Source: Chloroherpeton thalassium ATCC 35110
GTDB taxonomy: Bacteria; Bacteroidota; Chlorobiia; Chlorobiales; Chloroherpetonaceae
Direction: 5' to 3'
Assembly (NCBI RefSeq): GCF_000020525.1
Contig: NC_011026.1
Coordinates: 372,001 to 436,000, forward strand
DNA length: 64,000 bases
The notes below the pieces were generated by a model that was not told the origin of the DNA, did not search any database, and saw nothing but the letters and a program-made list of their open reading frames with translations. Numbering within the stretch: position 1 is the stretch's first letter; the number at the start of each line of letters is the position of its first letter. Below are positions 1 to 64,000 of this stretch, in pieces. The position numbers were made by a program, and so were the translations under genes.

Positions 1-2
1 AA

Positions 3-143
3 GCTTCGTATTTCAGCGTCGGCAAAATCGGAAAAGACCAAGCCGAAGATTACGCCGCTCGCAAAGGCATGAAAATGGAAGAAGTTGAAAAATGGCTTTC
101 CACCGCGCTCAATTACGAGCCGAATGTTGAGACGGTTGGATAG
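3..143 (+). CDS. metH: Cobalamin-dependent methionine synthase, C-terminal end (partial)
   Basis: The window opens inside a reading frame whose last 46 residues run from SYFSVGKI through EDYAARKGM and EVEKWL to a TAG stop. This matches the end of the activation domain of B12-dependent methionine synthase, where a YF-x-VGKI-x-x-DQ-x-EDYA-x-RKG pattern precedes a short acidic/aromatic tail. The enzyme transfers a methyl group from 5-methyltetrahydrofolate to homocysteine; this last domain binds S-adenosylmethionine for reductive reactivation. The N-terminal part lies outside the window. A hairpin at 163-189 follows and probably ends transcription. The family call comes from a short but characteristic tail. 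Confidence 0.8.
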   Translation, partial: ASYFSVGKIGKDQAEDYAARKGMKMEEVEKWLSTALNYEPNVETVG

Positions 144-160
144 ACTGTCATAAAAAACTG

Positions 161-195
161 AGGAATCCATTCAAAACACGGATGGATTCTTCGGC
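161..195 (+). terminator. Hairpin downstream of metH
   Basis: An 8-bp perfect stem (163-170 with 182-189, arms GAATCCAT and ATGGATTC) encloses an 11-nt loop, 19 bases after the metH stop. Only a short, broken T-rich stretch follows, so it is a moderate intrinsic terminator. Confidence 0.5.
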
Positions 196-276
196 TTTCT
201 AAACCAATTTTGAGTCATGAAAAAATATCCTCATTTGGCTTAAAAGACGCAGTTTACCCCATAAAGAAATTATAAA

Positions 277-774
277 ATGCAAGAGAGATACTGGAATCTG
301 TTTTGTCATCTAAAAATAAACTCGCTCTACACTTACTATTACCATATTGAAACTGAAAGAATAGACCGTTATCTGCGAATTTTTTTGGCAATCACTTCAA
401 GCGCAAGTATTGCTGCATGGACGATATGGAAGGAGATTTCATACATTTGGGGCGGGATTATTGCATTTTCTCAATTACTCAATGCAGTGAAAGACTATTT
501 GCCTTATCAAAATCGTATGAGAAAGTTAAGCGCTTTTAGCTCCGATTTGAATACATTATTGCTTTTGTGCGAAAGAAAATGGTATGATGAGGCATCGGGA
601 GATATGACGGAAAGTGAAATCCACCAAGCATTTATGGATTTGAAGGAGAATCTTAAAAAGATAGACGAAAAGTATTTTAGCGAAAGCCCGTTACCGAGAA
701 ATAATAAAATTTTTGAAAAAGCAGAATTGGAAGCAGCCACTTATTTTAAAACATTTTACAATTCACCGTTATGA
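277..774 (+). CDS. Two-TM protein, possibly SLATT-like
   Basis: A 165-residue protein. A short N-terminal part (residues 1-32) rich in Tyr and charged residues is followed by two closely spaced hydrophobic segments, about 34-51 and 56-70. A cytoplasmic-type helical tail rich in Glu, Lys and Asn makes up the rest (75-165). A 2TM hairpin near the N-terminus followed by a long soluble helical region is the architecture of SLATT domains, which act as membrane effectors in nucleotide-signalling conflict systems. I see the architecture only; the family assignment is inference. The gene is clearly more AT-rich than its neighbours, suggesting recent transfer. Its stop overlaps the start of the next small gene (ATGA), so the two are likely translated together. 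Confidence 0.55.
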   Translation: MQERYWNLFCHLKINSLYTYYYHIETERIDRYLRIFLAITSSASIAAWTIWKEISYIWGGIIAFSQLLNAVKDYLPYQNRMRKLSAFSSDLNTLLLLCERKWYDEASGDMTESEIHQAFMDLKENLKKIDEKYFSESPLPRNNKIFEKAELEAATYFKTFYNSPL

Positions 775-938
775 ACGAAGCCGAAAAAAATAAAATAAAA
801 GAGCGCAAAAAAGATTATGCCACTTTTGAACGAGGAACTTTACCCATATCCAAAATGAAGATTCCGATGCCGCCTGTAAAAGCACCGAAAAAAGAAATAA
901 CGGTAAAAGCCGAAGATAAAAATCAGGCCAGCGATTGA
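771..938 (+). CDS. Small basic, proline-rich protein coupled to the 2TM gene
   Basis: A 55-residue reading frame begins at the ATG that overlaps the TGA of the preceding gene and ends at the TGA at 936-938. The product is very lysine-rich in its first 15 residues (EKNKIKERKK), has a central KMKIPMPPVKAPKK segment and a short acidic/Lys end; no membrane segment or Cys is present. The ATGA overlap, the shared AT-rich composition and the terminator at 1005-1030 support a real gene co-expressed with the 2TM protein. It could be a regulator or immunity partner of that protein. I recognise no family. Confidence 0.55.
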   Translation: MNEAEKNKIKERKKDYATFERGTLPISKMKIPMPPVKAPKKEITVKAEDKNQASD

Positions 939-1004
939 TTGCTTTTTTGCGGTTTGCACTTAGCTATAAGCTGCCTTTTATTTTCTCCGCGAGATTGTAA
1001 ACTC

Positions 1005-1036
1005 AAAAAGGGCTTCAAAAAGCCCTTTTTAACTTA
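1005..1036. terminator. Bidirectional intrinsic terminator
   Basis: An 11-bp perfect stem (1005-1015 with 1020-1030) around a CAAA loop has A5 on its left flank and T5 on its right, so it can end transcription from both sides. It sits between the convergent small gene ending at 938 and the minus-strand gene ending at 1057. Confidence 0.85.
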
Positions 1037-1056
1037 TGCGATAATGAATTGGCATC

Positions 1057-1380
1057 TCAGTTTGTCACCAGTTCCGTTTTAACAAGCTTTGCTTCTTGCT
1101 TTGCTTTCTCAATTGAATTGGCATCGCTTTTCGATACAGGCTCAAACTCGTAGATATTTATTTCATAGTAGTTATCCATCGAATTCCACGACTTGAACGA
1201 AATGCACTTGCCTTGCGAAAAATACCACCAGCTTTCAGAATTTTGTTCCCCGACTGTCTGCAACACAACTTCTTCGGCTTTTCCATACTTGCTTGAAATG
1301 TCTTTTTTGGCATCGCTCAGATCTGCATTCATGGTGAAGAATGTCAATAACAATCCGGCGGCGAGAGTAACGAATTTCAT
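1057..1380 (-). CDS. Small exported protein of unknown function
   Basis: A 107-residue protein starting MKFVTLAAGLLLTFFTMNA, a short signal peptide with one Lys and a hydrophobic core and a likely cleavage after the Ala at about 19. The mature part is polar, with a WWYFSQGKC segment (about 51-59) and a C-terminal helix rich in Lys, Ala and Glu. No family is recognised. It is monocistronic and faces the shared terminator at 1005-1030. Its role is unknown; a periplasmic location is the only inference. Confidence 0.6.
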   Translation of the reverse strand: MKFVTLAAGLLLTFFTMNADLSDAKKDISSKYGKAEEVVLQTVGEQNSESWWYFSQGKCISFKSWNSMDNYYEINIYEFEPVSKSDANSIEKAKQEAKLVKTELVTN

Positions 1381-1484
1381 ATTTGACCAATATTAAATTA
1401 TTGTAAGATTTTAGAAATATAACTTGTCTTTATACGGGTTCTCGAACAAAAGTTGTGTGCGCTAAAGCATAATCATTACTAAAA

Positions 1485-1979
1485 TTATATCAGGTGACTT
1501 TTTAGCGTTTCATGGAAAAACTCATAGGGAATGGGCGTTAGGTTCGAGTAGGAAAAGTTTTTGTGCGCCGCCTCCCACTTCAGCGGGCAAATGTGCGGGG
1601 TCGGCGGCAACTTCGGATTTTGTGGGTTGATAAACACCGCAAGCTCCAATTTTTCCGGCAAAATTTCATGCTTCTGGCACAAGGTCAATAGCAACGCGCT
1701 TTTATCTTTTCCTTTTCCCTTTTCTGCATCATATTCCAACCAAACAATTAAGCTTCCCACTGCTTTATATTTCACGCCGTCAAATTCCTCCGGCTCAGTT
1801 AAAAACAACATGCTCACCACCATCGCGTTGATTTCTTTGGCAAACTCCGGTGGTAGTTCAAGCTCAAAATCGCAAGCGCTGCAATTAATCTTTTTGCCCG
1901 GCTTAATGTCTTTGACATCAAGCGTAAGCTGACCTGCGCATGAAGGACAGCGAAACGTGAAATTTTTCGGTATGTGCAT
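1485..1979 (-). CDS. Hypothetical protein with N-terminal zinc ribbon
   Basis: A 164-residue protein. Residues 10-35 hold two CxxC knuckles (CPSC and CSAC) about 20 residues apart, with a GKKINCSAC arrangement typical of MJ0042/DUF-type zinc ribbons. The remainder (40-164) is a mixed alpha/beta region with no motif that I know, ending in an aromatic-rich stretch (KNFSYSNL, PYEFFHETL). No signal peptide. The downstream gene is the small exported protein at 1057, about 100 bases away; co-transcription is possible. The ribbon is supported directly by the sequence; the function is unknown. Confidence 0.6.
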   Translation of the reverse strand: MHIPKNFTFRCPSCAGQLTLDVKDIKPGKKINCSACDFELELPPEFAKEINAMVVSMLFLTEPEEFDGVKYKAVGSLIVWLEYDAEKGKGKDKSALLLTLCQKHEILPEKLELAVFINPQNPKLPPTPHICPLKWEAAHKNFSYSNLTPIPYEFFHETLKSHLI

Positions 1980-2194
1980 GACTCATATTCTTAGCGTTAA
2001 AAATGGCTCGTATGAAGAAAAAACATAAGTAAACCCTGAAATAATTTCTCACTTGCCATTCTTTTCATTGCGAAGTTGAATTCTTTTCGAAGCCTCCTTT
2101 ATGAAAAAAACCACGCCGAACTTTTTCGAAACGCTTTAAGCAGTCAGAGCTTTTTCATTTTTCCTAACAAAAACGCAATGAATTTGCCATTTCC

Positions 2195-3520
2195 TTACTT
2201 TCCGACAAGTGCTTTTGGCAACCAAGTTGCGAGTTCCGGAAAAGCCACAATCGCCAAAAGCGCTATCAGTTGAATGGCAATGTAGGGCAAAATGCCACGA
2301 TACAAATGTCCTGTTGAAATGCCTTCCGGCGCCACGCCTTTCAAATAAAAAAGTGAAAAACCAAAAGGCGGTGTGAGAAAGGAAGTTTGCAAGTTCATGG
2401 CAAGCAAAATGCCAACCCAAAGCAAATCAACGCCCATTTGCTGAAAAATTGGCGCAACAACAGGCACAATGATGAAAATGATTTCGATAAAGTCAATGAA
2501 AAATCCCGCGATGAAAACCGCCAGCATCACGATAAAAAGAAAACTTCCTTCCCCAAGATTTGCTTCTAAAATCAATTCAGAGAGATAGCGATCGCCGTGC
2601 ATTCCACGAAAAACGAGGGCAAAGGCGCTTGCTCCAACTAAAATGATAAACACCATACTTGTTAGGTGTGCCGTTTCTTGCATAACAGATTTTAACGTTT
2701 CAAAGTTAAAACGCTTTTGGGCAAGAGTGAGCAGCGTTGCGCCAAATGCCCCAACGGCTGCGGCTTCCGTTGGCGAGGCGATGCCGGCAAAAATTGAGCC
2801 CAAAACAGCCAATACCAAGAAAAACGGAATTACAAACGCCTCTAAAATCGTTTTTCCCATATTTTGAGAACGGAATTTTTCCAGCACATCTTTTGGCATG
2901 GCCGGCGCCCATTCCGGCTTGAAAATCGCAACGCCGATAATCCAGAAGAGATACAGCCCAACAAGCATCAATCCAGGAATCATGGCACTAACAAACATGT
3001 CGCCAATTGAAACATTTAAAATACTTCCTAACAAAACCAGCACGATGCTCGGTGGAATAATCTGCCCCAATGTGCCGGACGCCGCAATCGTGCCGGTGGC
3101 CAGTTCCGGTGAGTAGCCGCGCTTCAACATGGTTGGCAAGCTAAGCAGTCCCATGGTCACAACTGTTGCGCCCACAATGCCCGTTGAAGCGGCCAAAATT
3201 GCCCCAACGATCACCACCGAAATAGCCAGTCCACCTCGCAAGCGACCAAAAAGCAGCGCCATGGTTTCGAGCAAACGCTCCGCGATGCCAGACTTTTCCA
3301 ACATAACGCCCATATACACGAAAAGCGGGACGGCCAAAAGCACATAATTCGTCATCGTACCCCAAATGCGCATGGGAAGCAAGTTGAAAAAATCAAATCC
3401 AAATGTCAGCACGCCGAAAAAAAGCGATACGCCGCCGAGCGTGAATGCGACAGGAAATCCCAAAACGAGCAGCAAAAAAAGCGAAAGAAACATCAGCAAA
3501 GGCATTACAGCTTCAGGCAT
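2195..3520 (-). CDS. dctM: TRAP transporter large permease (DctM type)
   Basis: A 441-residue membrane protein with about twelve hydrophobic segments and the DctM signatures of tripartite ATP-independent periplasmic transporters: [10 protein letters not shown] near the N-terminus, the [11 protein letters not shown] and [19 protein letters not shown] loop in the middle, and [14 protein letters not shown] near the C-terminus. It would carry a carboxylate or similar solute inward using an ion gradient. The start at 3520 is chosen because AAGGAG (3528-3533 on the complement) lies 7 bases upstream; the longer frame has no such site. It overlaps the end of the small permease gene by 8 bases. No substrate-binding DctP gene is in the window, so the substrate cannot be inferred. 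Confidence 0.92.
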
Positions 3521-4049
3521 GAGTCGTCTCCTTTCCGCCCATATCAACGCCGGCAATGCTCAACGCTGACTTAACCGCAAGGGAAAAAGCTTGCAAGAGC
3601 AACAGGAAAAAGCCGATCGGAATGGCCGCTTTCAAGAGATAACGCGCCGGTAAGCCGCCTGGATCGGGCGACGTTTCGCCAATCACAAAAGAATTGATGA
3701 CAAAGTTTTGCGAGGCAAAAATCACCATCAAGGCAAAAGGAATCAAGAAAAAAATGCCCCCTAACAGATTTACCCAAGCTTGCTGTTGTTTCGAAAATCG
3801 GGCGTAAAACACATCCACGCGAACGTGCTTATCATGTTTTAGCGTGTAGGATGCGGCAAGTAGAAAAATCAGGGAAAATAAATGCCATTCGAATTCTTGA
3901 ATGGCCACAATGGTTGTTTTCAGAAAATATCGCGTGAAAACATCATAGACGACAACAAGCACCAGCAATGTGGTTAGCCAAGAAACGACTCGCCCGACAA
4001 ACTCGCTGAGCCTATCAATCGCGCGAACCAAAGATTTTGCGAAATCCAA
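3513..4049 (-). CDS. dctQ: TRAP transporter small permease (DctQ type)
   Basis: A 178-residue protein with four predicted membrane spans (about 20-42, 56-75, 97-117 and 142-164) and the DctQ pattern TRYF followed by a conserved W/E motif (EFEWHLFSL) and KHDKHVRVD in the loop after helix 2. It partners with DctM. I place the start at a TTG at 4049 because a perfect AGGAGG-type site (GGAGG at 4054-4058 on the complement) lies 4 bases upstream; the frame can be extended to another TTG at 4079, but that one has no ribosome binding site. The gene begins the two-gene operon. Confidence 0.88.
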
Positions 4050-4079
4050 AGCGCCTCCTTTTTCATGTAGCCCTATCAA

Positions 4080-4416
4080 ATTTTAGAGGGCGTTTTTAAA
4101 ATGGGTTGGTTTTGACGCAAAATAAAAGAGATATGCCCATCGTGCAAAGACGTTGAATTCAGAGAAAGCATTTTTTTTGCAAAAAGCGTTTCTATCAACG
4201 CCGTTTCATTTTCAGTCCGCAGCCTAACGCCACCACCGTTTTATCTGCGCGATATGCCGTAGAAAAAAGTCGCGCTAACGAGACGCGCCAATGAAAAAAA
4301 CTTACCGGTTGGATGAGAAATGAGTTTTAGAGAAGGGAATTACCATCGCCATAAAAGCGGAAAGCCGCGCTGGAAATTTTTGGCGATTTCCGTGCACGGC
4401 TTTTTGAAATTTGAGG
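4080..4416. other. Intergenic region between dctQ and tatA
   Basis: About 340 bases with no convincing gene. It must hold the promoter of the dctQM operon (minus strand) and, near 4361-4403, a hairpin downstream of tatA. A plus-strand frame starting at 4320 has no homology-like features and runs antisense into tatA; I do not count it. Confidence 0.5.
4361..4405 (-). terminator. Hairpin downstream of tatA
   Basis: Nested inverted repeats: 4361-4367 (AAAGCCG) pairs with 4397-4403, and an inner GGAAAT/ATTTCC pair closes the stem. It lies about 15-55 bases beyond the tatA stop on the minus strand. The T-run is short, so it is a weak terminator candidate. Confidence 0.45.
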
Positions 4417-4683
4417 TTATTTTTTTGAAGCGTTCAACATTGCAGCGAGCTTTGCTTTTTCATCATCGCTCATGTTTTTCACTCTTTCAGAAAGATCGTC
4501 GCTCCCAGTTTTCGGAGCTTCCACCGCTTTATTGAACTCTTCTTCCAAACCAGCTTGCGCTTTTTTGAATTCGTTGAGCCCTTTTCCTAAACCTTTGGCT
4601 AACTCAGGCAATTTTTTCGCACCGAAAAACAACAAAATAATCAAAAGAATGACGATAAGTTCTTGACCGCCCAGTCCAAACAT
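4417..4683 (-). CDS. tatA: Twin-arginine translocase subunit TatA/E
   Basis: An 88-residue protein with the TatA layout: a short N-terminal stretch with FGLGGQEL, one membrane helix (about 8-20), the [16 protein letters not shown] hinge and amphipathic helix (20-40), then a charged, poorly conserved tail rich in Lys and Asp. It forms the pore through which folded, cofactor-bearing proteins cross the inner membrane. The start ATG encodes MFGLGG directly. tatB and tatC are not in the window. It lies 144 bases downstream of a DNA methyltransferase gene on the same strand, so it may have its own promoter. Confidence 0.95.
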
Positions 4684-4827
4684 ATTCGCTCCCTATTTTA
4701 AAATAAATGGTTAAAGACGCTGTGTAAATGTTCTTTTGGAAAACTGCTATTTCAACTTTTCAATCAAAATAGGCACTTCAAGTTTTTCCTACAAGTTTGA
4801 TAATAAAAAAAGAATATCACAAAAATT

Positions 4828-6033
4828 TCACACCTGCGAGATGCCACTGGCCACTTCGTCAGGAATCGGAATCATGGCCAGTTGCAGGCGCGTTAAATGC
4901 GGGATTAAATCCCGATACAGCGTTTTGATGTGCACTTGAACCTGCTCGCTATTCAAATATTCAACGATTTGCCGTTCATGAACATTCACTTTCGGCACAA
5001 GGTGAAATTCCTCGCGCCACGGATAACATTTTTCGTCATAAGCTGCAACCACGCGCGCGCCTTTTGTATGACCAATCACAATGTGGGCAAATCCGTAAAA
5101 TTCGCGAAGCGTTGCTGCGCCGCTATGTTTTACCCAAAAATTCGTGTGATTCGTCTCGTAATCAATTTTGCCAGGACTTAAATTTCTACCCGTTAAAGCT
5201 GGCGTAGCGCCGATAAATTGATGATCATGCACAAACGGATTTTTCTTGAACTCTGGGCTCCGCGCAGCAAAAAAAATGTCGAAAAGTTCGCCCAGCGTTT
5301 GCGACGCCGATTGTTCCCACTTTTGAGTTTCGCCGGTTTCGAAGCGAATCATCTCGCCTTGATAATCATTTTTTTCCAGCCAAAGCGTTTTTTCGTCATA
5401 AAGCCGAAGCGTTCGGCACGACGATTTTTTTAAATGAATTACCACCGCCGTGACTTGAACCCCGGGAAAAATTCGGCCAAGATAATAAACATGCAATTCG
5501 CCCGATTCGGCCAAAAATTTGCGCAGCAATTTGAAATCCTGAAGCAGCATCCAAGTCGACGGGACAACAAAAATCAGCTCGCCTGCGTCGCCGAGCCGCT
5601 TGACCGCCTGCTCGATGAACGCGCCGTAAATATTGTACTTGCCGTGCCAAGTTTCTGAGCGCTGGCGATACGCGGCCTTCATATCTTTGAAAGTATAAAT
5701 CGGATAATGGCTTCGATCGCCGATGATGCCATAAGGCGGATTGCCGAGAATTAAATCGAATTTCCGTTCGTCGTCCCAAAGCAAAAAGTCGGTTTGCTCG
5801 AAATGAAAATTCGGAAGCGCTGGCGGGCGTAATGTTTCGGCATCGTATTCGACGCCAAAAAGCGCGTGCTTGTCGCCGAATTTTTCTTGAAATGCTTGAA
5901 GAAACGGCGCATCGCCGCAAGCAGGCTCTAAAACTTTTAGCGAATCGGTTTTGGTGGGGGAAAATAAGGACAGCATAAACCGGATCACTTCCGGGGGCGT
6001 GCTGACAGCACCCAATGCTTTTTTCGTTTTCAT
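4828..6033 (-). CDS. TaqI-like adenine-N6 DNA methyltransferase (orphan)
   Basis: A 401-residue protein. Motif I for S-adenosylmethionine binding is LEPACGDAPF (about 35-44), motif IV is NPPYG (about 97-101), the catalytic signature of N6-adenine methyltransferases, and motif VI-like VVPSTWML follows at about 155. The C-terminal half resembles the target-recognition domain of TaqI/Eco57I-type enzymes, with a HIVIGHTKG segment and a terminal RLQLAMIPIP stretch. No restriction endonuclease gene is adjacent, so it is either a solitary regulatory methyltransferase or the remnant of a restriction-modification pair. It starts 9 bases after psd on the same strand and is probably co-transcribed with it. 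Confidence 0.85.
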   Translation of the reverse strand: MKTKKALGAVSTPPEVIRFMLSLFSPTKTDSLKVLEPACGDAPFLQAFQEKFGDKHALFGVEYDAETLRPPALPNFHFEQTDFLLWDDERKFDLILGNPPYGIIGDRSHYPIYTFKDMKAAYRQRSETWHGKYNIYGAFIEQAVKRLGDAGELIFVVPSTWMLLQDFKLLRKFLAESGELHVYYLGRIFPGVQVTAVVIHLKKSSCRTLRLYDEKTLWLEKNDYQGEMIRFETGETQKWEQSASQTLGELFDIFFAARSPEFKKNPFVHDHQFIGATPALTGRNLSPGKIDYETNHTNFWVKHSGAATLREFYGFAHIVIGHTKGARVVAAYDEKCYPWREEFHLVPKVNVHERQIVEYLNSEQVQVHIKTLYRDLIPHLTRLQLAMIPIPDEVASGISQV

Positions 6034-6042
6034 CGCGCGGCC

Positions 6043-6684
6043 TTAATATTCCCCAATGATGGTTTCTCCAGCGGTTGTTTTTTGCCCTTCACTGACTTTG
6101 AGCGAAACCGTTGGCGGGAAGAAAATATCCACGCGCGAGCCGAAACGAATCATGCCGAAGCGTTTGCCGATTTCGACCTCATCGCCCGGGCGAACTTCGC
6201 AAATAATGCGCCGCGCCACAAAACCGGAAATTTGTTTGAAAAAGACCTTCATATTTTTTCCCTCGATCCCGATTTCCGTACGCTCGTTATTTTCGCCTGA
6301 GGCGTGATCGAAGGCCATGAGATATTGGCCGGGAATGTATTTGTAGTGCGTCACGCGCCCGGAAATCGGAATGCGATTGACATGCACATTAATCGGCGAC
6401 ATGAAAATGCTGATCTGTTTTACCGGCCCTTGAAAATAGTCGTGAAAATCCAAGTCTTTTATCAAAACCACTTTGCCGTCGGCGGGCGAAATAATAATGT
6501 TCGGCTTTTGCGGCGTTTTTCGCTCGGGGTCGCGAAAAAATTGGAGCGTGAAAACGAGAATAAAAATCGCAAGACTGGAAACAATCAGCGACGAAATCGG
6601 CGGCAGCACGTAGGATAACGCAAAAAAGATCATGCTAATCACAAGCGCTTGGCCGAGCGTCTTTTTGCCGTAAGGTGTAATCAT
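6043..6684 (-). CDS. psd: Phosphatidylserine decarboxylase proenzyme (short type)
   Basis: A 213-residue protein of the short (PSD-A) type. Two hydrophobic segments near the N-terminus (about 15-47) anchor it to the membrane. The middle holds FFRDPER, the PADGKVV motif and [11 protein letters not shown], all typical of the family. The self-cleavage site that creates the pyruvoyl cofactor is FGS (Gly182-Ser183), with the alpha chain being the last 31 residues. The enzyme makes phosphatidylethanolamine from phosphatidylserine. In this family the GS dipeptide is always kept. It lies between ccmB and the methyltransferase; gaps are 64 and 9 bases. Confidence 0.94.
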
Positions 6685-6748
6685 AGGTGCAATAGAAACA
6701 AATGTTAATCAAAATAAAAGTGTTCGAGCAGGGAATTTAACATAATCT

Positions 6749-7420
6749 TCATTCCTCCCATACATATTCGAACAACATGACGGATAAAGTGAGCATCACG
6801 ACCGAGTAAGCCAGCAGCAATTGCAATTCCGACTGCGCGTCCGAGAAGGTGCTTTCGGGCAAAGCCGCCGATTTGGTGGCACGAACCACAAGCCAAATCG
6901 CCGGCAAAATCGGTGGAAACGCCAGCACCGCAAACAGCCCGCTGCGAGCCGCCGTTCCGGCCACAATCGCGCTAATCAGCGTGAGTGTAATCGCCGACGC
7001 CAAACTGCCCAAAAGCAGCGTGAGCAGGAAAACGAGATAATTTTCAACCGAAAAATCCAGCGCGAGAAAATAAAGCAAGGCCACAAGCAAATTAATCGCA
7101 AGCGCAAGCACGACATTGTAAATCAACTTGCCGAGCAAAACGGCGGTTGCCGGAACGCTAAGCTTTAAAAATAAAATCGTGCTTTGCTCGGCTTCGCTCA
7201 CAAAACCTCTGTGCATCGAGGCCATCGCGGAAAAAAATATCGTGTTCCAAAGCAGCGTGCCGAGCAAGTTGCTTTCCAGCGTTTCGCCCGCGAATGAAAA
7301 AATGACGAGCGAAACCGACATCAGCACAAAGAGCAACACGATGTTGATGCCGAAGCGCGTGCGATATTCGAGCAGGAAATCTTTTTTCAGAACGGCGAAA
7401 ACGGCTGAAAGTAGCGACAT
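6749..7420 (-). CDS. ccmB: Heme exporter / cytochrome c maturation protein CcmB
   Basis: A 223-residue membrane protein with six predicted spans and the CcmB pattern: KKDFLLEYRTRFGIN at the N-terminus, then ESNLLGTLLWNTIFFSAM, FVSEAEQSTILFLKLS-type loop and KLIYNVVLALAINL. CcmB is the membrane subunit of the CcmAB ABC complex that releases the heme chaperone CcmE during c-type cytochrome assembly. The ATP-binding subunit ccmA and other ccm genes are not in the window. It starts 23 bases after holB and precedes psd by 64 bases, so it is probably part of the ilvE-holB-ccmB-psd transcription unit. Confidence 0.9.
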   Translation of the reverse strand: MSLLSAVFAVLKKDFLLEYRTRFGINIVLLFVLMSVSLVIFSFAGETLESNLLGTLLWNTIFFSAMASMHRGFVSEAEQSTILFLKLSVPATAVLLGKLIYNVVLALAINLLVALLYFLALDFSVENYLVFLLTLLLGSLASAITLTLISAIVAGTAARSGLFAVLAFPPILPAIWLVVRATKSAALPESTFSDAQSELQLLLAYSVVMLTLSVMLFEYVWEE

Positions 7421-7443
7421 GGATTTTTGAAGCCCGAAGGAAA

Positions 7444-8613
7444 TTAGCGAGTTAGAAATGTTTTTAATTTAATACAAAGGGCGGAAAAGGTTAAAAACGG
7501 GTTGGCGTTGCGACCGATTTTATAAATGGCCGACTCGGTTTCTTTGACAGCCGATTCAAAGTCGGCGTCGGGAAAATTTTGCGCAAATTTTGAAATCGCC
7601 GTTTCAATGTCGGCATTGACGAGTCCCGTTTCGTTCGGGGCGTTTTGTTTGCGCACGACGTCTTGAAAAATGCGCAGCATGGCCAGCAAAATTTGCCGCT
7701 GCTCGTCGCGCGTTTTGTCGCGCTTGGAAAACTGCTCGACTTGGCGAATGACCTCGTGGCCGCGATCGCGCGAAAGCAGCATCCGCAAAAGCTGCAAGGC
7801 CTCGTCGCGCGTGCGTTGCAATTCGGGCTTTTCACGATTTTCCACGCTTTGAAAGGCCATTTGCACCACATGGTTCAGATTGCCGCGCGAAAAGCTCGCG
7901 ATAAATCGCTCGGCGTCCGCTTCAAGCGAAAAACTTTGGCGCTCTAAAAATTCACGAATTTCCTCCGGTCGCAATTTGGAAAACCGCAGCGGTTGGCAAC
8001 GCGAAACAATCGTAGGCAAAAGCATCTCCGGCTGCGACGAAACCAAAATGAACAGCACATAGGGCGGCGGTTCTTCCAGCAGTTTCAGCAGCTTGTTGGC
8101 CGACGCCTCGTTCATGGATTCCGCTTGCGAAAGGATAAAAACGCGCTTTTTGCCCGCGAGCGGCTTGTAGGCGGCTTTTTCCTGCAACAGCAAAATTTGG
8201 TCTTTTAAAATTCCCATCGCCTTGTCCATGCGCAGCGAGTGATACGGATTGCGGCGTTTTTCCTCCAAGAGGGCTTTCATTCGTTCGAGCGCGTCTTCCT
8301 GCTTGGCGCGGTCGGCGCCGGTTTCGGAAGTTTTTTCAAGAAGAATTTTTTCGACGGGAAAAATAAATTCAAGATTGGGATGTTTGAGCGCGGAAATTTT
8401 TTTGCAGCTTTCGCATTTTTCGCAAGCCTCCGCCGTGAGCAGGGCGTTTGGGGAATCGCAGTTCAGCACTTTTGCCAGCTCGATGGCGACGGCCTCTTTG
8501 CCGACACCTTCGGGGCCTGTAAACAAAAAAGCGTTCGGAAGGCGATTGGTTTTTATCGCCCTCCGAAGCACGGAAATTTGTCTTTCTTGACCGTTGATGC
8601 GTTCCCAAGCCAT
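7444..8613 (-). CDS. holB: DNA polymerase III delta prime subunit
   Basis: A 389-residue AAA+ clamp-loader subunit. It contains the RFC box near the N-terminus (QERQISVLRRAI), a Walker A-like GPEGVGKE (about 33-40), a zinc-binding cluster with four Cys (CDSPN to CESCKK, about 52-72), a long Glu/Arg-rich insertion (90-115) and the sensor/SRC motif TIVSRCQPLRF. The clamp loader places the beta sliding clamp on DNA. I choose the ATG at 8613; a GTG one codon upstream is possible. The gene starts 7 bases after the ilvE stop, so the two are translated from the same mRNA. Confidence 0.92.
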   Translation of the reverse strand: MAWERINGQERQISVLRRAIKTNRLPNAFLFTGPEGVGKEAVAIELAKVLNCDSPNALLTAEACEKCESCKKISALKHPNLEFIFPVEKILLEKTSETGADRAKQEDALERMKALLEEKRRNPYHSLRMDKAMGILKDQILLLQEKAAYKPLAGKKRVFILSQAESMNEASANKLLKLLEEPPPYVLFILVSSQPEMLLPTIVSRCQPLRFSKLRPEEIREFLERQSFSLEADAERFIASFSRGNLNHVVQMAFQSVENREKPELQRTRDEALQLLRMLLSRDRGHEVIRQVEQFSKRDKTRDEQRQILLAMLRIFQDVVRKQNAPNETGLVNADIETAISKFAQNFPDADFESAVKETESAIYKIGRNANPFLTFSALCIKLKTFLTR

Positions 8614-8620
8614 CACAAAG

Positions 8621-9595
8621 TTAGGCTTTGCCGGTGTTGTTTTCGCTGACGGCGGCAGCTTTTTCCGCCTCGTCGGATTCGTTATCGAGGAATGTCAGCC
8701 AACCGCGATTGTCGATGCCTTTGTGAATGACGTCGAAATAAGCCGATTGCAAGGCTTTGGTCATCTCACCGGGTTTGCCCGTGCCGATTTGATATTTATC
8801 GACGCTGCGAACCGGCGTGATTTCGGCAGCCGTGCCGGTCATAAAGATTTCGTCGGCAATGTATAAAGACTCGCGGCTGATGAACGCTTCTTTAACCTCA
8901 AAGCCGAGCGATTTAGCAAGCTGCATAACGGCGTTGCGCGTAATGCCGGGCAAAATGGATTGCGCCGCAAACGGCGTGTGAATCACGCCATCGCGCACGA
9001 CGAAAATATTTTCGCCGCTGCCTTCGGAGACATAGCCGAACGCGTCGAGCGCGATACCTTCCGCATAGCCGTCCATCAGGGCTTCCATTTTGATCAGCTG
9101 AGAATTGAGATAATTTCCGCCGGCTTTTGCGCCTGCTGGCGTGGTATTGGGCGCTGGACGATTCCAGGTAGCGATGCGCACATCTACGCCGGTTTCGAGA
9201 ACCGCTTCACCAAGATAGCTGCCCCATTCCCAAGTGGCAATGGCTAAGTCGATTGCTGCTGATTTTGGATTCACGCCTAAAGCGCCTGCACCGCGAAACA
9301 CAATCGGGCGAATGTAGCAAGAACGCTGTTTGTTTGCCACAATCACGCCGATGGTCGCTTGGCAAAGCTCATCAATTGTGTAAGGAATATTGATGCGGTA
9401 AATTTTCGCTGAGTCGAACAAACGGCGCATGTGTTCTTTCAAAAAGAGCACCGCTGAACCGTTTTCCGTTTCATAGCAGCGAATTCCCTCGAACATCGAT
9501 GATCCATAATGGATGGCATGAGCAAGGACATGAACTTTTGCCTCATCCCATGGAATTAAGCGTCCGTTCATCCAAATTTGAGCAGACTTATTCAT
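8621..9595 (-). CDS. ilvE: Branched-chain amino acid aminotransferase
   Basis: A 324-residue class IV PLP enzyme. It has the N-terminal IWMNGRLIPWDEAKVHVLAHAIHYGSS pattern in pieces (WMNG, HVLAHAIHYG), FEGIR at 36-40, the PLP lysine in GAKAGGNYLNSQ (Lys157), and the EGSGENIF and GTAAEITPV motifs of the cofactor-binding site. It does the last step of valine, leucine and isoleucine synthesis, transferring an amino group from glutamate to 2-oxo acids. I use the ATG at 9595; a GTG two codons earlier is possible. The length is slightly longer than usual because of an Ala/Glu-rich tail. It leads the minus-strand unit through holB and ccmB. Confidence 0.95.
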   Translation of the reverse strand: MNKSAQIWMNGRLIPWDEAKVHVLAHAIHYGSSMFEGIRCYETENGSAVLFLKEHMRRLFDSAKIYRINIPYTIDELCQATIGVIVANKQRSCYIRPIVFRGAGALGVNPKSAAIDLAIATWEWGSYLGEAVLETGVDVRIATWNRPAPNTTPAGAKAGGNYLNSQLIKMEALMDGYAEGIALDAFGYVSEGSGENIFVVRDGVIHTPFAAQSILPGITRNAVMQLAKSLGFEVKEAFISRESLYIADEIFMTGTAAEITPVRSVDKYQIGTGKPGEMTKALQSAYFDVIHKGIDNRGWLTFLDNESDEAEKAAAVSENNTGKA

Positions 9596-9926
9596 AGACA
9601 CGAACCGTTAAATGGTGAGATTTATTTATAAAAAATTCAATCAGTGAAATACAAAGCAAATTCAATTCCAACTCCTCTTAATAGGTTTCGCAAATGAGAC
9701 ATGTTGAATTGGGATTTTTACTTCATTTCTGAAGGGGGGAAGCTCCCTTTACTTACGAAAGAGTGAATATATTAAACAAAAAAGCTCAGAGCAAATTCAA
9801 GATGGGAAATGAAGCTTGCCAAACCGAAAAATTGCTGATTCTCGCGTTTGCATTTTACATCGGCAAACCGCCATCGACCAGAAGCATTTTTTCATTTGAA
9901 AAGAATCTGGCTGTTTACTTGGCGAC
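9596..9926. other. Intergenic region upstream of ilvE
   Basis: About 330 bases. It should hold the ilvE promoter (minus strand) near 9600-9700, which is AT-rich. A frame on the plus strand from 9763 (68 codons) overlaps the acyltransferase end and has no recognisable features. Nothing else is seen. Confidence 0.45.
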
Positions 9927-10697
9927 CTACGACTTTCCGCCGTTCAAACCAAACAAGGCCTTAAATTGATCCAACCGCTTGTTCACCGAAAGCTCACCTT
10001 CTACCAAATAATGTTCGCCTGCAAACTCGCGATTTTGGATTCTTAATTTTAGCTCGTCCAAATGCGTTTCGGTTTTGGCTTGCAACTCGCTTGTTAGGGG
10101 TTTCACGCCCGCAAAATTTTCCGCCGTGAGCAGCTCCGGCGCTTTGAACGAGAGAAACATCTCCGGCTTTTGCTCCTCCAAATAATCCACGCGCGTGACA
10201 AGCGAGCAGAGATAAACCCCTTTTCCTTTTTTGCAAAGCTGCTCCACAATTTTTGCCGTGCCGCCAAAAAATTGCAACGGACGCTTGTCCACATGTTCAA
10301 TCAATCCTTGTGGAAAAATCCACAGCGCGTTTTGCTTCGGCGAAGGCGACGAAAGCAACTCAATGGCGTAATTTATTGTCTTGATAGCTTCTCGCGGATT
10401 TTCCCGAACGATCGAAAACGCACCCAATCGAGTGAAAAATTGATAGCGCACGAGCTGCTTGTATTCGATAATGATGAACAGATTTTGCTTGAAATATGCC
10501 TCCGTGCAAAGCTGCGACCAAAAGCCATCCCACCAATACGCATGATTCATGTAAAAAATAATCGGGATGCTTAAGTCCATGTTTTGAAGCTGCTCCGTCC
10601 CGAATGTTCTGAGCGAGTTGAAATGTTTGGCAAATTGCCGGCGCGAATACCACCTGAACCAAAGGGTATAGAGCGCACTTCGGCGAACTTTCAGCAT
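9927..10697 (-). CDS. Lysophospholipid/glycoside acyltransferase family protein
   Basis: A 256-residue member of the PlsC-type acyltransferase superfamily. The catalytic motif NHxxxxDG appears as NHAYWWDG (about 51-58) and the acceptor-site motif as FPQGLIEHV (about 128). The protein has no clear membrane span apart from a short hydrophobic patch. In green sulfur bacteria a related family member (CruD) acylates carotenoid glycosides, but no carotenoid gene is nearby, so substrate assignment is not possible here; phospholipid or glycolipid acylation are equally open. It is divergent from the rhodanese gene, with only 53 bases between the starts. Confidence 0.8.
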   Translation of the reverse strand: MLKVRRSALYTLWFRWYSRRQFAKHFNSLRTFGTEQLQNMDLSIPIIFYMNHAYWWDGFWSQLCTEAYFKQNLFIIIEYKQLVRYQFFTRLGAFSIVRENPREAIKTINYAIELLSSPSPKQNALWIFPQGLIEHVDKRPLQFFGGTAKIVEQLCKKGKGVYLCSLVTRVDYLEEQKPEMFLSFKAPELLTAENFAGVKPLTSELQAKTETHLDELKLRIQNREFAGEHYLVEGELSVNKRLDQFKALFGLNGGKS

Positions 10698-10750
10698 GTT
10701 TTTTTTGATTAAGCTATGAGTTTCTGAAAAGAAAAACAGGTTTTTTGAAA

Positions 10751-11056
10751 ATGAAACATATCAATCCTGAACAAGCTTTGGAAATAATGAAAATGAGGCC
10801 GGAATTCCAAGTGCTTGATGTCAGAACGCGGCGAGAATTTGGTGTGCGACGGCTCGCTTGTGCGATGAATATTCCGGTCGATGAACTCAGCCGCCGCTAC
10901 CACGAGCTGGATGAAGACGCGGAAATTATTGTTTTGTGCGAGCATGGCCTGAGGAGCCAACGAGCAGCGTTGCTCTTGGAAGATGCTGGATTTGAGAAAA
11001 TTTACAATGTGCTGGGTGGCCTATCGCGTTGGAAAGCACAAACTGTGTCAGGATAG
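10751..11056 (+). CDS. Single-domain rhodanese-like sulfurtransferase
   Basis: A 101-residue protein that is a single rhodanese domain: FQVLDVRTRREFGVRRL at the N-terminal half (LDVR at 22-25), the active-site loop CEHGLRS with the catalytic Cys63, and YNVLGGLSRW at the end. Such proteins shuttle a persulfide sulfur to thiols or cyanide. No signal peptide is seen, so it acts in the cytoplasm. The start is placed at the ATG at 10751; the frame also has a TTG at 10745. It is convergent with the phosphatase at 11078. Confidence 0.88.
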   Translation: MKHINPEQALEIMKMRPEFQVLDVRTRREFGVRRLACAMNIPVDELSRRYHELDEDAEIIVLCEHGLRSQRAALLLEDAGFEKIYNVLGGLSRWKAQTVSG

Positions 11057-11077
11057 TTTATGCCCCGCAACAGGCGT

Positions 11078-11581
11078 TTAAAGCATGTGCTTGCGAAGCA
11101 ACGCTTTAACTTCCTCGTCCGTGAGTTCAGGCGAATATTCGACAAGAAATTTTTGTATGTGTACCTGAATTTGATCGCGTAAATGTCTGAATGCGCTTTT
11201 GCCTTTTCTTGAAACGTCTTTAAATCCCCAATGCCCACTCAGCGAGCTGTCATATAACCAATAAGGGCATTGCGCATAAGCCGTTCCACACATGGTAATG
11301 GAAATATCGACTTGCTTGTCCTTGAATTCATCCAAGCCTTTAGACTCATGGGAATCCATTGAAATTCCAATTTCAGCCATCACATCAACGACTCGGCCAT
11401 CCACAAATCCTACAGGCCGTATACCCGCACTATAAGCAATGAGCTGATCTGATTTTGCATTGACAATTGCTTCAGCTATTTGACTGCGAATCGAATTCGC
11501 GGTGCAAATAAAAAGAATGCTGCGTCGATTTTCCGTCAGCAATCGGACTCTCCTTTGTACTACTATTTCAGGGAAACTCAT
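11078..11581 (-). CDS. Arsenate reductase / low-molecular-weight protein tyrosine phosphatase
   Basis: A 167-residue protein with the P-loop CTANSIR (Cys26 to Arg32, a CX5R motif) following a hydrophobic strand (SILFIC), and AYSAGIRPVG, which matches thioredoxin-type ArsC proteins. A later TMCGTAYAQCPYW segment supplies Cys residues where ArsC enzymes carry the second and third redox Cys, and the general acid region is GFKDVSR. The residue order supports a thioredoxin-coupled arsenate reductase more than a plain phosphatase, but both remain possible. The C-terminus has an extra 30-residue helix. No ars operon genes are adjacent. It lies 13 bases from the DedA-like gene upstream on the same strand. 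Confidence 0.8.
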   Translation of the reverse strand: MSFPEIVVQRRVRLLTENRRSILFICTANSIRSQIAEAIVNAKSDQLIAYSAGIRPVGFVDGRVVDVMAEIGISMDSHESKGLDEFKDKQVDISITMCGTAYAQCPYWLYDSSLSGHWGFKDVSRKGKSAFRHLRDQIQVHIQKFLVEYSPELTDEEVKALLRKHML

Positions 11582-11593
11582 TTCGCCCAGAGG

Positions 11594-12277
11594 TTAAAAG
11601 CTACCAAGCCACACCCTTATGGCAAAGAAAGTCAGCATAAAACCAGCAAAAATCATGATGATTTTATCCAAGTGGTGCTCAACATACGGAGCCAGTTTCG
11701 CGCCAAAAAGCCGCAACACCACGCCGACAGGCAAGAATCGCACCGTTCGCCCGATTGCACCCGCTATTACAAAAGGAACAACCGGCAAGGTTTCATTTGC
11801 ACCAGCAAGAACGGTGAAAAGCGCATAAGGTAAAGGAATAAAGCCCGAAGTCAGCAAAATTTCAAGTCCACTATGTCGATAATCATTTAAAATTTGGCTT
11901 GCAGCCTGCTCCCAACCGAGTTTTTCGATTAAGAAAGTGCCAACCGTGTGATAAGCCATGTATCCAATCGCATATCCGATTAAGCTGCCAACAACAGCAC
12001 CGGCAATCAAGGCAAAACTGTATGACAACGCGCGCCTGGGCTTGAGCGCCCCGAGCGAAATGAGCACTTCATCGGCAGGCATTGGAATGAGCGTGGCTTC
12101 AATCAGGCCGATTAAAAATAGCAGTCCACAGCCAAACGGACTTTCCGAAGTACGAACGGCTAAAGAACGAATTTTTTCTTTTAATTTTTTGGGTTGAGCC
12201 GGCTGGTTTGGTTGCTCTATATTAGGCGCTTTGTTATGAATGTGAGGTTCTGAAAAAAGTGAGTCGCTATTCCTCAT
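11594..12277 (-). CDS. VTT/DedA (YqaA-type) membrane protein
   Basis: A 227-residue protein. A polar N-terminal stretch (1-40) rich in Pro, Asn and Lys is followed by the VTT domain: a re-entrant-type segment with GLIEATLIPMPADEVLISLGA (pieces: EATLIP, PADEVL), then GAVVGSLIGYAIGY, a GFIPLPYALFTVLAG stretch and a last span. DedA/VTT proteins are involved in lipid scrambling and undecaprenyl phosphate recycling; this member resembles the short YqaA branch. It begins with a start that overlaps the pcm stop (ATGA), so the two genes are translationally coupled. Confidence 0.82.
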   Translation of the reverse strand: MRNSDSLFSEPHIHNKAPNIEQPNQPAQPKKLKEKIRSLAVRTSESPFGCGLLFLIGLIEATLIPMPADEVLISLGALKPRRALSYSFALIAGAVVGSLIGYAIGYMAYHTVGTFLIEKLGWEQAASQILNDYRHSGLEILLTSGFIPLPYALFTVLAGANETLPVVPFVIAGAIGRTVRFLPVGVVLRLFGAKLAPYVEHHLDKIIMIFAGFMLTFFAIRVWLGSF

Positions 12278-12945
12278 TTATTCCACCCCTCTCTACCGAT
12301 GAGCGGCACAAATGCAAATGTGTTTGTTTTGGTTTCATATATGGTATCTCCTTGTCTGTGATAGATCATCATTCGTTGTCGTTCTGTGTCACCAACCGGA
12401 ATAATCAATCGTCCATCCTCATTTAATTGCTCAAGAAGAGAATGCGGCACACTTGGCGCACCTGCGGTTACAATAATCGCATCAAAGGGCGCCATTTCCG
12501 ACCAACCCAATGTGCCATCACCATAGCGCAACGCTATTCTTAACCGAAGCTGCTCAAAAATCCGTTTCGCCTTTTGATATAATAAATCGATCCTTTCGAC
12601 CGTGCAGACACGATACCCAAGCTCGCATAAAATCGCGGCTTGAAAACCTGAGCCTGTGCCAATCTCAAGAATTTTTCCGGTTTGATAATGTTTGGTGATA
12701 ATTGAGGTCATGTAAGCAACCGTATAGGGTTGCGAGATGGTTTGATTGCTGCCAATAGGAAAGGGGCTGTCTTCATAGGCTGAATCCCAAAACATGGTGT
12801 CAACAAATAAGTGGCGCTTCACTTTTAGAAACGCTTGAAGCACTCGCTCATCGGAAATGCCATAATCCACACGCAATGTTTCTACCATGGCCTCCCGTTT
12901 CGCCCTGTACTTGAAATCCTGGTCCTGAATAATCTTTTCGTTCAC
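12274..12945 (-). CDS. pcm: Protein-L-isoaspartate O-methyltransferase
   Basis: A 223-residue protein with SAM-binding motif I as LEIGTGSGFQAAIL (about 92-105), the preceding ISQPYTVAYMT segment (70-80) that is diagnostic of PCMT, and the GDGTLGW and FDAIIVTAGAP motifs. The enzyme methylates isoaspartyl residues in damaged proteins so that they can revert to normal aspartate. It is the first gene of a short minus-strand unit with the DedA-like and ArsC-like genes. The start ATG at 12945 has no strong ribosome binding site. Confidence 0.93.
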   Translation of the reverse strand: MNEKIIQDQDFKYRAKREAMVETLRVDYGISDERVLQAFLKVKRHLFVDTMFWDSAYEDSPFPIGSNQTISQPYTVAYMTSIITKHYQTGKILEIGTGSGFQAAILCELGYRVCTVERIDLLYQKAKRIFEQLRLRIALRYGDGTLGWSEMAPFDAIIVTAGAPSVPHSLLEQLNEDGRLIIPVGDTERQRMMIYHRQGDTIYETKTNTFAFVPLIGREGWNK

Positions 12946-13097
12946 TTTTTTATGAATACATTCCTACAGGTTATGAGAAATGAACAATTTTAGGGTAACT
13001 GCTGGAAAATAGGTCTCTTAGAATCTCTCACCTCAGTTCCCCCAAAACAACATAAGATACAACATCAAATAATATATCCAACAAGGGTGACCATAAA

Positions 13098-13230
13098 TTT
13101 TTATTTCCTAACAAATTAGGCGTCACATCAACGCGCCATTGAATGGATATTTTTTTTGAAAATATTGATTTTCAAGGATAATACATGACGTGATAAATGA
13201 TGTAAAAAATATTTTGTTAGGAAATAAAAA
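13098..13230. repeat. 133-bp nested inverted-repeat element
   Basis: Perfect 18-bp terminal inverted repeats (13098-13115, TTTTTATTTCCTAACAAA, and its complement at 13213-13230) enclose 97 bases that themselves contain a perfect 8-bp palindrome with a 4-base loop (13156-13175, TTGAAAAT/ATTTTCAA). The size and shape resemble a miniature inverted-repeat element, but no target duplication is visible. The right arm overlaps the T-run of the degV terminator. Confidence 0.5.
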
Positions 13231-13248
13231 AGCCTGACAAAGCAGGCG
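13224..13248 (-). terminator. Intrinsic terminator of degV
   Basis: Read on the minus strand, GCCTG and CAGGC (13232-13236 with 13243-13247, loop of 6) are followed by six T residues. It lies about 52 bases downstream of the degV stop. Confidence 0.75.
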
Positions 13249-13299
13249 ATTTTATTGTGACTTTGGGAAGAGCGTCTTCAGGAAAAAGCAGCAAATTTG

Positions 13300-14274
13300 C
13301 TACGATTGCATCGCCACGTTTTTTTGGCGATCATTCGAAACGGCTTGCACTTTGATATCTGAATTGAGAATGCCGATTGTCATACATTTTGGGCCAGTAT
13401 ATGCGCCCAAAGTTGGACTCGTGATGGAGGAAAATGATGTTAGCCCCATGCCGGCTAATTCAGAACGAAACGACAACAAAAACGCATTGGTCATGAGCTC
13501 TTGACCGACGCCAGCATACGACATGCCAACTTTCTCGTAAGAGCTCTTTTGATGCATCTGTTCGGTTGCAATATTCATGGCTTCCTGAACCGCTGATTCG
13601 TAACCAAACTTTCTATCCACCACGCTGATTTCGCCTCTATGGCAGCTCAAAATCGGCTTGATGGAAAACGCGTTCGCCACTTTGCTCGCCAGTAGCGGCA
13701 CTTTAATGGCATTTTTTCCGCTCTTCAAGTAAGAAGGATCATCTAAAACTGAAAAGGTATAGCTTTCGTTAGCCAACAGCTCTAACTCGTTGGCCAATTT
13801 TGGAAACGCCACGTCTTCCTGAAGCAATTCAGCCGCACGAATCACCAACAGGCCGGAACCAATAGAAATATTTTGTGAGTCGATAACCCGAATTTGAAAC
13901 GGCGTGCCGATATTTTTTTGAAGCCGCTGCTGCCGAAATGAATCAGCGCCTTTTACTGCAGCCGCCCGCGCATGTTTGACGGTGTCGCTCAAACGGCTTG
14001 CGACGTGAATCGAAAGCACAGCGTCGTAATCAATACAAAGTCGTTTGTAGAACTGAATGAATTCATCAACCGAAGGCGGCTCGGTTGCCATTGTGGTCAG
14101 TGATTTTGGATTCGCAAATTGAGTATAAAATGTATCGTTATCGAGGTCGATACCATTGTCGTAGCGAATCTTTCCATCAATAATGACCCGCATGGGAATG
14201 CACCGTATGTTATAACTATAAACTAAATCAATTGGCAGATCACATGCGGAATCGGTTACCAATGCAATTCTCAT
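13300..14274 (-). CDS. DegV family fatty-acid-binding protein
   Basis: A 324-residue protein. It begins MRIALVTDSACDLP, the DegV signature for the first strand and phosphate-binding loop, followed by TTMATEPPSVDEF (residues 60-72, the TSQPS-like loop), SIHVASRLSDT (94-104; SRLSDT corresponds to the SGLSGT loop) and GSGLLVIRAAELL. These proteins bind a fatty acid and present it to the fatty-acid kinase FakA for phosphorylation; no fakA is in the window. The start at 14274 gives the expected N-terminus. It is divergent from apaG and ends at a clear terminator. Confidence 0.88.
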   Translation of the reverse strand: MRIALVTDSACDLPIDLVYSYNIRCIPMRVIIDGKIRYDNGIDLDNDTFYTQFANPKSLTTMATEPPSVDEFIQFYKRLCIDYDAVLSIHVASRLSDTVKHARAAAVKGADSFRQQRLQKNIGTPFQIRVIDSQNISIGSGLLVIRAAELLQEDVAFPKLANELELLANESYTFSVLDDPSYLKSGKNAIKVPLLASKVANAFSIKPILSCHRGEISVVDRKFGYESAVQEAMNIATEQMHQKSSYEKVGMSYAGVGQELMTNAFLLSFRSELAGMGLTSFSSITSPTLGAYTGPKCMTIGILNSDIKVQAVSNDRQKNVAMQS

Positions 14275-14556
14275 AACTTTACAATTTTAGTTCTCAACTT
14301 ATTGGTCGCATCAAAACAAAAGAATCCCTCGCTGAAACAATGATAGCAAATTGATTAAAAATAATAAACATCGCTTATGTTAAGTTAACTTTATAGAATC
14401 TTCACAAACACCTCATGTTTGATGATTCTGTGGTAGCTTATTTTGTTGTACTTTTCTTTCGATGCAAAATGAATTTCAGAAAAACTATTGCTGTTTAGGG
14501 TCTTAGTTTTTCAGTACAACGTTTTTTGATTTTTGCAATAGAAACCTGAGGGAATT

Positions 14557-14985
14557 ATGACAAGCGACATTTGTACGGTTAGCATCGACAGTCTTGAAGA
14601 TATCAGCCAGCGCAAGCTTCAGCCGCCTTATAAGTATGCTCATGCCTACACGATTACCATTCACAATATTTCAACCTACACTGTTCAAATCAAATCCAGA
14701 ATGTGGATCGTTAAAGATGGCGACATGAAAGACAGAGTGGTTGAAGGCGATGGCATTGTTGGGCACAAACCCATTTTGATGCCTGGCGATACATTTACTT
14801 ATACCAGCTATCATGTTATGCTAAACCGTTTTGGCAGCGCTCTTGGAAAATATTTTGGCACGTATGCGTATGTCCCTGAATTTGAACAGGAATCGCTCTT
14901 TGATGATGACGAGTTTGAAGGAGATGAGTTTGAAGTAAACATTCCAGAAATTCAACTGATCCACAAACTGAGGCCAGGCGCATAG
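14557..14985 (+). CDS. apaG: ApaG-domain protein
   Basis: A 142-residue protein with the ApaG (DUF525) fold: YAHAYTITIHNIS, then VQIKSRMWIVKDG, VEGDGIVGHKPILMPGDTFTYTS and a final strand. Residues 110-130 add an Asp/Glu-rich insert (FDDDEFEGDEFE), which is unusual. ApaG proteins are linked to cobalt/magnesium homeostasis and to diadenosine tetraphosphate control in enterobacteria, but the molecular role is not settled. Divergent from degV across 282 bases; a hairpin follows at 15006-15032. Confidence 0.88.
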   Translation: MTSDICTVSIDSLEDISQRKLQPPYKYAHAYTITIHNISTYTVQIKSRMWIVKDGDMKDRVVEGDGIVGHKPILMPGDTFTYTSYHVMLNRFGSALGKYFGTYAYVPEFEQESLFDDDEFEGDEFEVNIPEIQLIHKLRPGA

Positions 14986-15005
14986 CCAAGCCTTATCCAC
15001 AAAAT

Positions 15006-15038
15006 AGCCGCTCAAATAAACGATGAGCGGCTGCTTTC
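15006..15038 (+). terminator. Hairpin downstream of apaG
   Basis: A 9-bp perfect stem (15006-15014, AGCCGCTCA, with 15024-15032) around a 9-base loop, 20 bases past the apaG stop. Only a short T-rich run follows, so termination strength is uncertain. Confidence 0.55.
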
Positions 15039-15180
15039 CGAACCCGCTTGACCCACTTAGCACTTCCGTGAAATAGAAAATTTCGTTGTATCAACATTGA
15101 GCCATCGATTGGCGTTTTCTGCGATAGAACCGCTCGCTATATTTGCGCTCAAAACAAGCCTTTTCTATTGAACGGATCAA

Positions 15181-16812
15181 ATGATGATGGTTAAGAAAGC
15201 ATTTCGTCAAAAATCAATTTATTTGGAAGGAAAAGTTTTTCGCGCAGCGCTAACATTTTTAATGGCTGCGCTTTTCTTTTTTTCTCATTCAAGCGGCGCT
15301 TGCGCACAAACTTCGTCGATCGACTGGTCGCCCAATGCCAAACGACTTCTGCAAGAGGGCATGAACGAGCTTTTTAGCTACCAGCTGCAATCGGCTGAGG
15401 CAAAGTTTGATTCGCTCATTCAACTCGAGCCACAAAGGCCGGAAGGCTATTTCTACAAAAGCGACTGCTATTTGCTAACATTCATTCCCGGTGGCGAAAA
15501 CATGGCGACCTATGAACGCTTTCTTGAACTTGCCGACCAATCCGTTCGCGTTTCGGAGTTCTATCTCGAGCATCTCGCCAAAACTCCGTCAGAAAAAGCG
15601 CTTGGGCAATTCTTTTTGGCGGAGTCACACTTTGCGATCGCGGTGGCCGATGCGCGCGCCCAAAATGTGATTGGCGCAGCGCTCAACGCGCATAGCAGCA
15701 AAGGCTACTATAAAGACGCGCTGGAAACAGATTCCGCTTTTTATGACGCGGGCAAAGGCGTTGGCATGTTTTACTTTTTTAGCTCACTCATTCCTTCGTC
15801 GTTTCGTTGGCTGGCCACCATTTTTGGCTACGAGCAAAATCGCCAAGAAGGCGTTCGCCTTATGCAACTTGCTGCGCAAAAAGGCTTTTACACCAAAAAT
15901 GAGACGCGTTTTTACCTCGCCATGTTCACTTTTCTTTTTCACCAAAATAAAATCCAAGCAGAAAAAGAATTGCTCACGCTTTTGAGCGAATATCCTCACA
16001 GCACGATTTTAAATTACGCGCTTGGCCTGATTTATCTGGATTCGAAGGAAATGGCAAACGCTGAAGCTTATTTCGTGCGCGCGGCTGGCGATTTGTCAAA
16101 AGATTCTGAAAATAGCATTTCAAAATTTGCGCTGTTTCGCTTGGCAGAGCTTCACTTTCGTTTGAACGATTTTGAAAAGGCGAAAGCGTTCCTTCTGACA
16201 TTTGAGAAAAAAGCCAACTATGCGCTCTACACGGCGCAGCTTCATTATTTGCTCGGCGTCAGTGAATGGATGCTTGGCGAAAATCAGCAGGCGAAGGAAC
16301 ATTTCGAAAAAGCCAAAGCTTCTGGCGAAAATCCCGACGAGCTTTTCATGCAACGCCGCGCTAAGTTTTTCCTTGAACATGGTATTTCAGAAACCAGCAA
16401 AGCCATTTTGCTTGGCAAAAACGCTTTTGATTCGGGTCGCTATCCGGCGGCGCTGACTTATCTTGAGCCGTTGCTTTCCACGCCGCTCAAAAAAGATGAA
16501 CTGGCTGAAGTGCACTATTTGCTTGCAAGAATCCAAGATGAAACCGGCCAGAGCGAAAACGCGATCGCAAATTACCAAGCGTGCTACAAACTTTTTGCGC
16601 AAAAAGAACGCTACTTGGCGCCGTTCAGCCGATACTATTTGGGCAAGCTTTATGCAAAGCAAGGCCACACCAAACTTGCCTATGAGGAATTAGAAAAAAG
16701 CCTGCGCTACATCAGCTACGATTTTGAGGACATCCTGAAGGAAAAAGCGAAATACGAACTGGAAAAAATTGCTGCCGGCCAAACTGAAATTACCAATCAA
16801 CCGAGTCGCTAA
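15181..16812 (+). CDS. Exported TPR-repeat protein
   Basis: A 543-residue protein. The first 43 residues form a signal peptide (basic start, hydrophobic core ALTFLMAALFFF, SSGACAQ before the probable cleavage). The rest is a chain of helix pairs with TPR spacing: clear repeats lie around 50-85, 270-300, 320-350, 355-390 and 410-490, with motifs such as YFYKSDCYLL, LNYALGLIYLDS and AEVHYLLARIQDETG. It probably works in the periplasm or at the outer membrane as a scaffold. Function not known. Its last 23 bases overlap the convergent end of the GT9 gene. Confidence 0.75.
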   Translation: MMMVKKAFRQKSIYLEGKVFRAALTFLMAALFFFSHSSGACAQTSSIDWSPNAKRLLQEGMNELFSYQLQSAEAKFDSLIQLEPQRPEGYFYKSDCYLLTFIPGGENMATYERFLELADQSVRVSEFYLEHLAKTPSEKALGQFFLAESHFAIAVADARAQNVIGAALNAHSSKGYYKDALETDSAFYDAGKGVGMFYFFSSLIPSSFRWLATIFGYEQNRQEGVRLMQLAAQKGFYTKNETRFYLAMFTFLFHQNKIQAEKELLTLLSEYPHSTILNYALGLIYLDSKEMANAEAYFVRAAGDLSKDSENSISKFALFRLAELHFRLNDFEKAKAFLLTFEKKANYALYTAQLHYLLGVSEWMLGENQQAKEHFEKAKASGENPDELFMQRRAKFFLEHGISETSKAILLGKNAFDSGRYPAALTYLEPLLSTPLKKDELAEVHYLLARIQDETGQSENAIANYQACYKLFAQKERYLAPFSRYYLGKLYAKQGHTKLAYEELEKSLRYISYDFEDILKEKAKYELEKIAAGQTEITNQPSR

Positions 16813-17785
16813 GCGCTTCTCGAACGGCGCGCACCACGCTTTCCGGCGTAATTAAATTCATGCACTGAAAATGCTTTTTCGGGCATTGGCTTTTTCCAAT
16901 GTGAGAGCAAGGCCGGCAAGCCAGCGCAGGAATTTCCAAAATTTTGTGCGGTGTGCGATATGGCGCAAAACCAAATTCGCGCACCGACGAGCCGAAAATC
17001 ACGACCATTTTTTTTCCAAAAGCCGAAGCCATGTGCATCAGGCCGGTGTCGTTTGTGAGCACCGCGTCGCAACAAGCCAAAAGCGCAGCCGTTTGGCCGA
17101 GCGTACATTGCCCCGAAAAATCGCGCAAATGCGTTTTATCCGCCACATTTGCCGAAATCGCTTTGGCCAAAGGCGCGTCTTCTTTTCCGCCAAGTAGCAA
17201 AATTTGTACGGGCGGCTGCTCGGCAAATAATTTATTAATCACTTCCGCGTAGCGCGCCGGCGGATATTGCTTGGTGAAATGCTTTGCGCCGAAACAAAGC
17301 GCAAGCGTTTTTCTTTTCTGAGCCATCGCTTTCTCAGCAAACGCGCGATCTTTTTCAGTGATAAAATAATCACAGCCAAATCCATCGTCGGATAAATCCA
17401 GCGCCGCGATCGCCTCCAAATAACGCTCGGGAACAGGAAGGTTATTTTTCAACACATTTACTTTGAAATGCACGAGCAAAAATTTCTTCCAATTCCGTTT
17501 TTGATAACAAAATACGCGCGAAGAACGGCGCTTTCTGATTTGCGAGGAACGGAAATTATTTTGCAAATCAATTACCACATCATATTGCGATTTTAATTTT
17601 TCCGGCTCGCTAACCACAGCCGAGAGATATGGATTTTCGGCAAGAATCGATCGATATGCAGGCTTGATGAAAAAATCGATTTCGGCTTGTGGAAATTTTC
17701 GCCTTAGCTGGCGAACCAACGGCGTCGTTAAAATAATATCGCCGATGGCGCTCAGCCGAATCACAAGTATGGATGTTACCGACAT
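16790..17785 (-). CDS. GT9 heptosyltransferase-like glycosyltransferase
   Basis: A 331-residue protein of glycosyltransferase family 9. It begins SILVIRLSAIGDIILTTPLVRQLRRKFP, the N-terminal ADP-heptose transferase signature (pieces: RLSAIGD, TTPLVRQL), and its C-terminal half has LTNDTGLMHMASAFGKKMVVIFGSS, the nucleotide-sugar site (NDTGLMHMA). A C-terminal Cys cluster (CRPCSHIGKSQC, HFQC) is also typical of many family members. It would add a heptose or related sugar to lipopolysaccharide core in the cytoplasm. I choose the ATG at 17785 (MSVTS); the frame extends 7 codons more. Its end overlaps the convergent TPR gene. Confidence 0.9.
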   Translation of the reverse strand: MSVTSILVIRLSAIGDIILTTPLVRQLRRKFPQAEIDFFIKPAYRSILAENPYLSAVVSEPEKLKSQYDVVIDLQNNFRSSQIRKRRSSRVFCYQKRNWKKFLLVHFKVNVLKNNLPVPERYLEAIAALDLSDDGFGCDYFITEKDRAFAEKAMAQKRKTLALCFGAKHFTKQYPPARYAEVINKLFAEQPPVQILLLGGKEDAPLAKAISANVADKTHLRDFSGQCTLGQTAALLACCDAVLTNDTGLMHMASAFGKKMVVIFGSSVREFGFAPYRTPHKILEIPALACRPCSHIGKSQCPKKHFQCMNLITPESVVRAVREALSDSVDW

Positions 17786-18140
17786 AATTGAAAAAGCAAA
17801 ATTCACCTAACAACGACGCAAAAAAAACAAGCCAATGTATGGATTAAATATTGAACATCCGAAAGAAAAACACCGCCTTCATTGATTAGCGCGCCGCCTC
17901 CAATGGCCAGAATGGCCAAACCAGTCAAACGATTTGCCAAAACCTAAGCAGCTGTAAAACAAAGCTTTGCTGGCGAGCTTTGCGACACAAGCAAGTTTCC
18001 AACGCAAGCCTTACCACAGAATATAAAAACAACATAACCCAAACTTAATCATTCAATAACACTAAGAGATTAGACTTCGGGCTGCTTGTTCTTTGTGCAA
18101 ATTCTTCATCCTTTTAACACAAAACTTAATTTACCTAATC
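17786..18140. other. Intergenic region before the secreted nucleotidase
   Basis: About 350 bases holding two divergent upstream regions (GT9 on the minus strand, the nucleotidase on the plus strand). I find no terminator and no conserved motif. A possible 45-codon minus-strand frame (17803-17940, TTG start) was considered and not accepted. Confidence 0.4.
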
Positions 18141-21100
18141 ATGAAACGGAAGCTTACACATCATGTTAAGCAGCTCTTGAGTCTCATGGTGCTTATCGCG
18201 GCAACCTGCTTGCGATTTACGAGCGCCCAAGCTCAGGATGTGAGCTTAACTAAGTTAAGTACCTACGCCACAGGCATTTTTGACGAAAGCGCCGCGGAGA
18301 TTGCTTCGTACGACGCAACAACCGGCTACTTGGCATTTGTGAATGCCCACGCCAACGAAGTTGTGGTTTTGGACTTGTCAGATCCTGCAAATCCATCAGA
18401 GGTGCGCACACTTGATGTCACAACTGAGGTTGCTGGCGGTTCAGCCAACAGCGTATCTGCTAAAAACGGCGTTTTGGCTGTGGCCGTGGAAGCTGACACC
18501 AAAACAGACAACGGCTACGTGGTTTTATATGATGCGTCAAGTGGCAACCATCTGAAAACGCTTTCAGTTGGAGCATTGCCAGACATGGTGGCGTTCACAC
18601 CAGACGGCAACAAAATCTTAGTGGCCAATGAAGGCGAACCTAATGATGATTACAGCATTGACCCAGAAGGTTCGGTTAGCATTATTGATATTTCAAGCGG
18701 AGCGTCCAACGCAACCGTGCAAACGCTGAACTTCAACGATTTTGACGACCAGAAGGCCAATTTAATCGCCGCGGGCGTTCGCATTTTTGGCGCTGATGCG
18801 TCGAATGGTTATAGCGTTGCTAGCTTTAGCGCGGTTGATACCATTTTCTACTCCGGTTTTGATAATGCCGACTTAGCCGGCTTTGATACGGTTTCCGTTG
18901 TCGGCGAGCAAGTATGGGGAACAACTAGCTACGGAACCCCAAAACCATCGGGCATGATGACCGGATACGCAAACAGCACTCGCAATGATAACGAGGACTG
19001 GCTCATTATCCCAGCAATGGATTTCACAGGAAAATCTGGGGTAAAACTTTCTTTCACAGAAGCCATCAATTATGAAACCGTTTCTGTTGATGACAACCAG
19101 CAAGTTTTGATCTCAACGGACTATACCGGTTTTGGAGATCCAAACGCAGCAACTTGGGACACCCTGAATGTAACCAATCGCTCAACGGGCAGCAGCTGGA
19201 CGTTCGTCACGGTTGATGACTTTGATCTGTCTGATTACGAAGGCGAATCATCCGTTTATATTGCTTTCAAATACATCTCTTCGGCCACTGATAACAACGC
19301 CTCCACATGGGAAATTGATGACATCACGGTGCAAGCCGACAATGCCACCATCCAGCTCACCGATGCTTCTGGCATTACCGCTGGCCAATGGATTACGTTA
19401 GATTCCGATAATAGCGATGAAGATACCGACGCTGTTTTGCCATATCAGGTCTTAAGCGTCGATGGCAACACCATCTGCTTAACCACGGGTTTTGAGTCCT
19501 CCTTTGATGGCGACAAGTTTGAAGAAGGAACAGATACTTCTGCAAACGCAAGCGCATGGACCGTCTATTCCCACAACACAACAGCCTCGGTTAGCAAAGA
19601 TTTGGAACCCGAGTACATTGCGATTACACCGGATTCAAAAACGGCGTATGTTTCTTGTCAAGAAAACAATGCTTTTGTCATTATCGACATTGACAACGCA
19701 ACCGTTAGCAGCATCAAAGCGCTCGGCTTTAAAGATCATAGCGTAGCCGGCAATGGCTTGGATGCCAGCGACAAAGACGACATGATCAACATTACGACCT
19801 ATCCGAACCTCAAAGGCATGTATATGCCAGATGCTACCGTGGCTTACGAAATCGGTGGCGCCACTTACATTTTTACCGCTAACGAAGGCGACGCTCGCGA
19901 ATACGATGCTTTAATTGAAGAAGTTCGCGTTCAAGATCTTCCATTAGATCCAACCGCTTTCCCTGACGCTGAGGACTTACAGAAAAAAGCCAACTTAGGC
20001 CGCTTGACCGTCACAAATACCTTAGGAGATATTGATGGCGACGGCGACTTCGATGAGCTTTATTCCTACGGCGCTCGCTCGTTCTCTATTTGGGATACCG
20101 ACGGAAACCTTGTTTGGGACAGCGGCGACCAAATTGAAAAAGCCGCAGCGGTTGCTTATCCGTCTTATTTTAATAGCGGAAACGACGACAAAGGAGAACT
20201 TGACGATAGAAGCGACAACAAAGGCCCTGAACCCGAAGCGATGGCTGTGGGTAAAATTGGCGATCATGTTTATGCGTTTGTTGGCCTTGAAAGAATCGGT
20301 GGCGTAATGATTTTTGATGTCACCAATCCAACGTCGCCTTCTTTTAAAAAGTACATTAACAATCGCGACTTCACGGTTGATCCAAGCAAAAATTTATCTG
20401 CTGCTGGCGACTTAGGTCCTGAATGCGTTGTGTTTATTCCCGCAGATTCAAGAACAGATGGCAAAAACTTGCTTGCTGTGGCGAACGAAATCAGCGGCAC
20501 GGTGAGCATTTATGAAATCAGCGCACCGGAAACTTACACGCTTACCATCTTGCACAACAACGATGGCGAGTCGGCTTTGCTTAGCGAAGATGGTTACGCT
20601 GGTATTTCTCACTTCAAATCGGCTGTTGATTCCTTGAAAAAATCCGCTATGGAATCAACGGACGGCGTGGTCATGCTTTCTTCTGGCGACAACTTCCTTG
20701 CTGGTAAAGAATTCAGCGCCAGCTTGAACGACGGCATTTATTACGATGCCATCGGTTTGGATTTTATCGATTACGATGCGATCTGCCTTGGCAACCACGA
20801 CTTTGACTTCGGTCCAAAAGTCCTGTCTGATTTCATCCAAACCATTCAAGCCAACCCAGCACCTTACTTAAGCTCAAACATTGACTTCAGCGGCGAATCT
20901 GACTTGCAAACGCTCGTCGATAATGGACGCATTGCAAAGAGAACCGTCTTTGAAAAAAATGGCAGAAAAATCGGCGTGATTGGCGCAACCACCGAAAACT
21001 TGAAAGCGATTTCAAGCCCGGGCGATGTGGTCATGAGCGCGGTGAAAGATGCGGTTATGGCTCAAGTCAATGCCATCAAAGACACCGTTGATATTATCAT

Positions 21101-22523
21101 TTTGATCAGCCACTTGCAGTCCGTTGAAGAGGACAAAGAATTGGCTGCGGAATTGAGCAATGTTGATGTCATGATTGCAGGCGGTGGCGATGAAGTTTTA
21201 GCCAGCGAAATTGCAGAGCTTTATCCTGGAGATTCAAGAGATGGTGATTATCCAACCATCGTGACAGATGCTGATGGCAAAGAAGTGCCAATTGTTACCA
21301 CAGGTGGAAACTATAAGTATGTTGGTAAATTGGTTGTTTCGTTCGACGACAACGGCGATATCGTCAATATCAACTCGCTCGAAAGCGATCCTGTTTTGGT
21401 AAAAAGCAGCAGCTATCCAACCAATGTTGGTTTGGAAACCAACGTGATTACACCAGTCAGCGCCTACATTGCCAGCTTGGAAAACAATGTGATTGCAGTT
21501 ACCGAAGTGGCTTTGGACGGCAAGAAATCTCACGTTCGCACCCAAGAAACCAATGCCGGTAACCTTGTTGCAGATGCGCTCCTATGGCAAGGCCGTCAGC
21601 TCGCAGCTGACTACGGCGCAACCGTGCCAAACATCGGTATGGAAAACGGCGGCGGCATTCGCAATGATGTAACGTTGGAGGCTGGCGATAACATTACTTC
21701 GCTCACCACTTTCGACATGCTTCCATTTAGCAATTACGTGTCTATCATCGAAGTTACTCATAAGCAGCTAAAAGCTGTTCTTGAAAATGCTGTTTCAAGA
21801 GTAGAATATGTTGATGGCCGCTTTGCTCAAATTGCTGGTATGCGCGTCTATATCGACACGACAGCAGCGGCTCGCGAGCAAGACGACGAAACCGGCGTAG
21901 CAACCGTAGAAGGTTCTCGCATCACCAAAGTTGTTTTGTTTGCAGCTGATGGATCAGACAGCACCACGATTATTGAAAATGGTGTGGTGGCAACACCGAC
22001 AGAGAAAGTTGCTGTGGCAACAAACAACTTCTCGGCTGCCGGCGGCGATGGCTATCCTTGGATGGATAGTGAATTCATCACAGTTGGCGTTAGCTATCAA
22101 CAAGCGCTGGAAAACTACTTAGTTGCTGAAAATGGCTTGGATAGCGTCGTTTCTGCCGACATGTATCCGGTTGTCACTGATGATGTTGCTGAAAGCAAAC
22201 GCAGAATCATCTACAAGACTGGAACATCTGCCGTTGCTGGTGAAACAGAAAAAACACCGGCTACTTATGCGCTTGAGCAAAACTATCCGAACCCATTCAA
22301 CCCAACAACCACAATCAATTATACACTTGCAAGCAGCGGCTTTGTCACGCTAAAAGTGTATGATATTTTGGGTCGTGAAGTAGCCACCCTTGTTAATGAG
22401 CAAATGAAAGCCGGCCAACACATCGCCACTTTCAATGCGGCTCGTTTTGCAAGCGGCGTGTATTTCTACCGCCTCAAAGCTGGGGAATTCGTTAAAGTCA
22501 AGAAAATGATGCTTCTCAAATAA
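18141..22523 (+). CDS. Secreted multidomain 5'-nucleotidase with type IX sorting domain
   Basis: A 1460-residue exported protein. Residues 1-32 are a signal peptide (basic MKRKLTHHVKQ start, hydrophobic core, AQAQ). Residues 33-230 and about 405-795 form a beta-propeller-like choice-of-anchor I domain (YATGIFDESAAEI, FTPDGNKILVANEGEPND, GPEPEAMAVG). A choice-of-anchor J module (about 233-400, YSGFDN to WEIDDI) is inserted in it. From about 798 comes a metallophosphatase domain with ILHNNDGES, SSGDNFLAG and LGNHDFDFG, then the 5'-nucleotidase C-terminal domain (about 1130-1320: NAGNLVADALL, MENGGGIRND, FSAAGGDGYPW). Residues 1375-1460 are a T9SS sorting domain (YPNPFNPTTTI, VYDILGREV, GVYFYRLKAG). 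It probably releases phosphate from extracellular nucleotides. The start at 18141 gives the signal peptide; the frame extends upstream. Confidence 0.93.
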   Translation: MKRKLTHHVKQLLSLMVLIAATCLRFTSAQAQDVSLTKLSTYATGIFDESAAEIASYDATTGYLAFVNAHANEVVVLDLSDPANPSEVRTLDVTTEVAGGSANSVSAKNGVLAVAVEADTKTDNGYVVLYDASSGNHLKTLSVGALPDMVAFTPDGNKILVANEGEPNDDYSIDPEGSVSIIDISSGASNATVQTLNFNDFDDQKANLIAAGVRIFGADASNGYSVASFSAVDTIFYSGFDNADLAGFDTVSVVGEQVWGTTSYGTPKPSGMMTGYANSTRNDNEDWLIIPAMDFTGKSGVKLSFTEAINYETVSVDDNQQVLISTDYTGFGDPNAATWDTLNVTNRSTGSSWTFVTVDDFDLSDYEGESSVYIAFKYISSATDNNASTWEIDDITVQADNATIQLTDASGITAGQWITLDSDNSDEDTDAVLPYQVLSVDGNTICLTTGFESSFDGDKFEEGTDTSANASAWTVYSHNTTASVSKDLEPEYIAITPDSKTAYVSCQENNAFVIIDIDNATVSSIKALGFKDHSVAGNGLDASDKDDMINITTYPNLKGMYMPDATVAYEIGGATYIFTANEGDAREYDALIEEVRVQDLPLDPTAFPDAEDLQKKANLGRLTVTNTLGDIDGDGDFDELYSYGARSFSIWDTDGNLVWDSGDQIEKAAAVAYPSYFNSGNDDKGELDDRSDNKGPEPEAMAVGKIGDHVYAFVGLERIGGVMIFDVTNPTSPSFKKYINNRDFTVDPSKNLSAAGDLGPECVVFIPADSRTDGKNLLAVANEISGTVSIYEISAPETYTLTILHNNDGESALLSEDGYAGISHFKSAVDSLKKSAMESTDGVVMLSSGDNFLAGKEFSASLNDGIYYDAIGLDFIDYDAICLGNHDFDFGPKVLSDFIQTIQANPAPYLSSNIDFSGESDLQTLVDNGRIAKRTVFEKNGRKIGVIGATTENLKAISSPGDVVMSAVKDAVMAQVNAIKDTVDIIILISHLQSVEEDKELAAELSNVDVMIAGGGDEVLASEIAELYPGDSRDGDYPTIVTDADGKEVPIVTTGGNYKYVGKLVVSFDDNGDIVNINSLESDPVLVKSSSYPTNVGLETNVITPVSAYIASLENNVIAVTEVALDGKKSHVRTQETNAGNLVADALLWQGRQLAADYGATVPNIGMENGGGIRNDVTLEAGDNITSLTTFDMLPFSNYVSIIEVTHKQLKAVLENAVSRVEYVDGRFAQIAGMRVYIDTTAAAREQDDETGVATVEGSRITKVVLFAADGSDSTTIIENGVVATPTEKVAVATNNFSAAGGDGYPWMDSEFITVGVSYQQALENYLVAENGLDSVVSADMYPVVTDDVAESKRRIIYKTGTSAVAGETEKTPATYALEQNYPNPFNPTTTINYTLASSGFVTLKVYDILGREVATLVNEQMKAGQHIATFNAARFASGVYFYRLKAGEFVKVKKMMLLK

Positions 22524-22550
22524 CGCATCCATTTTCCCTTGCTCATTTTT

Positions 22551-22600
22551 AGAACGCTCGAAGGATTGCAGCCCTGCGCCTTCGGGCGTTCTGTGTTTTT
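22551..22600 (+). terminator. Intrinsic terminator of the nucleotidase gene
   Basis: An interrupted stem (AGAACGC at 22551-22557 with 22586-22592, inner CGAAGG at 22559-22564 with 22579-22584) is followed by GTGTTTTT. It starts 27 bases beyond the stop. Confidence 0.75.
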
Positions 22601-22729
22601 ATCTGATGGGAGTCGTTTGAGGTTCGATAAAAAGTCATTAATTTATTACAGCTATGAAGAAAATTGCTGGGTTAGAAAAGCCTTCATTTTTTTCCCTGTA
22701 AGCCTGGTCACAATCAAAGAAACGAATTT

Positions 22730-23251
22730 ATGAAAGGGAAATCGCTATCCGATCATTTAAAAACTTACATTGAAGAACGGTTGAAGAAAAAAGGCGATGA
22801 GCATGTCACCGACAGCAGCGTGCTCAAACGCACTTGTTCTGCGGTTGTTTTTACCGGACTGACAACGGGCTCGCTGACGGTTGTCGAACATCATCGCTCA
22901 AACTCCGCTGACAAAGGCCTTTCCATTCACGACGGCACTTTACGCATTGACCTTTCAGCTTTCCCGGAACTCAGCAAAACCGATGGATTCCTTTGGATAA
23001 CGGATTCCGATGTTATTGTTCTAAAAACCAGCCCGAACACGTTTAAAGCCTACACGTCGATTTGCGTGAACTGGCAAAAAAAACAAACCTTCACAGCAGA
23101 CAATCAGTTGCGCTGCCCTTCAAGCCTGGAATGGGCATTCGACATTCATCATCCTACCGACGAAGAGCACGCGCATTTAACCGAATATCCGATTCGCAGC
23201 GACGGGAATTTTTTATTGATCGAACTGCAAAGCACGGCCAAAAAGTCATAA
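22730..23251 (+). CDS. Rieske-like protein lacking the iron-sulfur histidines
   Basis: A 173-residue protein. Residues 1-35 are a charged helix, 36-54 a moderately hydrophobic stretch (CSAVVFTGLTTGSLTVV), and 67-170 follow the order of a Rieske domain: IDLSAFPEL, DVIVLKT, FKAYTSICVNW, LRCPSSLEWAFD and LTEYPIRSDGNFLLIEL. In true Rieske proteins the cluster is held by CxH and CxxH; here these read CVN and CPSS, so both Cys remain but both His and the two disulfide Cys are replaced. It therefore cannot hold a normal Rieske [2Fe-2S] cluster. Function unknown. It is convergent with the hydrogenase operon. Fold assignment is by pattern and is inference. Confidence 0.6.
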   Translation: MKGKSLSDHLKTYIEERLKKKGDEHVTDSSVLKRTCSAVVFTGLTTGSLTVVEHHRSNSADKGLSIHDGTLRIDLSAFPELSKTDGFLWITDSDVIVLKTSPNTFKAYTSICVNWQKKQTFTADNQLRCPSSLEWAFDIHHPTDEEHAHLTEYPIRSDGNFLLIELQSTAKKS

Positions 23252-23261
23252 CCTTTTTCTC

Positions 23262-23305
23262 AAAAAAAAAAGGGGCTGCCGTTAGCTCCAATAACGACAA
23301 CCCCC
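23262..23305 (-). terminator. Strong intrinsic terminator of the hydrogenase operon
   Basis: Read on the minus strand, a GGGG-TTG-CGTTA type stem (23272-23284 with 23292-23304, with mismatches) is followed by a run of ten T residues (23262-23271). It lies 40-80 bases beyond the hydA stop and also separates the convergent Rieske-like gene. Confidence 0.8.
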
Positions 23306-23343
23306 CGACAGAAGCATGTAGCGAAAAAGCTACTGAATCAAAT

Positions 23344-24618
23344 TCAATGAACAGAACAGGAGATGCACGGATCATATGTCCTAACCAACATTTCGCAGAG
23401 CTTTTCTATTTCGTTTTCATCCTTACCCCGCGCCATCTCCTGATTAACTAACTCCGGCAAATCGTAATGAATATTCGCATTATTTTGAGTTGTCGGAATA
23501 ATGCAATTTGCCTTCTTAATAATTCCCGAATCGTCTGTTTCATAACAATGATATAAAATGCCTCTGGGCACTTCTACTGCGCCGACGCCCTTCCCAGCCG
23601 TTGGCTTATAATCAGCGCGAATGTCTTTTAAATCCGAATCCAAAAGCGCCTGAATCATCTCAATGGATTCCAGCATAACATGATAACTTTCCACAACTTG
23701 CGCCACGTTGTTCATAAACGGATTGTGATTCACGGCGCGAAGCCCGAGTCGCTCAGCCGCTTCACGCGCTTTTTCATGCAAAAAGTGATGATTATTGTTG
23801 AAGCGAGCCAGCGCACCCGCCGCAAAAGCGTCTCGGCTCAGCTTTGTAAATTTTGAAGTTGAAAAATCCACGACATATTCGTTCGTCATTGCCAAATAAT
23901 CATCTTCCGGCTTGACAACGCCATCCGTAGAAATTAAATCGCCGCCAATCCAAGGATATTCATTGACGCCCTTGAGCGAAACGAATTCGGTTTCTCTAAC
24001 AAAAGCCGGCATTTTTAGCGAGGCAAACAAATCGATCGTGGCGAGCATATCGGGCAGCCGCTCTTCGATAGCGATTTTCATTTTCGCCAAATCATCTTTG
24101 CTTGGCGCTTTCGTTAGGCCGCCAACGGCCAGGCTCACCGGATGCGTGGTTCTACCAGCCACCAAATCGCACAAATCATTGGCCAAGCCTTTTAGCCGAA
24201 CCGCCAATCCGGCAACATCGGGATGCTGCGCAACAATCGGAATGACGCTACCAACATTGTAAAAATCCGGCGCGACCAAGAAAAAAACATGCAAAATATG
24301 ACTTTGGAGCGTTTCGCCGTGTTTGGCGAGCAAGCGCAATTTCTTGGCCGTTTTCGGAATTTGCACATCCATTGCGCGTTCCACAGCGCGAAGGCTGGCC
24401 AGCGCGTGCCCAATCGAGCAAATGCCGCAAATTCGCGCAGTGAGAACCGGCGCTAAATCGTGCGAAAGGCCGCGAACCATCGCTTCAAAAAAGCGAGGCG
24501 TTTCGACAACCGCCCACTTGGCATCAACCAATTTGCCGTCTTTGACTTTTACATGAATATTTCCATGCCCTTCCACCCGCGTGAGGTGATGGACATCAAT
24601 ATTGAGGTCACATTTCAT
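23344..24618 (-). CDS. hydA: NiFe hydrogenase large subunit (group 3b, alpha)
   Basis: A 424-residue large subunit with the active-site ligands in [11 protein letters not shown] (about 62-72) and DPCISCSVH at the extreme C-terminus. The N-terminal LTRVEGHGN motif is also present. The four Cys hold the NiFe centre. The coding frame ends directly after the His of DPCxxCxxH, so there is no C-terminal extension to be removed by a maturation protease. Sequence and operon order match the cytoplasmic NAD(P)-linked sulfhydrogenases that oxidise or make H2 and may reduce polysulfide. It is the last gene of the BGDA operon and overlaps hydD by 11 bases. Confidence 0.95.
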
Positions 24619-25372
24619 CTTTATACGCTCCGCTAAATCCGTTATAAAAGCTTAGTCGCTCTTTTAAGTATTCCATTGAAAAGCCTTTTTCCGCTACGAT
24701 GTTTTTAAACGCCTCGTAGTTTGGATCGGCGAACGCGCCGCGGCAACCAAGACAGGGATATTTTCCGTTCGGGCAAACCGCGCCACAACCGGCTTGCGTA
24801 ATCGGGCCCAAGCAAAGCTGGCCTAAATCAAACAAACAAGTATTGACATGCTGCTTACACTCAACACAAACTGGATATTTCGGAAATTTGACTTCCGCCC
24901 CCGTCACTAAATTGACGACGATCCGCTCCACTTCCGCTTTGGAAACCGGACAACCCGGAATGCAAAGATCGACTTTCACCACATCGCTCACTCGCCGAAC
25001 AGGTTCGGTTTCTTTGGGCATGTCGCCATAAACTTCCGTTACAACTTCCTCAATGGGAAAACGATTTTTTAAACTATTTACCCCGCCAAAGCACGCACAA
25101 GAACCCAGCGCAACTAAAATTTTTGCGTTTTCACGAATTTTTTTCAGACGCTCGACCTCATCGGCGCGAGAAATGCTGCCTTCAATGAGCGCCACATCGT
25201 AATCATCGCTTTTATCCGAAGAAATCTCTCGAAAATTCACGATTTCAATGAGTGAAAGAAAATCCACGAGCGAGCCTTCCTTATTTGCTAACTGAAGCTG
25301 GCAGCCTTCGCAGCTGGTAAAATCAAACACGCCGACTTTCGGCTTTTGTAATTCAACGCCAAGATACTTCAC
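24608..25372 (-). CDS. hydD: NiFe hydrogenase small subunit (group 3b, delta)
   Basis: A 254-residue small subunit beginning with [19 protein letters not shown], where CEGC supplies ligands for the proximal [4Fe-4S] cluster. The rest of the ligands are in [13 protein letters not shown] and CIPGCPVS. The C-terminal region has two more Cys groups ([29 protein letters not shown]) that fit the medial and distal clusters. It has no Tat signal, in agreement with a cytoplasmic enzyme. It carries electrons between the NiFe site in hydA and the flavin subunit hydG. Gap to hydG is 10 bases; overlap with hydA is 11. Confidence 0.94.
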
Positions 25373-25382
25373 AATCAGCCTC

Positions 25383-26297
25383 CTAAATTGCTTCCTTTAG
25401 GTTTAACACCGACCAGTAATCAAAAACTGGCCCGTCGACGCAGGTAAAAGTTGAGCCAACCATGCAGCGGCAACATTTTCCCATACCGCAGTGCATCCGC
25501 CGCTCGAGCGAAACAAACATGCGATTCATCGGGATGCCCATTTTGTCCAAATGGCTGCAAACAAACTTGAACATGACTGGCGGCCCACACACAATGGCGA
25601 ACGTATCTTGCGGATCAAACTCGATTTCGTCGAAGAGTTTGGTGATACGCCCGACATGCCCCGTCCAATTTTCATCAGGATGCTCCACAATGGACAGCAT
25701 TTTAATGTGATTGACACGCTCCCACTCGTCATACTGGTAGGTAAAAAGCATTTGGCTGGGCTCTTTTGCGCCATAAAGCACATGTACATCTTTATAATGA
25801 TCGCGGTAATCGGCCACCCAATAAAGCGGGCCACGAAGCGGAGCGATGCCCAGTCCGCCAGCAATGAGCAAAATGTTATGGCCGGCCATTTTTTCCATCG
25901 GGAAGGAATTTCCAAACGGGCCACGAATGCCAACATACGAACCGATTTTGGCCTCGTGCAATACGTTCGTCGTGCGCCCGGCCTTGCGAATACAAAGCTC
26001 GATATATTCATGGTTGTTTGTCGAGCTTGAAAGCGAAATCGGCACTTCGCCATAACCGGGCACATCCAACATCACGAATTGGCCAGGGCGAAATTGAAAA
26101 ATATCTCGCTCGCGCTGATCGACAATTCGCAAGTGAAACAGCTTTTCAAGTTCGGTGAGCTTGATGACGTTAATAATTTTGCACTTATAGACCTTGTCCG
26201 TTTTCATGACAATCATTTTCCGCGTGTATTGCGGCGGAACGGACATAAACGGCTCAAGATTGACGTCTTGTTTAGGTATTTGATACTCGGTCTTCAT
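25383..26297 (-). CDS. hydG: Hydrogenase FAD/NAD(P)-binding subunit (gamma)
   Basis: A 304-residue member of the ferredoxin-NADP reductase family. It has an FAD-binding beta barrel ([22 protein letters not shown] in pieces, about 86-107), the NAD(P)-binding region ([17 protein letters not shown], about 153-169) and a CGPPVMFKF motif. The C-terminus carries the four-Cys iron-sulfur motif in [12 protein letters not shown] and FTCVDGPVF. It exchanges electrons between NAD(P)H and the hydrogenase. The start is the ATG at 26297, giving a 26-base overlap with hydB; starts further in are possible. The gene order BGDA is that of Pyrococcus sulfhydrogenase. Confidence 0.93.
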
Positions 26298-27330
26298 TTT
26301 CCAATCTTAAATCGTTGATGACATCTTTTGGGTTAATTCCGGCAAGGCACGCCCGCCCGCAGCGGTTGCAACCGACACAAATGGGCTCGCTGGCATTTTC
26401 TGCAAAACCACGATAGTGATGGTAATAGCGATATTTTAACCGATCTTCTTTGTTCGGCCTGAAATTATGCCCGCCGGCGACTTCTGCAAAATCAAGAATC
26501 GTGCAGGAATAAAGCATTTGGTCTTTTGAGGCCGTCCGCAAATTGACCGCAATATTTTCCTCGACTTGATAACAATAGCAAGTTGGGCAAACCATTGCGC
26601 ACGTGCCGCAATTCAAGCACTTATCGCCCCATTTTTTCCAAATTGGCGATTGAAACTCGATGTCCAAAAAGCTTGGCAAGCCACTGACTTCCACATTGGT
26701 TTGAAAGGATTTCTTGAGGAATTTCCTTCGCTCGATGTAGGCTTTGTCGTCCGTGTTGGTTGGATCTTTTACGTTAAAATTTTTGAGAAAATTGAACGCA
26801 ATGGCCGAATTGACCGCCATATAATAACGGTCGCCAAGATCGGAGCCGAACATGTCAAATCCCGTTCCAACCGTGTGGCAACCGAGCGAGCTACAAAAAC
26901 AATCAGGAAGCGGGTCGTGATCTAAACCCAGAATAAACGTGTTCTTGCGCCGTGCAATGTAGTAAGGCGAAGGATATGTGCCTTTGTAGAATATCTTATC
27001 AAGAATATTCAGCGCGTTGATGTCGCACGGGCGCAACCCCAAAAGTACACGCGGATTAACGCGATACTCGATGTCTTGATGCCAATCGTTTTCGGAAAAA
27101 TCGTATTCGGAAAGTTTCTCCCGATAAGGAAGAAAGAAGTTTTTGACGGAAGAGTACGAAATGGTGTAATCCAAATCCATTTCATCAAAAGAAGCCACTC
27201 GTTCAAATTTGTAAAGCGGCTTTCCATGTGCGTCCATGTCTGCTTTGACAGGACCGAGCACATCATTTGCCTCAATTAATGCTTCAACAAATTTTCGGAA
27301 TTCCGGCTTTGAAATGACTTTATAAATCAT
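26272..27330 (-). CDS. hydB: Hydrogenase iron-sulfur subunit (beta)
   Basis: A 352-residue protein of the sulfhydrogenase beta family. It contains [19 protein letters not shown] (about 95-113), a Cys-rich region around [16 protein letters not shown] (about 144-159), and two ferredoxin-type [4Fe-4S] motifs near the C-terminus ([17 protein letters not shown] at about 239-255 and [15 protein letters not shown] at about 322-336). It belongs to the part of the enzyme that reduces polysulfide or passes electrons to NAD(P). First gene of the operon; no clear promoter motif was recognised in the 470 bases upstream. Confidence 0.93.
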
Positions 27331-27800
27331 AAACTACTCCGGTGCATGTTTCTGTTTGCAGAATGTTCGCCGCTTATCAACGAACTGAAAAAATCATTCG
27401 AGCACCTTAATTAGCCGTATCAATCGAAGCGTTAGCCAAGAGAGCGTTACCTGAAAATGTTTTTTAACTAAATGCGGTTTTGGTGAATTGTTCGGGCAAG
27501 TCCTTTAATCATCTCACTACGGTGGTATCAACATACTTAATGGTATGAATATAGAGAAAAGAAATTCGTTTTCTAACGAATGTCGGCAAGGAGTTGCCGT
27601 TTTATTTTCTTTAAATTTTAAAATTTTCTTCTTTTTAAGACTTGATTCCAAATAAAAAATGGCGAATTTCAATGAAAAACGCCATTTTTCGCAATCATGT
27701 TTGTTTATTCTTCAACCATTTTCGCCGCTGCACGAACGACCGCAAAAAAAATTATCGCCCACTTTTTTATAGGTTCATTGCGTTTCACAAAATGGCCATT
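27331..27800. other. Intergenic region between hydB and the HtrA gene
   Basis: About 470 bases, AT-rich, without a gene. It should hold the hydBGDA promoter (minus strand, near 27340-27560) and contains the HtrA terminator at 27655-27689. A plus-strand frame at 27642 covers the terminator stem and is rejected. Confidence 0.5.
27655..27689 (-). terminator. Intrinsic terminator downstream of the HtrA gene
   Basis: A 10-bp stem (AAAAATGGCG at 27655-27664 with 27680-27689), with A/T runs on both sides so it may work in both directions. It lies about 110 bases beyond the stop of the minus-strand protease gene. Confidence 0.7.
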
Positions 27801-29351
27801 TTAATGTGGAACTTCTACAGCAACAAACATCGCTGATTGGCTATACGGCTTGCGGATTTTCAGCAAAATGGCTTCCTCCGATTTTAGCGCAACCAGCTTT
27901 TGATTGAATGACTGCACTGAGGCGATTTTTTCTCGATTGATTTCAAGAATTAAATCGTTTTTTTCAATGCCACGCGTAAACGCGCTTCCAAACGGATCGA
28001 TGGAAATCACACGAATGCCATGTTCCGTGCGAAATTCTTTCTTTTCTTCCTGCGATAAATTGGCCACTTCCATGCCCAAATCTTCCTCTTTTGGTTCGGC
28101 GTCCAACTTTGCGACAGGCGAATTTTTTTTGAGCGCTTTCAGTTTCACCCTCAGCTCGATGATTTTCTTATCTCGCCAAACCTGAAGACGCAGCACATCG
28201 CCAGGATGCTTGCGCGCCACATACGCTTGCAACTGATTTCGCTCGGCAATTTGAACACCATCGATTTTCAAAATAACATCCATCGACTCGATGCCCGCCT
28301 CTTTGGCCGCACATTCAGGAAGCACTTCTTGAATCAGCGCGCCCGTTGGCTGTTTTAAGCCAAGAGCCTTCGCCATTACAGCATCGATTTCACCAAGCGA
28401 AACGCCAATATAGCCGCGAATCACTTCGCCATGCGCAATTAAATCTTTGGCGACGCTTTGCGCCAGATTAATCGGAATGGCAAAGCCATATCCTTGATAT
28501 GAGCCGTTGCGCGAGGCGATCGCCGTATTGATTCCAATGAGCTGGCCATTCATATTGACGAGCGCGCCGCCGCTATTGCCCGGATTAATGACCGCATCGG
28601 TTTGAATGAAGGTTTCCACGCCAAAGCTATCGTGAATAATATTGATATTTCGGTTCATCGCGCTGATAATGCCCGCTGTCACAGTAGAGGTTAGCTCAAA
28701 CGGATTGCCAACAGCCATCACCCATTCGCCAACATGAAGGCTATCGGAATTGCCAAAAGTAGCTGCGGACAAATTTTTGGCGTCAATTTTTATAATGGCA
28801 ATGTCGGTTAAGGGATCGGTGCCGGTTATCGACGCATGAAATTCGCGCTTGTCGTGGAGCGTCACCAAAATGTTGCTGGCGGAAGACGCATTCTTGACAA
28901 CATGATGGTTTGTCATAATATAACCGTCGCGGCTGATCAAAACACCAGAACCGCTGCTGAGCATCGGTTCAGTTGGAGAGCGGAAAAACCAGTGGAACAT
29001 ATCTTTTTTGCGTTCCATCTCTTCTTTTTCGTCGTGCTCCGCATCGCCCTCTTCATCCTCTTGAAAATCATAGAGAAAGTCCAAAGCATCGGGGCGCGCC
29101 TCATCCACTTTAACCTGAATGCTCACAACGGTTGGCGTGCTTAGCTTTGCCACAGTCACAAATGTTTGACTCATCGGTGGATGAGGCATCTCGGATTTGT
29201 TTGGAACAAAAGAGTGGACTTCCTGCGGCACCAGCCGGATTTCCTCGGCTGCTGTGCCGTTTGAGCGCTCCGCCCCAATCATTCCGACAACCCCGATCAC
29301 AACGCCAATCATGATTAAGCCTATTGCTGTAAATACCGTTCGTCGTTTCAT
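27801..29351 (-). CDS. HtrA/DegP-type periplasmic serine protease
   Basis: A 516-residue protein. An N-terminal membrane anchor or signal (about 7-27), then an unusually acidic stretch (around residue 100, EDEEGDAEHDEKEEMERKKD) occupying the place of the LA loop. The trypsin-like domain has His150 (TNHHVV), Asp183 (TDIAII) and Ser260 (GNSGGAL). Two PDZ domains follow (about 300-390 and 420-510). It degrades or refolds damaged envelope proteins. The start at 29351 is chosen because GGAGG (29360-29364 on the complement) is 8 bases upstream; earlier ATGs sit inside or before that site. Degenerate spacing to recO is about 60 bases. Confidence 0.93.
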   Translation of the reverse strand: MKRRTVFTAIGLIMIGVVIGVVGMIGAERSNGTAAEEIRLVPQEVHSFVPNKSEMPHPPMSQTFVTVAKLSTPTVVSIQVKVDEARPDALDFLYDFQEDEEGDAEHDEKEEMERKKDMFHWFFRSPTEPMLSSGSGVLISRDGYIMTNHHVVKNASSASNILVTLHDKREFHASITGTDPLTDIAIIKIDAKNLSAATFGNSDSLHVGEWVMAVGNPFELTSTVTAGIISAMNRNINIIHDSFGVETFIQTDAVINPGNSGGALVNMNGQLIGINTAIASRNGSYQGYGFAIPINLAQSVAKDLIAHGEVIRGYIGVSLGEIDAVMAKALGLKQPTGALIQEVLPECAAKEAGIESMDVILKIDGVQIAERNQLQAYVARKHPGDVLRLQVWRDKKIIELRVKLKALKKNSPVAKLDAEPKEEDLGMEVANLSQEEKKEFRTEHGIRVISIDPFGSAFTRGIEKNDLILEINREKIASVQSFNQKLVALKSEEAILLKIRKPYSQSAMFVAVEVPH

Positions 29352-29410
29352 TTTCATATCCTCCAAAATTGCCATTGCTGCTTCACCTTATCGGCTTGAA
29401 AAGAGCATCG

Positions 29411-30190
29411 CTAAAAAACCAGCTGATTGAAAATTTCTCTGCTTCTAAATGCGGGCAAATCATCTATATGAAACCGAAAATAGCTATCGAGAAGTTGAAA
29501 GATTTCATTTATAACAAGCTTCTCCAGGAAAAGATTTTCTACCGATTCAATCGCTACAAGCGAAAGCCATTGCACGGCTTTGAACGCATCCGTCGAAACG
29601 GGCATTCCGGCAAAACCGCGTTCCTCAGCAGCCAACTGCAGCGCAAATCCGCCGTGCTCGGCGAGCAAAACCACTCTGGCATCTTTTGGCAAAGCCTTTT
29701 CCGATAAGGATTTTCCCGTTAAAACACATTTTTGGAAATTGAGCCGAAAGCCCAACAGCGAAATCAATTGAACCTGGAAATAGAAAAAAAAGCTGATATG
29801 ATTTTTCCGCGACACGTTGATTTTTTGCAGCGTTGCATGAAGCAGCTCAAACACGCCCAGGTGCGCGTCGTCATTTTCCGTTGTTAAGCGAATCAGCTCG
29901 AGCGTTTGGTGCAAGGCGCTGAGTTGCTCAAGCGAGCTTGTTGCGCCGAGCATAGGCGCTCGCAGCACGGCCTCAGTGATGAGCTGCACTTCCCGGGTGT
30001 CTTTTTTGTAGAGCACCAAATCCAGGTCGTTGCCAATCTCCAAAACCGAAGCGAATTTTCCTTTCGGGTTTCGATAGCCTTTGACAAGCCCAGTTAGCTT
30101 CCCAAACGATCGGGTAAAAAATGTGACGATTTTGGACTGATCGCCATAGTTAATCGTGCGAAGGACAATGGCTTGTGTTTTTCTAATCAT
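29411..30190 (-). CDS. recO: DNA repair protein RecO
   Basis: A 259-residue protein beginning MIRKTQAIVLRTINYGDQSKIVTFFTRSFGKLTGLVKG, the RecO oligonucleotide-binding N-terminal domain (pieces: AIVLRTINYGD, FGKLTGLVKG). The remaining part is helical, with only one Cys in the region where many RecO proteins have a zinc finger (FQKCVLTGKSL), so the zinc site is missing here. RecO helps load RecA on gapped DNA. The start at 30190 removes a 13-codon upstream extension. It is followed by the HtrA gene about 60 bases away. Confidence 0.9.
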   Translation of the reverse strand: MIRKTQAIVLRTINYGDQSKIVTFFTRSFGKLTGLVKGYRNPKGKFASVLEIGNDLDLVLYKKDTREVQLITEAVLRAPMLGATSSLEQLSALHQTLELIRLTTENDDAHLGVFELLHATLQKINVSRKNHISFFFYFQVQLISLLGFRLNFQKCVLTGKSLSEKALPKDARVVLLAEHGGFALQLAAEERGFAGMPVSTDAFKAVQWLSLVAIESVENLFLEKLVINEIFQLLDSYFRFHIDDLPAFRSREIFNQLVF

Positions 30191-30452
30191 TTTCCAAAAA
30201 AGACTGAGATCCAAAGGAGAAAAGCCCAAAAGGAAAGATATTAATCCTGATAAAAAAATGCCGTATCATTTTTATCGAAAGTGATTTGCTCTCGTGAAAA
30301 ATTCATCGCACCCCAAAACGCGCCTGCTTCACACGGCAAAATTGCGCCATCATCTTTGACGAAAGCTTTTTCAATCCGTTCAATTTCGGCTTAAATTAAA
30401 AGCAGGTTGAAGTTTTTTTTCTCACCAAAAGTTTGAGAAGGAGTGATTGATT

Positions 30453-31760
30453 ATGCCGCAAAGACAGCACTCACCGTATTCAAAATCTGTCTACAAAGAG
30501 CCCGCGCCAGTACACGACCCCGAAAATCCGTTTGAATCCATGATGGAGCGCTTTAACCTGGCTGCCGAGTTGCTAAATCTTGATGAAGGGATTTACAATT
30601 TTCTGAAAATGCCAGCCAAACAAGTGATTGTTTCCATTCCGATTCAAATGGATAGCGGCGAAATTAAAGTGTTTGAAGGCTATCGCGTCATTCACGACGA
30701 CACGCTCGGCCCGTCAAAAGGCGGCGTGCGCTACGCCCCCGATGTGACGCTGGACGAAGTAAAAGCGCTGGCCGCCTGGATGACTTGGAAATGCTCGATT
30801 TTAGGCTTGCCTTTCGGTGGCGCAAAAGGCGCGGTCAAATGCGATCCGTCAAAATTGACACCAACTGAATTAGAAAAAATTACCCGTCGCTACACCGCCA
30901 GCTTAATTTCCATTTTTGGCCCTGAACGCGATATTCCGGCTCCCGACATGAACACCAACGAGCAAATTATGGCCTGGATTATGGATACCTATTCCATGCA
31001 CGTAGAACACACCGAAACGGCAGTTGTAACAGGCAAACCCGTTATTCTTGGCGGCTCGCTTGGAAGAATTGAAGCAACCGGACGCGGTGTCATGATTTCC
31101 GCATTGAGCGCTATGAAAAAAATGAATATTTCGCCAGAAAGCGCAAAAGTTGTGGTGCAAGGGTTTGGCAATGTTGGTTCTGTTTCTGCCAAACTGCTGG
31201 CTGAGCAAGGCTGCAAAATCGTTGGAATCAGCGATATTAGCGGCGGCTATTACAACCCAAATGGCATCGATTTGGAGAAAGTTCGCGAACATCTAAAAGT
31301 GCATCACGTGCTATCGGGCTTTCCAGAAGCGGATTCGGTAACGAACGCCGAATTGCTTGAACTGCCTTGCGATGTGCTGGTGCCCGCTGCAAAGGAAGAC
31401 CAAATTACCGCAAAAAATGCAGACAAGTTGAACTGTAAACTGATCGTGGAAGGCGCAAACGGCCCAACCACTGCCGATGCCGACCCAATCTTAAATGAAC
31501 GCTGCATCATGGTTGTTCCCGATATTTTGGCCAACGCTGGCGGCGTCACCGTATCTTATTTTGAATGGGTTCAGGATAGGCAAGGCTACTTCTGGCCGCT
31601 TGATCGCGTCAACATGCGCCTCGAACGCTTCATGCGAAACGCTTTCGATACGGTCTATGAAACCGCTTCTCGCTACAACCAGCCGCTGCGAATCGGCGCG
31701 TACATTCAAGCGATCGATAAAGTTGCCAGAACCGTACGGCTGCGAGGGATTTACGCCTAA
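30453..31760 (+). CDS. gdhA: Glu/Leu/Phe/Val dehydrogenase, probably glutamate dehydrogenase
   Basis: A 435-residue enzyme. It holds the substrate-site KGGVRYAPDV with the catalytic lysine in GGAKGAVKCDP, the NAD(P) Rossmann motif GFGNVGSVSAKLL (about 230-242), DMNTNEQIMAWIMDTYS and the C-terminal GANGPTTADADPIL region. It converts glutamate to 2-oxoglutarate and ammonia, or the reverse, and links carbon and nitrogen metabolism. Start at 30453 follows AAGGAG by about 9 bases; an alternative TTG lies two codons earlier. Downstream is the tandem repeat region with putative sigma-54-dependent small RNAs. Confidence 0.94.
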   Translation: MPQRQHSPYSKSVYKEPAPVHDPENPFESMMERFNLAAELLNLDEGIYNFLKMPAKQVIVSIPIQMDSGEIKVFEGYRVIHDDTLGPSKGGVRYAPDVTLDEVKALAAWMTWKCSILGLPFGGAKGAVKCDPSKLTPTELEKITRRYTASLISIFGPERDIPAPDMNTNEQIMAWIMDTYSMHVEHTETAVVTGKPVILGGSLGRIEATGRGVMISALSAMKKMNISPESAKVVVQGFGNVGSVSAKLLAEQGCKIVGISDISGGYYNPNGIDLEKVREHLKVHHVLSGFPEADSVTNAELLELPCDVLVPAAKEDQITAKNADKLNCKLIVEGANGPTTADADPILNERCIMVVPDILANAGGVTVSYFEWVQDRQGYFWPLDRVNMRLERFMRNAFDTVYETASRYNQPLRIGAYIQAIDKVARTVRLRGIYA

Positions 31761-31854
31761 AGAGTAATTACAAATAGTAATCAATTATTTATTTTGGTAA
31801 TCACATTCGCATGGCCAATAGCCAGAACACGACATAAATTCAGCGATCCAATTC

Positions 31855-31870
31855 TTGGCACGATTTTGGA
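31855..31870 (+). promoter_or_regulatory. Sigma-54-like promoter, unit 1
   Basis: TTGGCACGATTTTGGA holds the -24 element TTGGCACG exactly and a GG-N10-GA spacing; the -12 element is a poor match (TGGA). About 90 bases downstream lies the first copy of the terminator. Sigma-54 consensus is YTGGCACG-N4-TTGCW. Confidence 0.35.
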
Positions 31871-31881
31871 CTTATAAAAAG

Positions 31882-31963
31882 GTAGAAAACGTTCTTTGCA
31901 CTGTGTTTATTTCGGGTGATAAGGGTGGGCTTGCTGAGATGCTTTTCAGCAAGCCTTTTTTTT
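31882..31963 (+). ncRNA. Putative small RNA 1 of the tandem family
   Basis: Start estimated about 12 bases past the -12 element at 31869; the 3' end is the terminator T-run. The body (GTTCTTTG...ACTGT...TTTATTTCGGGTGATAAGG in pieces) is shared with two other copies, but the 5' leader differs from them. There is no open reading frame of note in it. This is a prediction. Confidence 0.35.
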
Positions 31964-31964
31964 A
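31926..31964 (+). terminator. Intrinsic terminator, copy 1
   Basis: Ten-bp perfect stem GGCTTGCTGA (31928-31937) with TCAGCAAGCC (31946-31955), 8-base loop, followed by eight T residues. Confidence 0.92.
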
Positions 31965-32064
31965 TCCCTAAAACTTATTGACGCTCGCCGACTGACTTCA
32001 TTTCCTTTCTTTTTGTATCATCCCTACTTTTTGTAAGCTTTTTAGGTAACACTTTTTTTTTTAC

Positions 32065-32082
32065 TTTTGGTACTTTCCAAAA
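32065..32082. promoter_or_regulatory. Palindrome, candidate activator site for unit 2
   Basis: TTTTGG-N6-CCAAAA, a perfect inverted repeat ending 41 bases before the -24 GG of unit 2 (32123). The identical repeat occurs at the same distance before unit 3. Location fits an enhancer site of a sigma-54 activator, but this is inference. Confidence 0.35.
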
Positions 32083-32120
32083 CCCTCGCTTTTTCACCCT
32101 TCTACCGGATTTATCCCACT

Positions 32121-32137
32121 TTGGCACGGCCTTTGAA
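32121..32137 (+). promoter_or_regulatory. Sigma-54-like promoter, unit 2
   Basis: TTGGCACGGCCTTTGAA matches the sigma-54 consensus at the -24 part (TTGGCACG) and TTG of the -12 part, with GG-N10-GA spacing; only the conserved C at -12 is replaced by A. A transcript from about 32147 would end at the terminator at 32203-32238. Confidence 0.5.
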
Positions 32138-32146
32138 ACTATATCA

Positions 32147-32238
32147 GCAGCGATGTTCTTACCTGTTCTTTGGTACTGTATTTATTTCGGGTGATAAGGG
32201 TGGGCTTGCTGAGATGCTTTTCAGCAAGCCTTTTTTTT
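32147..32238 (+). ncRNA. Putative small RNA 2 of the tandem family
   Basis: About 92 nt between the sigma-54-like element at 32121-32137 and the T-run of the second terminator. Sequence is almost identical to copy 3. The terminator stem forms its 3' end; the 5' half includes CAGCAGCGATGTTCTTACC. Confidence 0.45.
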
Positions 32239-32239
32239 A
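32201..32239 (+). terminator. Intrinsic terminator, copy 2
   Basis: The identical ten-bp stem (32203-32212 with 32221-32230) followed by eight T residues. Confidence 0.92.
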
Positions 32240-32342
32240 TCCCTAAAACTTATTGACGCTCGCCGACTGACTTCATTTCCTTTCTTTTTGTATCATCACT
32301 ACTTTTTGTAAGCTTTTTAGGTAACACTTTTTTTGTTTTTAC

Positions 32343-32360
32343 TTTTGGTACTTTCCAAAA
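32343..32360. promoter_or_regulatory. Palindrome, candidate activator site for unit 3
   Basis: Second copy of the TTTTGG-N6-CCAAAA inverted repeat, ending 41 bases before the -24 GG of unit 3 (32401). Confidence 0.35.
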
Positions 32361-32398
32361 CCCTCGCTTTTTCACCCTTCTACCGGATTTATCCCACT

Positions 32399-32415
32399 TT
32401 GGCACGGCCTTTGAA
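32399..32415 (+). promoter_or_regulatory. Sigma-54-like promoter, unit 3
   Basis: Same TTGGCACGGCCTTTGAA sequence as unit 2, belonging to the duplicated segment. A transcript from about 32425 would end at the third terminator copy (32481-32514). Confidence 0.5.
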
Positions 32416-32424
32416 ACTATATCA

Positions 32425-32516
32425 GCAGCGATGTTCTTACCTGTTCTTTGGTACTGTATTTATTTCGGGTGATAAGGGTGGGCTTGCTGAGATGCTTTTC
32501 AGCAAGCCTTTTTTAT
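32425..32516 (+). ncRNA. Putative small RNA 3 of the tandem family
   Basis: About 92 nt between the element at 32399-32415 and the T-run of the third terminator, with the same body and 5' leader as copy 2. Confidence 0.45.
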
Positions 32517-32517
32517 T
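32479..32517 (+). terminator. Intrinsic terminator, copy 3
   Basis: The identical ten-bp stem (32481-32490 with 32499-32508) followed by T residues and then ATTTAG, 30 bases before the convergent ddl stop. Confidence 0.9.
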
Positions 32518-32546
32518 TAGATGTGCTCTGGAGAAACTTTCTTCAC

Positions 32547-33647
32547 TCAGATTTTGCGGAGCTTTCTTTCAGAATAGCGTTCAAGGGCGAGTTCGATCAA
32601 GCGGTTAATCAGCTCAGTGTAGGAAATCCCAACCTGAGCAAACAACTTCGGATACATGCTGATCGAGGTAAAACCAGGAATCGAATTGATTTCATTGATA
32701 TAAATTTCATTCGTTTCTTTTTCCACAAGAAAATCCACGCGCGCCATTCCTTCGCAGTCAGCTGCCACAAACGCATTGAGCGCGGCAGCTTTCAGTTTCC
32801 CAGCAAACGCCTCCGATATTTGCGCAGGAATGATCACTTCGGATGAACCTTTCACATATTTTGCATCATAATCGTAAAACTCGTTGCAAGGAACCACTTC
32901 GCCAACGGCAGAAGCTATCGGCTCGTCGTTTCCAAGAACGGCCACTTCCATTTCTCGCGCGTTGATGGCTTTTTCAATCAAGAATTTTCTATCGTAAGCC
33001 AGCGCCAGCTCGATTGCCTCAATAAGCTCGTTGCGATTGTGCGCTTTTGAAATGCCAACCGAAGAACCCATGTTGGCTGGTTTTACAAACATCGGATAGC
33101 GAAGTTTCTTTTCCGCACGCGCCACCACAGAACCGCGATTTTCCTCAAATTCACGACGAAGAAACGCCAGGTATTCGCCGACTTGCAAACCGGCGTGCTC
33201 AAAACATATTTTTGCAACGGCCTTATCCATCGTTATCGCCGACGCCAAAACGCCAGATCCCACATAGGCCACATCGAACATTTCCAACAATCCTTGCACC
33301 GTACCATCTTCGCCATAGGGACCATGAAGCACCGGAAAGGCCACGTCAATTTTGGCGGTTCGGAAATCGAAACGAAACTGACTGTTTTGACACAACAGCA
33401 CAATCTCTTTTTCTATCAAATGGATTTCTTTTTTGGTAGGAGATTTAATGGCGGATTCAAAATCCATTGCCAAAATTTTTCGCGACGCTTCCGCGCCAAG
33501 CCATTTTCCCGCTTTTGTAATATAGATCGGCTGGATTTTATACTTTGTTTTATCAAGCGCATTTGCTATGGATCGAGCGGAAATCACCGATATTTCATGC
33601 TCGCTGGAGCGCCCACCGAAAAGCAGCGCCACTTTCTTTTTATTCAT
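32547..33647 (-). CDS. ddl: D-alanine--D-alanine ligase
   Basis: A 366-residue ATP-grasp enzyme beginning KKVALLFGGRSSEHEIS, the diagnostic Ddl N-terminus. It also holds FPVLHGPYGEDGTVQGLLEM (HGPYGEDG at about 109-116), KPANMGSSVGISKA (about 188-201), YDYDAKYVKG and INEINSIPGFTSISMYPKLF, which contain the metal and substrate ligands. It makes the D-Ala-D-Ala end of peptidoglycan stem peptides. The start at 33647 is an ATG. Convergent with gdhA across the repeat region. Confidence 0.96.
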   Translation of the reverse strand: MNKKKVALLFGGRSSEHEISVISARSIANALDKTKYKIQPIYITKAGKWLGAEASRKILAMDFESAIKSPTKKEIHLIEKEIVLLCQNSQFRFDFRTAKIDVAFPVLHGPYGEDGTVQGLLEMFDVAYVGSGVLASAITMDKAVAKICFEHAGLQVGEYLAFLRREFEENRGSVVARAEKKLRYPMFVKPANMGSSVGISKAHNRNELIEAIELALAYDRKFLIEKAINAREMEVAVLGNDEPIASAVGEVVPCNEFYDYDAKYVKGSSEVIIPAQISEAFAGKLKAAALNAFVAADCEGMARVDFLVEKETNEIYINEINSIPGFTSISMYPKLFAQVGISYTELINRLIELALERYSERKLRKI

Positions 33648-33679
33648 AAGCCAAGAGTATTTTTCTTAGACAAAAGCGG

Positions 33680-34381
33680 TTAAGAATAGAGCTTTTTTAA
33701 AATTGTGGCATCTACACCTAACAAATATAAGAGAAGCAATAAGCCATTTTGCATTTGCTGCTCCAAAAAACCGTTTTTTTCAAATCTTCTCGCGGATGTG
33801 GTAACGTACGCATTTTTTATTAAGAGCGGGTCGGATTTTGCGCGGGCGCGGAATAAAAGTTCAACATCTTCCATGAGCGCTTGCTCGGGAAAGCCGCCGA
33901 GCTCGTTGAAAAACGATCGGCGCACAAAAATGCCGCTATCGCCGTAGTGACAAAAAATGGAATTGATCAGCGTAAGGGAAGAATACAGTTCGGTCAAGGG
34001 ATTTTGGGAATCGAACTTCATGAAAAAGTAGCCAAAAGCGTCTTGAGTCGTGCAAAGTGCGTGAGCCATTTCGCGAATGGCATTTTTTGAAAGCCGTGTA
34101 TCGGCATGAAGAAACAGTAGCGCGTCGCCGCTGGCCTGCTGTGCGCCGAAATTCATCTGCGTGGCTCGGCCACGCGCCGACGAAAAAAGCCGAATCGGAA
34201 ACCGACTTTCGCGCATCGCAAAATCACGCACGAGGCTGCAGGTTTCATCTGAACTGCCGCCATCCACCACCAGCATTTCAAGCGCCGTTTTGTCATCTAA
34301 TTCTTGCTCGACGCCGCTCGCCAGCGTTTTCACGATGTTTTCCGCCTCGTTCAAAACCGGAACAATCATGGAAATTTTCAT
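33680..34381 (-). CDS. GT2 glycosyltransferase, TIGR04283 type
   Basis: A 233-residue protein with ISMIVPVLNEAENI at the start, LEMLVVDGGSSDET, GRATQMNFGAQQASGDALLFLHADTR (pieces: RATQMNFG, LLFLHADTR) and GDSGIFVRR. This is the TIGR04283 branch of family 2, in which many members are called arsenosugar or rSAM/selenodomain-associated transferases. No arsenic or radical SAM partner is adjacent, so no substrate is claimed. It has no membrane span apart from a hydrophobic C-terminal patch. It sits 33 bases upstream of the ddl start and 57 bases after the Omp85 gene, same strand. Confidence 0.85.
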   Translation of the reverse strand: MKISMIVPVLNEAENIVKTLASGVEQELDDKTALEMLVVDGGSSDETCSLVRDFAMRESRFPIRLFSSARGRATQMNFGAQQASGDALLFLHADTRLSKNAIREMAHALCTTQDAFGYFFMKFDSQNPLTELYSSLTLINSIFCHYGDSGIFVRRSFFNELGGFPEQALMEDVELLFRARAKSDPLLIKNAYVTTSARRFEKNGFLEQQMQNGLLLLLYLLGVDATILKKLYS

Positions 34382-34437
34382 ATCAAAAAAAGGTGGAAAT
34401 GAAACGAACTCGGATGGTTCTATTTGTTAGGAAATCA

Positions 34438-35967
34438 CTAAAACGAAACCCCTTTTTCAAAAACCACTTCGAAATCGCCCTGATCGTTAAAGGAAAAATC
34501 GACGCGCGAAGTAAAGCGATAGCCACCGATAAAAATCACCCCAACGCCATAGCCGTATTTATAATCATCAAAATTAAACTGATTGATTCGCTTGACAGGG
34601 CCAGCGCTTTCGTTGTTATACCAAATCGTACCCGCATCGAAAAAGGCCGTTAGGAAAAGGCCGTATTGCACAATGGAAAACTGATCTATCGAAATAAAAT
34701 TGAGCTTTACTGTGCGCATGTTCAAGAGCGGATAGCGAAGCTCTAACGAATTAAATTGAAGATTATCGCCATTAAATGTCTCACTGGTGTAGCCGCGAAT
34801 TTGCGTTCCAAAGCCAATGTATTGGCGCTGATGATTGGGAATAGGCTTGTTGGTGGCCAAAATGCTGTAATTGCGAAAAGCAAAGGAAAGCTCGCCGGCT
34901 AACTTCTGATACAAGCGTACATCCAAACTGCCCGAAAAATAATTCAGATTTTTGGAGATCCATGGCAATCCATTTTGTGTAAGCGTTAGGCCAAAGACAA
35001 ACCCGTCCATTGGAAATTGCACAAAATCGATTTCGCGGTAACGATAAAATGCCGATACGCTCACATATTCATCATTTCCATCGGGAGAAACGGTGCTCAT
35101 TGGGTAGAACTGCCGAATTTCTTTGCCAACGCGCAGGGATTTGTAGTCAAGGCTGAGCCCCACATATTCAAACATAGAAAGCCGCTGGCTGATGGAAACG
35201 CCCAATCCAATATTTCGCTGGGAATAACTTGGAACAACACCCGCCGTGTCGCCATCAGCTACGTTGCTCGACTTGCGATATTCCGCCGAAAAGCCAAATC
35301 CGGTACGATTCGATCCAAAGAAATACGGGGTCGTGTATGAAATGCCCACAAACGGATCGTATCCGAGCCCAAAAGACGTGGCCAGCAAATCTCCAAATCC
35401 GCTGAAATTTCGATGCTGCAAAGAAAGCCCGATGTTGAAATTCGAAATGGTCGGTTTTTTTATCCAGCGCGTAATGCTTGTGCCACGCAGGTCGAACTTA
35501 GGAACCGGGAAAAGATACCACCGCTCAAACACCGTGATCAGCACAACCGTATATTTTCGGTTTAGCGTGTTCGACATTTGTTGGCCAAGCAGGCTGCACG
35601 GCTCGGTTTTATCCGCTGCAACAGAGGATTTGGCGTTCGGCGAAAACGTTTTAGCCGAAATCACCACCGAGTTAAATAATTGCAAATTGAAAACTTGCTG
35701 CTGGCTTCGGGCAAGATTCGTTGGCGTGAGCGGCTCGGCCTCGTGAAATAGCAATTCGCTGCGAATCACCATTTCTCGGGTTACAAAATTTCCTGAAATC
35801 AAAACCGTATCGATAACCTGGCCAAGCGCCTTACGGGTGTCGCTGCGCGAAAACTGCTCACGTTTTATCTTTTCTTCCTCTCCGTAAGCGTTTTCAAAGC
35901 AGATGACCCGCAGGCAAAAAAAAACAAACAGATAAAACAGTTCGCGTATTGGAAAACGGCGCGTCAT
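34438..35967 (-). CDS. Omp85-superfamily outer-membrane protein
   Basis: A 509-residue protein with a short signal peptide (hydrophobic FYLFVFFCLRVIC, cleaved near NAYG-E), one POTRA-like region (about 50-165; IDTVLISGNFVTREMVIRSEL is typical) and a C-terminal beta barrel (about 180-509) made of alternating amphipathic strands such as GFGFSAEYRKSSNV and YLGVSISQRL-like segments, ending in the C-terminal Phe of outer-membrane proteins. RGYTSETFNGDN resembles the conserved VRGY/F motif of the Omp85 L6 loop. It has a single POTRA domain, fewer than BamA, so it is a BamA relative with its own substrate. Start ATG at 35967, 22 bases from the CoA-binding gene upstream. Confidence 0.85.
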   Translation of the reverse strand: MTRRFPIRELFYLFVFFCLRVICFENAYGEEEKIKREQFSRSDTRKALGQVIDTVLISGNFVTREMVIRSELLFHEAEPLTPTNLARSQQQVFNLQLFNSVVISAKTFSPNAKSSVAADKTEPCSLLGQQMSNTLNRKYTVVLITVFERWYLFPVPKFDLRGTSITRWIKKPTISNFNIGLSLQHRNFSGFGDLLATSFGLGYDPFVGISYTTPYFFGSNRTGFGFSAEYRKSSNVADGDTAGVVPSYSQRNIGLGVSISQRLSMFEYVGLSLDYKSLRVGKEIRQFYPMSTVSPDGNDEYVSVSAFYRYREIDFVQFPMDGFVFGLTLTQNGLPWISKNLNYFSGSLDVRLYQKLAGELSFAFRNYSILATNKPIPNHQRQYIGFGTQIRGYTSETFNGDNLQFNSLELRYPLLNMRTVKLNFISIDQFSIVQYGLFLTAFFDAGTIWYNNESAGPVKRINQFNFDDYKYGYGVGVIFIGGYRFTSRVDFSFNDQGDFEVVFEKGVSF

Positions 35968-35988
35968 AAAATGGGGCGGCCTCTGCAA

Positions 35989-36420
35989 TTATGCGTTTAA
36001 AAGATGATTTTGATGATCAACTGCAATGCAATGATTTTCCACTACCGCTAAATTCGCGTTGCGCGCTTTTTCGGCTGCCGCTTCGTTGGTAATGCCGAGC
36101 TGCATCCAAACAGCTTTTGCGCCGATTGCAATCGCTTCATCCACAACGGGCGGAACATCTTGCGGCTTGCGAAAAATATTGACGACTTCAACTTGCTGCT
36201 TTACCACTTCTGGCAATTCCAAAAGCGACGGATAGCATTTCAAGCCAAGCACTTCATCAAGATTTGGGTTAATCGGGATAATGTTGTAGCCAGCTTGAAT
36301 CATGTACTTTGTAACCGTAAAGCTGGGGCGCTGGGGTTTATCGGACACACCCACAATTGCGATGGTTTTATACGTCTTTAAAATTTCAATGTAATCCATT
36401 TTCGTTGAAAGTTGTTTCAT
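35989..36420 (-). CDS. CoA-binding domain protein
   Basis: A 143-residue single Rossmann-like domain: KTIAIVGVSDKPQRPSFTVTKYMIQAGYNIIPINPNLDEVLGLKCYPSL (pieces: IAIVGVSD, RPSFTVTKYM, INPN) and FRKPQDVPPVVDEAI, AVWMQLGI. This matches the YccU-type CoA-binding family. The biochemical role is not known. Start taken at the ATG at 36420; an ATG at 36399 is also possible. On the same strand as the Omp85-like gene. Confidence 0.88.
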   Translation of the reverse strand: MKQLSTKMDYIEILKTYKTIAIVGVSDKPQRPSFTVTKYMIQAGYNIIPINPNLDEVLGLKCYPSLLELPEVVKQQVEVVNIFRKPQDVPPVVDEAIAIGAKAVWMQLGITNEAAAEKARNANLAVVENHCIAVDHQNHLLNA

Positions 36421-36570
36421 AAAGGTTGATAACAAAACCGCTCTTAAATAAGGAACGGATCGGAAAATGCAAAAAAAGTTCGTCTTAGGGTAACATGCGA
36501 TTCTTTTTTAACGTTAAGTTTTAAGTTGTTTAAACCGCTTGCGTTCAAAAACATTTGATTCAATTTACCC

Positions 36571-37395
36571 ATGAAAAAAAGTTCGCTTCCGTTTGAAAAA
36601 ACGGCTTCGCTCGACACCATCAGTTCTCTGCCGCCTGAAGGCCTAACTGCCGATGAAGCAAAATCGCAAAACAAGGCCAATTTAAAAGCCATCTACGATT
36701 TGCACTACACCATGTACGCCGAAGATAAACAGTCCTTGCTAATTATTTTGCAGGGCATCGATGCCAGCGGCAAAGATGGCTCGGTGCGCCACCTTTGCAC
36801 CGGACTCAATCCGCAGGGCTTTCATGTGTATTCATTTAAAACACCGACAACGGAAGAAACCCGGCATGATTATCTGTGGCGCGTTCATAAAGTAGCGCCC
36901 GCGCATGGAGAAATCGTCATTTGCAATCGCTCATACTATGAGGAAGTAACCGTTGTTAAAATTCACCCTGAGTTTTTAGTTCCGCAAAAAATTAGCGCGG
37001 CTTCGGGACTGGACGAAATCTTTGAGCGTCGCTATCGGCAAATCAACGATTTTGAACGCATGCTTGCCGAAACAGGCACGCGTGTGCTCAAGTTTTTTCT
37101 CCACATTTCAAAAAAAGAGCAAAAAAAACGCCTGGAGGAACGGCTGAGAAATCCAATGAAAAAATGGAAATTTTCTGAAAAAGATGTCGCCGAACGCGCT
37201 TTTTGGTCGCAATACATGCAGGTGTTTGACGAAATGCTTGCGGCCACGCATACCGAGTATGCACCCTGGTATGTTATTCCCGCCGATAAAAAATGGTATC
37301 GAAACTACTTGCTTGGCCAAATTGTGCGGCGTGAGCTCGAAAGCTTTCGTATGGAATTTCCGAAACCGAAACTGGGAAAGGTGAAATTGGATTGA
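36571..37395 (+). CDS. Polyphosphate kinase 2 family protein
   Basis: A 274-residue PPK2 protein. Walker A is QGIDASGKDG (about 61-70), followed by the FKTPTTEETRHDYLWRVHK lid region and the Walker B-like GEIVICNRSYYEEV (about 113-126). It ends in a Lys-rich tail. It transfers phosphate from inorganic polyphosphate to a nucleotide; the exact acceptor (AMP or ADP) cannot be read from the sequence. It is followed by the lipoate ligase gene with a 4-base overlap, so the two are translationally linked. Divergent from the CoA-binding gene. Confidence 0.92.
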   Translation: MKKSSLPFEKTASLDTISSLPPEGLTADEAKSQNKANLKAIYDLHYTMYAEDKQSLLIILQGIDASGKDGSVRHLCTGLNPQGFHVYSFKTPTTEETRHDYLWRVHKVAPAHGEIVICNRSYYEEVTVVKIHPEFLVPQKISAASGLDEIFERRYRQINDFERMLAETGTRVLKFFLHISKKEQKKRLEERLRNPMKKWKFSEKDVAERAFWSQYMQVFDEMLAATHTEYAPWYVIPADKKWYRNYLLGQIVRRELESFRMEFPKPKLGKVKLD

Positions 37396-38198
37396 ACCGC
37401 ACGCTCTCAAATTTATATGTGATCGATTCGGGCGCACGCTCAGGCGCGTACAACATGCAGTTCGATTCGGCACTTGCGCAGCAGTTTTTTTCCGAAAAAA
37501 TCCAGCGCTTGCTGCAATCCGAACGCGCTGCGGTGGTGCGATTTTATGCCTGGTCGCCCTTTGCGATTACGATTGGCTACAATCAAAATATAGATGAAAT
37601 TGATGTGGCCGCTTGCCAAAAGCGCGGCATCGATGTGGTGCGCCGCCCCACTGGCGGACGCGCAATTTTTCATGCTGGAGAACTTACTTACAGCGTTGTG
37701 ATGAATCTCTGCGGCGCTTCGCCCAGCGCGCTTTATAAGGAAATTCATTTGGCGCTGGAAGCCGGGCTTCAACGGCTCGGCGTTTCAGGAAAATTTCAGA
37801 AAAGCTCACCGAATTTTCGCCAACGCTATCAATCCGCTGAAGCCGTGCCGTGCTTTACGGCGTCGGCCAGAAACGAGTACGAAGTGCAAGGCAAAAAACT
37901 GATTGGCTCGGCACAGCGACGCTTGGGCGAAGTGCTTTTGCAACATGGCTCAATCTTGCTGACTCAAGAACACAAAGCGCTTGTCGATTTTCTGAAGGAA
38001 CAACATCCAGAAACCAGAGCAGCCATTCGCCGAGCCCTTGAAGAGAAAACCTTGTCCATTTCAGAAGTTTTGCCAAAAACGCCAACTTACAGCGACCTGG
38101 TTCATGCGATGAAGCGGGGATTCGAACAAACTTGGAACCTGCCGATGCAACCTTTATCCGTTGTTGATTTTGAGCAGGCATTCGATTTTGCGGGCTGA
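37392..38198 (+). CDS. Lipoate-protein ligase A family protein
   Basis: A 268-residue BPL/LPL catalytic-domain protein. The signature VVRRPTGGRAIFHAGELTYSVV occurs at about 75-96 (RRPTGGRAIFH), followed by NEYEVQGKKLIGSAQRR with the catalytic lysine in GKKLIGSAQ (about 165-173). It attaches lipoate or octanoate to carrier domains; whether it is a lipoate ligase or an octanoyltransferase (LipM) is not clear. The best start is a TTG at 37392 that overlaps the PPK2 stop, with AAAGGTG 9 bases upstream; the next Met is at about residue 22, inside conserved sequence. Confidence 0.85.
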   Translation: MNRTLSNLYVIDSGARSGAYNMQFDSALAQQFFSEKIQRLLQSERAAVVRFYAWSPFAITIGYNQNIDEIDVAACQKRGIDVVRRPTGGRAIFHAGELTYSVVMNLCGASPSALYKEIHLALEAGLQRLGVSGKFQKSSPNFRQRYQSAEAVPCFTASARNEYEVQGKKLIGSAQRRLGEVLLQHGSILLTQEHKALVDFLKEQHPETRAAIRRALEEKTLSISEVLPKTPTYSDLVHAMKRGFEQTWNLPMQPLSVVDFEQAFDFAG

Positions 38199-38301
38199 AA
38201 AACCATCGCCGCTGCAGCTGAAGCCAGCAAACCATGCAAGCGCTTATTGGGCTTGCGCTCGCAGCGCATGGCCATTTGCAGAGAAATCCGGCTTTGACGC
38301 T

Positions 38302-39096
38302 TTATCGCGGTTTTCGTAGGCTTTTTCCCAAAAGCTTTTTATGGCCAAAACGAACCGCCAATTTGATAAAATTCAATGTGTCGATCACATAGCGCATGTG
38401 ACTTTTGGCCGTTCCATAAACCACTTCGATATCGACAAAGCTGATTGAAAACCCTTCGTTTGCGGCGTGAAGTAAAAACTCGGTTTCGAACATGAAGCCA
38501 TTTTCGCGGCATTTTGGCAACACCCGCTCAAGGCAGTCACGCTTGATAAAGCGAAATCCGCATTGGGAATCTAAAATGGGCTGATCGCATAATTTACTCA
38601 GAATGCCGGAGGTGATCCGGTTTGAGATTTTGCGCGGCAACGGCATCACCGGGTTCGACCAACAAAAGGCCTGGCGACGAGAACCGATCACAATGTCGTG
38701 CTGGCTGGCGACTTCAAGAAACTTTGGAATGTCGCTCGGGCTATGCTGCAAATCGCTATCGATCGTGAAAACCCAAGTGGCGCCGGCTTGCAAAGCTTTG
38801 CCATAGCCATGCTTTAAACTTTTTCCTTTTCCACAGTTCGATTCGTGGTGATGAACCTGGGCAAACTTTTTCTTTAGCACATCAGCGGTTTTATCCGTCG
38901 AGCCATCGTTGATGAAAAAAGTTTGCTTCAATGGAAATTGCTCGGAGAGGCGATGCAGGAAAAACGGCAGGGTGTTTTCAACATTGTAGCAAGGCACCAC
39001 CGCAAAGAGGCTCTCCGCAATGGCATCCGACTCTTTCAAACTTTTGATAGGAGGTTCTGATTCCGAATGTAGCATGAGCCGGATCGATTCGCCCAT
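38302..39096 (-). CDS. GT2 glycosyltransferase, dolichyl-phosphate-mannose synthase-like
   Basis: A 264-residue protein with the GT2 motifs AVVPCYNVENTL, FFINDGSTDKTADVLKK (DGSTDKT), a KGKSLKHGYGKALQAGA-type segment and TIDSDLQHSPSDIPKF (DSDLQH, the metal-binding DxD). Then QCGFRFIKR and ETEFLLHAANEGFSISFVDIEVVYG follow, typical of polyprenyl-phosphate glycosyltransferases. It lacks C-terminal membrane spans. It probably makes a polyprenyl-phosphate sugar. Convergent with the lipoate ligase gene across about 100 bases. Confidence 0.88.
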   Translation of the reverse strand: MGESIRLMLHSESEPPIKSLKESDAIAESLFAVVPCYNVENTLPFFLHRLSEQFPLKQTFFINDGSTDKTADVLKKKFAQVHHHESNCGKGKSLKHGYGKALQAGATWVFTIDSDLQHSPSDIPKFLEVASQHDIVIGSRRQAFCWSNPVMPLPRKISNRITSGILSKLCDQPILDSQCGFRFIKRDCLERVLPKCRENGFMFETEFLLHAANEGFSISFVDIEVVYGTAKSHMRYVIDTLNFIKLAVRFGHKKLLGKSLRKPR

Positions 39097-39473
39097 AATG
39101 ATTTCTTAAGTTTTACAAAAATTCACCCCACACAAAAAAAGCACACGAGCGATAAGATACAAATGTGAGGCTTCGTTTTTCTGGCATTCTCATAGAAAAG
39201 TAACCTTATGCCGTGCAAAAATCCCTGGCAGCGCGCGTTTATGCAAAAAGAAATACCGATGCCAACGGTGCGCGCTGTGCGGCTTCTCACAAATGAAGGA
39301 ACTGATTTTCTGTATTTATACGTGAATCGCTAAGATCGGAAAATTCATCCTGGCTTATCTATCACTGGTAATTTTACCCTTAGAAACACGCGTCCCAAAA
39401 CCTGCGTTTATTGACACAAAAATGCGAATGTTTCGAACTGCTTTGCGAAAAAAGCGATAAAAAAGCCAATCAT
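39097..39473. other. Intergenic region between the glycosyltransferase and add
   Basis: About 375 bases with divergent upstream regions. A 41-codon plus-strand frame (39208-39333) is seen but lacks support. No other feature is seen. Confidence 0.4.
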
Positions 39474-40580
39474 ATGCAAAAAATACTTTCTGATGAGATG
39501 CTCAATCGTATGCCAAAGGTCTTGCTTCACGACCATTTGGATGGAAGCGTGAGAGCAAGCACGGTTGTTGAACTGGCAAAATCCCAAAACTACAGCGCGC
39601 TGCCCACCATGAACGCCGATGAACTTTCAGACTGGTTTCATCGCGGCGCAAACAAAGGCAGCTTGCCGGAGTATCTTTCTGGATTTGTGCACACCTGCGC
39701 TGTGATGCAAACGCCCGAAGCGCTCGAGCGCGCTGCTTACGAACATGTGGAAGATTGCCAAAAAGACGGCGTTTGCTATGTGGAAGTTCGTTTTGCGCCA
39801 TCTTTGCACACAGCAAACGGCATGCACTGGGATGAAGTGGTCAATAGCGTGCTGAAAGGGTTCGATCGTGGCGAGCGCGACTTTGGCATTACCGCGCGGC
39901 TTATCATCTGTGCGCTGCGGCATTTGGACAGCCATCATTCTGAAGACATGGCGCAGCTCGCCGTCGATTTTCGCGATAAAGGCGTTGTCGGGTTTGACTT
40001 GGCCGGCGAAGAAGGCGGCTATCCGCCAAAAAAGCATTTGAGTGCGTTTCATTTTTGCCAACGCGCCAATTTCAATCTTACGATTCATGCAGGCGAAGGC
40101 TTTGGGAAAGAATCCATTTGGCAAGCCATTCAATGGTGCGGCGCACATCGCATTGGTCATGCCACGCGGCTCATCGACGATATGGCCGTGCATGAAAACG
40201 AAGTCATCAAAATGGGCTCGCTGGCACAATATGTTTTGGATAAGCGCATTCCGCTCGAGATCTGCCTCTCGTCCAATATTCACACAGGCGCTGCGGCGTC
40301 TTTCGAAACGCATCCGTTTAAAACCTTCTACAATACCAAATTTCGGGTTACGCTCAACACCGACAACCGATTGATGAGCAACACCAATATGACGCAAGAA
40401 TACCAAATCGCTCGCGATTTCTACGGCTTCACTTTCTCCGATTTTGAGCGAATTTCCATTAACAGCATGAAAAGCGCCTTCATTTGCTATCGCGAGCGCT
40501 GTGACTTGATTTATCATGTCATCAAACCAGCGTTTGCAAAACTGCGAGATGAACTTGCCGCACAAGAAGTTCCCCGCTAA
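39474..40580 (+). CDS. add: Adenosine deaminase
   Basis: A 368-residue protein of the metal-dependent deaminase family. Zinc ligands are in LLHDHLDGS (His19, His21), then YVEVRFAPSLH, HAGEGFGKESIWQAI (third His and the catalytic Glu), HRIGHATRL and LNTDNRLMS (the metal Asp). It deaminates adenosine to inosine in purine salvage. I choose the ATG at 39474 as it gives the normal N-terminus; the frame is open from a TTG at 39411. Convergent neighbours are none; the next gene starts 160 bases later. Confidence 0.94.
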   Translation: MQKILSDEMLNRMPKVLLHDHLDGSVRASTVVELAKSQNYSALPTMNADELSDWFHRGANKGSLPEYLSGFVHTCAVMQTPEALERAAYEHVEDCQKDGVCYVEVRFAPSLHTANGMHWDEVVNSVLKGFDRGERDFGITARLIICALRHLDSHHSEDMAQLAVDFRDKGVVGFDLAGEEGGYPPKKHLSAFHFCQRANFNLTIHAGEGFGKESIWQAIQWCGAHRIGHATRLIDDMAVHENEVIKMGSLAQYVLDKRIPLEICLSSNIHTGAAASFETHPFKTFYNTKFRVTLNTDNRLMSNTNMTQEYQIARDFYGFTFSDFERISINSMKSAFICYRERCDLIYHVIKPAFAKLRDELAAQEVPR

Positions 40581-40739
40581 TCACAAGCGCGCACCGCTGT
40601 TTCGGGGTTGCCATTGCGTTGGTTTTATAGCGATATTTTCATATTTACATTCATTAACCCTAACACCTCAATCGATTAAGCAATTAGACGACTGAGAGAA
40701 CGTTTCATTCTTTCATTAATGCAGTGAAGTCTATCATTT

Positions 40740-42560
40740 ATGCCAAACGGAATTCAAGAACTGGAGAGCAAACTTCAACAGGCCACAAACGATGAGGAAA
40801 AAATAGAACTGCTCAGTGAACTTGCCTGGCACTTGGTCAATATCAACCCAAAGCGAGGCGGAGAACTTAGCCAAGAAGCCTATTTATTAGCCCAAACCAT
40901 TGGCTATACTTACGGCATTGCCAAAAGCCTTCGTGCGCAGGCGGCTTGCCTTTCGTTTCTTTCTCAATATCGTGCCGCGTTGGAAAAAGCAGAGCTAGCC
41001 GTTGGCCTATTTCGGCAGCTTAAGGACACGCCCGGCTTGGCACTGGCCAAAATCATTTTGGCCGAATGCGATACAAAACTGGGCTTGTTCAAAGAAGCCA
41101 TAGAAATGTATACAAAAGCCTATAAGCTTTATGAAATACTCGGCGAAAGATGTTCCCAAACGACCATTTTAACCAGCATGGGAAAAATTTTTCAAAATAT
41201 CGGCGATTATGAAAAAGCGGTGGATTATCACTTAAAAGCGCTTTCGCTTGATCCCGATAAAGACAGCCTAAATACAGCAGGCGTTTTATCAAATTTAGCT
41301 GATGTGTATTTTGCGTTAGGAAAGTATAAAACCAGCCTGGACTATCTCACTCGCGCGATTCATATCTATAAATTACAAGAGCACTTATATGGCATTACCA
41401 AATGTTTAGGCAAAATTGGTGATATTTACCTAACCCTTAACCAACTCGATAAAGCAGAAGAATTTTACACCAAAAGTTTCGGCTGCTCCTACAACTTCCA
41501 GGATAAAGAAGGCCAAGCCTCGTGCTTGATTAGCTTTGGCAAGCTTTATATCCAAAAATGCAATTATGAAAAAGCTGAAAAAAGCTTTCGGGCTGGCTAT
41601 GAAGCTGCGCAAAAAATATCCCACAAACACTTTATGGCAGAAGCCAAGCTGGGCTTGGGGCGCGTTCGGAAAATGGAGGAAAAATGGGACGAGGCGATCG
41701 AACATTTTAACTACGCCTTGACTTTGGGCAAGGAATTGAATTTGCACAACATCGTTTTTGAATCGCATCGATATTTGTGCCTGGTGTTTGAAAAATTGGA
41801 GGACTACAAAGCAGCGCTTGAGCATCACAAGCTTTTTTATGCCGTTAAAACCAAAATTTTCAGCGAAGAAGCTGAGCGAAAAACCAAAAATCTTTTGCTT
41901 CAGCACGAACTGGAAGAGTTCAAACGAGAAGCTGAAATTTATCGGCTAAAAAATGTTGAACTCGTTTCCGCCAATGAAAATCTGGAAGTCACCACGCTGG
42001 CACTCAAAGAAGCCAATGCGGAAAATCAACTTTTGCTGGAACGCTTGCGCGAACAAGCCGAAACGCTGGAGCGGCTTGTCACCTACGATGGCCTCACCGG
42101 ACTTGCAAATCGCCGCCATTTTGACGAGCAGTTCGAGTATGAATTTCGCCGCACACGCCGTTATAAACGGCCTCTTTCAATCGCGATGTCGGATATTGAT
42201 TTTTTCAAAAAAGTCAACGACAACTTCTCGCACCAAGTTGGCGATGAAGTGCTCAAAAAAGTTGCCAGCATTTTTAGAGAAAATGTGCGCGCAGGCGATT
42301 TGGTGGCGCGCTACGGCGGCGAAGAGTTCGTGTTTATTTTTACCGAAACCAATAAAGAAAGCGCCATTCGAGCGGCTGAAAAAATTCGCAAAGCCATTGA
42401 AGACTACGACTGGAGCAACGTCCATGCCGGATTGAAAGTGACCATTAGCATAGGCGTTGCTGAGGACGCGGGCTTCGACGGCTGCGATGAACTGATTGCC
42501 GCCGCCGATAGCAAACTCTACGAGGCCAAGCGCAATGGCCGAAATCAAGTGCGCGCTTAA
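40740..42560 (+). CDS. TPR-GGDEF diguanylate cyclase
   Basis: A 606-residue cytoplasmic protein. Residues 1-380 are about nine TPR repeats (for example around 155-185 and 195-225, with DYEKAVDYHLKALSLD). A coiled coil lies at about 385-445. The GGDEF domain follows (about 445-606) with the active-site GGEEF at 526-530. The inhibitory-site motif RxxD (RAGD, 517-520) sits five residues before it, so product inhibition by c-di-GMP is expected. It makes cyclic di-GMP; TPR suggests regulation by protein contacts. No membrane spans. The end overlaps the convergent tgt gene by 4 bases. Confidence 0.92.
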   Translation: MPNGIQELESKLQQATNDEEKIELLSELAWHLVNINPKRGGELSQEAYLLAQTIGYTYGIAKSLRAQAACLSFLSQYRAALEKAELAVGLFRQLKDTPGLALAKIILAECDTKLGLFKEAIEMYTKAYKLYEILGERCSQTTILTSMGKIFQNIGDYEKAVDYHLKALSLDPDKDSLNTAGVLSNLADVYFALGKYKTSLDYLTRAIHIYKLQEHLYGITKCLGKIGDIYLTLNQLDKAEEFYTKSFGCSYNFQDKEGQASCLISFGKLYIQKCNYEKAEKSFRAGYEAAQKISHKHFMAEAKLGLGRVRKMEEKWDEAIEHFNYALTLGKELNLHNIVFESHRYLCLVFEKLEDYKAALEHHKLFYAVKTKIFSEEAERKTKNLLLQHELEEFKREAEIYRLKNVELVSANENLEVTTLALKEANAENQLLLERLREQAETLERLVTYDGLTGLANRRHFDEQFEYEFRRTRRYKRPLSIAMSDIDFFKKVNDNFSHQVGDEVLKKVASIFRENVRAGDLVARYGGEEFVFIFTETNKESAIRAAEKIRKAIEDYDWSNVHAGLKVTISIGVAEDAGFDGCDELIAAADSKLYEAKRNGRNQVRA

Positions 42561-43699
42561 CGCTTATCTGATTCTTGTTCGTGACAATAACGCGCGAAAA
42601 ATTCAGCCTTCCAAGTTTGAAAATCCCCCTTTAAAATATGTGCTCTGGCTGTTTTGGTTAGCCAAATGAAAAACGAAGTATTGTGCAAAGAGCAAAGCTG
42701 TAAACCCAAAATTTCGCCAACATTGAGCAGATGCCGAATGTAGGCGCGCGAGAAATTTTTGCACACGTAGTTGTCGAATCCTTCGTCGATCGGCCTGAAA
42801 TCATCACGATATTTTGCTGCGCGCAAATTCAAGATGCCTGTTCGAGTATAAATTCTGCCGTTCCGCCCTTCGCGCGTTGGAATAACGCAGTCGAACATGT
42901 CAACGCCGCGCTCAATCGCATTTAAAATATTTTCTGGCGTCCCAACGCCCATCAAGTAGCGCGGTTTATTTGCCGGCAGAAGCGGATGAGAAACTTCTAT
43001 CATTCGATACATTTCCTCGGCTGGCTCGCCAACCGCAAGTCCGCCGATAGCGTAGCCTTCAAAATCCATTTCTACCAACCGTTTGGTGGACTCAGCTCGC
43101 AACATCTCGTTTGTGCCGCCTTGCGTAATGGCAAAAAGGCTTTGCTCGTAACCATAAACGCCGCTCGTTTTTGCGAATTGATTTTGGCAACGCGCAGCCC
43201 AACGAAGCGTGAGTTCATGGGATTTTCTGAGATAATCCGGGTCGGCATCGTGTGGCGGACACTCATCAAAAGCCATCATAATATCGCTGCCAATGAGCCG
43301 CTGCGTATCAATGACATTTTCGGGTGAAAATAAATGCCGTGTGCCATCGATGTGAGATTTGAAAGTGGCGCCTTCCTCCGAAATTTCCCGAAGCTCCGAA
43401 AGCGAAAAGACTTGGAAACCGCCGCTATCGGTCAGAATGGGTCGCGGCCAATTCATAAATTTGTGCAACCCGCCGGCATTTTGCAAAATGGCTGTTCCCG
43501 GCTTCAAATAAAGATGGTACGTATTTCCGAGAATAATTTGCGCGTCAAGCTCCAGCAATTCTCGTTGTTCGATCGCCTTAACGCTTGCGCGAGTTCCCAC
43601 GGGCATGTAAATCGGTGTTTCGATCGTGCCATGCGCAGTTTCCAGCACGCCAGCACGCGCGGCGGTTTGGGAATCAACGCCTTGCAAAGTAAAATTCAT
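42557..43699 (-). CDS. tgt: Queuine tRNA-ribosyltransferase
   Basis: A 380-residue protein with the Tgt catalytic and substrate motifs: TPIYMPVGTRASVKAIEQ, GNTYHLYLKPG, ILTDSGGFQVFSL (Asp in the active site), and MFDCVIPTREGRNGRIYT. The zinc region is altered: bacterial Tgt normally has CxCxxC plus a His, here the segment reads FDNYVCKNFSRAY so two of the three Cys are replaced, while HN of LCSLHNTSFF is kept. The enzyme exchanges guanine 34 in four tRNAs for a queuosine precursor. Start at 43699 gives the expected N-terminus; the frame runs 36 codons further upstream. Confidence 0.93.
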   Translation of the reverse strand: MNFTLQGVDSQTAARAGVLETAHGTIETPIYMPVGTRASVKAIEQRELLELDAQIILGNTYHLYLKPGTAILQNAGGLHKFMNWPRPILTDSGGFQVFSLSELREISEEGATFKSHIDGTRHLFSPENVIDTQRLIGSDIMMAFDECPPHDADPDYLRKSHELTLRWAARCQNQFAKTSGVYGYEQSLFAITQGGTNEMLRAESTKRLVEMDFEGYAIGGLAVGEPAEEMYRMIEVSHPLLPANKPRYLMGVGTPENILNAIERGVDMFDCVIPTREGRNGRIYTRTGILNLRAAKYRDDFRPIDEGFDNYVCKNFSRAYIRHLLNVGEILGLQLCSLHNTSFFIWLTKTARAHILKGDFQTWKAEFFARYCHEQESDKR

Positions 43700-43872
43700 G
43701 ATTTCAGGAAAGTATTTTGAGGCCAGTCCTCTATTAATATTCGTGTGACGCACCACACTTGATGGAAAAGAAAAAGAGTTTAAAATACTTATATTCAACG
43801 GCAACAAAAAGCTGGAACAAGCGAGAAAATTTTCTTTTCAGAAACATTCATTTGTAGAAAGAGCGCGTTACT

Positions 43873-45798
43873 ATGTGTGGGATTGCCGGCATCATTACTG
43901 GTGGAAACCCGGAGATTTTGCAAAAAATGGTGGACATTCAGGCGCATCGCGGCCCTGACGACGCCGGCTTGCAATGGTTCGAATCTGCTAACGCCGGACT
44001 CGCACAACGCCGGCTTTCCATTTTAGATTTGACGAACGCTGGGCATCAGCCCATGAAAAATGCTCGTGGGAACCGCTGGATTACCTTCAACGGCGAAATT
44101 TATAACTACCGCGAACTCCGCGCAGAACTGCAAACCAAAGGCTATCAGTTCAAATCCAATTCCGATACGGAAGTCATTTTAGCCGCCTACGACGAATGGG
44201 GCGCTTCAGCTGTGAATCGTTTCAACGGCATGTTTGCTTTTGCGATTTACGACACCGATACACGCGAGCTTTTTTTAGCAAGAGATCATTTGGGCATCAA
44301 ACCGCTTTATTACGCCCAACTTGGCGAAACGCTTCTTTTTGCCTCCGAAGCAAAAGCGCTTTTCGAATATCCGGCGATGAAAAAAGAAATCGAACCCGAC
44401 GCGGTTGTGAGCGCAATCATGCTGCTTTGGGTGCCGGAGCCGAAAACGGGCTTCAAGAATGTCTTCAAACTGCCAGCCGGACATTACGCGATTTTTAAAA
44501 ATGGCAAGCTTTCTATTCAGGAATATTGGGACATACCGATTCCTGAAACCACGCCAACCTTAACGCCTGCGTTGGAAGCCGAAAGCACAGCCAAACTGGT
44601 TGAATTGCTGGAGCAAACCATCGCGCGGCAAATGATTTCGGATGTGCCGGTAGGCGCGTTTTTGTCGGGCGGACTGGATTCATCGCTTATTGTCGCGCTC
44701 ATGCGCAAGGCGGCGCCCGGCGCGAAGCTTTCGACTTACACCATCGCCTTTACTGAAGCCGATAAAAAAATGGAGGCCATGCCCGACGACGCTATGTATG
44801 CTCGGCGCGTCGCCAAAGAATTCGGCACGGAGCATCACGAGCTTTGCATCGAGCCGGATAGCAATAAGCATTTGCAAAAAATCCTCTGGCATTTGGACGA
44901 TCCCGTCGCCGATGGCGCGGCCATCAACACGTATTTGATTTCCAAACAAGCAAAAGACAACGGCACAACCGTGCTTCTGAATGGCATGGGCGGCGACGAA
45001 GTTTTTGGCGGCTATCGCAAACACTTTGCCTCATTAATGATTGAGCGTTATCAAAAAATCCCGACGCCGCTTCGCAAAGGCCTGATTGAACCGACAGTCA
45101 ACGCCATGCCGGTGGCAATTGGCGGCAAGGGCATTATTCTAACGCGCTGGGCAAAACGCTTCCTTGGTAGCGCAAGCATATCACCATTAAACGCTTATAT
45201 TTATGGATTTAATTATCATAAACCTGATGGCTTAAAACAAATTCTCGCCGAGCATTTGTTCCAAACGGATTTTGAAAATCTTTATCCAGTTCGCCGCTAT
45301 TTTGAACTGGCAGAACGCGTCAAGCATTTGCCGCTTCTGCAAAAAATGACTTATCTCGATACGAAGCTTTTTTTAACCGGCATCAATCTGCTTTATTCCG
45401 ACAAAGCGATGATGGCCGCTTCGGTGGAAGGTCGCCCGCCGCTGATTGATAAAGAAATTGTAGAATTTGCTGCTTATTTACCGTCGGAGCTAAAAATCAA
45501 AGGCCGCGAACAAAAATATCTCTTAAAGAAAGCTGCTGAATCCTACCTCCCTAACGACATCATTTATAGACCAAAAGCCCCTTTTGGCACGCCGCTTCGT
45601 GCATGGATGAAAACCGGTTTGAAATCGCAAATGGAAACCTTATTTTCCAATAACGATTTTCCCCATAATCACTATCTCCAAAATGCTTACGTACTGAATT
45701 TGCTGGAAGCTCATGCAAGCGGGAAAACCGACAACGCACACGCACTTTGGGGCGCTTTTGGCGTGGCAAATTGGATTAACCAAAATGAACCTGCTTAG
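43873..45798 (+). CDS. asnB: Asparagine synthase (glutamine-hydrolysing)
   Basis: A 641-residue protein. Cys2 after the initiator Met is the glutaminase nucleophile (MCGIAGI), and the N-terminal domain has HRGPDDAG, FNGEIYNYRELR and the ARDHLGIKPLYY motif. The synthetase domain has the ATP-site SGGLDSSLI (about 264-272) and further conserved GMGGDEVFGGY and YSDKAMMAASVEGRPPLID. In polysaccharide loci such proteins often amidate uronic acids instead of making asparagine, and this one starts a surface-polysaccharide operon, so either role is possible. Confidence 0.93.
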   Translation: MCGIAGIITGGNPEILQKMVDIQAHRGPDDAGLQWFESANAGLAQRRLSILDLTNAGHQPMKNARGNRWITFNGEIYNYRELRAELQTKGYQFKSNSDTEVILAAYDEWGASAVNRFNGMFAFAIYDTDTRELFLARDHLGIKPLYYAQLGETLLFASEAKALFEYPAMKKEIEPDAVVSAIMLLWVPEPKTGFKNVFKLPAGHYAIFKNGKLSIQEYWDIPIPETTPTLTPALEAESTAKLVELLEQTIARQMISDVPVGAFLSGGLDSSLIVALMRKAAPGAKLSTYTIAFTEADKKMEAMPDDAMYARRVAKEFGTEHHELCIEPDSNKHLQKILWHLDDPVADGAAINTYLISKQAKDNGTTVLLNGMGGDEVFGGYRKHFASLMIERYQKIPTPLRKGLIEPTVNAMPVAIGGKGIILTRWAKRFLGSASISPLNAYIYGFNYHKPDGLKQILAEHLFQTDFENLYPVRRYFELAERVKHLPLLQKMTYLDTKLFLTGINLLYSDKAMMAASVEGRPPLIDKEIVEFAAYLPSELKIKGREQKYLLKKAAESYLPNDIIYRPKAPFGTPLRAWMKTGLKSQMETLFSNNDFPHNHYLQNAYVLNLLEAHASGKTDNAHALWGAFGVANWINQNEPA

Positions 45799-45841
45799 CT
45801 TGATTTTTTTCAAAGCTTTTCACGTAATTGATTAAAAAAAC

Positions 45842-47023
45842 ATGGCTACTTCGAAAGAAAGCATTGAAAAAATTCAGAACGCTGTTCTCCAAACAGAAAA
45901 ATATATTCTCGCCGAACAGTATCGCGGCTACGATCCTTACGATGCGCTGGGCTCACCAATATTTGATCTGCCGGTTTTGCAAACCAATAAAATTCTAAGA
46001 TTAGGAGCGCAACAAGTTTTAAAACGCCTGCCGATCAACCTTCGCCCACAACTTCATATTCAGAAAGGATATAACCCAGTTACTTTGGGCTTGTGCCTTT
46101 ACGCTTATTCTTATTTAGCCAAAGTTTTTCCCAAAAAGGAAAGCGATTATTTAAAGCACATTACATTTTGTATTAACGAGTTAGAAAAATTTCGGTCAAA
46201 AGGTTATAGCGGCGCATGCTGGGGCTACGATTTTGATTGGGAAGCACGATACGCCAAAATACCAGCTTACACACCAACCATTGTTGCCACCGGATTTATT
46301 ACCAACGCGCTATTTACGGCATATAATTTGCACAAAATCCAGAAAGCGGTTGATTTATGTATCAGCGCTTGTGATTTTTTAAAATCTGATTTGAATCGTA
46401 CCGAGTTTGAAGACGGCTCATTTTGCTGGTCTTACTCGCCACTCGACAGGCAAGTTGTCTTGAACGCCACCATGAAAGGCGCCAGGCTTTGCGCGCAAGT
46501 AGCCTGTGAAACCAAAGACCAAACGCTTATTGAGTTGGCTGAAAAAACCGTGCGATTCGTGGTAAAGAAGCAACGCGCGAATGGCTCATGGCCTTACTCG
46601 ATTGGCGATACGCGAACTTGGGCGGACAATTTTCATACTGGTTATGTTTTGGACGCGCTGGATTCCTATCAAATTGTGAGTGGCGATGAGCTGGTTCAGG
46701 AAGCCAAGCATTTAGGTTGGAAATATTATCGTAATAGTTTTTTTATCGATGATCAAATCCCAAAATATTACGATAACCAACTCTATCCGATAGATGCAAC
46801 GGCTGTGGCGCAATCGATCTTAACGCTTGTGCGATTTGGCGATGTTGAAACAGCCAATACCGTTGCGCTTTGGTCGATTGACAACCTGATGAATAGCGAC
46901 GGCAGCTTCATTTATCAAAAGCATAAGTTCTATCGAAATTCGGTAGTTTACATGAGGTGGTCGGTAGCTTGGATGTTTTGTGCCCTCAGTGAACTTCTTT
47001 ATTTTTGTTACCAGAAAGGTTAA
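45842..47023 (+). CDS. Alpha/alpha-toroid protein of a polysaccharide locus
   Basis: A 393-residue protein with repeated helix pairs: LGLCLYAYSYLAK, VATGFITNALFTAY, CWSYSPLDRQVVLNATMKGARLC, WADNFHTGYVLDALD and YPIDATAVAQSILTLVRFG. The spacing and the aromatic/Asp-rich loops (CWGYDFDWEARY, SWPYSIGDTRTWADNFHTGY) fit an alpha/alpha barrel, as in glycosidases, epimerases or polysaccharide lyases. Relatives are often wrongly named delta-aminolevulinic acid dehydratase. It has no signal peptide. Three bases separate it from the following DUF354 gene, so the two are likely a functional pair. Catalytic role is not known. Confidence 0.7.
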   Translation: MATSKESIEKIQNAVLQTEKYILAEQYRGYDPYDALGSPIFDLPVLQTNKILRLGAQQVLKRLPINLRPQLHIQKGYNPVTLGLCLYAYSYLAKVFPKKESDYLKHITFCINELEKFRSKGYSGACWGYDFDWEARYAKIPAYTPTIVATGFITNALFTAYNLHKIQKAVDLCISACDFLKSDLNRTEFEDGSFCWSYSPLDRQVVLNATMKGARLCAQVACETKDQTLIELAEKTVRFVVKKQRANGSWPYSIGDTRTWADNFHTGYVLDALDSYQIVSGDELVQEAKHLGWKYYRNSFFIDDQIPKYYDNQLYPIDATAVAQSILTLVRFGDVETANTVALWSIDNLMNSDGSFIYQKHKFYRNSVVYMRWSVAWMFCALSELLYFCYQKG

Positions 47024-47026
47024 ACC

Positions 47027-48070
47027 ATGCGTATTTGGGTTGATATTGACAATTCGCCGCATGTGCCCTTTTTTTCACCAATTCTAAAGGAATTGAAACA
47101 GAGAGGGCATGAAGTAATAGTAACTTCACGCCAATATGCGCAAACGCGCGAGCTCTTGGAAAATCACGAGATTGAATTCCTTGAAGTTGGTGAACATGCA
47201 GGGAAAAGCAAGCTAAAGAAGGTCTTAAACGTTATCCAGCGAGCCAATCATTTAAAAAAGGCGGTTCAATCCTTTAAGCCGGAGGTGGCCGTTAGTCACG
47301 GTTCGAGGGCGCAGTCCATTGCCGCTTGGATGCTTGGGATTCCCAAGTTGCTGCTTTTTGACTACGAATGGACTGAAATGCACATTTTCAAACGATTTTC
47401 AACATTAATGGCCTGCCCAACGGCGTTAACTGATGACGTGCTGCAACGAGCAGGTTTGCCTATCAAGAAAATCAAAAAGTACCATGGCTTTAAGGAAGAG
47501 TTATATCTTCCATCACTTCAACCGGATCATCATTTTCGCTCATCACTCGAAATTCCAGATAACGCCATATTTGTCGTTATCCGCCCGTCTAGCATGACGT
47601 CGAACTATCACGATGCTTTAAGTGAAGAAATCCTTACGCGACTGCTGCTCAAGGTAAAAGACATCGCCAATGTGATGGCGTTAGTCGTGCCACGAACAGA
47701 AGTTGATAGGCGATTTACGGAAAAAATCATTGCAGAGCAGAACATCCAGAATGTAAAGATTTTAAAGAAAGCCGTTCCTGGCTTACAGCTTCTATACTGG
47801 GCAGATGTGGTGGTTTCTGGCGGCGGCACGATGAATAGAGAATCCGCTCTGTTAGGGACGCCTACTTACAGCATGTTTACTGGCGCGCGACCTGCAATTG
47901 ACCAGGTTTTGCAACAGCAAGGAACAATTACATTTATAGAAACGCCCCAACAAGTTGATTCAATTGAATTTCAAAAAGTGACGCGAAAGGAGCGATACAC
48001 GTATGAAGAGAAGGGCTTACCAGAAGAAATTTCGAATATGATTGAGCAACTTGTAAAGAAATCATTCTGA
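47027..48070 (+). CDS. DUF354 glycosyltransferase-like protein
   Basis: A 347-residue protein with a GT-B-like shape. It begins MRIWVDIDNSPHVPFFSPILKELKQRGHEV, a pattern shared by DUF354 proteins (WVDIDNSPHVPFF in pieces), and the C-terminal half has VVVSGGGTMNRESALLGTPTYSMFTG, like the nucleotide-sugar site of UDP-GlcNAc 2-epimerase or MurG. DUF354 proteins are found in surface-polysaccharide loci; their exact reaction is not settled. In the same operon as the toroid protein (3-base gap) and followed 95 bases later by the phosphoglycosyltransferase. Confidence 0.85.
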   Translation: MRIWVDIDNSPHVPFFSPILKELKQRGHEVIVTSRQYAQTRELLENHEIEFLEVGEHAGKSKLKKVLNVIQRANHLKKAVQSFKPEVAVSHGSRAQSIAAWMLGIPKLLLFDYEWTEMHIFKRFSTLMACPTALTDDVLQRAGLPIKKIKKYHGFKEELYLPSLQPDHHFRSSLEIPDNAIFVVIRPSSMTSNYHDALSEEILTRLLLKVKDIANVMALVVPRTEVDRRFTEKIIAEQNIQNVKILKKAVPGLQLLYWADVVVSGGGTMNRESALLGTPTYSMFTGARPAIDQVLQQQGTITFIETPQQVDSIEFQKVTRKERYTYEEKGLPEEISNMIEQLVKKSF

Positions 48071-48165
48071 TTTCTACTTTTGCGAGGTTTTAGCACTTAC
48101 AGGTTAGGAAAGTCTTGATTCAAAAGACAGGTCAATTAAACACTTAACGGTTAAATAGGATAGGC

Positions 48166-49650
48166 ATGTTCAAAAGTATTCCAAAATATAAGTATGTTTT
48201 AGCCATACTTGACTATTTGCTGCTGCTGATATCATTCCTGATTGCAGTTCAATTTCGATTTGCAGATTCATCGCTGATAGAAATTCTATCTTGGCCAGGC
48301 GCTCTGGAACAGTTGCTTTTGGTGGCAATCTACAACATTGCGTGGCTAACCATTTTCCAACATTTCCATCTGTACAAAATCAATGTATTTCTGATGGTGA
48401 TCGATCATGCTGTGCCCATCTTCAAATCCGTCGGATATGGCATCATCGGCCTCATGATTCTCTCTTTTCTTTTGAAAGAGATGCCATTGGTGGAAAGCCG
48501 CTTGATTATCGGATATTTTTCGATCTCCGCCTTGACATTGATTTCCGTTGTGCGAATCGGCATCTTCAGAAATTTATTTGTGTTCCTTTCCGAAAAACGA
48601 ATGATTCAGCGCAAAGTGCTCATTATCGGCGCTGGCAAAAGCGGCCAAATGATGGCTGCAGATTTAGCCTTAGATACAAGCCACGGCTTTCAGGTAATTG
48701 GCTTCCTGGATGATAACCAGCCGAGCGGCTCAAGAGCCTTTGAAGATTTGCGCGTGCTTGGAAAAATCGAAGATGTTAAGCGCGTTGTCGATGAAAATGG
48801 CATCGAAGAAGTTTTGGTCATGATCGACAATGTCTCTCACGATAAATTGATTCACACATTAGACATCGCCCGCCAAACCAGCGCGATCATAAAGGTGTCT
48901 TCCGAACTTTTGGATATTGTGCCAAACAAAGTTGTCATTGAAAAATATTTGGGCGTTCCGGTTATTTCTGTCACACACAATAAGGACTCGCACGGCTTGC
49001 TTTTCATCAAGCGCGCTTTTGATATTGTTTTTTCGCTTGCTGGGCTTGTCATGCTGTTCGTCCCGATGTCTATTATTGCGATTGTGATCAAAATGACCTC
49101 GAAAGGCCCTGTGTTTTTCAAACAGAATCGCATTGGAAAAGATGGCAAACCATTTTCATTTTATAAATTTAGAAGCATGTATGTCAATAATGATGATAAA
49201 ATTCATCGTGATTATGCCAAACAATTTATTACGGACGCCAAAAGCCATACGGATCAAAAAGCCATGTCGAACACGGTTGTAAATTCAAATGGCCAAGTTA
49301 AAAAGATTGTAAATGATCCTCGCATTACAACGATTGGCGGCATTTTGAGAAAAACAAGCCTTGACGAACTGCCGCAATTATTTAATGTGCTAAAAGGAGA
49401 CATGAGCTTGGTTGGGCCAAGACCTTGTATGCCTTACGAGTGGGAAGAATATGATAAGTGGCATCAGCGGCGGCTTTCGGTAACGCCAGGCTGCACGGGC
49501 CTGTGGCAAGTTTCTGGACGAAGCGCGGTTGATTTTAACGACATGGTCATTTTGGACTTGTATTACATTGACAACATGTCGCCATTGCTCGATGTGAAAT
49601 TGATTTTGAAGACAATCCCGGTCATGTTTTTTTCAAAAGGTGGCTATTAA
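48166..49650 (+). CDS. Undecaprenyl-phosphate glycosyl-1-phosphate transferase
   Basis: A 494-residue polyprenyl phosphoglycosyltransferase. Four N-terminal membrane spans (about 10-25, 40-60, 85-110 and 115-130), then a cytoplasmic CoA-binding-like Rossmann region (KVLIIGAGKSGQMMAADL, about 145-260), a further membrane segment at about 285-312 and the catalytic domain with the GPVFFKQNRIGKDGKPFSFYKFRSM and SLDELPQLFNVLKGDMSLVGPRP signatures. It loads the first sugar phosphate on the lipid carrier and so starts the polysaccharide repeat. It is followed directly by the sugar oxidoreductase gene. Confidence 0.94.
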   Translation: MFKSIPKYKYVLAILDYLLLLISFLIAVQFRFADSSLIEILSWPGALEQLLLVAIYNIAWLTIFQHFHLYKINVFLMVIDHAVPIFKSVGYGIIGLMILSFLLKEMPLVESRLIIGYFSISALTLISVVRIGIFRNLFVFLSEKRMIQRKVLIIGAGKSGQMMAADLALDTSHGFQVIGFLDDNQPSGSRAFEDLRVLGKIEDVKRVVDENGIEEVLVMIDNVSHDKLIHTLDIARQTSAIIKVSSELLDIVPNKVVIEKYLGVPVISVTHNKDSHGLLFIKRAFDIVFSLAGLVMLFVPMSIIAIVIKMTSKGPVFFKQNRIGKDGKPFSFYKFRSMYVNNDDKIHRDYAKQFITDAKSHTDQKAMSNTVVNSNGQVKKIVNDPRITTIGGILRKTSLDELPQLFNVLKGDMSLVGPRPCMPYEWEEYDKWHQRRLSVTPGCTGLWQVSGRSAVDFNDMVILDLYYIDNMSPLLDVKLILKTIPVMFFSKGGY

Positions 49651-49687
49651 TGCTGCATTAAATGATAACCGTTCTAAATTTAACATT

Positions 49688-50692
49688 ATGAAAATTGCAG
49701 TCATTGGTCTTGGATATTGGGGACCCAACTTGGTACGGAATTTTTTAGCCGTTGAACAGGTAGACGGCGTCATCGGATGCGACAAAGACGAAAGTCGTTT
49801 GCACAAATTAAAAAAGCGATTTCCTGAAGTAGAGCTGTGCAGTTCACTCGATGAAGTGCTCACGCGAGACGATGTTGCCGCTGTGGCAATTGCAACGCCA
49901 GTTTCAACACATTATCCATTAGCCAAAAAGGCTCTTGAGGCTGGCAAACATTGTTTTGTTGAAAAACCTTTTACCACAACGGTTGCAGAGGCCGAAGACC
50001 TGATTAACACGGCTGAGAAAAAAGGCCTAAAAATTATGGTTGACCACACGTTTATCTACACCGGAGCGGTTCGCAAAATCAAAGAGGTCGTTGATAAACA
50101 AATGCTTGGCGATCTTTATTACTTCGATTCAGTTCGCGTGAATTTAGGCTTGTTTCAACATGATGTGAATGTGGTTTGGGACTTAGCCCCGCACGATCTT
50201 TCTATCATGGACTATGTGCTTGGCAAAAAGCCCACATCCGTTTCCGCCATTGGCAGCGATCACACTGGCAGCGGCTTGGAAAATATGGCCTATCTGACGG
50301 TCGGCTTTAATAATGGATTGATGGCACATTTCCATGTCAATTGGCTGGCGCCAGTGAAGATCCGCAAAACGCTCATTGGTGGGTCAAAATCCATGATTGT
50401 TTATGATGATATGGAAGCCAGCGAGAAGATTAAAATTTACGATAAAGGCATCGAAGTAAAAACGCGCGAAGGCGTTTACGAAACGCTCGTGCAGTATCGC
50501 ACCGGCGACATGTTAGCGCCGAAGCTCGACCAAACCGAAGCCCTCGCCATCGAGACAAACCATTTTGTCGATTGCATGTTAAATAATAAAACCCCGCTCA
50601 CAGACGGCATCTCCGGCCTCAATGTGGTGCGGATTTTGGAAGCATCGGAAAAGTCTATTAAAAATTCCGGGAGTATCGTTAAATTAAGCTAA
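49688..50692 (+). CDS. Gfo/Idh/MocA family sugar oxidoreductase
   Basis: A 334-residue protein beginning MKIAVIGLGYWGPNLVRNF with a GxGxxGxN nucleotide-binding motif, VEKPFTTT (residues around 93-100, with the catalytic Lys), MVDHTFIYTGAV and WDLAPHDLSIMDYVLGKKP. This branch includes enzymes that oxidise UDP-sugars at C3, making a 3-keto intermediate for later amination (WbpB/WlbA type). The partner aminotransferase is not in the window, although the hexapeptide acyltransferase downstream fits. Start at the ATG at 49688; the frame extends back into the previous gene. Confidence 0.87.
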   Translation: MKIAVIGLGYWGPNLVRNFLAVEQVDGVIGCDKDESRLHKLKKRFPEVELCSSLDEVLTRDDVAAVAIATPVSTHYPLAKKALEAGKHCFVEKPFTTTVAEAEDLINTAEKKGLKIMVDHTFIYTGAVRKIKEVVDKQMLGDLYYFDSVRVNLGLFQHDVNVVWDLAPHDLSIMDYVLGKKPTSVSAIGSDHTGSGLENMAYLTVGFNNGLMAHFHVNWLAPVKIRKTLIGGSKSMIVYDDMEASEKIKIYDKGIEVKTREGVYETLVQYRTGDMLAPKLDQTEALAIETNHFVDCMLNNKTPLTDGISGLNVVRILEASEKSIKNSGSIVKLS

Positions 50693-50707
50693 ATTGAGTC
50701 CTTTTTT

Positions 50708-51463
50708 ATGAGCATATCCAAAAAAGCCACAATCGGCAAAAATGTGCAAATCGGGTATAATTCCATTATTCATGATAATGTGATTATCGAAGATGACGTG
50801 GTTATCGGTGACCTTTGCGCCATTGGGATTCCCGCCAAAACGGCAAAAACACCGCTTCACATTGGGAAAAATAGCGTCATTCGTAGTCACGGTGCACTTT
50901 ATGAAGGCTCAAATTTTAGCGGCGGCATTCAAACGGGACATCATGTTTTAATTCGTGAAAATACGATTGCCGGGAAAGCCTTCCGAATCGGTTCGTTTAG
51001 CGATGTCGAAGGCGATTGCTTGATTGGCGACCATACGAGTTTTCACAGTTACGTTCATGTGGGAAAAGGCTCAAAAATAGGCAATTATGTTTGGCTCTAT
51101 TCGTTGGTGACTTTAACCAACGACCCGTTGCCGCCATCGCATATTGAACGCCCGGTTACCATAGAAGACGGTGCGGTGGTTTGTGTGGGCAGTGTGCTTT
51201 TGCCGGGAGCAATTCTAAAAAAGGGCGCGTTTGTTGCTGCCGGAAGTCTGGTTTCCGGTGAAATCGGTGAAGGAAAAGTGGTTTCTGCAAACGGAGACAT
51301 ATCCGGCAATGTCACCTCCTTAATTGATTTTCAAACCATGACAAGGCATCCTTGGATGCGCCATTTTGCCGATAGATACCCTGAAAGCTCACAAGAGGAA
51401 ATCCAAACGTTATTTTCCGATATTCAATCTTCAATAAAATCAAACAAGAAAAAACGTGGATAG
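50708..51463 (+). CDS. Hexapeptide-repeat acyltransferase
   Basis: A 251-residue left-handed beta-helix protein. Hexapeptide repeats run from about residue 5 to 185 (for example ATIGKNVQIGYNSII, VIIEDDVVIGDLCAI, GKGSKIGNYVWLYS), with an HPFxH-like external loop around SFHSYVHVGKGSKIGN. The last 60 residues are a helical tail. It probably N- or O-acylates a nucleotide sugar, as WbpD does. The gene starts 15 bases after the oxidoreductase and overlaps the next (ACP) gene by 8 bases. Confidence 0.87.
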   Translation: MSISKKATIGKNVQIGYNSIIHDNVIIEDDVVIGDLCAIGIPAKTAKTPLHIGKNSVIRSHGALYEGSNFSGGIQTGHHVLIRENTIAGKAFRIGSFSDVEGDCLIGDHTSFHSYVHVGKGSKIGNYVWLYSLVTLTNDPLPPSHIERPVTIEDGAVVCVGSVLLPGAILKKGAFVAAGSLVSGEIGEGKVVSANGDISGNVTSLIDFQTMTRHPWMRHFADRYPESSQEEIQTLFSDIQSSIKSNKKKRG

Positions 51464-51725
51464 ACCAACCATACTATCAAATATCAAACAGATTCTTGAA
51501 AGACAAGGCAAAGCAGTAGAACAGCTACAAGAAGATTCACAGCTACGCGATATATCGTTCAGAAGCTTGGATTTCTCAGAGCTATGTTTAAGGGTTGAAG
51601 AGGAAATCGGAAGGGAATTAAACTTCGATGCTGTCGTTTTGCGAGGAATTCATACCGTAAAAGATGTGTGTAATTTTATTGAAAAATCAATTTCTCTAAC
51701 GAATCGTGAATCTACAACCCAATAA
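51456..51725 (+). CDS. Acyl carrier protein
   Basis: An 89-residue protein with the ACP fold: helix 1 (ILSNIKQILERQ), the loop DISFRSLDFSEL with the phosphopantetheine Ser37, and helix 2 (LCLRVEEEIGREL). The motif is RSLDF rather than the usual DSLD. The start is a GTG inside the end of the acyltransferase gene. It presumably carries an acyl or aminoacyl group for the adenylate-forming ligase and SDR encoded next to it. It is not the housekeeping AcpP by context. Confidence 0.8.
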   Translation: MDRPTILSNIKQILERQGKAVEQLQEDSQLRDISFRSLDFSELCLRVEEEIGRELNFDAVVLRGIHTVKDVCNFIEKSISLTNRESTTQ

Positions 51726-52983
51726 TCGGTTTATTGTTGACTCGCAAGTCTTTTCCCCTTCAACTTTAGGCGGCAATACCAAAGCTCTTCTACAACGACA
51801 TCAATTACACGGCAAGCGTGTTGCAATCATCTCCGATGATATTCATGCTTTGCTGGATGCCATTATCTGTTTTTATCAAGAAAAAGCAGATGGCTTAGTC
51901 CTTTTCAGAGAAAACATAGAGGACGCATTAAAATCGGTTATAACGGCTCAAGGCTATACGATTTTATTTCTCGGAAAAAATCAGCAGGAGCTTGTTCAGC
52001 CCGCTCAAGCCTCATCTTGCGAAGCGCGCCCAGGCTATATCTCCATTCTAACTTCGGGGACAACCGGCACGCCGAAACTCATTCCACACACTTGGGATTC
52101 GTTATTTACATTAAAACACAACACAGGGGTGCAGGCGCTGAGTTGGCTATTTCCTTATACACCAGGGACTTACGCTTGGTATCAGATGGTTACCTTATGG
52201 ATGTTTGTTGAAAATCAAACAATTGTGTCGGCAGCGGAGGTTTTGCCTGAATTGCTATGGGACGTCGGTGTGCAAAATCAAGTGAATGCCGTGAGTGCAA
52301 CTCCGACATTTTGGCGATATTTGCTACTACAAAAAGGCACGGATGAGCTATCAGCATTAAGTATGAAACAGCTTACGCTGGGAGGAGAGCCGATCGACCG
52401 AGTGATTTTAAACCAACTGAAAGAAATCTATCCGGCAGCAAAACTCACCCATATTTATGCCTCTTCCGAAGCCGGTGCATCTATTGTTGTAAATGACGGC
52501 CAAGCCGGATTTCCCTCTTCTTGGCTCGATGAAAGTGACACCAAAAATAAATCCATCAAGATTGTTGATAACAAATTGTTCATAAAATCTCCTCATCGCT
52601 CCGTTGCCGTCGCAGATTGGTTGGACACGGGAGATGTGGTGGAAATTAAAGATGAGCGCGTGTTTATCGTGGGCAGGGAAGGCAGTGAGTATATCAATGT
52701 CGGCGGACAGAAAGTCTATTCCAAACTGGTTCAAGATGTCTTGCTCCAGCATCCAAAAGTCGCGTGGTGCCGGGTCTATGGGAGAAAAGCTCCGATTGTC
52801 GGGGAAATGGTTTGCGCCGAAATCGTCATGAAAAAACAAGTTGCCGGCGAGCCGATAGGTGATTTGGAAAAAGAACTTACGGCGCATTGCAACCGCCATG
52901 CGCTTTCTGCAAACATGATTCCGCGTTTATGGCGGTTCTTAGAGAAAATTCCGGTCGGAAAAAATTTTAAAAGCAAAGTATAA
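51706..52983 (+). CDS. Adenylate-forming (ANL) ligase
   Basis: A 425-residue protein of the acyl/aryl-CoA ligase superfamily, shorter than usual because of a compact N-terminus. Core motifs: ILTSGTTGTPKLIPHT (A3), YASSEAGAS (A5), ADWLDTGDVVE (A7), GREGSEYINVGGQKVYS (A8), and GKNFKSKV at the very C-terminus (A10 with its catalytic Lys). It would activate a carboxylic or amino acid and load it on the ACP encoded just upstream. It begins at a GTG that overlaps the ACP gene by 20 bases, and is separated from the SDR gene by 2 bases. Confidence 0.85.
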   Translation: MNLQPNNRFIVDSQVFSPSTLGGNTKALLQRHQLHGKRVAIISDDIHALLDAIICFYQEKADGLVLFRENIEDALKSVITAQGYTILFLGKNQQELVQPAQASSCEARPGYISILTSGTTGTPKLIPHTWDSLFTLKHNTGVQALSWLFPYTPGTYAWYQMVTLWMFVENQTIVSAAEVLPELLWDVGVQNQVNAVSATPTFWRYLLLQKGTDELSALSMKQLTLGGEPIDRVILNQLKEIYPAAKLTHIYASSEAGASIVVNDGQAGFPSSWLDESDTKNKSIKIVDNKLFIKSPHRSVAVADWLDTGDVVEIKDERVFIVGREGSEYINVGGQKVYSKLVQDVLLQHPKVAWCRVYGRKAPIVGEMVCAEIVMKKQVAGEPIGDLEKELTAHCNRHALSANMIPRLWRFLEKIPVGKNFKSKV

Positions 52984-52985
52984 AG

Positions 52986-53717
52986 ATGAGCGAACTTCAG
53001 AGCGTTATCGTCAGCGGAGGAAGCAGAGGCTTAGGGCTGTCATTCGTAAAACAGTGTTTGGAAAAAGGCGTAAAGGTCGCAACCTGTGCAAGAAAGCTGA
53101 CAAACGAAATAAACGATTTGCAGCAACGCTATCCCGACCGGCTTTTTTTTCAAGAAGTTGATATTACCGATAGCAATGCGCAAAAAAAGTTTGTCAACAG
53201 CGTTGCGTCAGCATTTGGCGAAATTTCCGCTTTGGTAAACAATGCCGCCGTCGGTCAGGATCATTTACTGACGCACCTTCCCGAAGAAAAAATTCATCAA
53301 ATTATAACCACCAACTTAACCTCCCAAATTCTGATGACCAAGTTGGTCGTCAAAAAAATGCTGCTTGGTGGAAATAAAGGTCGCATTATTAATATTTCCT
53401 CAATTTGCGGCGTAAGAGGCTATCCGGGCTTGTCGGTGTATTCAGCCACTAAAGGCGCCATGGATGCCTTTACGCGCTCGTTGGCACGCGAACTTGGCAA
53501 TAGAGGCATTTTGGTCAACTCCATTGCGCCCGGCTTTTTCTCTTCGGAGATGTCTCAGGTTTTAACGGAAGAGCAAATGCAAATCATCAAGCGGCGAACG
53601 GCCACTGAGGAGCTTACAACGCCCGAGCAAATTTTGCCCGTTTTGGAAATGCTCTTGTTCACAGACAATAACATCTCAGGCCAAGTGCTTTATGTTGACG
53701 GCGGCGCCGGCATCTGA
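52986..53717 (+). CDS. Short-chain dehydrogenase/reductase, FabG-like
   Basis: A 243-residue SDR with GGSRGLGLSF (nucleotide binding, about 11-20), NNAAVGQ, INISSICGVRGYPGLSVYSATKGAMDAF (Ser and YxxxK in pieces: ISSICG, YSATK) and an ending VDGGAGI typical of FabG-type enzymes. It probably reduces a 3-keto group on an acyl chain attached to the neighbouring ACP. Its last 26 bases overlap the following unknown gene in another frame. Confidence 0.9.
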   Translation: MSELQSVIVSGGSRGLGLSFVKQCLEKGVKVATCARKLTNEINDLQQRYPDRLFFQEVDITDSNAQKKFVNSVASAFGEISALVNNAAVGQDHLLTHLPEEKIHQIITTNLTSQILMTKLVVKKMLLGGNKGRIINISSICGVRGYPGLSVYSATKGAMDAFTRSLARELGNRGILVNSIAPGFFSSEMSQVLTEEQMQIIKRRTATEELTTPEQILPVLEMLLFTDNNISGQVLYVDGGAGI

Positions 53718-54159
53718 TTTTCACCGCATTCAAGCGCCAAAGACATGGGGCTATTGCACGATTTGCAATTCGCCGGAAGCGTTTCCGGTTCTCCTTGCCC
53801 CCCGCGCTTACGACAACTCCGGGCGAACATTATATTGGACGGACGAGAGCCTCGCATTTAAACGCGCTTGCGATTTCGAAAATCATGAAACAGATGTCTC
53901 ATGGATGGCTTCACGCTATCATCTAACCGATGATGTTTTTCTGAAAAGTTGGGTTTGCACGGAAGTGGCTGCGAAGCTGTTTGACCTGCCTATTTTGGTT
54001 TTTCTCAAAAAAAACGGGCTTTTCAAGCTAAACCAAGATTATACTTCATTTACCTGCATACATGAGGGGAAAGATGTGAGGGCGGAAATTGTTTATATCA
54101 ACAGCACAGCGAAGCAGGCGCACATTGCGCTCGGACGTTTTTTTAGAGAACGCCAATGA
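53692..54159 (+). CDS. Hypothetical protein of the ACP/ligase/SDR cassette
   Basis: A 155-residue protein without recognised family. After an N-terminal segment that overlaps the SDR coding end there is a CxxC pair (YCTICNSP, about residues 21-28), then RAYDNSGRTLYWTDESLAFKRACDF and KSWVCTEVAAKLFDLP. The composition is globular with no signal peptide or span. The best start is the ATG at 53692, inside the SDR gene; it may be later. The last gene of the polysaccharide operon on this strand; the convergent TPR gene ends 4 bases on. Confidence 0.5.
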   Translation: MLTAAPASDFHRIQAPKTWGYCTICNSPEAFPVLLAPRAYDNSGRTLYWTDESLAFKRACDFENHETDVSWMASRYHLTDDVFLKSWVCTEVAAKLFDLPILVFLKKNGLFKLNQDYTSFTCIHEGKDVRAEIVYINSTAKQAHIALGRFFRERQ

Positions 54160-54163
54160 TGGG

Positions 54164-55249
54164 TTATTGAATTTTCCCCAGCACCTCACGGGCTTCAACG
54201 GAGGTCGGATTGAGATCCAATGCAGTTTTTATATCTTTTTTGGCTTTAACCAATTCATTCAAATGAATGTAAGCCAACCCTCGGTTGAAATAACTTTCCC
54301 ACGCATTGGCTCGCAACTCAATGGCTTTGGTATAGTCGGAAATGCTCATCTGATATTGGGCTAAGCTGTCATGCGCCACACCTCTTGCATGATATGCCAA
54401 GTGATAATTTGGGTCTTGCGAGAGCGCATAGTCAAAATTCCGAATTGCCTGTGGATAACCGCCTCGCGAAATAAGGATCAAGCCTCGATAATAATATCCT
54501 TCCGGGTTGCTGGGAATCAGTTTAATGGCCACATTGACATCTTCTATGGCTTCCGCGTATAAACCAAGCCGGCGATACACATCCGCACGACTCAAATAAC
54601 ATAGCGCATAGCTATCCCTTAGCTCAAGTGCTTTTTCAAAATCGGCAAGCGCATCACCATAAAAGCCGAGCTTAGCGTAAAGATCGCCCCGAAGTTTATA
54701 CAACTCCGGGTCGTATGCTTCTTTGCCAATTGCGTTGTTGTAGCTGTCGATGGCATCTTTGGTTAAACCTAAAGCGGTTAAGGTTCTTGCGCGGTTTGCC
54801 CAAATTTCAGCGTTAAGATTATCAATTGCAAGCGACTCATTGAAATCCTCGAGAGCTTCTTGATACCGCCCAACTAAGTAGAGCGAAATGCCGCGATTGT
54901 TATAAATCGTTGTGCTATTAGGACTATATTTCAGCGCCTGCGAGAAATCGGCTATGGATTCTTGCGTTCTACCCAGACTTTTCTTGACAATTCCGCGAAA
55001 ATTGTAGGCCTCCGCATAGCTTGGGTTTTTTTTGATAGCACCGTTAAGCGATTGCAAGGCCTTTTCCAAATCTCCAGTGGAAACAAATTCCTGCGCTTTT
55101 TTATACTCCTTATAACCGGCCTGCGCAAAGAGCTGAGATGATGCAAAAATGTTGACTGCGAAAAACAGTATCAAAATCAATTGGACTTTCCCCTCTTTTT
55201 TTTGCCAGAATTTTGCAGTCTTCATATTTGCAAGCATCCACTCTTTCAT
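54164..55249 (-). CDS. Exported TPR protein
   Basis: A 361-residue protein with a long N-terminal region ending in a signal peptide (hydrophobic core LILILFFAVNIFASSQLFAQA, cut after AQA at about 43). It then has about nine regular TPRs of 34 residues from 46 to 350, each with the pattern A-Y-N-R-G and A-x-x-D-x-x-x-A, such as AEAYNFRGIVKKSLGR and EGYYYRGLILISRGGY. The repeats are very uniform. Probably a periplasmic scaffold. Function not known. It starts about 120 bases from the tricorn gene, same strand. Confidence 0.82.
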   Translation of the reverse strand: MKEWMLANMKTAKFWQKKEGKVQLILILFFAVNIFASSQLFAQAGYKEYKKAQEFVSTGDLEKALQSLNGAIKKNPSYAEAYNFRGIVKKSLGRTQESIADFSQALKYSPNSTTIYNNRGISLYLVGRYQEALEDFNESLAIDNLNAEIWANRARTLTALGLTKDAIDSYNNAIGKEAYDPELYKLRGDLYAKLGFYGDALADFEKALELRDSYALCYLSRADVYRRLGLYAEAIEDVNVAIKLIPSNPEGYYYRGLILISRGGYPQAIRNFDYALSQDPNYHLAYHARGVAHDSLAQYQMSISDYTKAIELRANAWESYFNRGLAYIHLNELVKAKKDIKTALDLNPTSVEAREVLGKIQ

Positions 55250-55370
55250 AGAAAAAATTTCATAAATTTTTTACACAGTTAAAAATATAGTAATCCTTGC
55301 CTGAAAAAAACAATCGATTGATTTGCATCTTAGGTCTATTCCTCCATTCAAAATTGGCTTAACCGTTACG

Positions 55371-58300
55371 TTATCTATTTTTTGAAAAATCAGGAATAGC
55401 CGGCTTCCGTGTTTCGATGAGTGAAAGCGTTTCCTCTATTGCACGTGTCAATTGTGGATCGAGATTCGCTGCATAATCGTGCGGCGCAAACTCCACCTCG
55501 ATGTCAGGGTCGGTGCCGTAGTTTTCAACATTCCAACCGACATCTTCGAACCAGAACGAATATTCCGGCTGCGTTGTCACCGTGCCGTCCGAAAGCGAAT
55601 GGCGCGGATTGATGCCAATGACGCCGCCCCAAGTGCGTTTGCCCAAGAGAGGTCCAATTTTCATCAGCTTAAAAGCGTGGCTAAAAATGTCGCCGTCCGA
55701 GCCGGCAAACTCGTTTGTCAAGGCCACGACCGCTCCGAACGGCGCGTAGGCAGGATACGGCTCGGGGATTTTCGCCCAGCGCTGAATGTCGTAGCCGATT
55801 CGCCGCTGCGCCAGCTTTTCCAACAGTAATTGCGAAACATGCCCGCCGCCGTTGAAACGCACATCGATGATTAAGCCTGGATGACGAAGCGCTTTCAAAT
55901 AGCCTCGGAAAAATTCGGCGTAGCCCAAAGGGCCCATGTTCGGAATATGAACATAGCCAATTTTCCCGTCGGAGGCGCTTTTCACCAACGCGCGATTTTT
56001 TTCAACCCAGTCGCGATAGCGAAGTTTTTGCTCGCTCGCAATCGGCTTGATTCGCACGCGGCGCATGTTTTCCTTTTTCGCGTTCGCAACCGTCAGCGTG
56101 ATTTCTTGGCCGGCCATGCTCACGAGCAGCTCACCGAACGATTGATTTTTCGACAAACTTTGCCCATTTACTTCCAAAATCAAATCGCCGACTTGCACAT
56201 TCACGCCCGGCGTGTGCAACGGCGACGCTTCGCCTTCTTTCCAAAAATCGCCTTTGGGCAAGCCGGTTACTTCAAAGGCTTTTTTCTCCGTGCTATACGA
56301 AATGTCCGCGCCGAGCAAGCCTTGATGATAGGGCGGTTTCGGGCGGTAATCGCCGCCGTACTCGTAGCAGTGCGACGTGCCTAATTCGCCCTGCATTTCC
56401 CAAGTCAAATCCGAAAATTCCGCACGCGAGCCGACTCGGTTCAAAAGCGGCTCGTAGCGGTCAAAAACTTCCTGCCAATCAAGGCCAGCCATGTCGGGCG
56501 TCCAATAATGCTCTTTTTGCAATCGCCATGCTTCTTTAAGCATTTGTCGCCATTCCTGCGGCGGCTCGATGGAAATTTTCACGCGCTTCAGTTCCACCGC
56601 GTCGTGCGTTTTGCCCGGCTGCAAAAGCTCTTCGAGGCTGCCGTAGCAAAGGCGTTTTCCCGAGCGATACATCACCATTTTTCGGTCTTGAGAAATTTCA
56701 AAGTGCGAGAGCTTGTCGGTGATTTTCTCAAGTTTTTTATCGGAAAATTTAAACGCATGGAAAATGCCGGTTGCCGCGTCATCACTTTTCGGCGCGGAAA
56801 GTGCGCCCATAATCGGGCGTTCGCCGAGCAAGAGCATCCCGTCCGCCGCCGCAAGCTGCACATAGCGGCCTTCCGGCACAGGAATTTCCAAAACCCGCTG
56901 CGCGATGTTTTCAAAATCGATTTCCGGCGTTTCCGAATCCGATTTTTCCTCCGGCTCTTCTTTGGCACGCGAGGCCGGTTCTTCAAAAAAGGGCGAGGTC
57001 AAATCTTTTTGCAGCGTGAGTAAATAGGGCTTCGTGCCGCGCGGAAAGTTTAAATCAAAAAGCAAATTGTCATAAACCGGATCAAAAATGCGGTCGCTGA
57101 GGAAGTATAGATATTTTCCGTCGACCGAAAACGCGGGGCAATAATCCCTGAGCACCGGCTCGGTCACCGGATGCGTTTTGCCTGTTTTCGTGTCGTAAAT
57201 TTTTATCTCCGTTTGCTCCATCGAAATCGGGGAGCTATACGCCAAATATCGCCCGCACGGCGACCAGTCGGCCTCGCCGATTGCGCCGAACGAATTTTGC
57301 TCGATCAACACCGCCGTTTCGTTATCAATGTCGATGAGTTTCAGTTCATTGCGATTGTTTCCGACCGCAAGCAGTTTGTTCTTTGGGTTCGGCTGTAAGA
57401 ACCGCGCAATGCCGATGTCGAAATGTTCAAACGAATGGACTTGCACATTGTCGCCGTTGTAAATTTCCAAAATCTCCTGATCGTCCGCCGCGTCGGAAGT
57501 CATGGCCACATGCTCGCCGTCGTGCAAAAAGGTCGCCAAGCGATAGCGAACGCCTTGCCGCTCGGCATATTGCAAAACCGGCCCCGACTTGAGCGGCAGG
57601 GAAAACGCTTTGCCGCGTGCGTTGAGCGCAAAAATGCTCGAATTCGGATGCAACGAAAAATGTTCCAAATAAGCGCCCGCTCCGACGAACTTCCGGTTGC
57701 GCTGCGTTCGCGGACTGCAAAAATCGATCTCGACTTTCGCGCTTTCGCCCGATTCTATGTCATAAAGGAAAATGTCCGCGCCGGCGTGATAAACAATCCG
57801 GTTTTTGCCCGAAGCGTCTTTTTGCGGATAGCGCACGTAAAAATCCGTGTGATGCGTATGGCGTTTGAGGTCGGTTGCGTCCGGCAAGGCGGAATAAAGA
57901 TTTGCCACGCCGTCGTGGTCGCTCACGAAATAAATTCGCGCCGCGCCGTTTTCTTGAATCCAAATCGGGCTGTTGAAATTGCCCTTCAAGCCGAGCTTTT
58001 TGCTAAAATTTTCGAACGGTTCGTTTGCCGAACGCGCCCACCAAATTTCACCTGCCGTGCCGCCGCGATAGCGTTTCCAACGCGCGGCGTCGGCAGAATT
58101 TCGCCCCAACACAATTTGATTTTCCGCGCCGAAAGAAAGATATGTGGCCGTGCCGAACGCAAACGGCTCAGGTTCGCCGCCCTCGGGCGAGAGCGCATAA
58201 ACGGCCTGAATGTTCAAAAACGGCTGCTTGGCGTTGGTGGAAAAAATGATTTTCCCGTCGTGCCAGCCGATAACGCGCGTCCCGGTTGCGCCTAAATAAG

Positions 58301-58559
58301 TCAAGCGCTTTGGCTGGCCGCCCAAAATTGGCATGAGATAAACATCCGGCTGACCTTCTTCGCTGCTGACAAACGCGATGAATTTGCCGTCCGGCGAAAC
58401 GGACGGAAACGCGCACTCGGCAAGTCCAGCGGTCAAACGCCGAGCGACGCCGCCCGACGCCTCAACCGTCCAAAGGTCGTCTTCCGAAACGAATACAATG
58501 GCATTTTCAAAAACGGAGGGATGGCGATAATAGCCCTGAACCTGATGTTGGGATTGCAT
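55371..58559 (-). CDS. Tricorn-type protease (S41 family)
   Basis: A 1062-residue tricorn homologue. It begins with YYRHPSVFENAIVFVSEDDLWTVEASGG and RLTAGLAECAFPSVSPDGKFIAFVSSEEGQPDVYL (tricorn beta-propeller hallmarks in pieces: FVSEDDLW, SPDGKFIAF). Two propellers cover about 1-620, with an acidic linker around 520-545. The catalytic part has LGTSHCYEYGG (Ser-His), a PDZ domain (about 770-850) and the nucleophile-containing ALTNEFAGSDGDIFSHAFK-type motif (AGSDGD, about 974), followed by NYGTDPDIEVEF near the end. No signal peptide, so it degrades peptides in the cytoplasm downstream of other proteases. Confidence 0.94.
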   Translation of the reverse strand: MQSQHQVQGYYRHPSVFENAIVFVSEDDLWTVEASGGVARRLTAGLAECAFPSVSPDGKFIAFVSSEEGQPDVYLMPILGGQPKRLTYLGATGTRVIGWHDGKIIFSTNAKQPFLNIQAVYALSPEGGEPEPFAFGTATYLSFGAENQIVLGRNSADAARWKRYRGGTAGEIWWARSANEPFENFSKKLGLKGNFNSPIWIQENGAARIYFVSDHDGVANLYSALPDATDLKRHTHHTDFYVRYPQKDASGKNRIVYHAGADIFLYDIESGESAKVEIDFCSPRTQRNRKFVGAGAYLEHFSLHPNSSIFALNARGKAFSLPLKSGPVLQYAERQGVRYRLATFLHDGEHVAMTSDAADDQEILEIYNGDNVQVHSFEHFDIGIARFLQPNPKNKLLAVGNNRNELKLIDIDNETAVLIEQNSFGAIGEADWSPCGRYLAYSSPISMEQTEIKIYDTKTGKTHPVTEPVLRDYCPAFSVDGKYLYFLSDRIFDPVYDNLLFDLNFPRGTKPYLLTLQKDLTSPFFEEPASRAKEEPEEKSDSETPEIDFENIAQRVLEIPVPEGRYVQLAAADGMLLLGERPIMGALSAPKSDDAATGIFHAFKFSDKKLEKITDKLSHFEISQDRKMVMYRSGKRLCYGSLEELLQPGKTHDAVELKRVKISIEPPQEWRQMLKEAWRLQKEHYWTPDMAGLDWQEVFDRYEPLLNRVGSRAEFSDLTWEMQGELGTSHCYEYGGDYRPKPPYHQGLLGADISYSTEKKAFEVTGLPKGDFWKEGEASPLHTPGVNVQVGDLILEVNGQSLSKNQSFGELLVSMAGQEITLTVANAKKENMRRVRIKPIASEQKLRYRDWVEKNRALVKSASDGKIGYVHIPNMGPLGYAEFFRGYLKALRHPGLIIDVRFNGGGHVSQLLLEKLAQRRIGYDIQRWAKIPEPYPAYAPFGAVVALTNEFAGSDGDIFSHAFKLMKIGPLLGKRTWGGVIGINPRHSLSDGTVTTQPEYSFWFEDVGWNVENYGTDPDIEVEFAPHDYAANLDPQLTRAIEETLSLIETRKPAIPDFSKNR

Positions 58560-58602
58560 AATAACGGTAAAATGTCTTTAAATTTCAGAGAATCGGGATT
58601 TT

Positions 58603-59187
58603 CTACGGTTTGAAGACGGCTGCGTCCATATCCGCGGTAAAAACTTGTTGAACCAATTGTTGTACCTCGTTGAAAAGGGGAGTGTAAGGCGTGTCGGAAA
58701 GTCGCTTTTCAAAAATGCGCATCAGGGACTCATGGTACCATTTTTGCGACTCGCGCGGGCGGCTAAATTTTTCCCACACAGCCTCGCCGTGCTTCTCGTA
58801 ATCCTGAGAAAGCGAATGAAGGTTATCGATTTTATCGGCGCAAGAAACCGCAAGCACATCAATCGGCGCACGTTCAAGCTCCGTGAGCATGTGATTTTTC
58901 CGATATTCCCACGAATAGGATTTCTCGGGCTCGGTCACGCCGGCAACAAGCCGCGCAACAACTTCACCAAATTCTGCTTCGATTCCCGCCAGCGTTACCG
59001 GCGTGTCTTCTACGGTATCGTGCAAAATTCCTGCGATGATAAGCGGCTGCGCACAATTTTTGTCGATTAAAATTTTTGCAACACCCAGCGGATGAAGGAT
59101 ATACGGCACTTTCGAGCCTTTTCTAAATTGACCTTTATGGGCTAAAGTTGCAAACTCAACGGCTTCAAAGAGCATGTCACTTTGCAT
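58603..59187 (-). CDS. HD-domain hydrolase, SpoT/MESH1-like
   Basis: A 194-residue protein with the HD metal-site order: FATLAHKGQFRKGSKVPYILHPLGV (His17 and the YILHP motif), GILHDTVEDTPVTL (HD) and SCADKIDNLHSL (final Asp). The order and the residues GQ-R-K-G-x-P-YI-HP match the ppGpp hydrolase domain of SpoT and MESH1. No synthetase, TGS or ACT domain is present, so it is a small alarmone hydrolase-like protein. Whether it hydrolyses (p)ppGpp must be shown. Its start overlaps the MltF-like gene by 11 bases. Confidence 0.87.
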   Translation of the reverse strand: MQSDMLFEAVEFATLAHKGQFRKGSKVPYILHPLGVAKILIDKNCAQPLIIAGILHDTVEDTPVTLAGIEAEFGEVVARLVAGVTEPEKSYSWEYRKNHMLTELERAPIDVLAVSCADKIDNLHSLSQDYEKHGEAVWEKFSRPRESQKWYHESLMRIFEKRLSDTPYTPLFNEVQQLVQQVFTADMDAAVFKP

Positions 59188-60697
59188 TAAAAGAAAAGTT
59201 TAATTTCGAAATTAATTCTTTCTTGCTGGCATTTCGAAGTGCGCTTATCTCGAGCACTTGGCGATAATGCGAATACCTTGACCAAATTTCACGCACGTAA
59301 TTATAGGGTTCAGCACCTCGACAGTAGCCATTGCGCACCGCTTCATCATAATAATATTTCTTTTCGGATTTTAGGAGAATGTATTTTTCAACATGATCTG
59401 TCCAAACGTTCGGGTCGCTTCCATATTTTTCGGCCAAGCGCTGCGCGTCTAAAATATGCCCGGCGCCCACATTGTATGAAGCCATCACAAACTTAATGCG
59501 CTCAAGTGAGTCGGGAATGGTTTTCCAAAAATCCATTAAATAAATCAAATACTTTGTTCCAGCCAGAATATTCTGTTTCGGATCATACAAATTTGTTACG
59601 CCATACGGCTCTGCTGTTTCAGGAACCACTTGCATTAACCCTTTTGCGCCAACCCACGACGTCGCGTTCGGGTCAAACCTGGATTCCTGGTAAATCATCG
59701 AAGCCAGCAACAACCAATCCCAACCAAGTTCTTTGGCCGATTTCTTGATGAGCGCATCATATTGTGAAATTTTCTCGCCGGTTTTTGAGTAAAACGGGCT
59801 TTCGATGCGGCGCTTGTAAGCTTTTCGATTTTTGAAATATTTATTATAAATGACGTGATAATCGGTTGTTCGCTTTGTTTCCAAAATCCAATCATCGACG
59901 GCGGCAAGCAACTCTGGAGAATTTTTTCGCACGGCCCACGCAATTTTTTGCGGAAAACTAATGGGGGTTTCCACATCGAGATCTGGATAATACGTTTTAT
60001 TAATGAACGCAATGTTTTGATCGGCAACCGTGTAGTCAATCTTGCCTTCAGCAACCATCTGAATGAGCTCTTCGGTTTCCAAGTAGCCCGGAACCTCCAC
60101 AATGTTAATATCGCCGCCAAGCTCGTTGGATAACGTTTTCAAACGCGCATAGTATGAGGAATTTCGGCGCACATGTACAGACTTTCCTATCAAATCAATT
60201 TGATTTCTAATCAAGGATTTTTCGATTTGATGGTGCTTCATCCGCCTCCAATTGTTAGGCTTTCTTTGCACCAAGACTTGGCGTGTGGTGGTATAATGCT
60301 CCGTAAATGCCAGCTTTTTTTGACGCGCTTGGGTAATGGTCATGCCATACGCAATGATGTCGCCTTTTCCCTCATTGAGCATTTTAACGACATCATTGAG
60401 GTTTTCAGCTACAACAATTTCAAGATCGACATCCAAATGCTTCGCCAGGCGCTCGAGCAATTCATACTCAAAACCCATTGGTTTGCCCCGATAAATAAAA
60501 TAACACGTGGCGCAGTAGCTCGTGATGGCTATTAGCTTCTTGCGCTTTTTGATTTGAGGCAAGTCAATATGAACAGATGGCTGATTTTCGTGGTCTTCTT
60601 TCGAGGACTGGGTGTCCTCTGTGATTTTTTCATTTGAACAGGCTAAACTGAAAATGGTGAACCCAACAATAAGATAGCGAGGGAAATTGGACCGCAT
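59177..60697 (-). CDS. MltF-like membrane-bound lytic transglycosylase
   Basis: A lipoprotein of about 506 residues. A short signal peptide ends in the lipobox LAC (about residue 20). Residues 50-300 are a family 3 solute-binding domain (MGFEYELLERLAKHLDVDLEIV; GDIIAYGMTIT), and 320-480 is an SLT domain with YQESRFDPNATSWVGAKGLMQVVPETA in pieces, where the Glu in QES is catalytic. It cleaves the glycan strands of peptidoglycan. Two ATG starts exist (60697, 60724); the shorter gives a better signal peptide. It overlaps the HD gene start by 11 bases. Confidence 0.92.
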   Translation of the reverse strand: MRSNFPRYLIVGFTIFSLACSNEKITEDTQSSKEDHENQPSVHIDLPQIKKRKKLIAITSYCATCYFIYRGKPMGFEYELLERLAKHLDVDLEIVVAENLNDVVKMLNEGKGDIIAYGMTITQARQKKLAFTEHYTTTRQVLVQRKPNNWRRMKHHQIEKSLIRNQIDLIGKSVHVRRNSSYYARLKTLSNELGGDINIVEVPGYLETEELIQMVAEGKIDYTVADQNIAFINKTYYPDLDVETPISFPQKIAWAVRKNSPELLAAVDDWILETKRTTDYHVIYNKYFKNRKAYKRRIESPFYSKTGEKISQYDALIKKSAKELGWDWLLLASMIYQESRFDPNATSWVGAKGLMQVVPETAEPYGVTNLYDPKQNILAGTKYLIYLMDFWKTIPDSLERIKFVMASYNVGAGHILDAQRLAEKYGSDPNVWTDHVEKYILLKSEKKYYYDEAVRNGYCRGAEPYNYVREIWSRYSHYRQVLEISALRNASKKELISKLNFSFNAK

Positions 60698-60724
60698 GAT
60701 AGCGTTTATCTTCAATTTTGACAT

Positions 60725-60970
60725 AGTAAAGAATTTTATGTACTGCTTTCATGGGTGAAAAAACAACCTGTTTTTACTCTTGATAAAAATAACGAATTTC
60801 AGTTTTTAAAAACGCATAGCCTGCCACGCAACGTTCAAAAGCCGCTAAGAAAAGAAAAAAAACACACAAATGAAAATAAATTACCATTTTTTAATAGAAA
60901 AAGGCCTTCCTTTTAAAAGGATGGAAGGCCTCGTTTAAAAGAAACTAACTCATATCATTAGTTTTCTTAG
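60725..60970. other. Intergenic region with the LruC-gene terminator
   Basis: About 245 bases, strongly AT-rich. It holds the terminator at 60897-60931 for the LruC lipoprotein gene and the upstream region of the MltF-like gene. No gene is seen. Confidence 0.5.
60897..60931 (-). terminator. Intrinsic terminator of the LruC-domain gene
   Basis: A 9-bp stem (AGGCCTTCC at 60902-60910 with 60923-60931) read on the minus strand, followed by a T-run (A-run at 60897-60901 on the plus strand). About 40 bases beyond the stop. Confidence 0.85.
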
Positions 60971-63043
60971 CTAATAAATGTAGTCATCATCGCGATAGCC
61001 CGTTTTATCTTGATACCAGTCAGGATACGCATTTCCGCCGCTTTCCGCCCAATTGGCAAAATAAAGATAGGCCTTGACGATGTCAGATTTTTCCGAAGGA
61101 TAATCAAATGCTTCTGGAATGTGCACTGCCCACGGATGGCCTTTTTGGGTTTTGAAATAGTAATCATTTGCCGGATTGGTATCATCGTCCTGCGTCGAAA
61201 AGAGGCTATCGGCGCACAAGTCTGTTGGCGTTGAACCCGGCAGGTGAATTTCATATCCGCGCCGTTTATTGGAAATGATAAACGGATTGTATGGCGAACT
61301 GCCTAACTCACTGGCGGCCAAAGGCTCTGTAAATGTGACAAAAATATCGGAAGTATAAGGCGTCTGATACGGGCTTCCTTTTTCCGCGTTCACTGTGTAG
61401 TAGCCTGAGGAAGGTGTCATGTGCGCATACGCATTGTCATAGACAATGATAACTGCGTTTGTTTGCTCTGCTTCCGTTCCATTGGCATTCGTGGAAATAA
61501 TATTTTCGGTCAATTCATAGCCGGAAACCTGTTCAATCTTGCTTGGATCAACTTGAAGTTCGTAGCCGAACCCATTTTTGTATGTCCCGCCAATAGCCCG
61601 TGTTTTAAATGAGCTACTCATTTCCACCACTTGGTTCGACGCATTCATCACCAACTGATGATTATAATCAACCACGATGTCGTTGAAGTCATAATCACCT
61701 TTGGCCGGCCACAAATCCTCGAAAGCCACCGTTCCATACACATTCTTCGCAGGCGCATATTGATTATAAGCCCGATCAGGATCGTTTGGATATTCATCCG
61801 AATAATCATCCACGCCGTCTTCGTCAGCATCCTTTTCGGTTTTCACTGAAATCAGCTCATCCGTTTGAATCGCCGTGAATGGATTGGCTGAAACATAAAA
61901 AATACAATCGTTGAAATCATTATCGCCTGCCGGGCGAGAAGTATCTTCAAAGCCTAACAAAATGAGCTCTCGATTCTCATCTTTCAAAGCGATCATGTGT
62001 TGCCTGTAATCCGATGCGACGTAGGCATTAAAATCTTTAACCGACCATTTGATTTGGCTTTTTTCAGTGACCTCTCTGGTTGAAGAATTCCATCCGTCTG
62101 GCACCAAAAACCAGCCGATTCCTATTCCAGCTGAAAACGTCCCTAATTTTACTTTGTTGCCGCTCTGAAGTCCGCCGCCGCTGTTTTTGTAGGAAACATT
62201 TGGGAAAATCATGTAGAGCACATCAATTTCGTCAGGCGATGAGGGCGGGTTATCAATATCGTAGGTATAAAAACCTAACGCATTTCGCCAACCAGCGCCT
62301 TCATGAACAAACGTAATCCAAAGGTCGGCATCTTCTTTCAACTTGGTGTTCATGTCGCTATCGACCAAATATTCAGGATTGGCAGTTGGAACAGGCTGCG
62401 ACTCTGGCAATGACGCATTCAAATCATCTAAAAGATCTTGGGTAATCACATCGCCTGGCGACTCAAGATAGTTCGGCACACCTTGATGGTTCCACGTTCC
62501 TAACGTGGTGTACCAAGTTTCTGCAAGCACGCGAGCGGCTTGCTTGACCGCATCGAACACAAACGCTTCAGAGCTGCCAAAAGTACTTTCATTTGGGCCG
62601 CCAATTGTTAGAGACAGCGAGCTTTGCTCGATCGACACGTACGCCTCATGAACCAACCCAATGTAGTTTGGCCGAATGGAAATCGAATCCAAATAAGAAG
62701 GCACATTTAATATCAACGATATTTTTCCATTTTCATCCGTCAAACCTGACGCAATTAAAATGCCATCATTATCCTCTTTGTCGTTATAAAACCCAACCTT
62801 AACCGTTTTGAGCGCACTTCCGTCAGGCGCTTGCAGCTCGAGCGCGATAGAAATTTCTTTTGTGGTTACAAAGTCAAATGACGAGGGAATTTCTAAATCC
62901 TCTGTGCTACTGGCCAAAAGTGGCGTGCTGGTTGATGAATCTTCATCGTCGCAACCGAAGCTTGAAAATAGCAAGGCCAATGCAAGCCAAAATGTGGCTA
63001 AGCCTTGGTAAAATTTGTTTGAATATCGTTTTCTGTGGGGCAT
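60971..63043 (-). CDS. LruC-domain outer lipoprotein
   Basis: A 690-residue lipoprotein: signal peptide with a lipobox SFGC (about residue 30), a Ser/Thr-rich linker, then a small beta-sandwich (about 55-145). A DUF4114-like region lies at about 230-400 (HEGAGWRNALGFYTYD; FEDTSRPAGDNDFND). After a calcium-type repeat (DADEDGVDDYSDEYPNDPDRAYN, about 405-430) comes the LruC domain with the motif LWPAKGDYDFNDIVVDYNH (about 455-475). The many DxDxD stretches should bind Ca2+. Proteins of this type are on the surface of Bacteroidetes and relatives; function unknown. Adhesion is a reasonable guess only. Confidence 0.85.
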   Translation of the reverse strand: MPHRKRYSNKFYQGLATFWLALALLFSSFGCDDEDSSTSTPLLASSTEDLEIPSSFDFVTTKEISIALELQAPDGSALKTVKVGFYNDKEDNDGILIASGLTDENGKISLILNVPSYLDSISIRPNYIGLVHEAYVSIEQSSLSLTIGGPNESTFGSSEAFVFDAVKQAARVLAETWYTTLGTWNHQGVPNYLESPGDVITQDLLDDLNASLPESQPVPTANPEYLVDSDMNTKLKEDADLWITFVHEGAGWRNALGFYTYDIDNPPSSPDEIDVLYMIFPNVSYKNSGGGLQSGNKVKLGTFSAGIGIGWFLVPDGWNSSTREVTEKSQIKWSVKDFNAYVASDYRQHMIALKDENRELILLGFEDTSRPAGDNDFNDCIFYVSANPFTAIQTDELISVKTEKDADEDGVDDYSDEYPNDPDRAYNQYAPAKNVYGTVAFEDLWPAKGDYDFNDIVVDYNHQLVMNASNQVVEMSSSFKTRAIGGTYKNGFGYELQVDPSKIEQVSGYELTENIISTNANGTEAEQTNAVIIVYDNAYAHMTPSSGYYTVNAEKGSPYQTPYTSDIFVTFTEPLAASELGSSPYNPFIISNKRRGYEIHLPGSTPTDLCADSLFSTQDDDTNPANDYYFKTQKGHPWAVHIPEAFDYPSEKSDIVKAYLYFANWAESGGNAYPDWYQDKTGYRDDDYIY

Positions 63044-63174
63044 GGTTTTAGAAAGTTTGGGGTTAAAAAACCTTTCTCATAAACAACTTGTGATAACGGC
63101 TTCGAAGCAATTACTCGTTCCTGAATTCTTTTCAAGCACCTCCTCTCATTGTTTGAATAACCAGATAAAATATT

Positions 63175-63205
63175 AATTAGGATGATTCCTAATTGTTTTA
63201 AAATT
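63175..63205 (-). terminator. Hairpin downstream of the C-terminal glycosyltransferase gene
   Basis: AATTAGGA (63175-63182) pairs with TCCTAATT (63187-63194) around a 4-base loop, 18 bases beyond the stop. A-T rich with an AT-rich tail on the minus strand; a weak terminator or an operator. Confidence 0.4.
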
Positions 63206-63211
63206 AAGCAT

Positions 63212-64000
63212 TTATGCTTTTGCACGCACGGAGCGTTCCCAAAGCACCGATTGGCGGCCTTTCAGGTAGCGGAAAAATCCGAGAAAGACGGCCAAGTTCA
63301 TGATGAAAAAATAGTACGGCACGAAAAAAAGCTTCACGCGCAAATGTCGTTGCTCCAAAATCCAGCCCGGCACGGCCATCAGGTAAAAGAGGAGTTGCAA
63401 GGCGAAAATGACTGCGTAAAGCCCGCCGAATTCGAGCATTAATTGCAAGTTCAGCGGGATGAGCAGGACGAGCGCAAGCGGCGCAAGCGTCCAACGCAAC
63501 ACGCGATGCGAGACATATTGAAAGCTCAAAATGCCGTATTTGAACGGGTTTAACAATTCCTTCAGCCACACGATCGATTGAATGCCGCCCGCGCAAATTC
63601 GCACCTTGCGCTTCAATTCTTCCTTGACATTTTCCGACGGCAGCTCTTCGGCATAAGCTTCCGGCTCGTAGGCGACCTTGTAGCCGTTTTTGGCGATGCG
63701 GAGCGAAATCATAAAATCGTCCAAAATCGCGTTTTTTTCCACCGGCGCGTAAAGCTCGGTTCGGATGGAAAAAAGCTCGCCCGCCGCGCCGACCACCGAA
63801 TGCAAATCCGAATCCCACTTTTTCAGCAGCGATTCATATTTCCAATAAATGCCTTCGCCTGCGCCGCTCGCCCGCTCTTCGGCCTGCCGCCGAATGCGCT
63901 TTTCGCCCGCAACCGCGCCGACCTTCGCGTCCCGATAATGCCGCACAATCATCCGCACCGTCTGCGGCGAAAGCATGGCGTTCGCGTCGGTAAAAATCGT
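63212..64000 (-). CDS. Membrane-bound GT2 glycosyltransferase, C-terminal part (partial)
   Basis: The frame is open to the window edge. The visible 262 residues start with TIFTDANAM, the DxD-like metal-binding part of family 2 transferases (DAN). [45 protein letters not shown] (pieces: LDDFMIS, YEPEAYA) and a [14 protein letters not shown] region correspond to the Q/RxxRW region of processive GT2 enzymes, although here Gln-Ile-Val-like residues stand in its place. Three to four C-terminal membrane spans follow (about 165-250). Likely a polysaccharide synthase; product unknown. The N-terminal part lies outside the window. Confidence 0.85.

Follow-up and report, generated by a model that had tools for sequence, protein, structure and literature searches.

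The window, the 64,000-nucleotide stretch of the Chloroherpeton thalassium genome that we analysed (genome G000 in our collection), contains the gene for glutamate dehydrogenase, gdhA, and, converging on it, ddl. The gap between them is free of genes and holds three tandem copies of a putative small RNA (sRNA) gene. The features are as follows, numbered from the first letter of the window.

30447..31760, + strand: gdhA, glutamate dehydrogenase, an open reading frame (Pfam PF00208, E 9.9e-80; PF02812, E 7.7e-56), neighbour to the RNA genes and outside them
31768..31780, + strand: putative activator-site dyad of copy 1, TTACAAATAGTAA, starting 114 bases before the predicted +1 and found at the same place in relatives
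31855..31871, + strand: sigma-54 type promoter of copy 1, TTGGCACG-ATTT-TGGAC (GG-N10-GA); its -12 form, TGGA, is also that of G005, G007 copy 1 and G013
31882..31963, + strand: predicted sRNA copy 1, from +1 to the end of the U-run (covariance model E 5.2e-16)
31910..31925, + strand: conserved core of copy 1, UUUCGGGUGAUAAGGG
31928..31963, + strand: intrinsic terminator of copy 1, stem-loop and U-run
32024..32036, + strand: activator-site-like dyad of copy 2, CTACTTTTTGTAA, at -124
32061..32073, + strand: activator-site-like dyad of copy 2, TTACTTTTGGTAC, at -87
32121..32137, + strand: sigma-54 type promoter of copy 2, TTGGCACG-GCCT-TTGAA
32148..32238, + strand: predicted sRNA copy 2 (core 32185-32200, terminator stem 32203-32230; covariance model E 2.2e-15)
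32299..32311, + strand: activator-site-like dyad of copy 3, CTACTTTTTGTAA, at -127
32339..32351, + strand: activator-site-like dyad of copy 3, TTACTTTTGGTAC, at -87
32399..32415, + strand: sigma-54 type promoter of copy 3, TTGGCACG-GCCT-TTGAA
32426..32515, + strand: predicted sRNA copy 3 (core 32463-32478, terminator stem 32481-32508; covariance model E 5.6e-16)
32547-33647, - strand: ddl, convergent to gdhA

Every unit runs in the same order: GG-N10-GA element, leader, core and stem-loop with U-run. An earlier note on this DNA had described three copies of a stem terminator in a non-coding region, each preceded by a GG-N10-GA element, within a tandem duplication of about 275 bp whose first promoter and leader differ from the others while the 3' body is kept. 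All of this is borne out. The stem-loops (31928-31955, 32203-32230 and 32481-32508) are identical, the TTGGCACG boxes begin at 31855, 32121 and 32399, and the copies are spaced 275 and 278 bp apart. Direct repeats pair 31895-32062 with 32170-32337 (97% identical, spacing 275) and 32053-32236 with 32331-32514 (99%, spacing 278). Copies 2 and 3 have promoter and body in common, as a repeat of some 278 bp; copy 1 shares only the body with them, from 31895 onward, and the DNA upstream of copies 2 and 3 cannot be aligned with that upstream of copy 1. Our predicted starts are 31882, 32148 and 32426, compared with 31882, 32147 and 32425 in the earlier note. A dispersed repeat or mobile element is ruled out by the absence of copies scattered across the genome, which has these three only, all at the gdhA-ddl locus.

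The earlier note had proposed looking for the body and promoter in related genomes, including with a covariance model, and both searches found them. Families f1 to f4 and the genera (g numbers) are labels of our genome collection; f4, the main family of the order, is probably the Chlorobiaceae. A DNA search of 61 genomes gave one further copy, in G001, a second genus of the same family, again directly 3' of gdhA. There a 28-nt stretch, TTTCGGGTGATAAGGGTGGGCTTGCTGA, comprising the core and a stem arm, is identical to the window; the gdhA genes of the two genomes share 72% DNA identity and no exact run beyond 23. The covariance model, built from 12 copies, then matched all f1 and f2 genomes with E 1.7e-11 or better and the f3 genome G003 with E 5e-8; promoter and core of G007 and G003 were then verified in the sequence itself. 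The element is thus present in 12 of 12 searched genomes of f1-f3, the three smaller families of the order, as 15 copies in seven genera, two of the genomes having more than one copy. Mostly it sits just 3' of gdhA, and the relatives of this gene (73-78% protein identity) have the same architecture downstream in every f1 or f2 genome that carries one. The f3 gdhA has no element downstream, and G007, which lacks a gdhA ortholog, has two copies, one ahead of arsA, the other at a different site. In the f4 genomes searched with the model there was no credible match; such matches as appeared were weak, and both that were read lacked the core. We also rejected weak matches outside the order and second matches in G002 (C11) and G017 (C82), which have no GGGTGATGAGG core, no dyads and no convincing sigma-54 box (two of those outside the order do have GGTTGATGGGG). 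Exact matches to 18 nt of the core in other phyla (Nomurabacteria, Xanthobacteraceae, Gemmiger and Pseudooctadecabacter) come to about the number expected by chance in the collection searched.

The promoters tell their own story. At -13/-12 the window copies have GA where GC is expected, and TGG further replaces TTG in copy 1; the missing C had been remarked on in the earlier note, and orthologous elements in other genera turn out to have the full GC. A perfect sigma-54 consensus, TTGGCACG-N4-TTGC, is found in G002, G009, G011, G015 and G017 (genera g3 and g9; for example TTGGCACGAGACTTGCT), G007 copy 2 has TCGC at -12, and the GG-N10-GA form occurs in the window, G001, G003, G005, G007 copy 1, G013 and G019. 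Because GA is common to genera g1, g2, g4, g6 and one g7 copy, the comparison marks it as a real feature of the lineage rather than a defect of the window copies. Throughout, TGGCA and the G at -13 are invariant, at sigma-54 spacing. The C. thalassium genome has an rpoN gene. Taken alone, the promoter motif does not exceed chance there: TGGCACG-N4-TTG has seven exact matches against about six that we estimate for 3.29 Mb, close to the prediction from base composition, and three of the five matches other than copies 2 and 3 sit inside genes. Could a housekeeping promoter (sigma-70 type) or some other kind produce the RNA instead, with the -24/-12 likeness coincidental or overlapping? In copies 1-3 and in G001 the -12 box is indeed followed by TATA-like bases (TATAT or TATAA), and about half of the lineages depart from GC at -12, but those bases are not kept in f2, and the invariant positions at sigma-54 spacing, together with upstream dyads that fit activation by an enhancer-binding protein (EBP), make such a promoter unlikely.

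Those dyads were absent from the earlier note, yet they lie upstream of every window copy. The motif, TTAC-N5-GTAA with at most one mismatch, precedes the predicted +1 in 14 of the 15 copies, starting between -87 and -134, where 0.07-0.18 would be expected by chance per upstream region; the upstream region of G003 has none within one mismatch. A copy has one to three dyads, usually two, set 21-40 bases apart, as in the pairs at -125/-92, -113/-92 and -124/-103. Window copies 2 and 3 have dyads of their own, at -124 or -127 and at -87, while window copy 1, like the copies of G007 and G009, has a single dyad within one mismatch. When whole genomes are searched for two perfect dyads in tandem, five f2 genomes give the sRNA locus and nothing else, and G001 gives three matches, this locus among them. 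The other two G001 sites, L095 (C48:53291) and L096 (C54:15017), show no sRNA core; one lies just before a gene resembling PEP-utilising enzyme I and the other near a peptidyl-tRNA hydrolase-like gene.

Which protein might bind the dyads? C. thalassium encodes five full sigma-54 activator domains, whose orthologs in eight further genomes we identified as reciprocal best matches, giving a profile over nine. By this distribution the best-fitting candidate is the L082 type, an NtrC-type response regulator (response regulator, AAA+ and Fis-type helix-turn-helix domains), found in seven of seven checked sRNA genomes and in neither of two f4 genomes without the sRNA. The L080 type occurs in all genomes checked. 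NifA was rejected: L078, which is NifA-type, occurs in G001 and f4, and the sRNA-carrying f2 and f3 genomes have no reciprocal ortholog. So was the L081 type: of the sRNA genomes checked, G009 alone lacks it. At the L081 and L082 loci (G000:C1:859859 and 2317566) and their orthologs, conserved in the order, the sigma-54 contact loop reads GAFTDA instead of GAFTGA. One G002 paralog has GSFTDA, and a third group of NtrC-type activators in the order has GAFTNA. A dedicated circuit, in which an L082-type regulator, characteristic of these families, with its GAFTDA loop evolved together with the relaxed -12 element and has the sRNA as its main or only target, is a speculation that we think improbable; were it true, a whole two-component signal would be converted into one RNA.

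As for the RNA itself, its most striking part is the near-invariant 16-nt core, with consensus UUUYGGGUGAURAGGG. An alignment of 12 sequences shows 96% pairing over the terminator and a weak core hairpin. Changes on both sides of a pair number 19, all in the terminator, against a mean of 8.2 in shuffled alignments and at most five in slid controls. The core hairpin (helix 1) is 98.6% paired in the aligned genomes with one-sided changes only, which leaves it a conserved candidate structure, not proven. The sRNAs fold better than shuffled sequences (z from -2.4 to -4.8). Leaders vary more: a hairpin AGATAAC/GTTATCT in f2 (seen by eye and by folding) gives way to ACTATC/GATAGT in G009 and is weak or absent in f1, the window copies included. 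In G003 (f3), at L131 (C298), 117 nt of leader separate the predicted start from the core and include a long hairpin, GTGTAAAAGA...TCTTTTACAC. A small open reading frame in the RNA was considered and rejected by eye; f1 lacks the ATG found in the f2 core, and copy 1 and G001 do not preserve the frame MFLPVLWYCIYFG of copies 2 and 3. An Rfam search of the window and its relatives returned no match at gathering score, the best weak matches being unrelated.

Genes downstream of the element (named by eye, ArsA and Ddl excepted) change from genome to genome. An arsA-type ATPase gene follows on the same strand in G001 and most f2 genomes; in G003 it comes after a TenA-like ORF. G015 has a sugar-epimerase-like ORF. 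The next gene is convergent in the window (ddl) and for G007 copy 2 (a lipoprotein-like ORF). After the gdhA-sRNA locus of G009 (L051, C4) we noted a BchZ-like ORF. Since the downstream genes differ, the element is not the leader of any single gene, nor is it just the gdhA terminator. The first of these alternatives would have sigma-54 drive the downstream arsA past a conditional terminator, as the frequent arsA-type neighbour, TenA-like ORF or not, might suggest; convergent next genes in the window and at G007 copy 2, other genes in G015 and G009, and three tandem terminated copies, which make no sense for a leader, render it very improbable. The second would see mere terminators of gdhA read-through, duplicated by chance, with the TTGGCACG boxes incidental. 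The position of the element just downstream of gdhA in most genomes and the chance frequency of the promoter motif genome-wide speak for it, but promoter, dyads and core lie at similar distances in 12 genomes, G007 keeps two elements without a gdhA ortholog, and a terminator has no need of the conserved core. We regard this account as very unlikely.

What we are left with, at a probability of roughly 0.8, is that the window holds three tandem genes of one enhancer-activated, sigma-54-dependent, trans-acting sRNA. Each gene would be transcribed by sigma-54 RNA polymerase into an RNA some 80-90 nt long from a -24/-12 promoter of its own, switched on by an EBP presumed to sit on the dyads some 85-130 bp upstream; the intrinsic terminator would end the transcript; and the core would be exposed in a weak hairpin loop or as a single strand. 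Having several copies may increase the amount of RNA or divide its control among promoters. The earlier note had proposed a sigma-54-dependent tandem sRNA family, and among the explanations weighed here this one best fits the comparative evidence: full consensus promoters in other genera, the dyads, a covarying terminator and rpoN. Read at the level of sequence, promoter, dyads, core and terminator are conserved together as an independent unit. It is this conservation, the 28-nt identity across genera and the shared layout in 12 genomes, that makes the element significant, not the promoter motif alone.

Most likely the sRNA acts in trans, through pairing that we infer between the core and target mRNAs. 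We scanned nine genomes for stretches complementary to the core, using looser patterns in five, and inspected sites close to start codons; among those inspected, no gene came up in more than one genus. Such sites are about as frequent in C. thalassium as those of a reversed-pattern control (27 vs 28) and exceed the control in f2. Two single-genome candidates, leads rather than results, are ATGCCTTTATCACC at the ppk start codon of C. thalassium, whose duplex outscores 96% of shuffled controls, and, in G007, a site upstream of the gene for the L081-type regulator. Duplex energies with the leaders of gdhA, arsA, ppk and EBP genes gave no consistent signal, and an EBP-leader target in three genomes was dropped, the match falling in an apparent upstream tRNA gene. 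With no conserved mRNA target emerging from patterns or duplex energies, the RNA might bind a protein or the ribosome, a rival to this last step of the mechanism only. The weak core hairpin possible in all aligned genomes, though lacking both-side changes, would suit it, and GGGUGAU within the core might base-pair with AUCACCU at the 3' end of 16S rRNA. That match is only seven nucleotides long and was found by eye, and the mRNA search went by pattern rather than by genome-wide energy and accessibility; we consider protein or ribosome binding rather doubtful, and mRNA pairing the better reading.

How does the family relate to known systems? CrcZ and CrcY of Pseudomonas and Azotobacter are short RNAs with their own RpoN-dependent promoters, an NtrC-family EBP and more than one copy (PMC6292655). 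The resemblance to them drawn in the earlier note holds for promoter logic and multiple copies, features read here from sequence, and fails for family membership: Rfam gives no similarity, the AANAANAA-type CA-rich Hfq/Crc motifs are absent (by eye), and the Chloroherpeton copies stand in direct tandem, not linked to a cbrB-like gene. The Qrr sRNAs of Vibrio are likewise multicopy, with sigma-54 promoters activated by the NtrC-type response regulator LuxO, but differ in sequence, host phylum and dyad motif, and the Chloroherpeton locus has no quorum-sensing context. LuxO has been described as an NtrC homolog (PMC11407668). NrsZ of Pseudomonas, a sigma-54-type sRNA tied to nitrogen control, belongs to the NtrC/sigma-54 nitrogen sRNAs; it too lacks Rfam homology to ours, and the putative link to nitrogen here comes from gdhA proximity only, with G007 keeping the sRNA without a gdhA ortholog. 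A nitrogen or glutamate signal may be what the promoters answer to. Given the lack of homology, the different copies and context and the missing Hfq/Crc features, the sequences place our sRNA with CrcZ/CrcY or Qrr in promoter logic and in neither family. Open-access literature yielded no paper on sRNAs in Chloroherpeton or on a sigma-54-driven sRNA in green sulfur bacteria, and the family is apparently new within a known design, which it would extend to another phylum than the classical examples. With promoter, dyads and core defined, it offers a starting point for work on sigma-54 and on regulation after transcription in this lineage, and the GC and GA forms at -13/-12 make a natural series for studying what a sigma-54 promoter tolerates. 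Outside the window, at L016 (G000:C1:1479410), another TTGGCACG-N4-TTG box, TTTGGCACGAGGATTGTATA, lies just upstream of what by eye is an Hsp20-like small heat-shock ORF.
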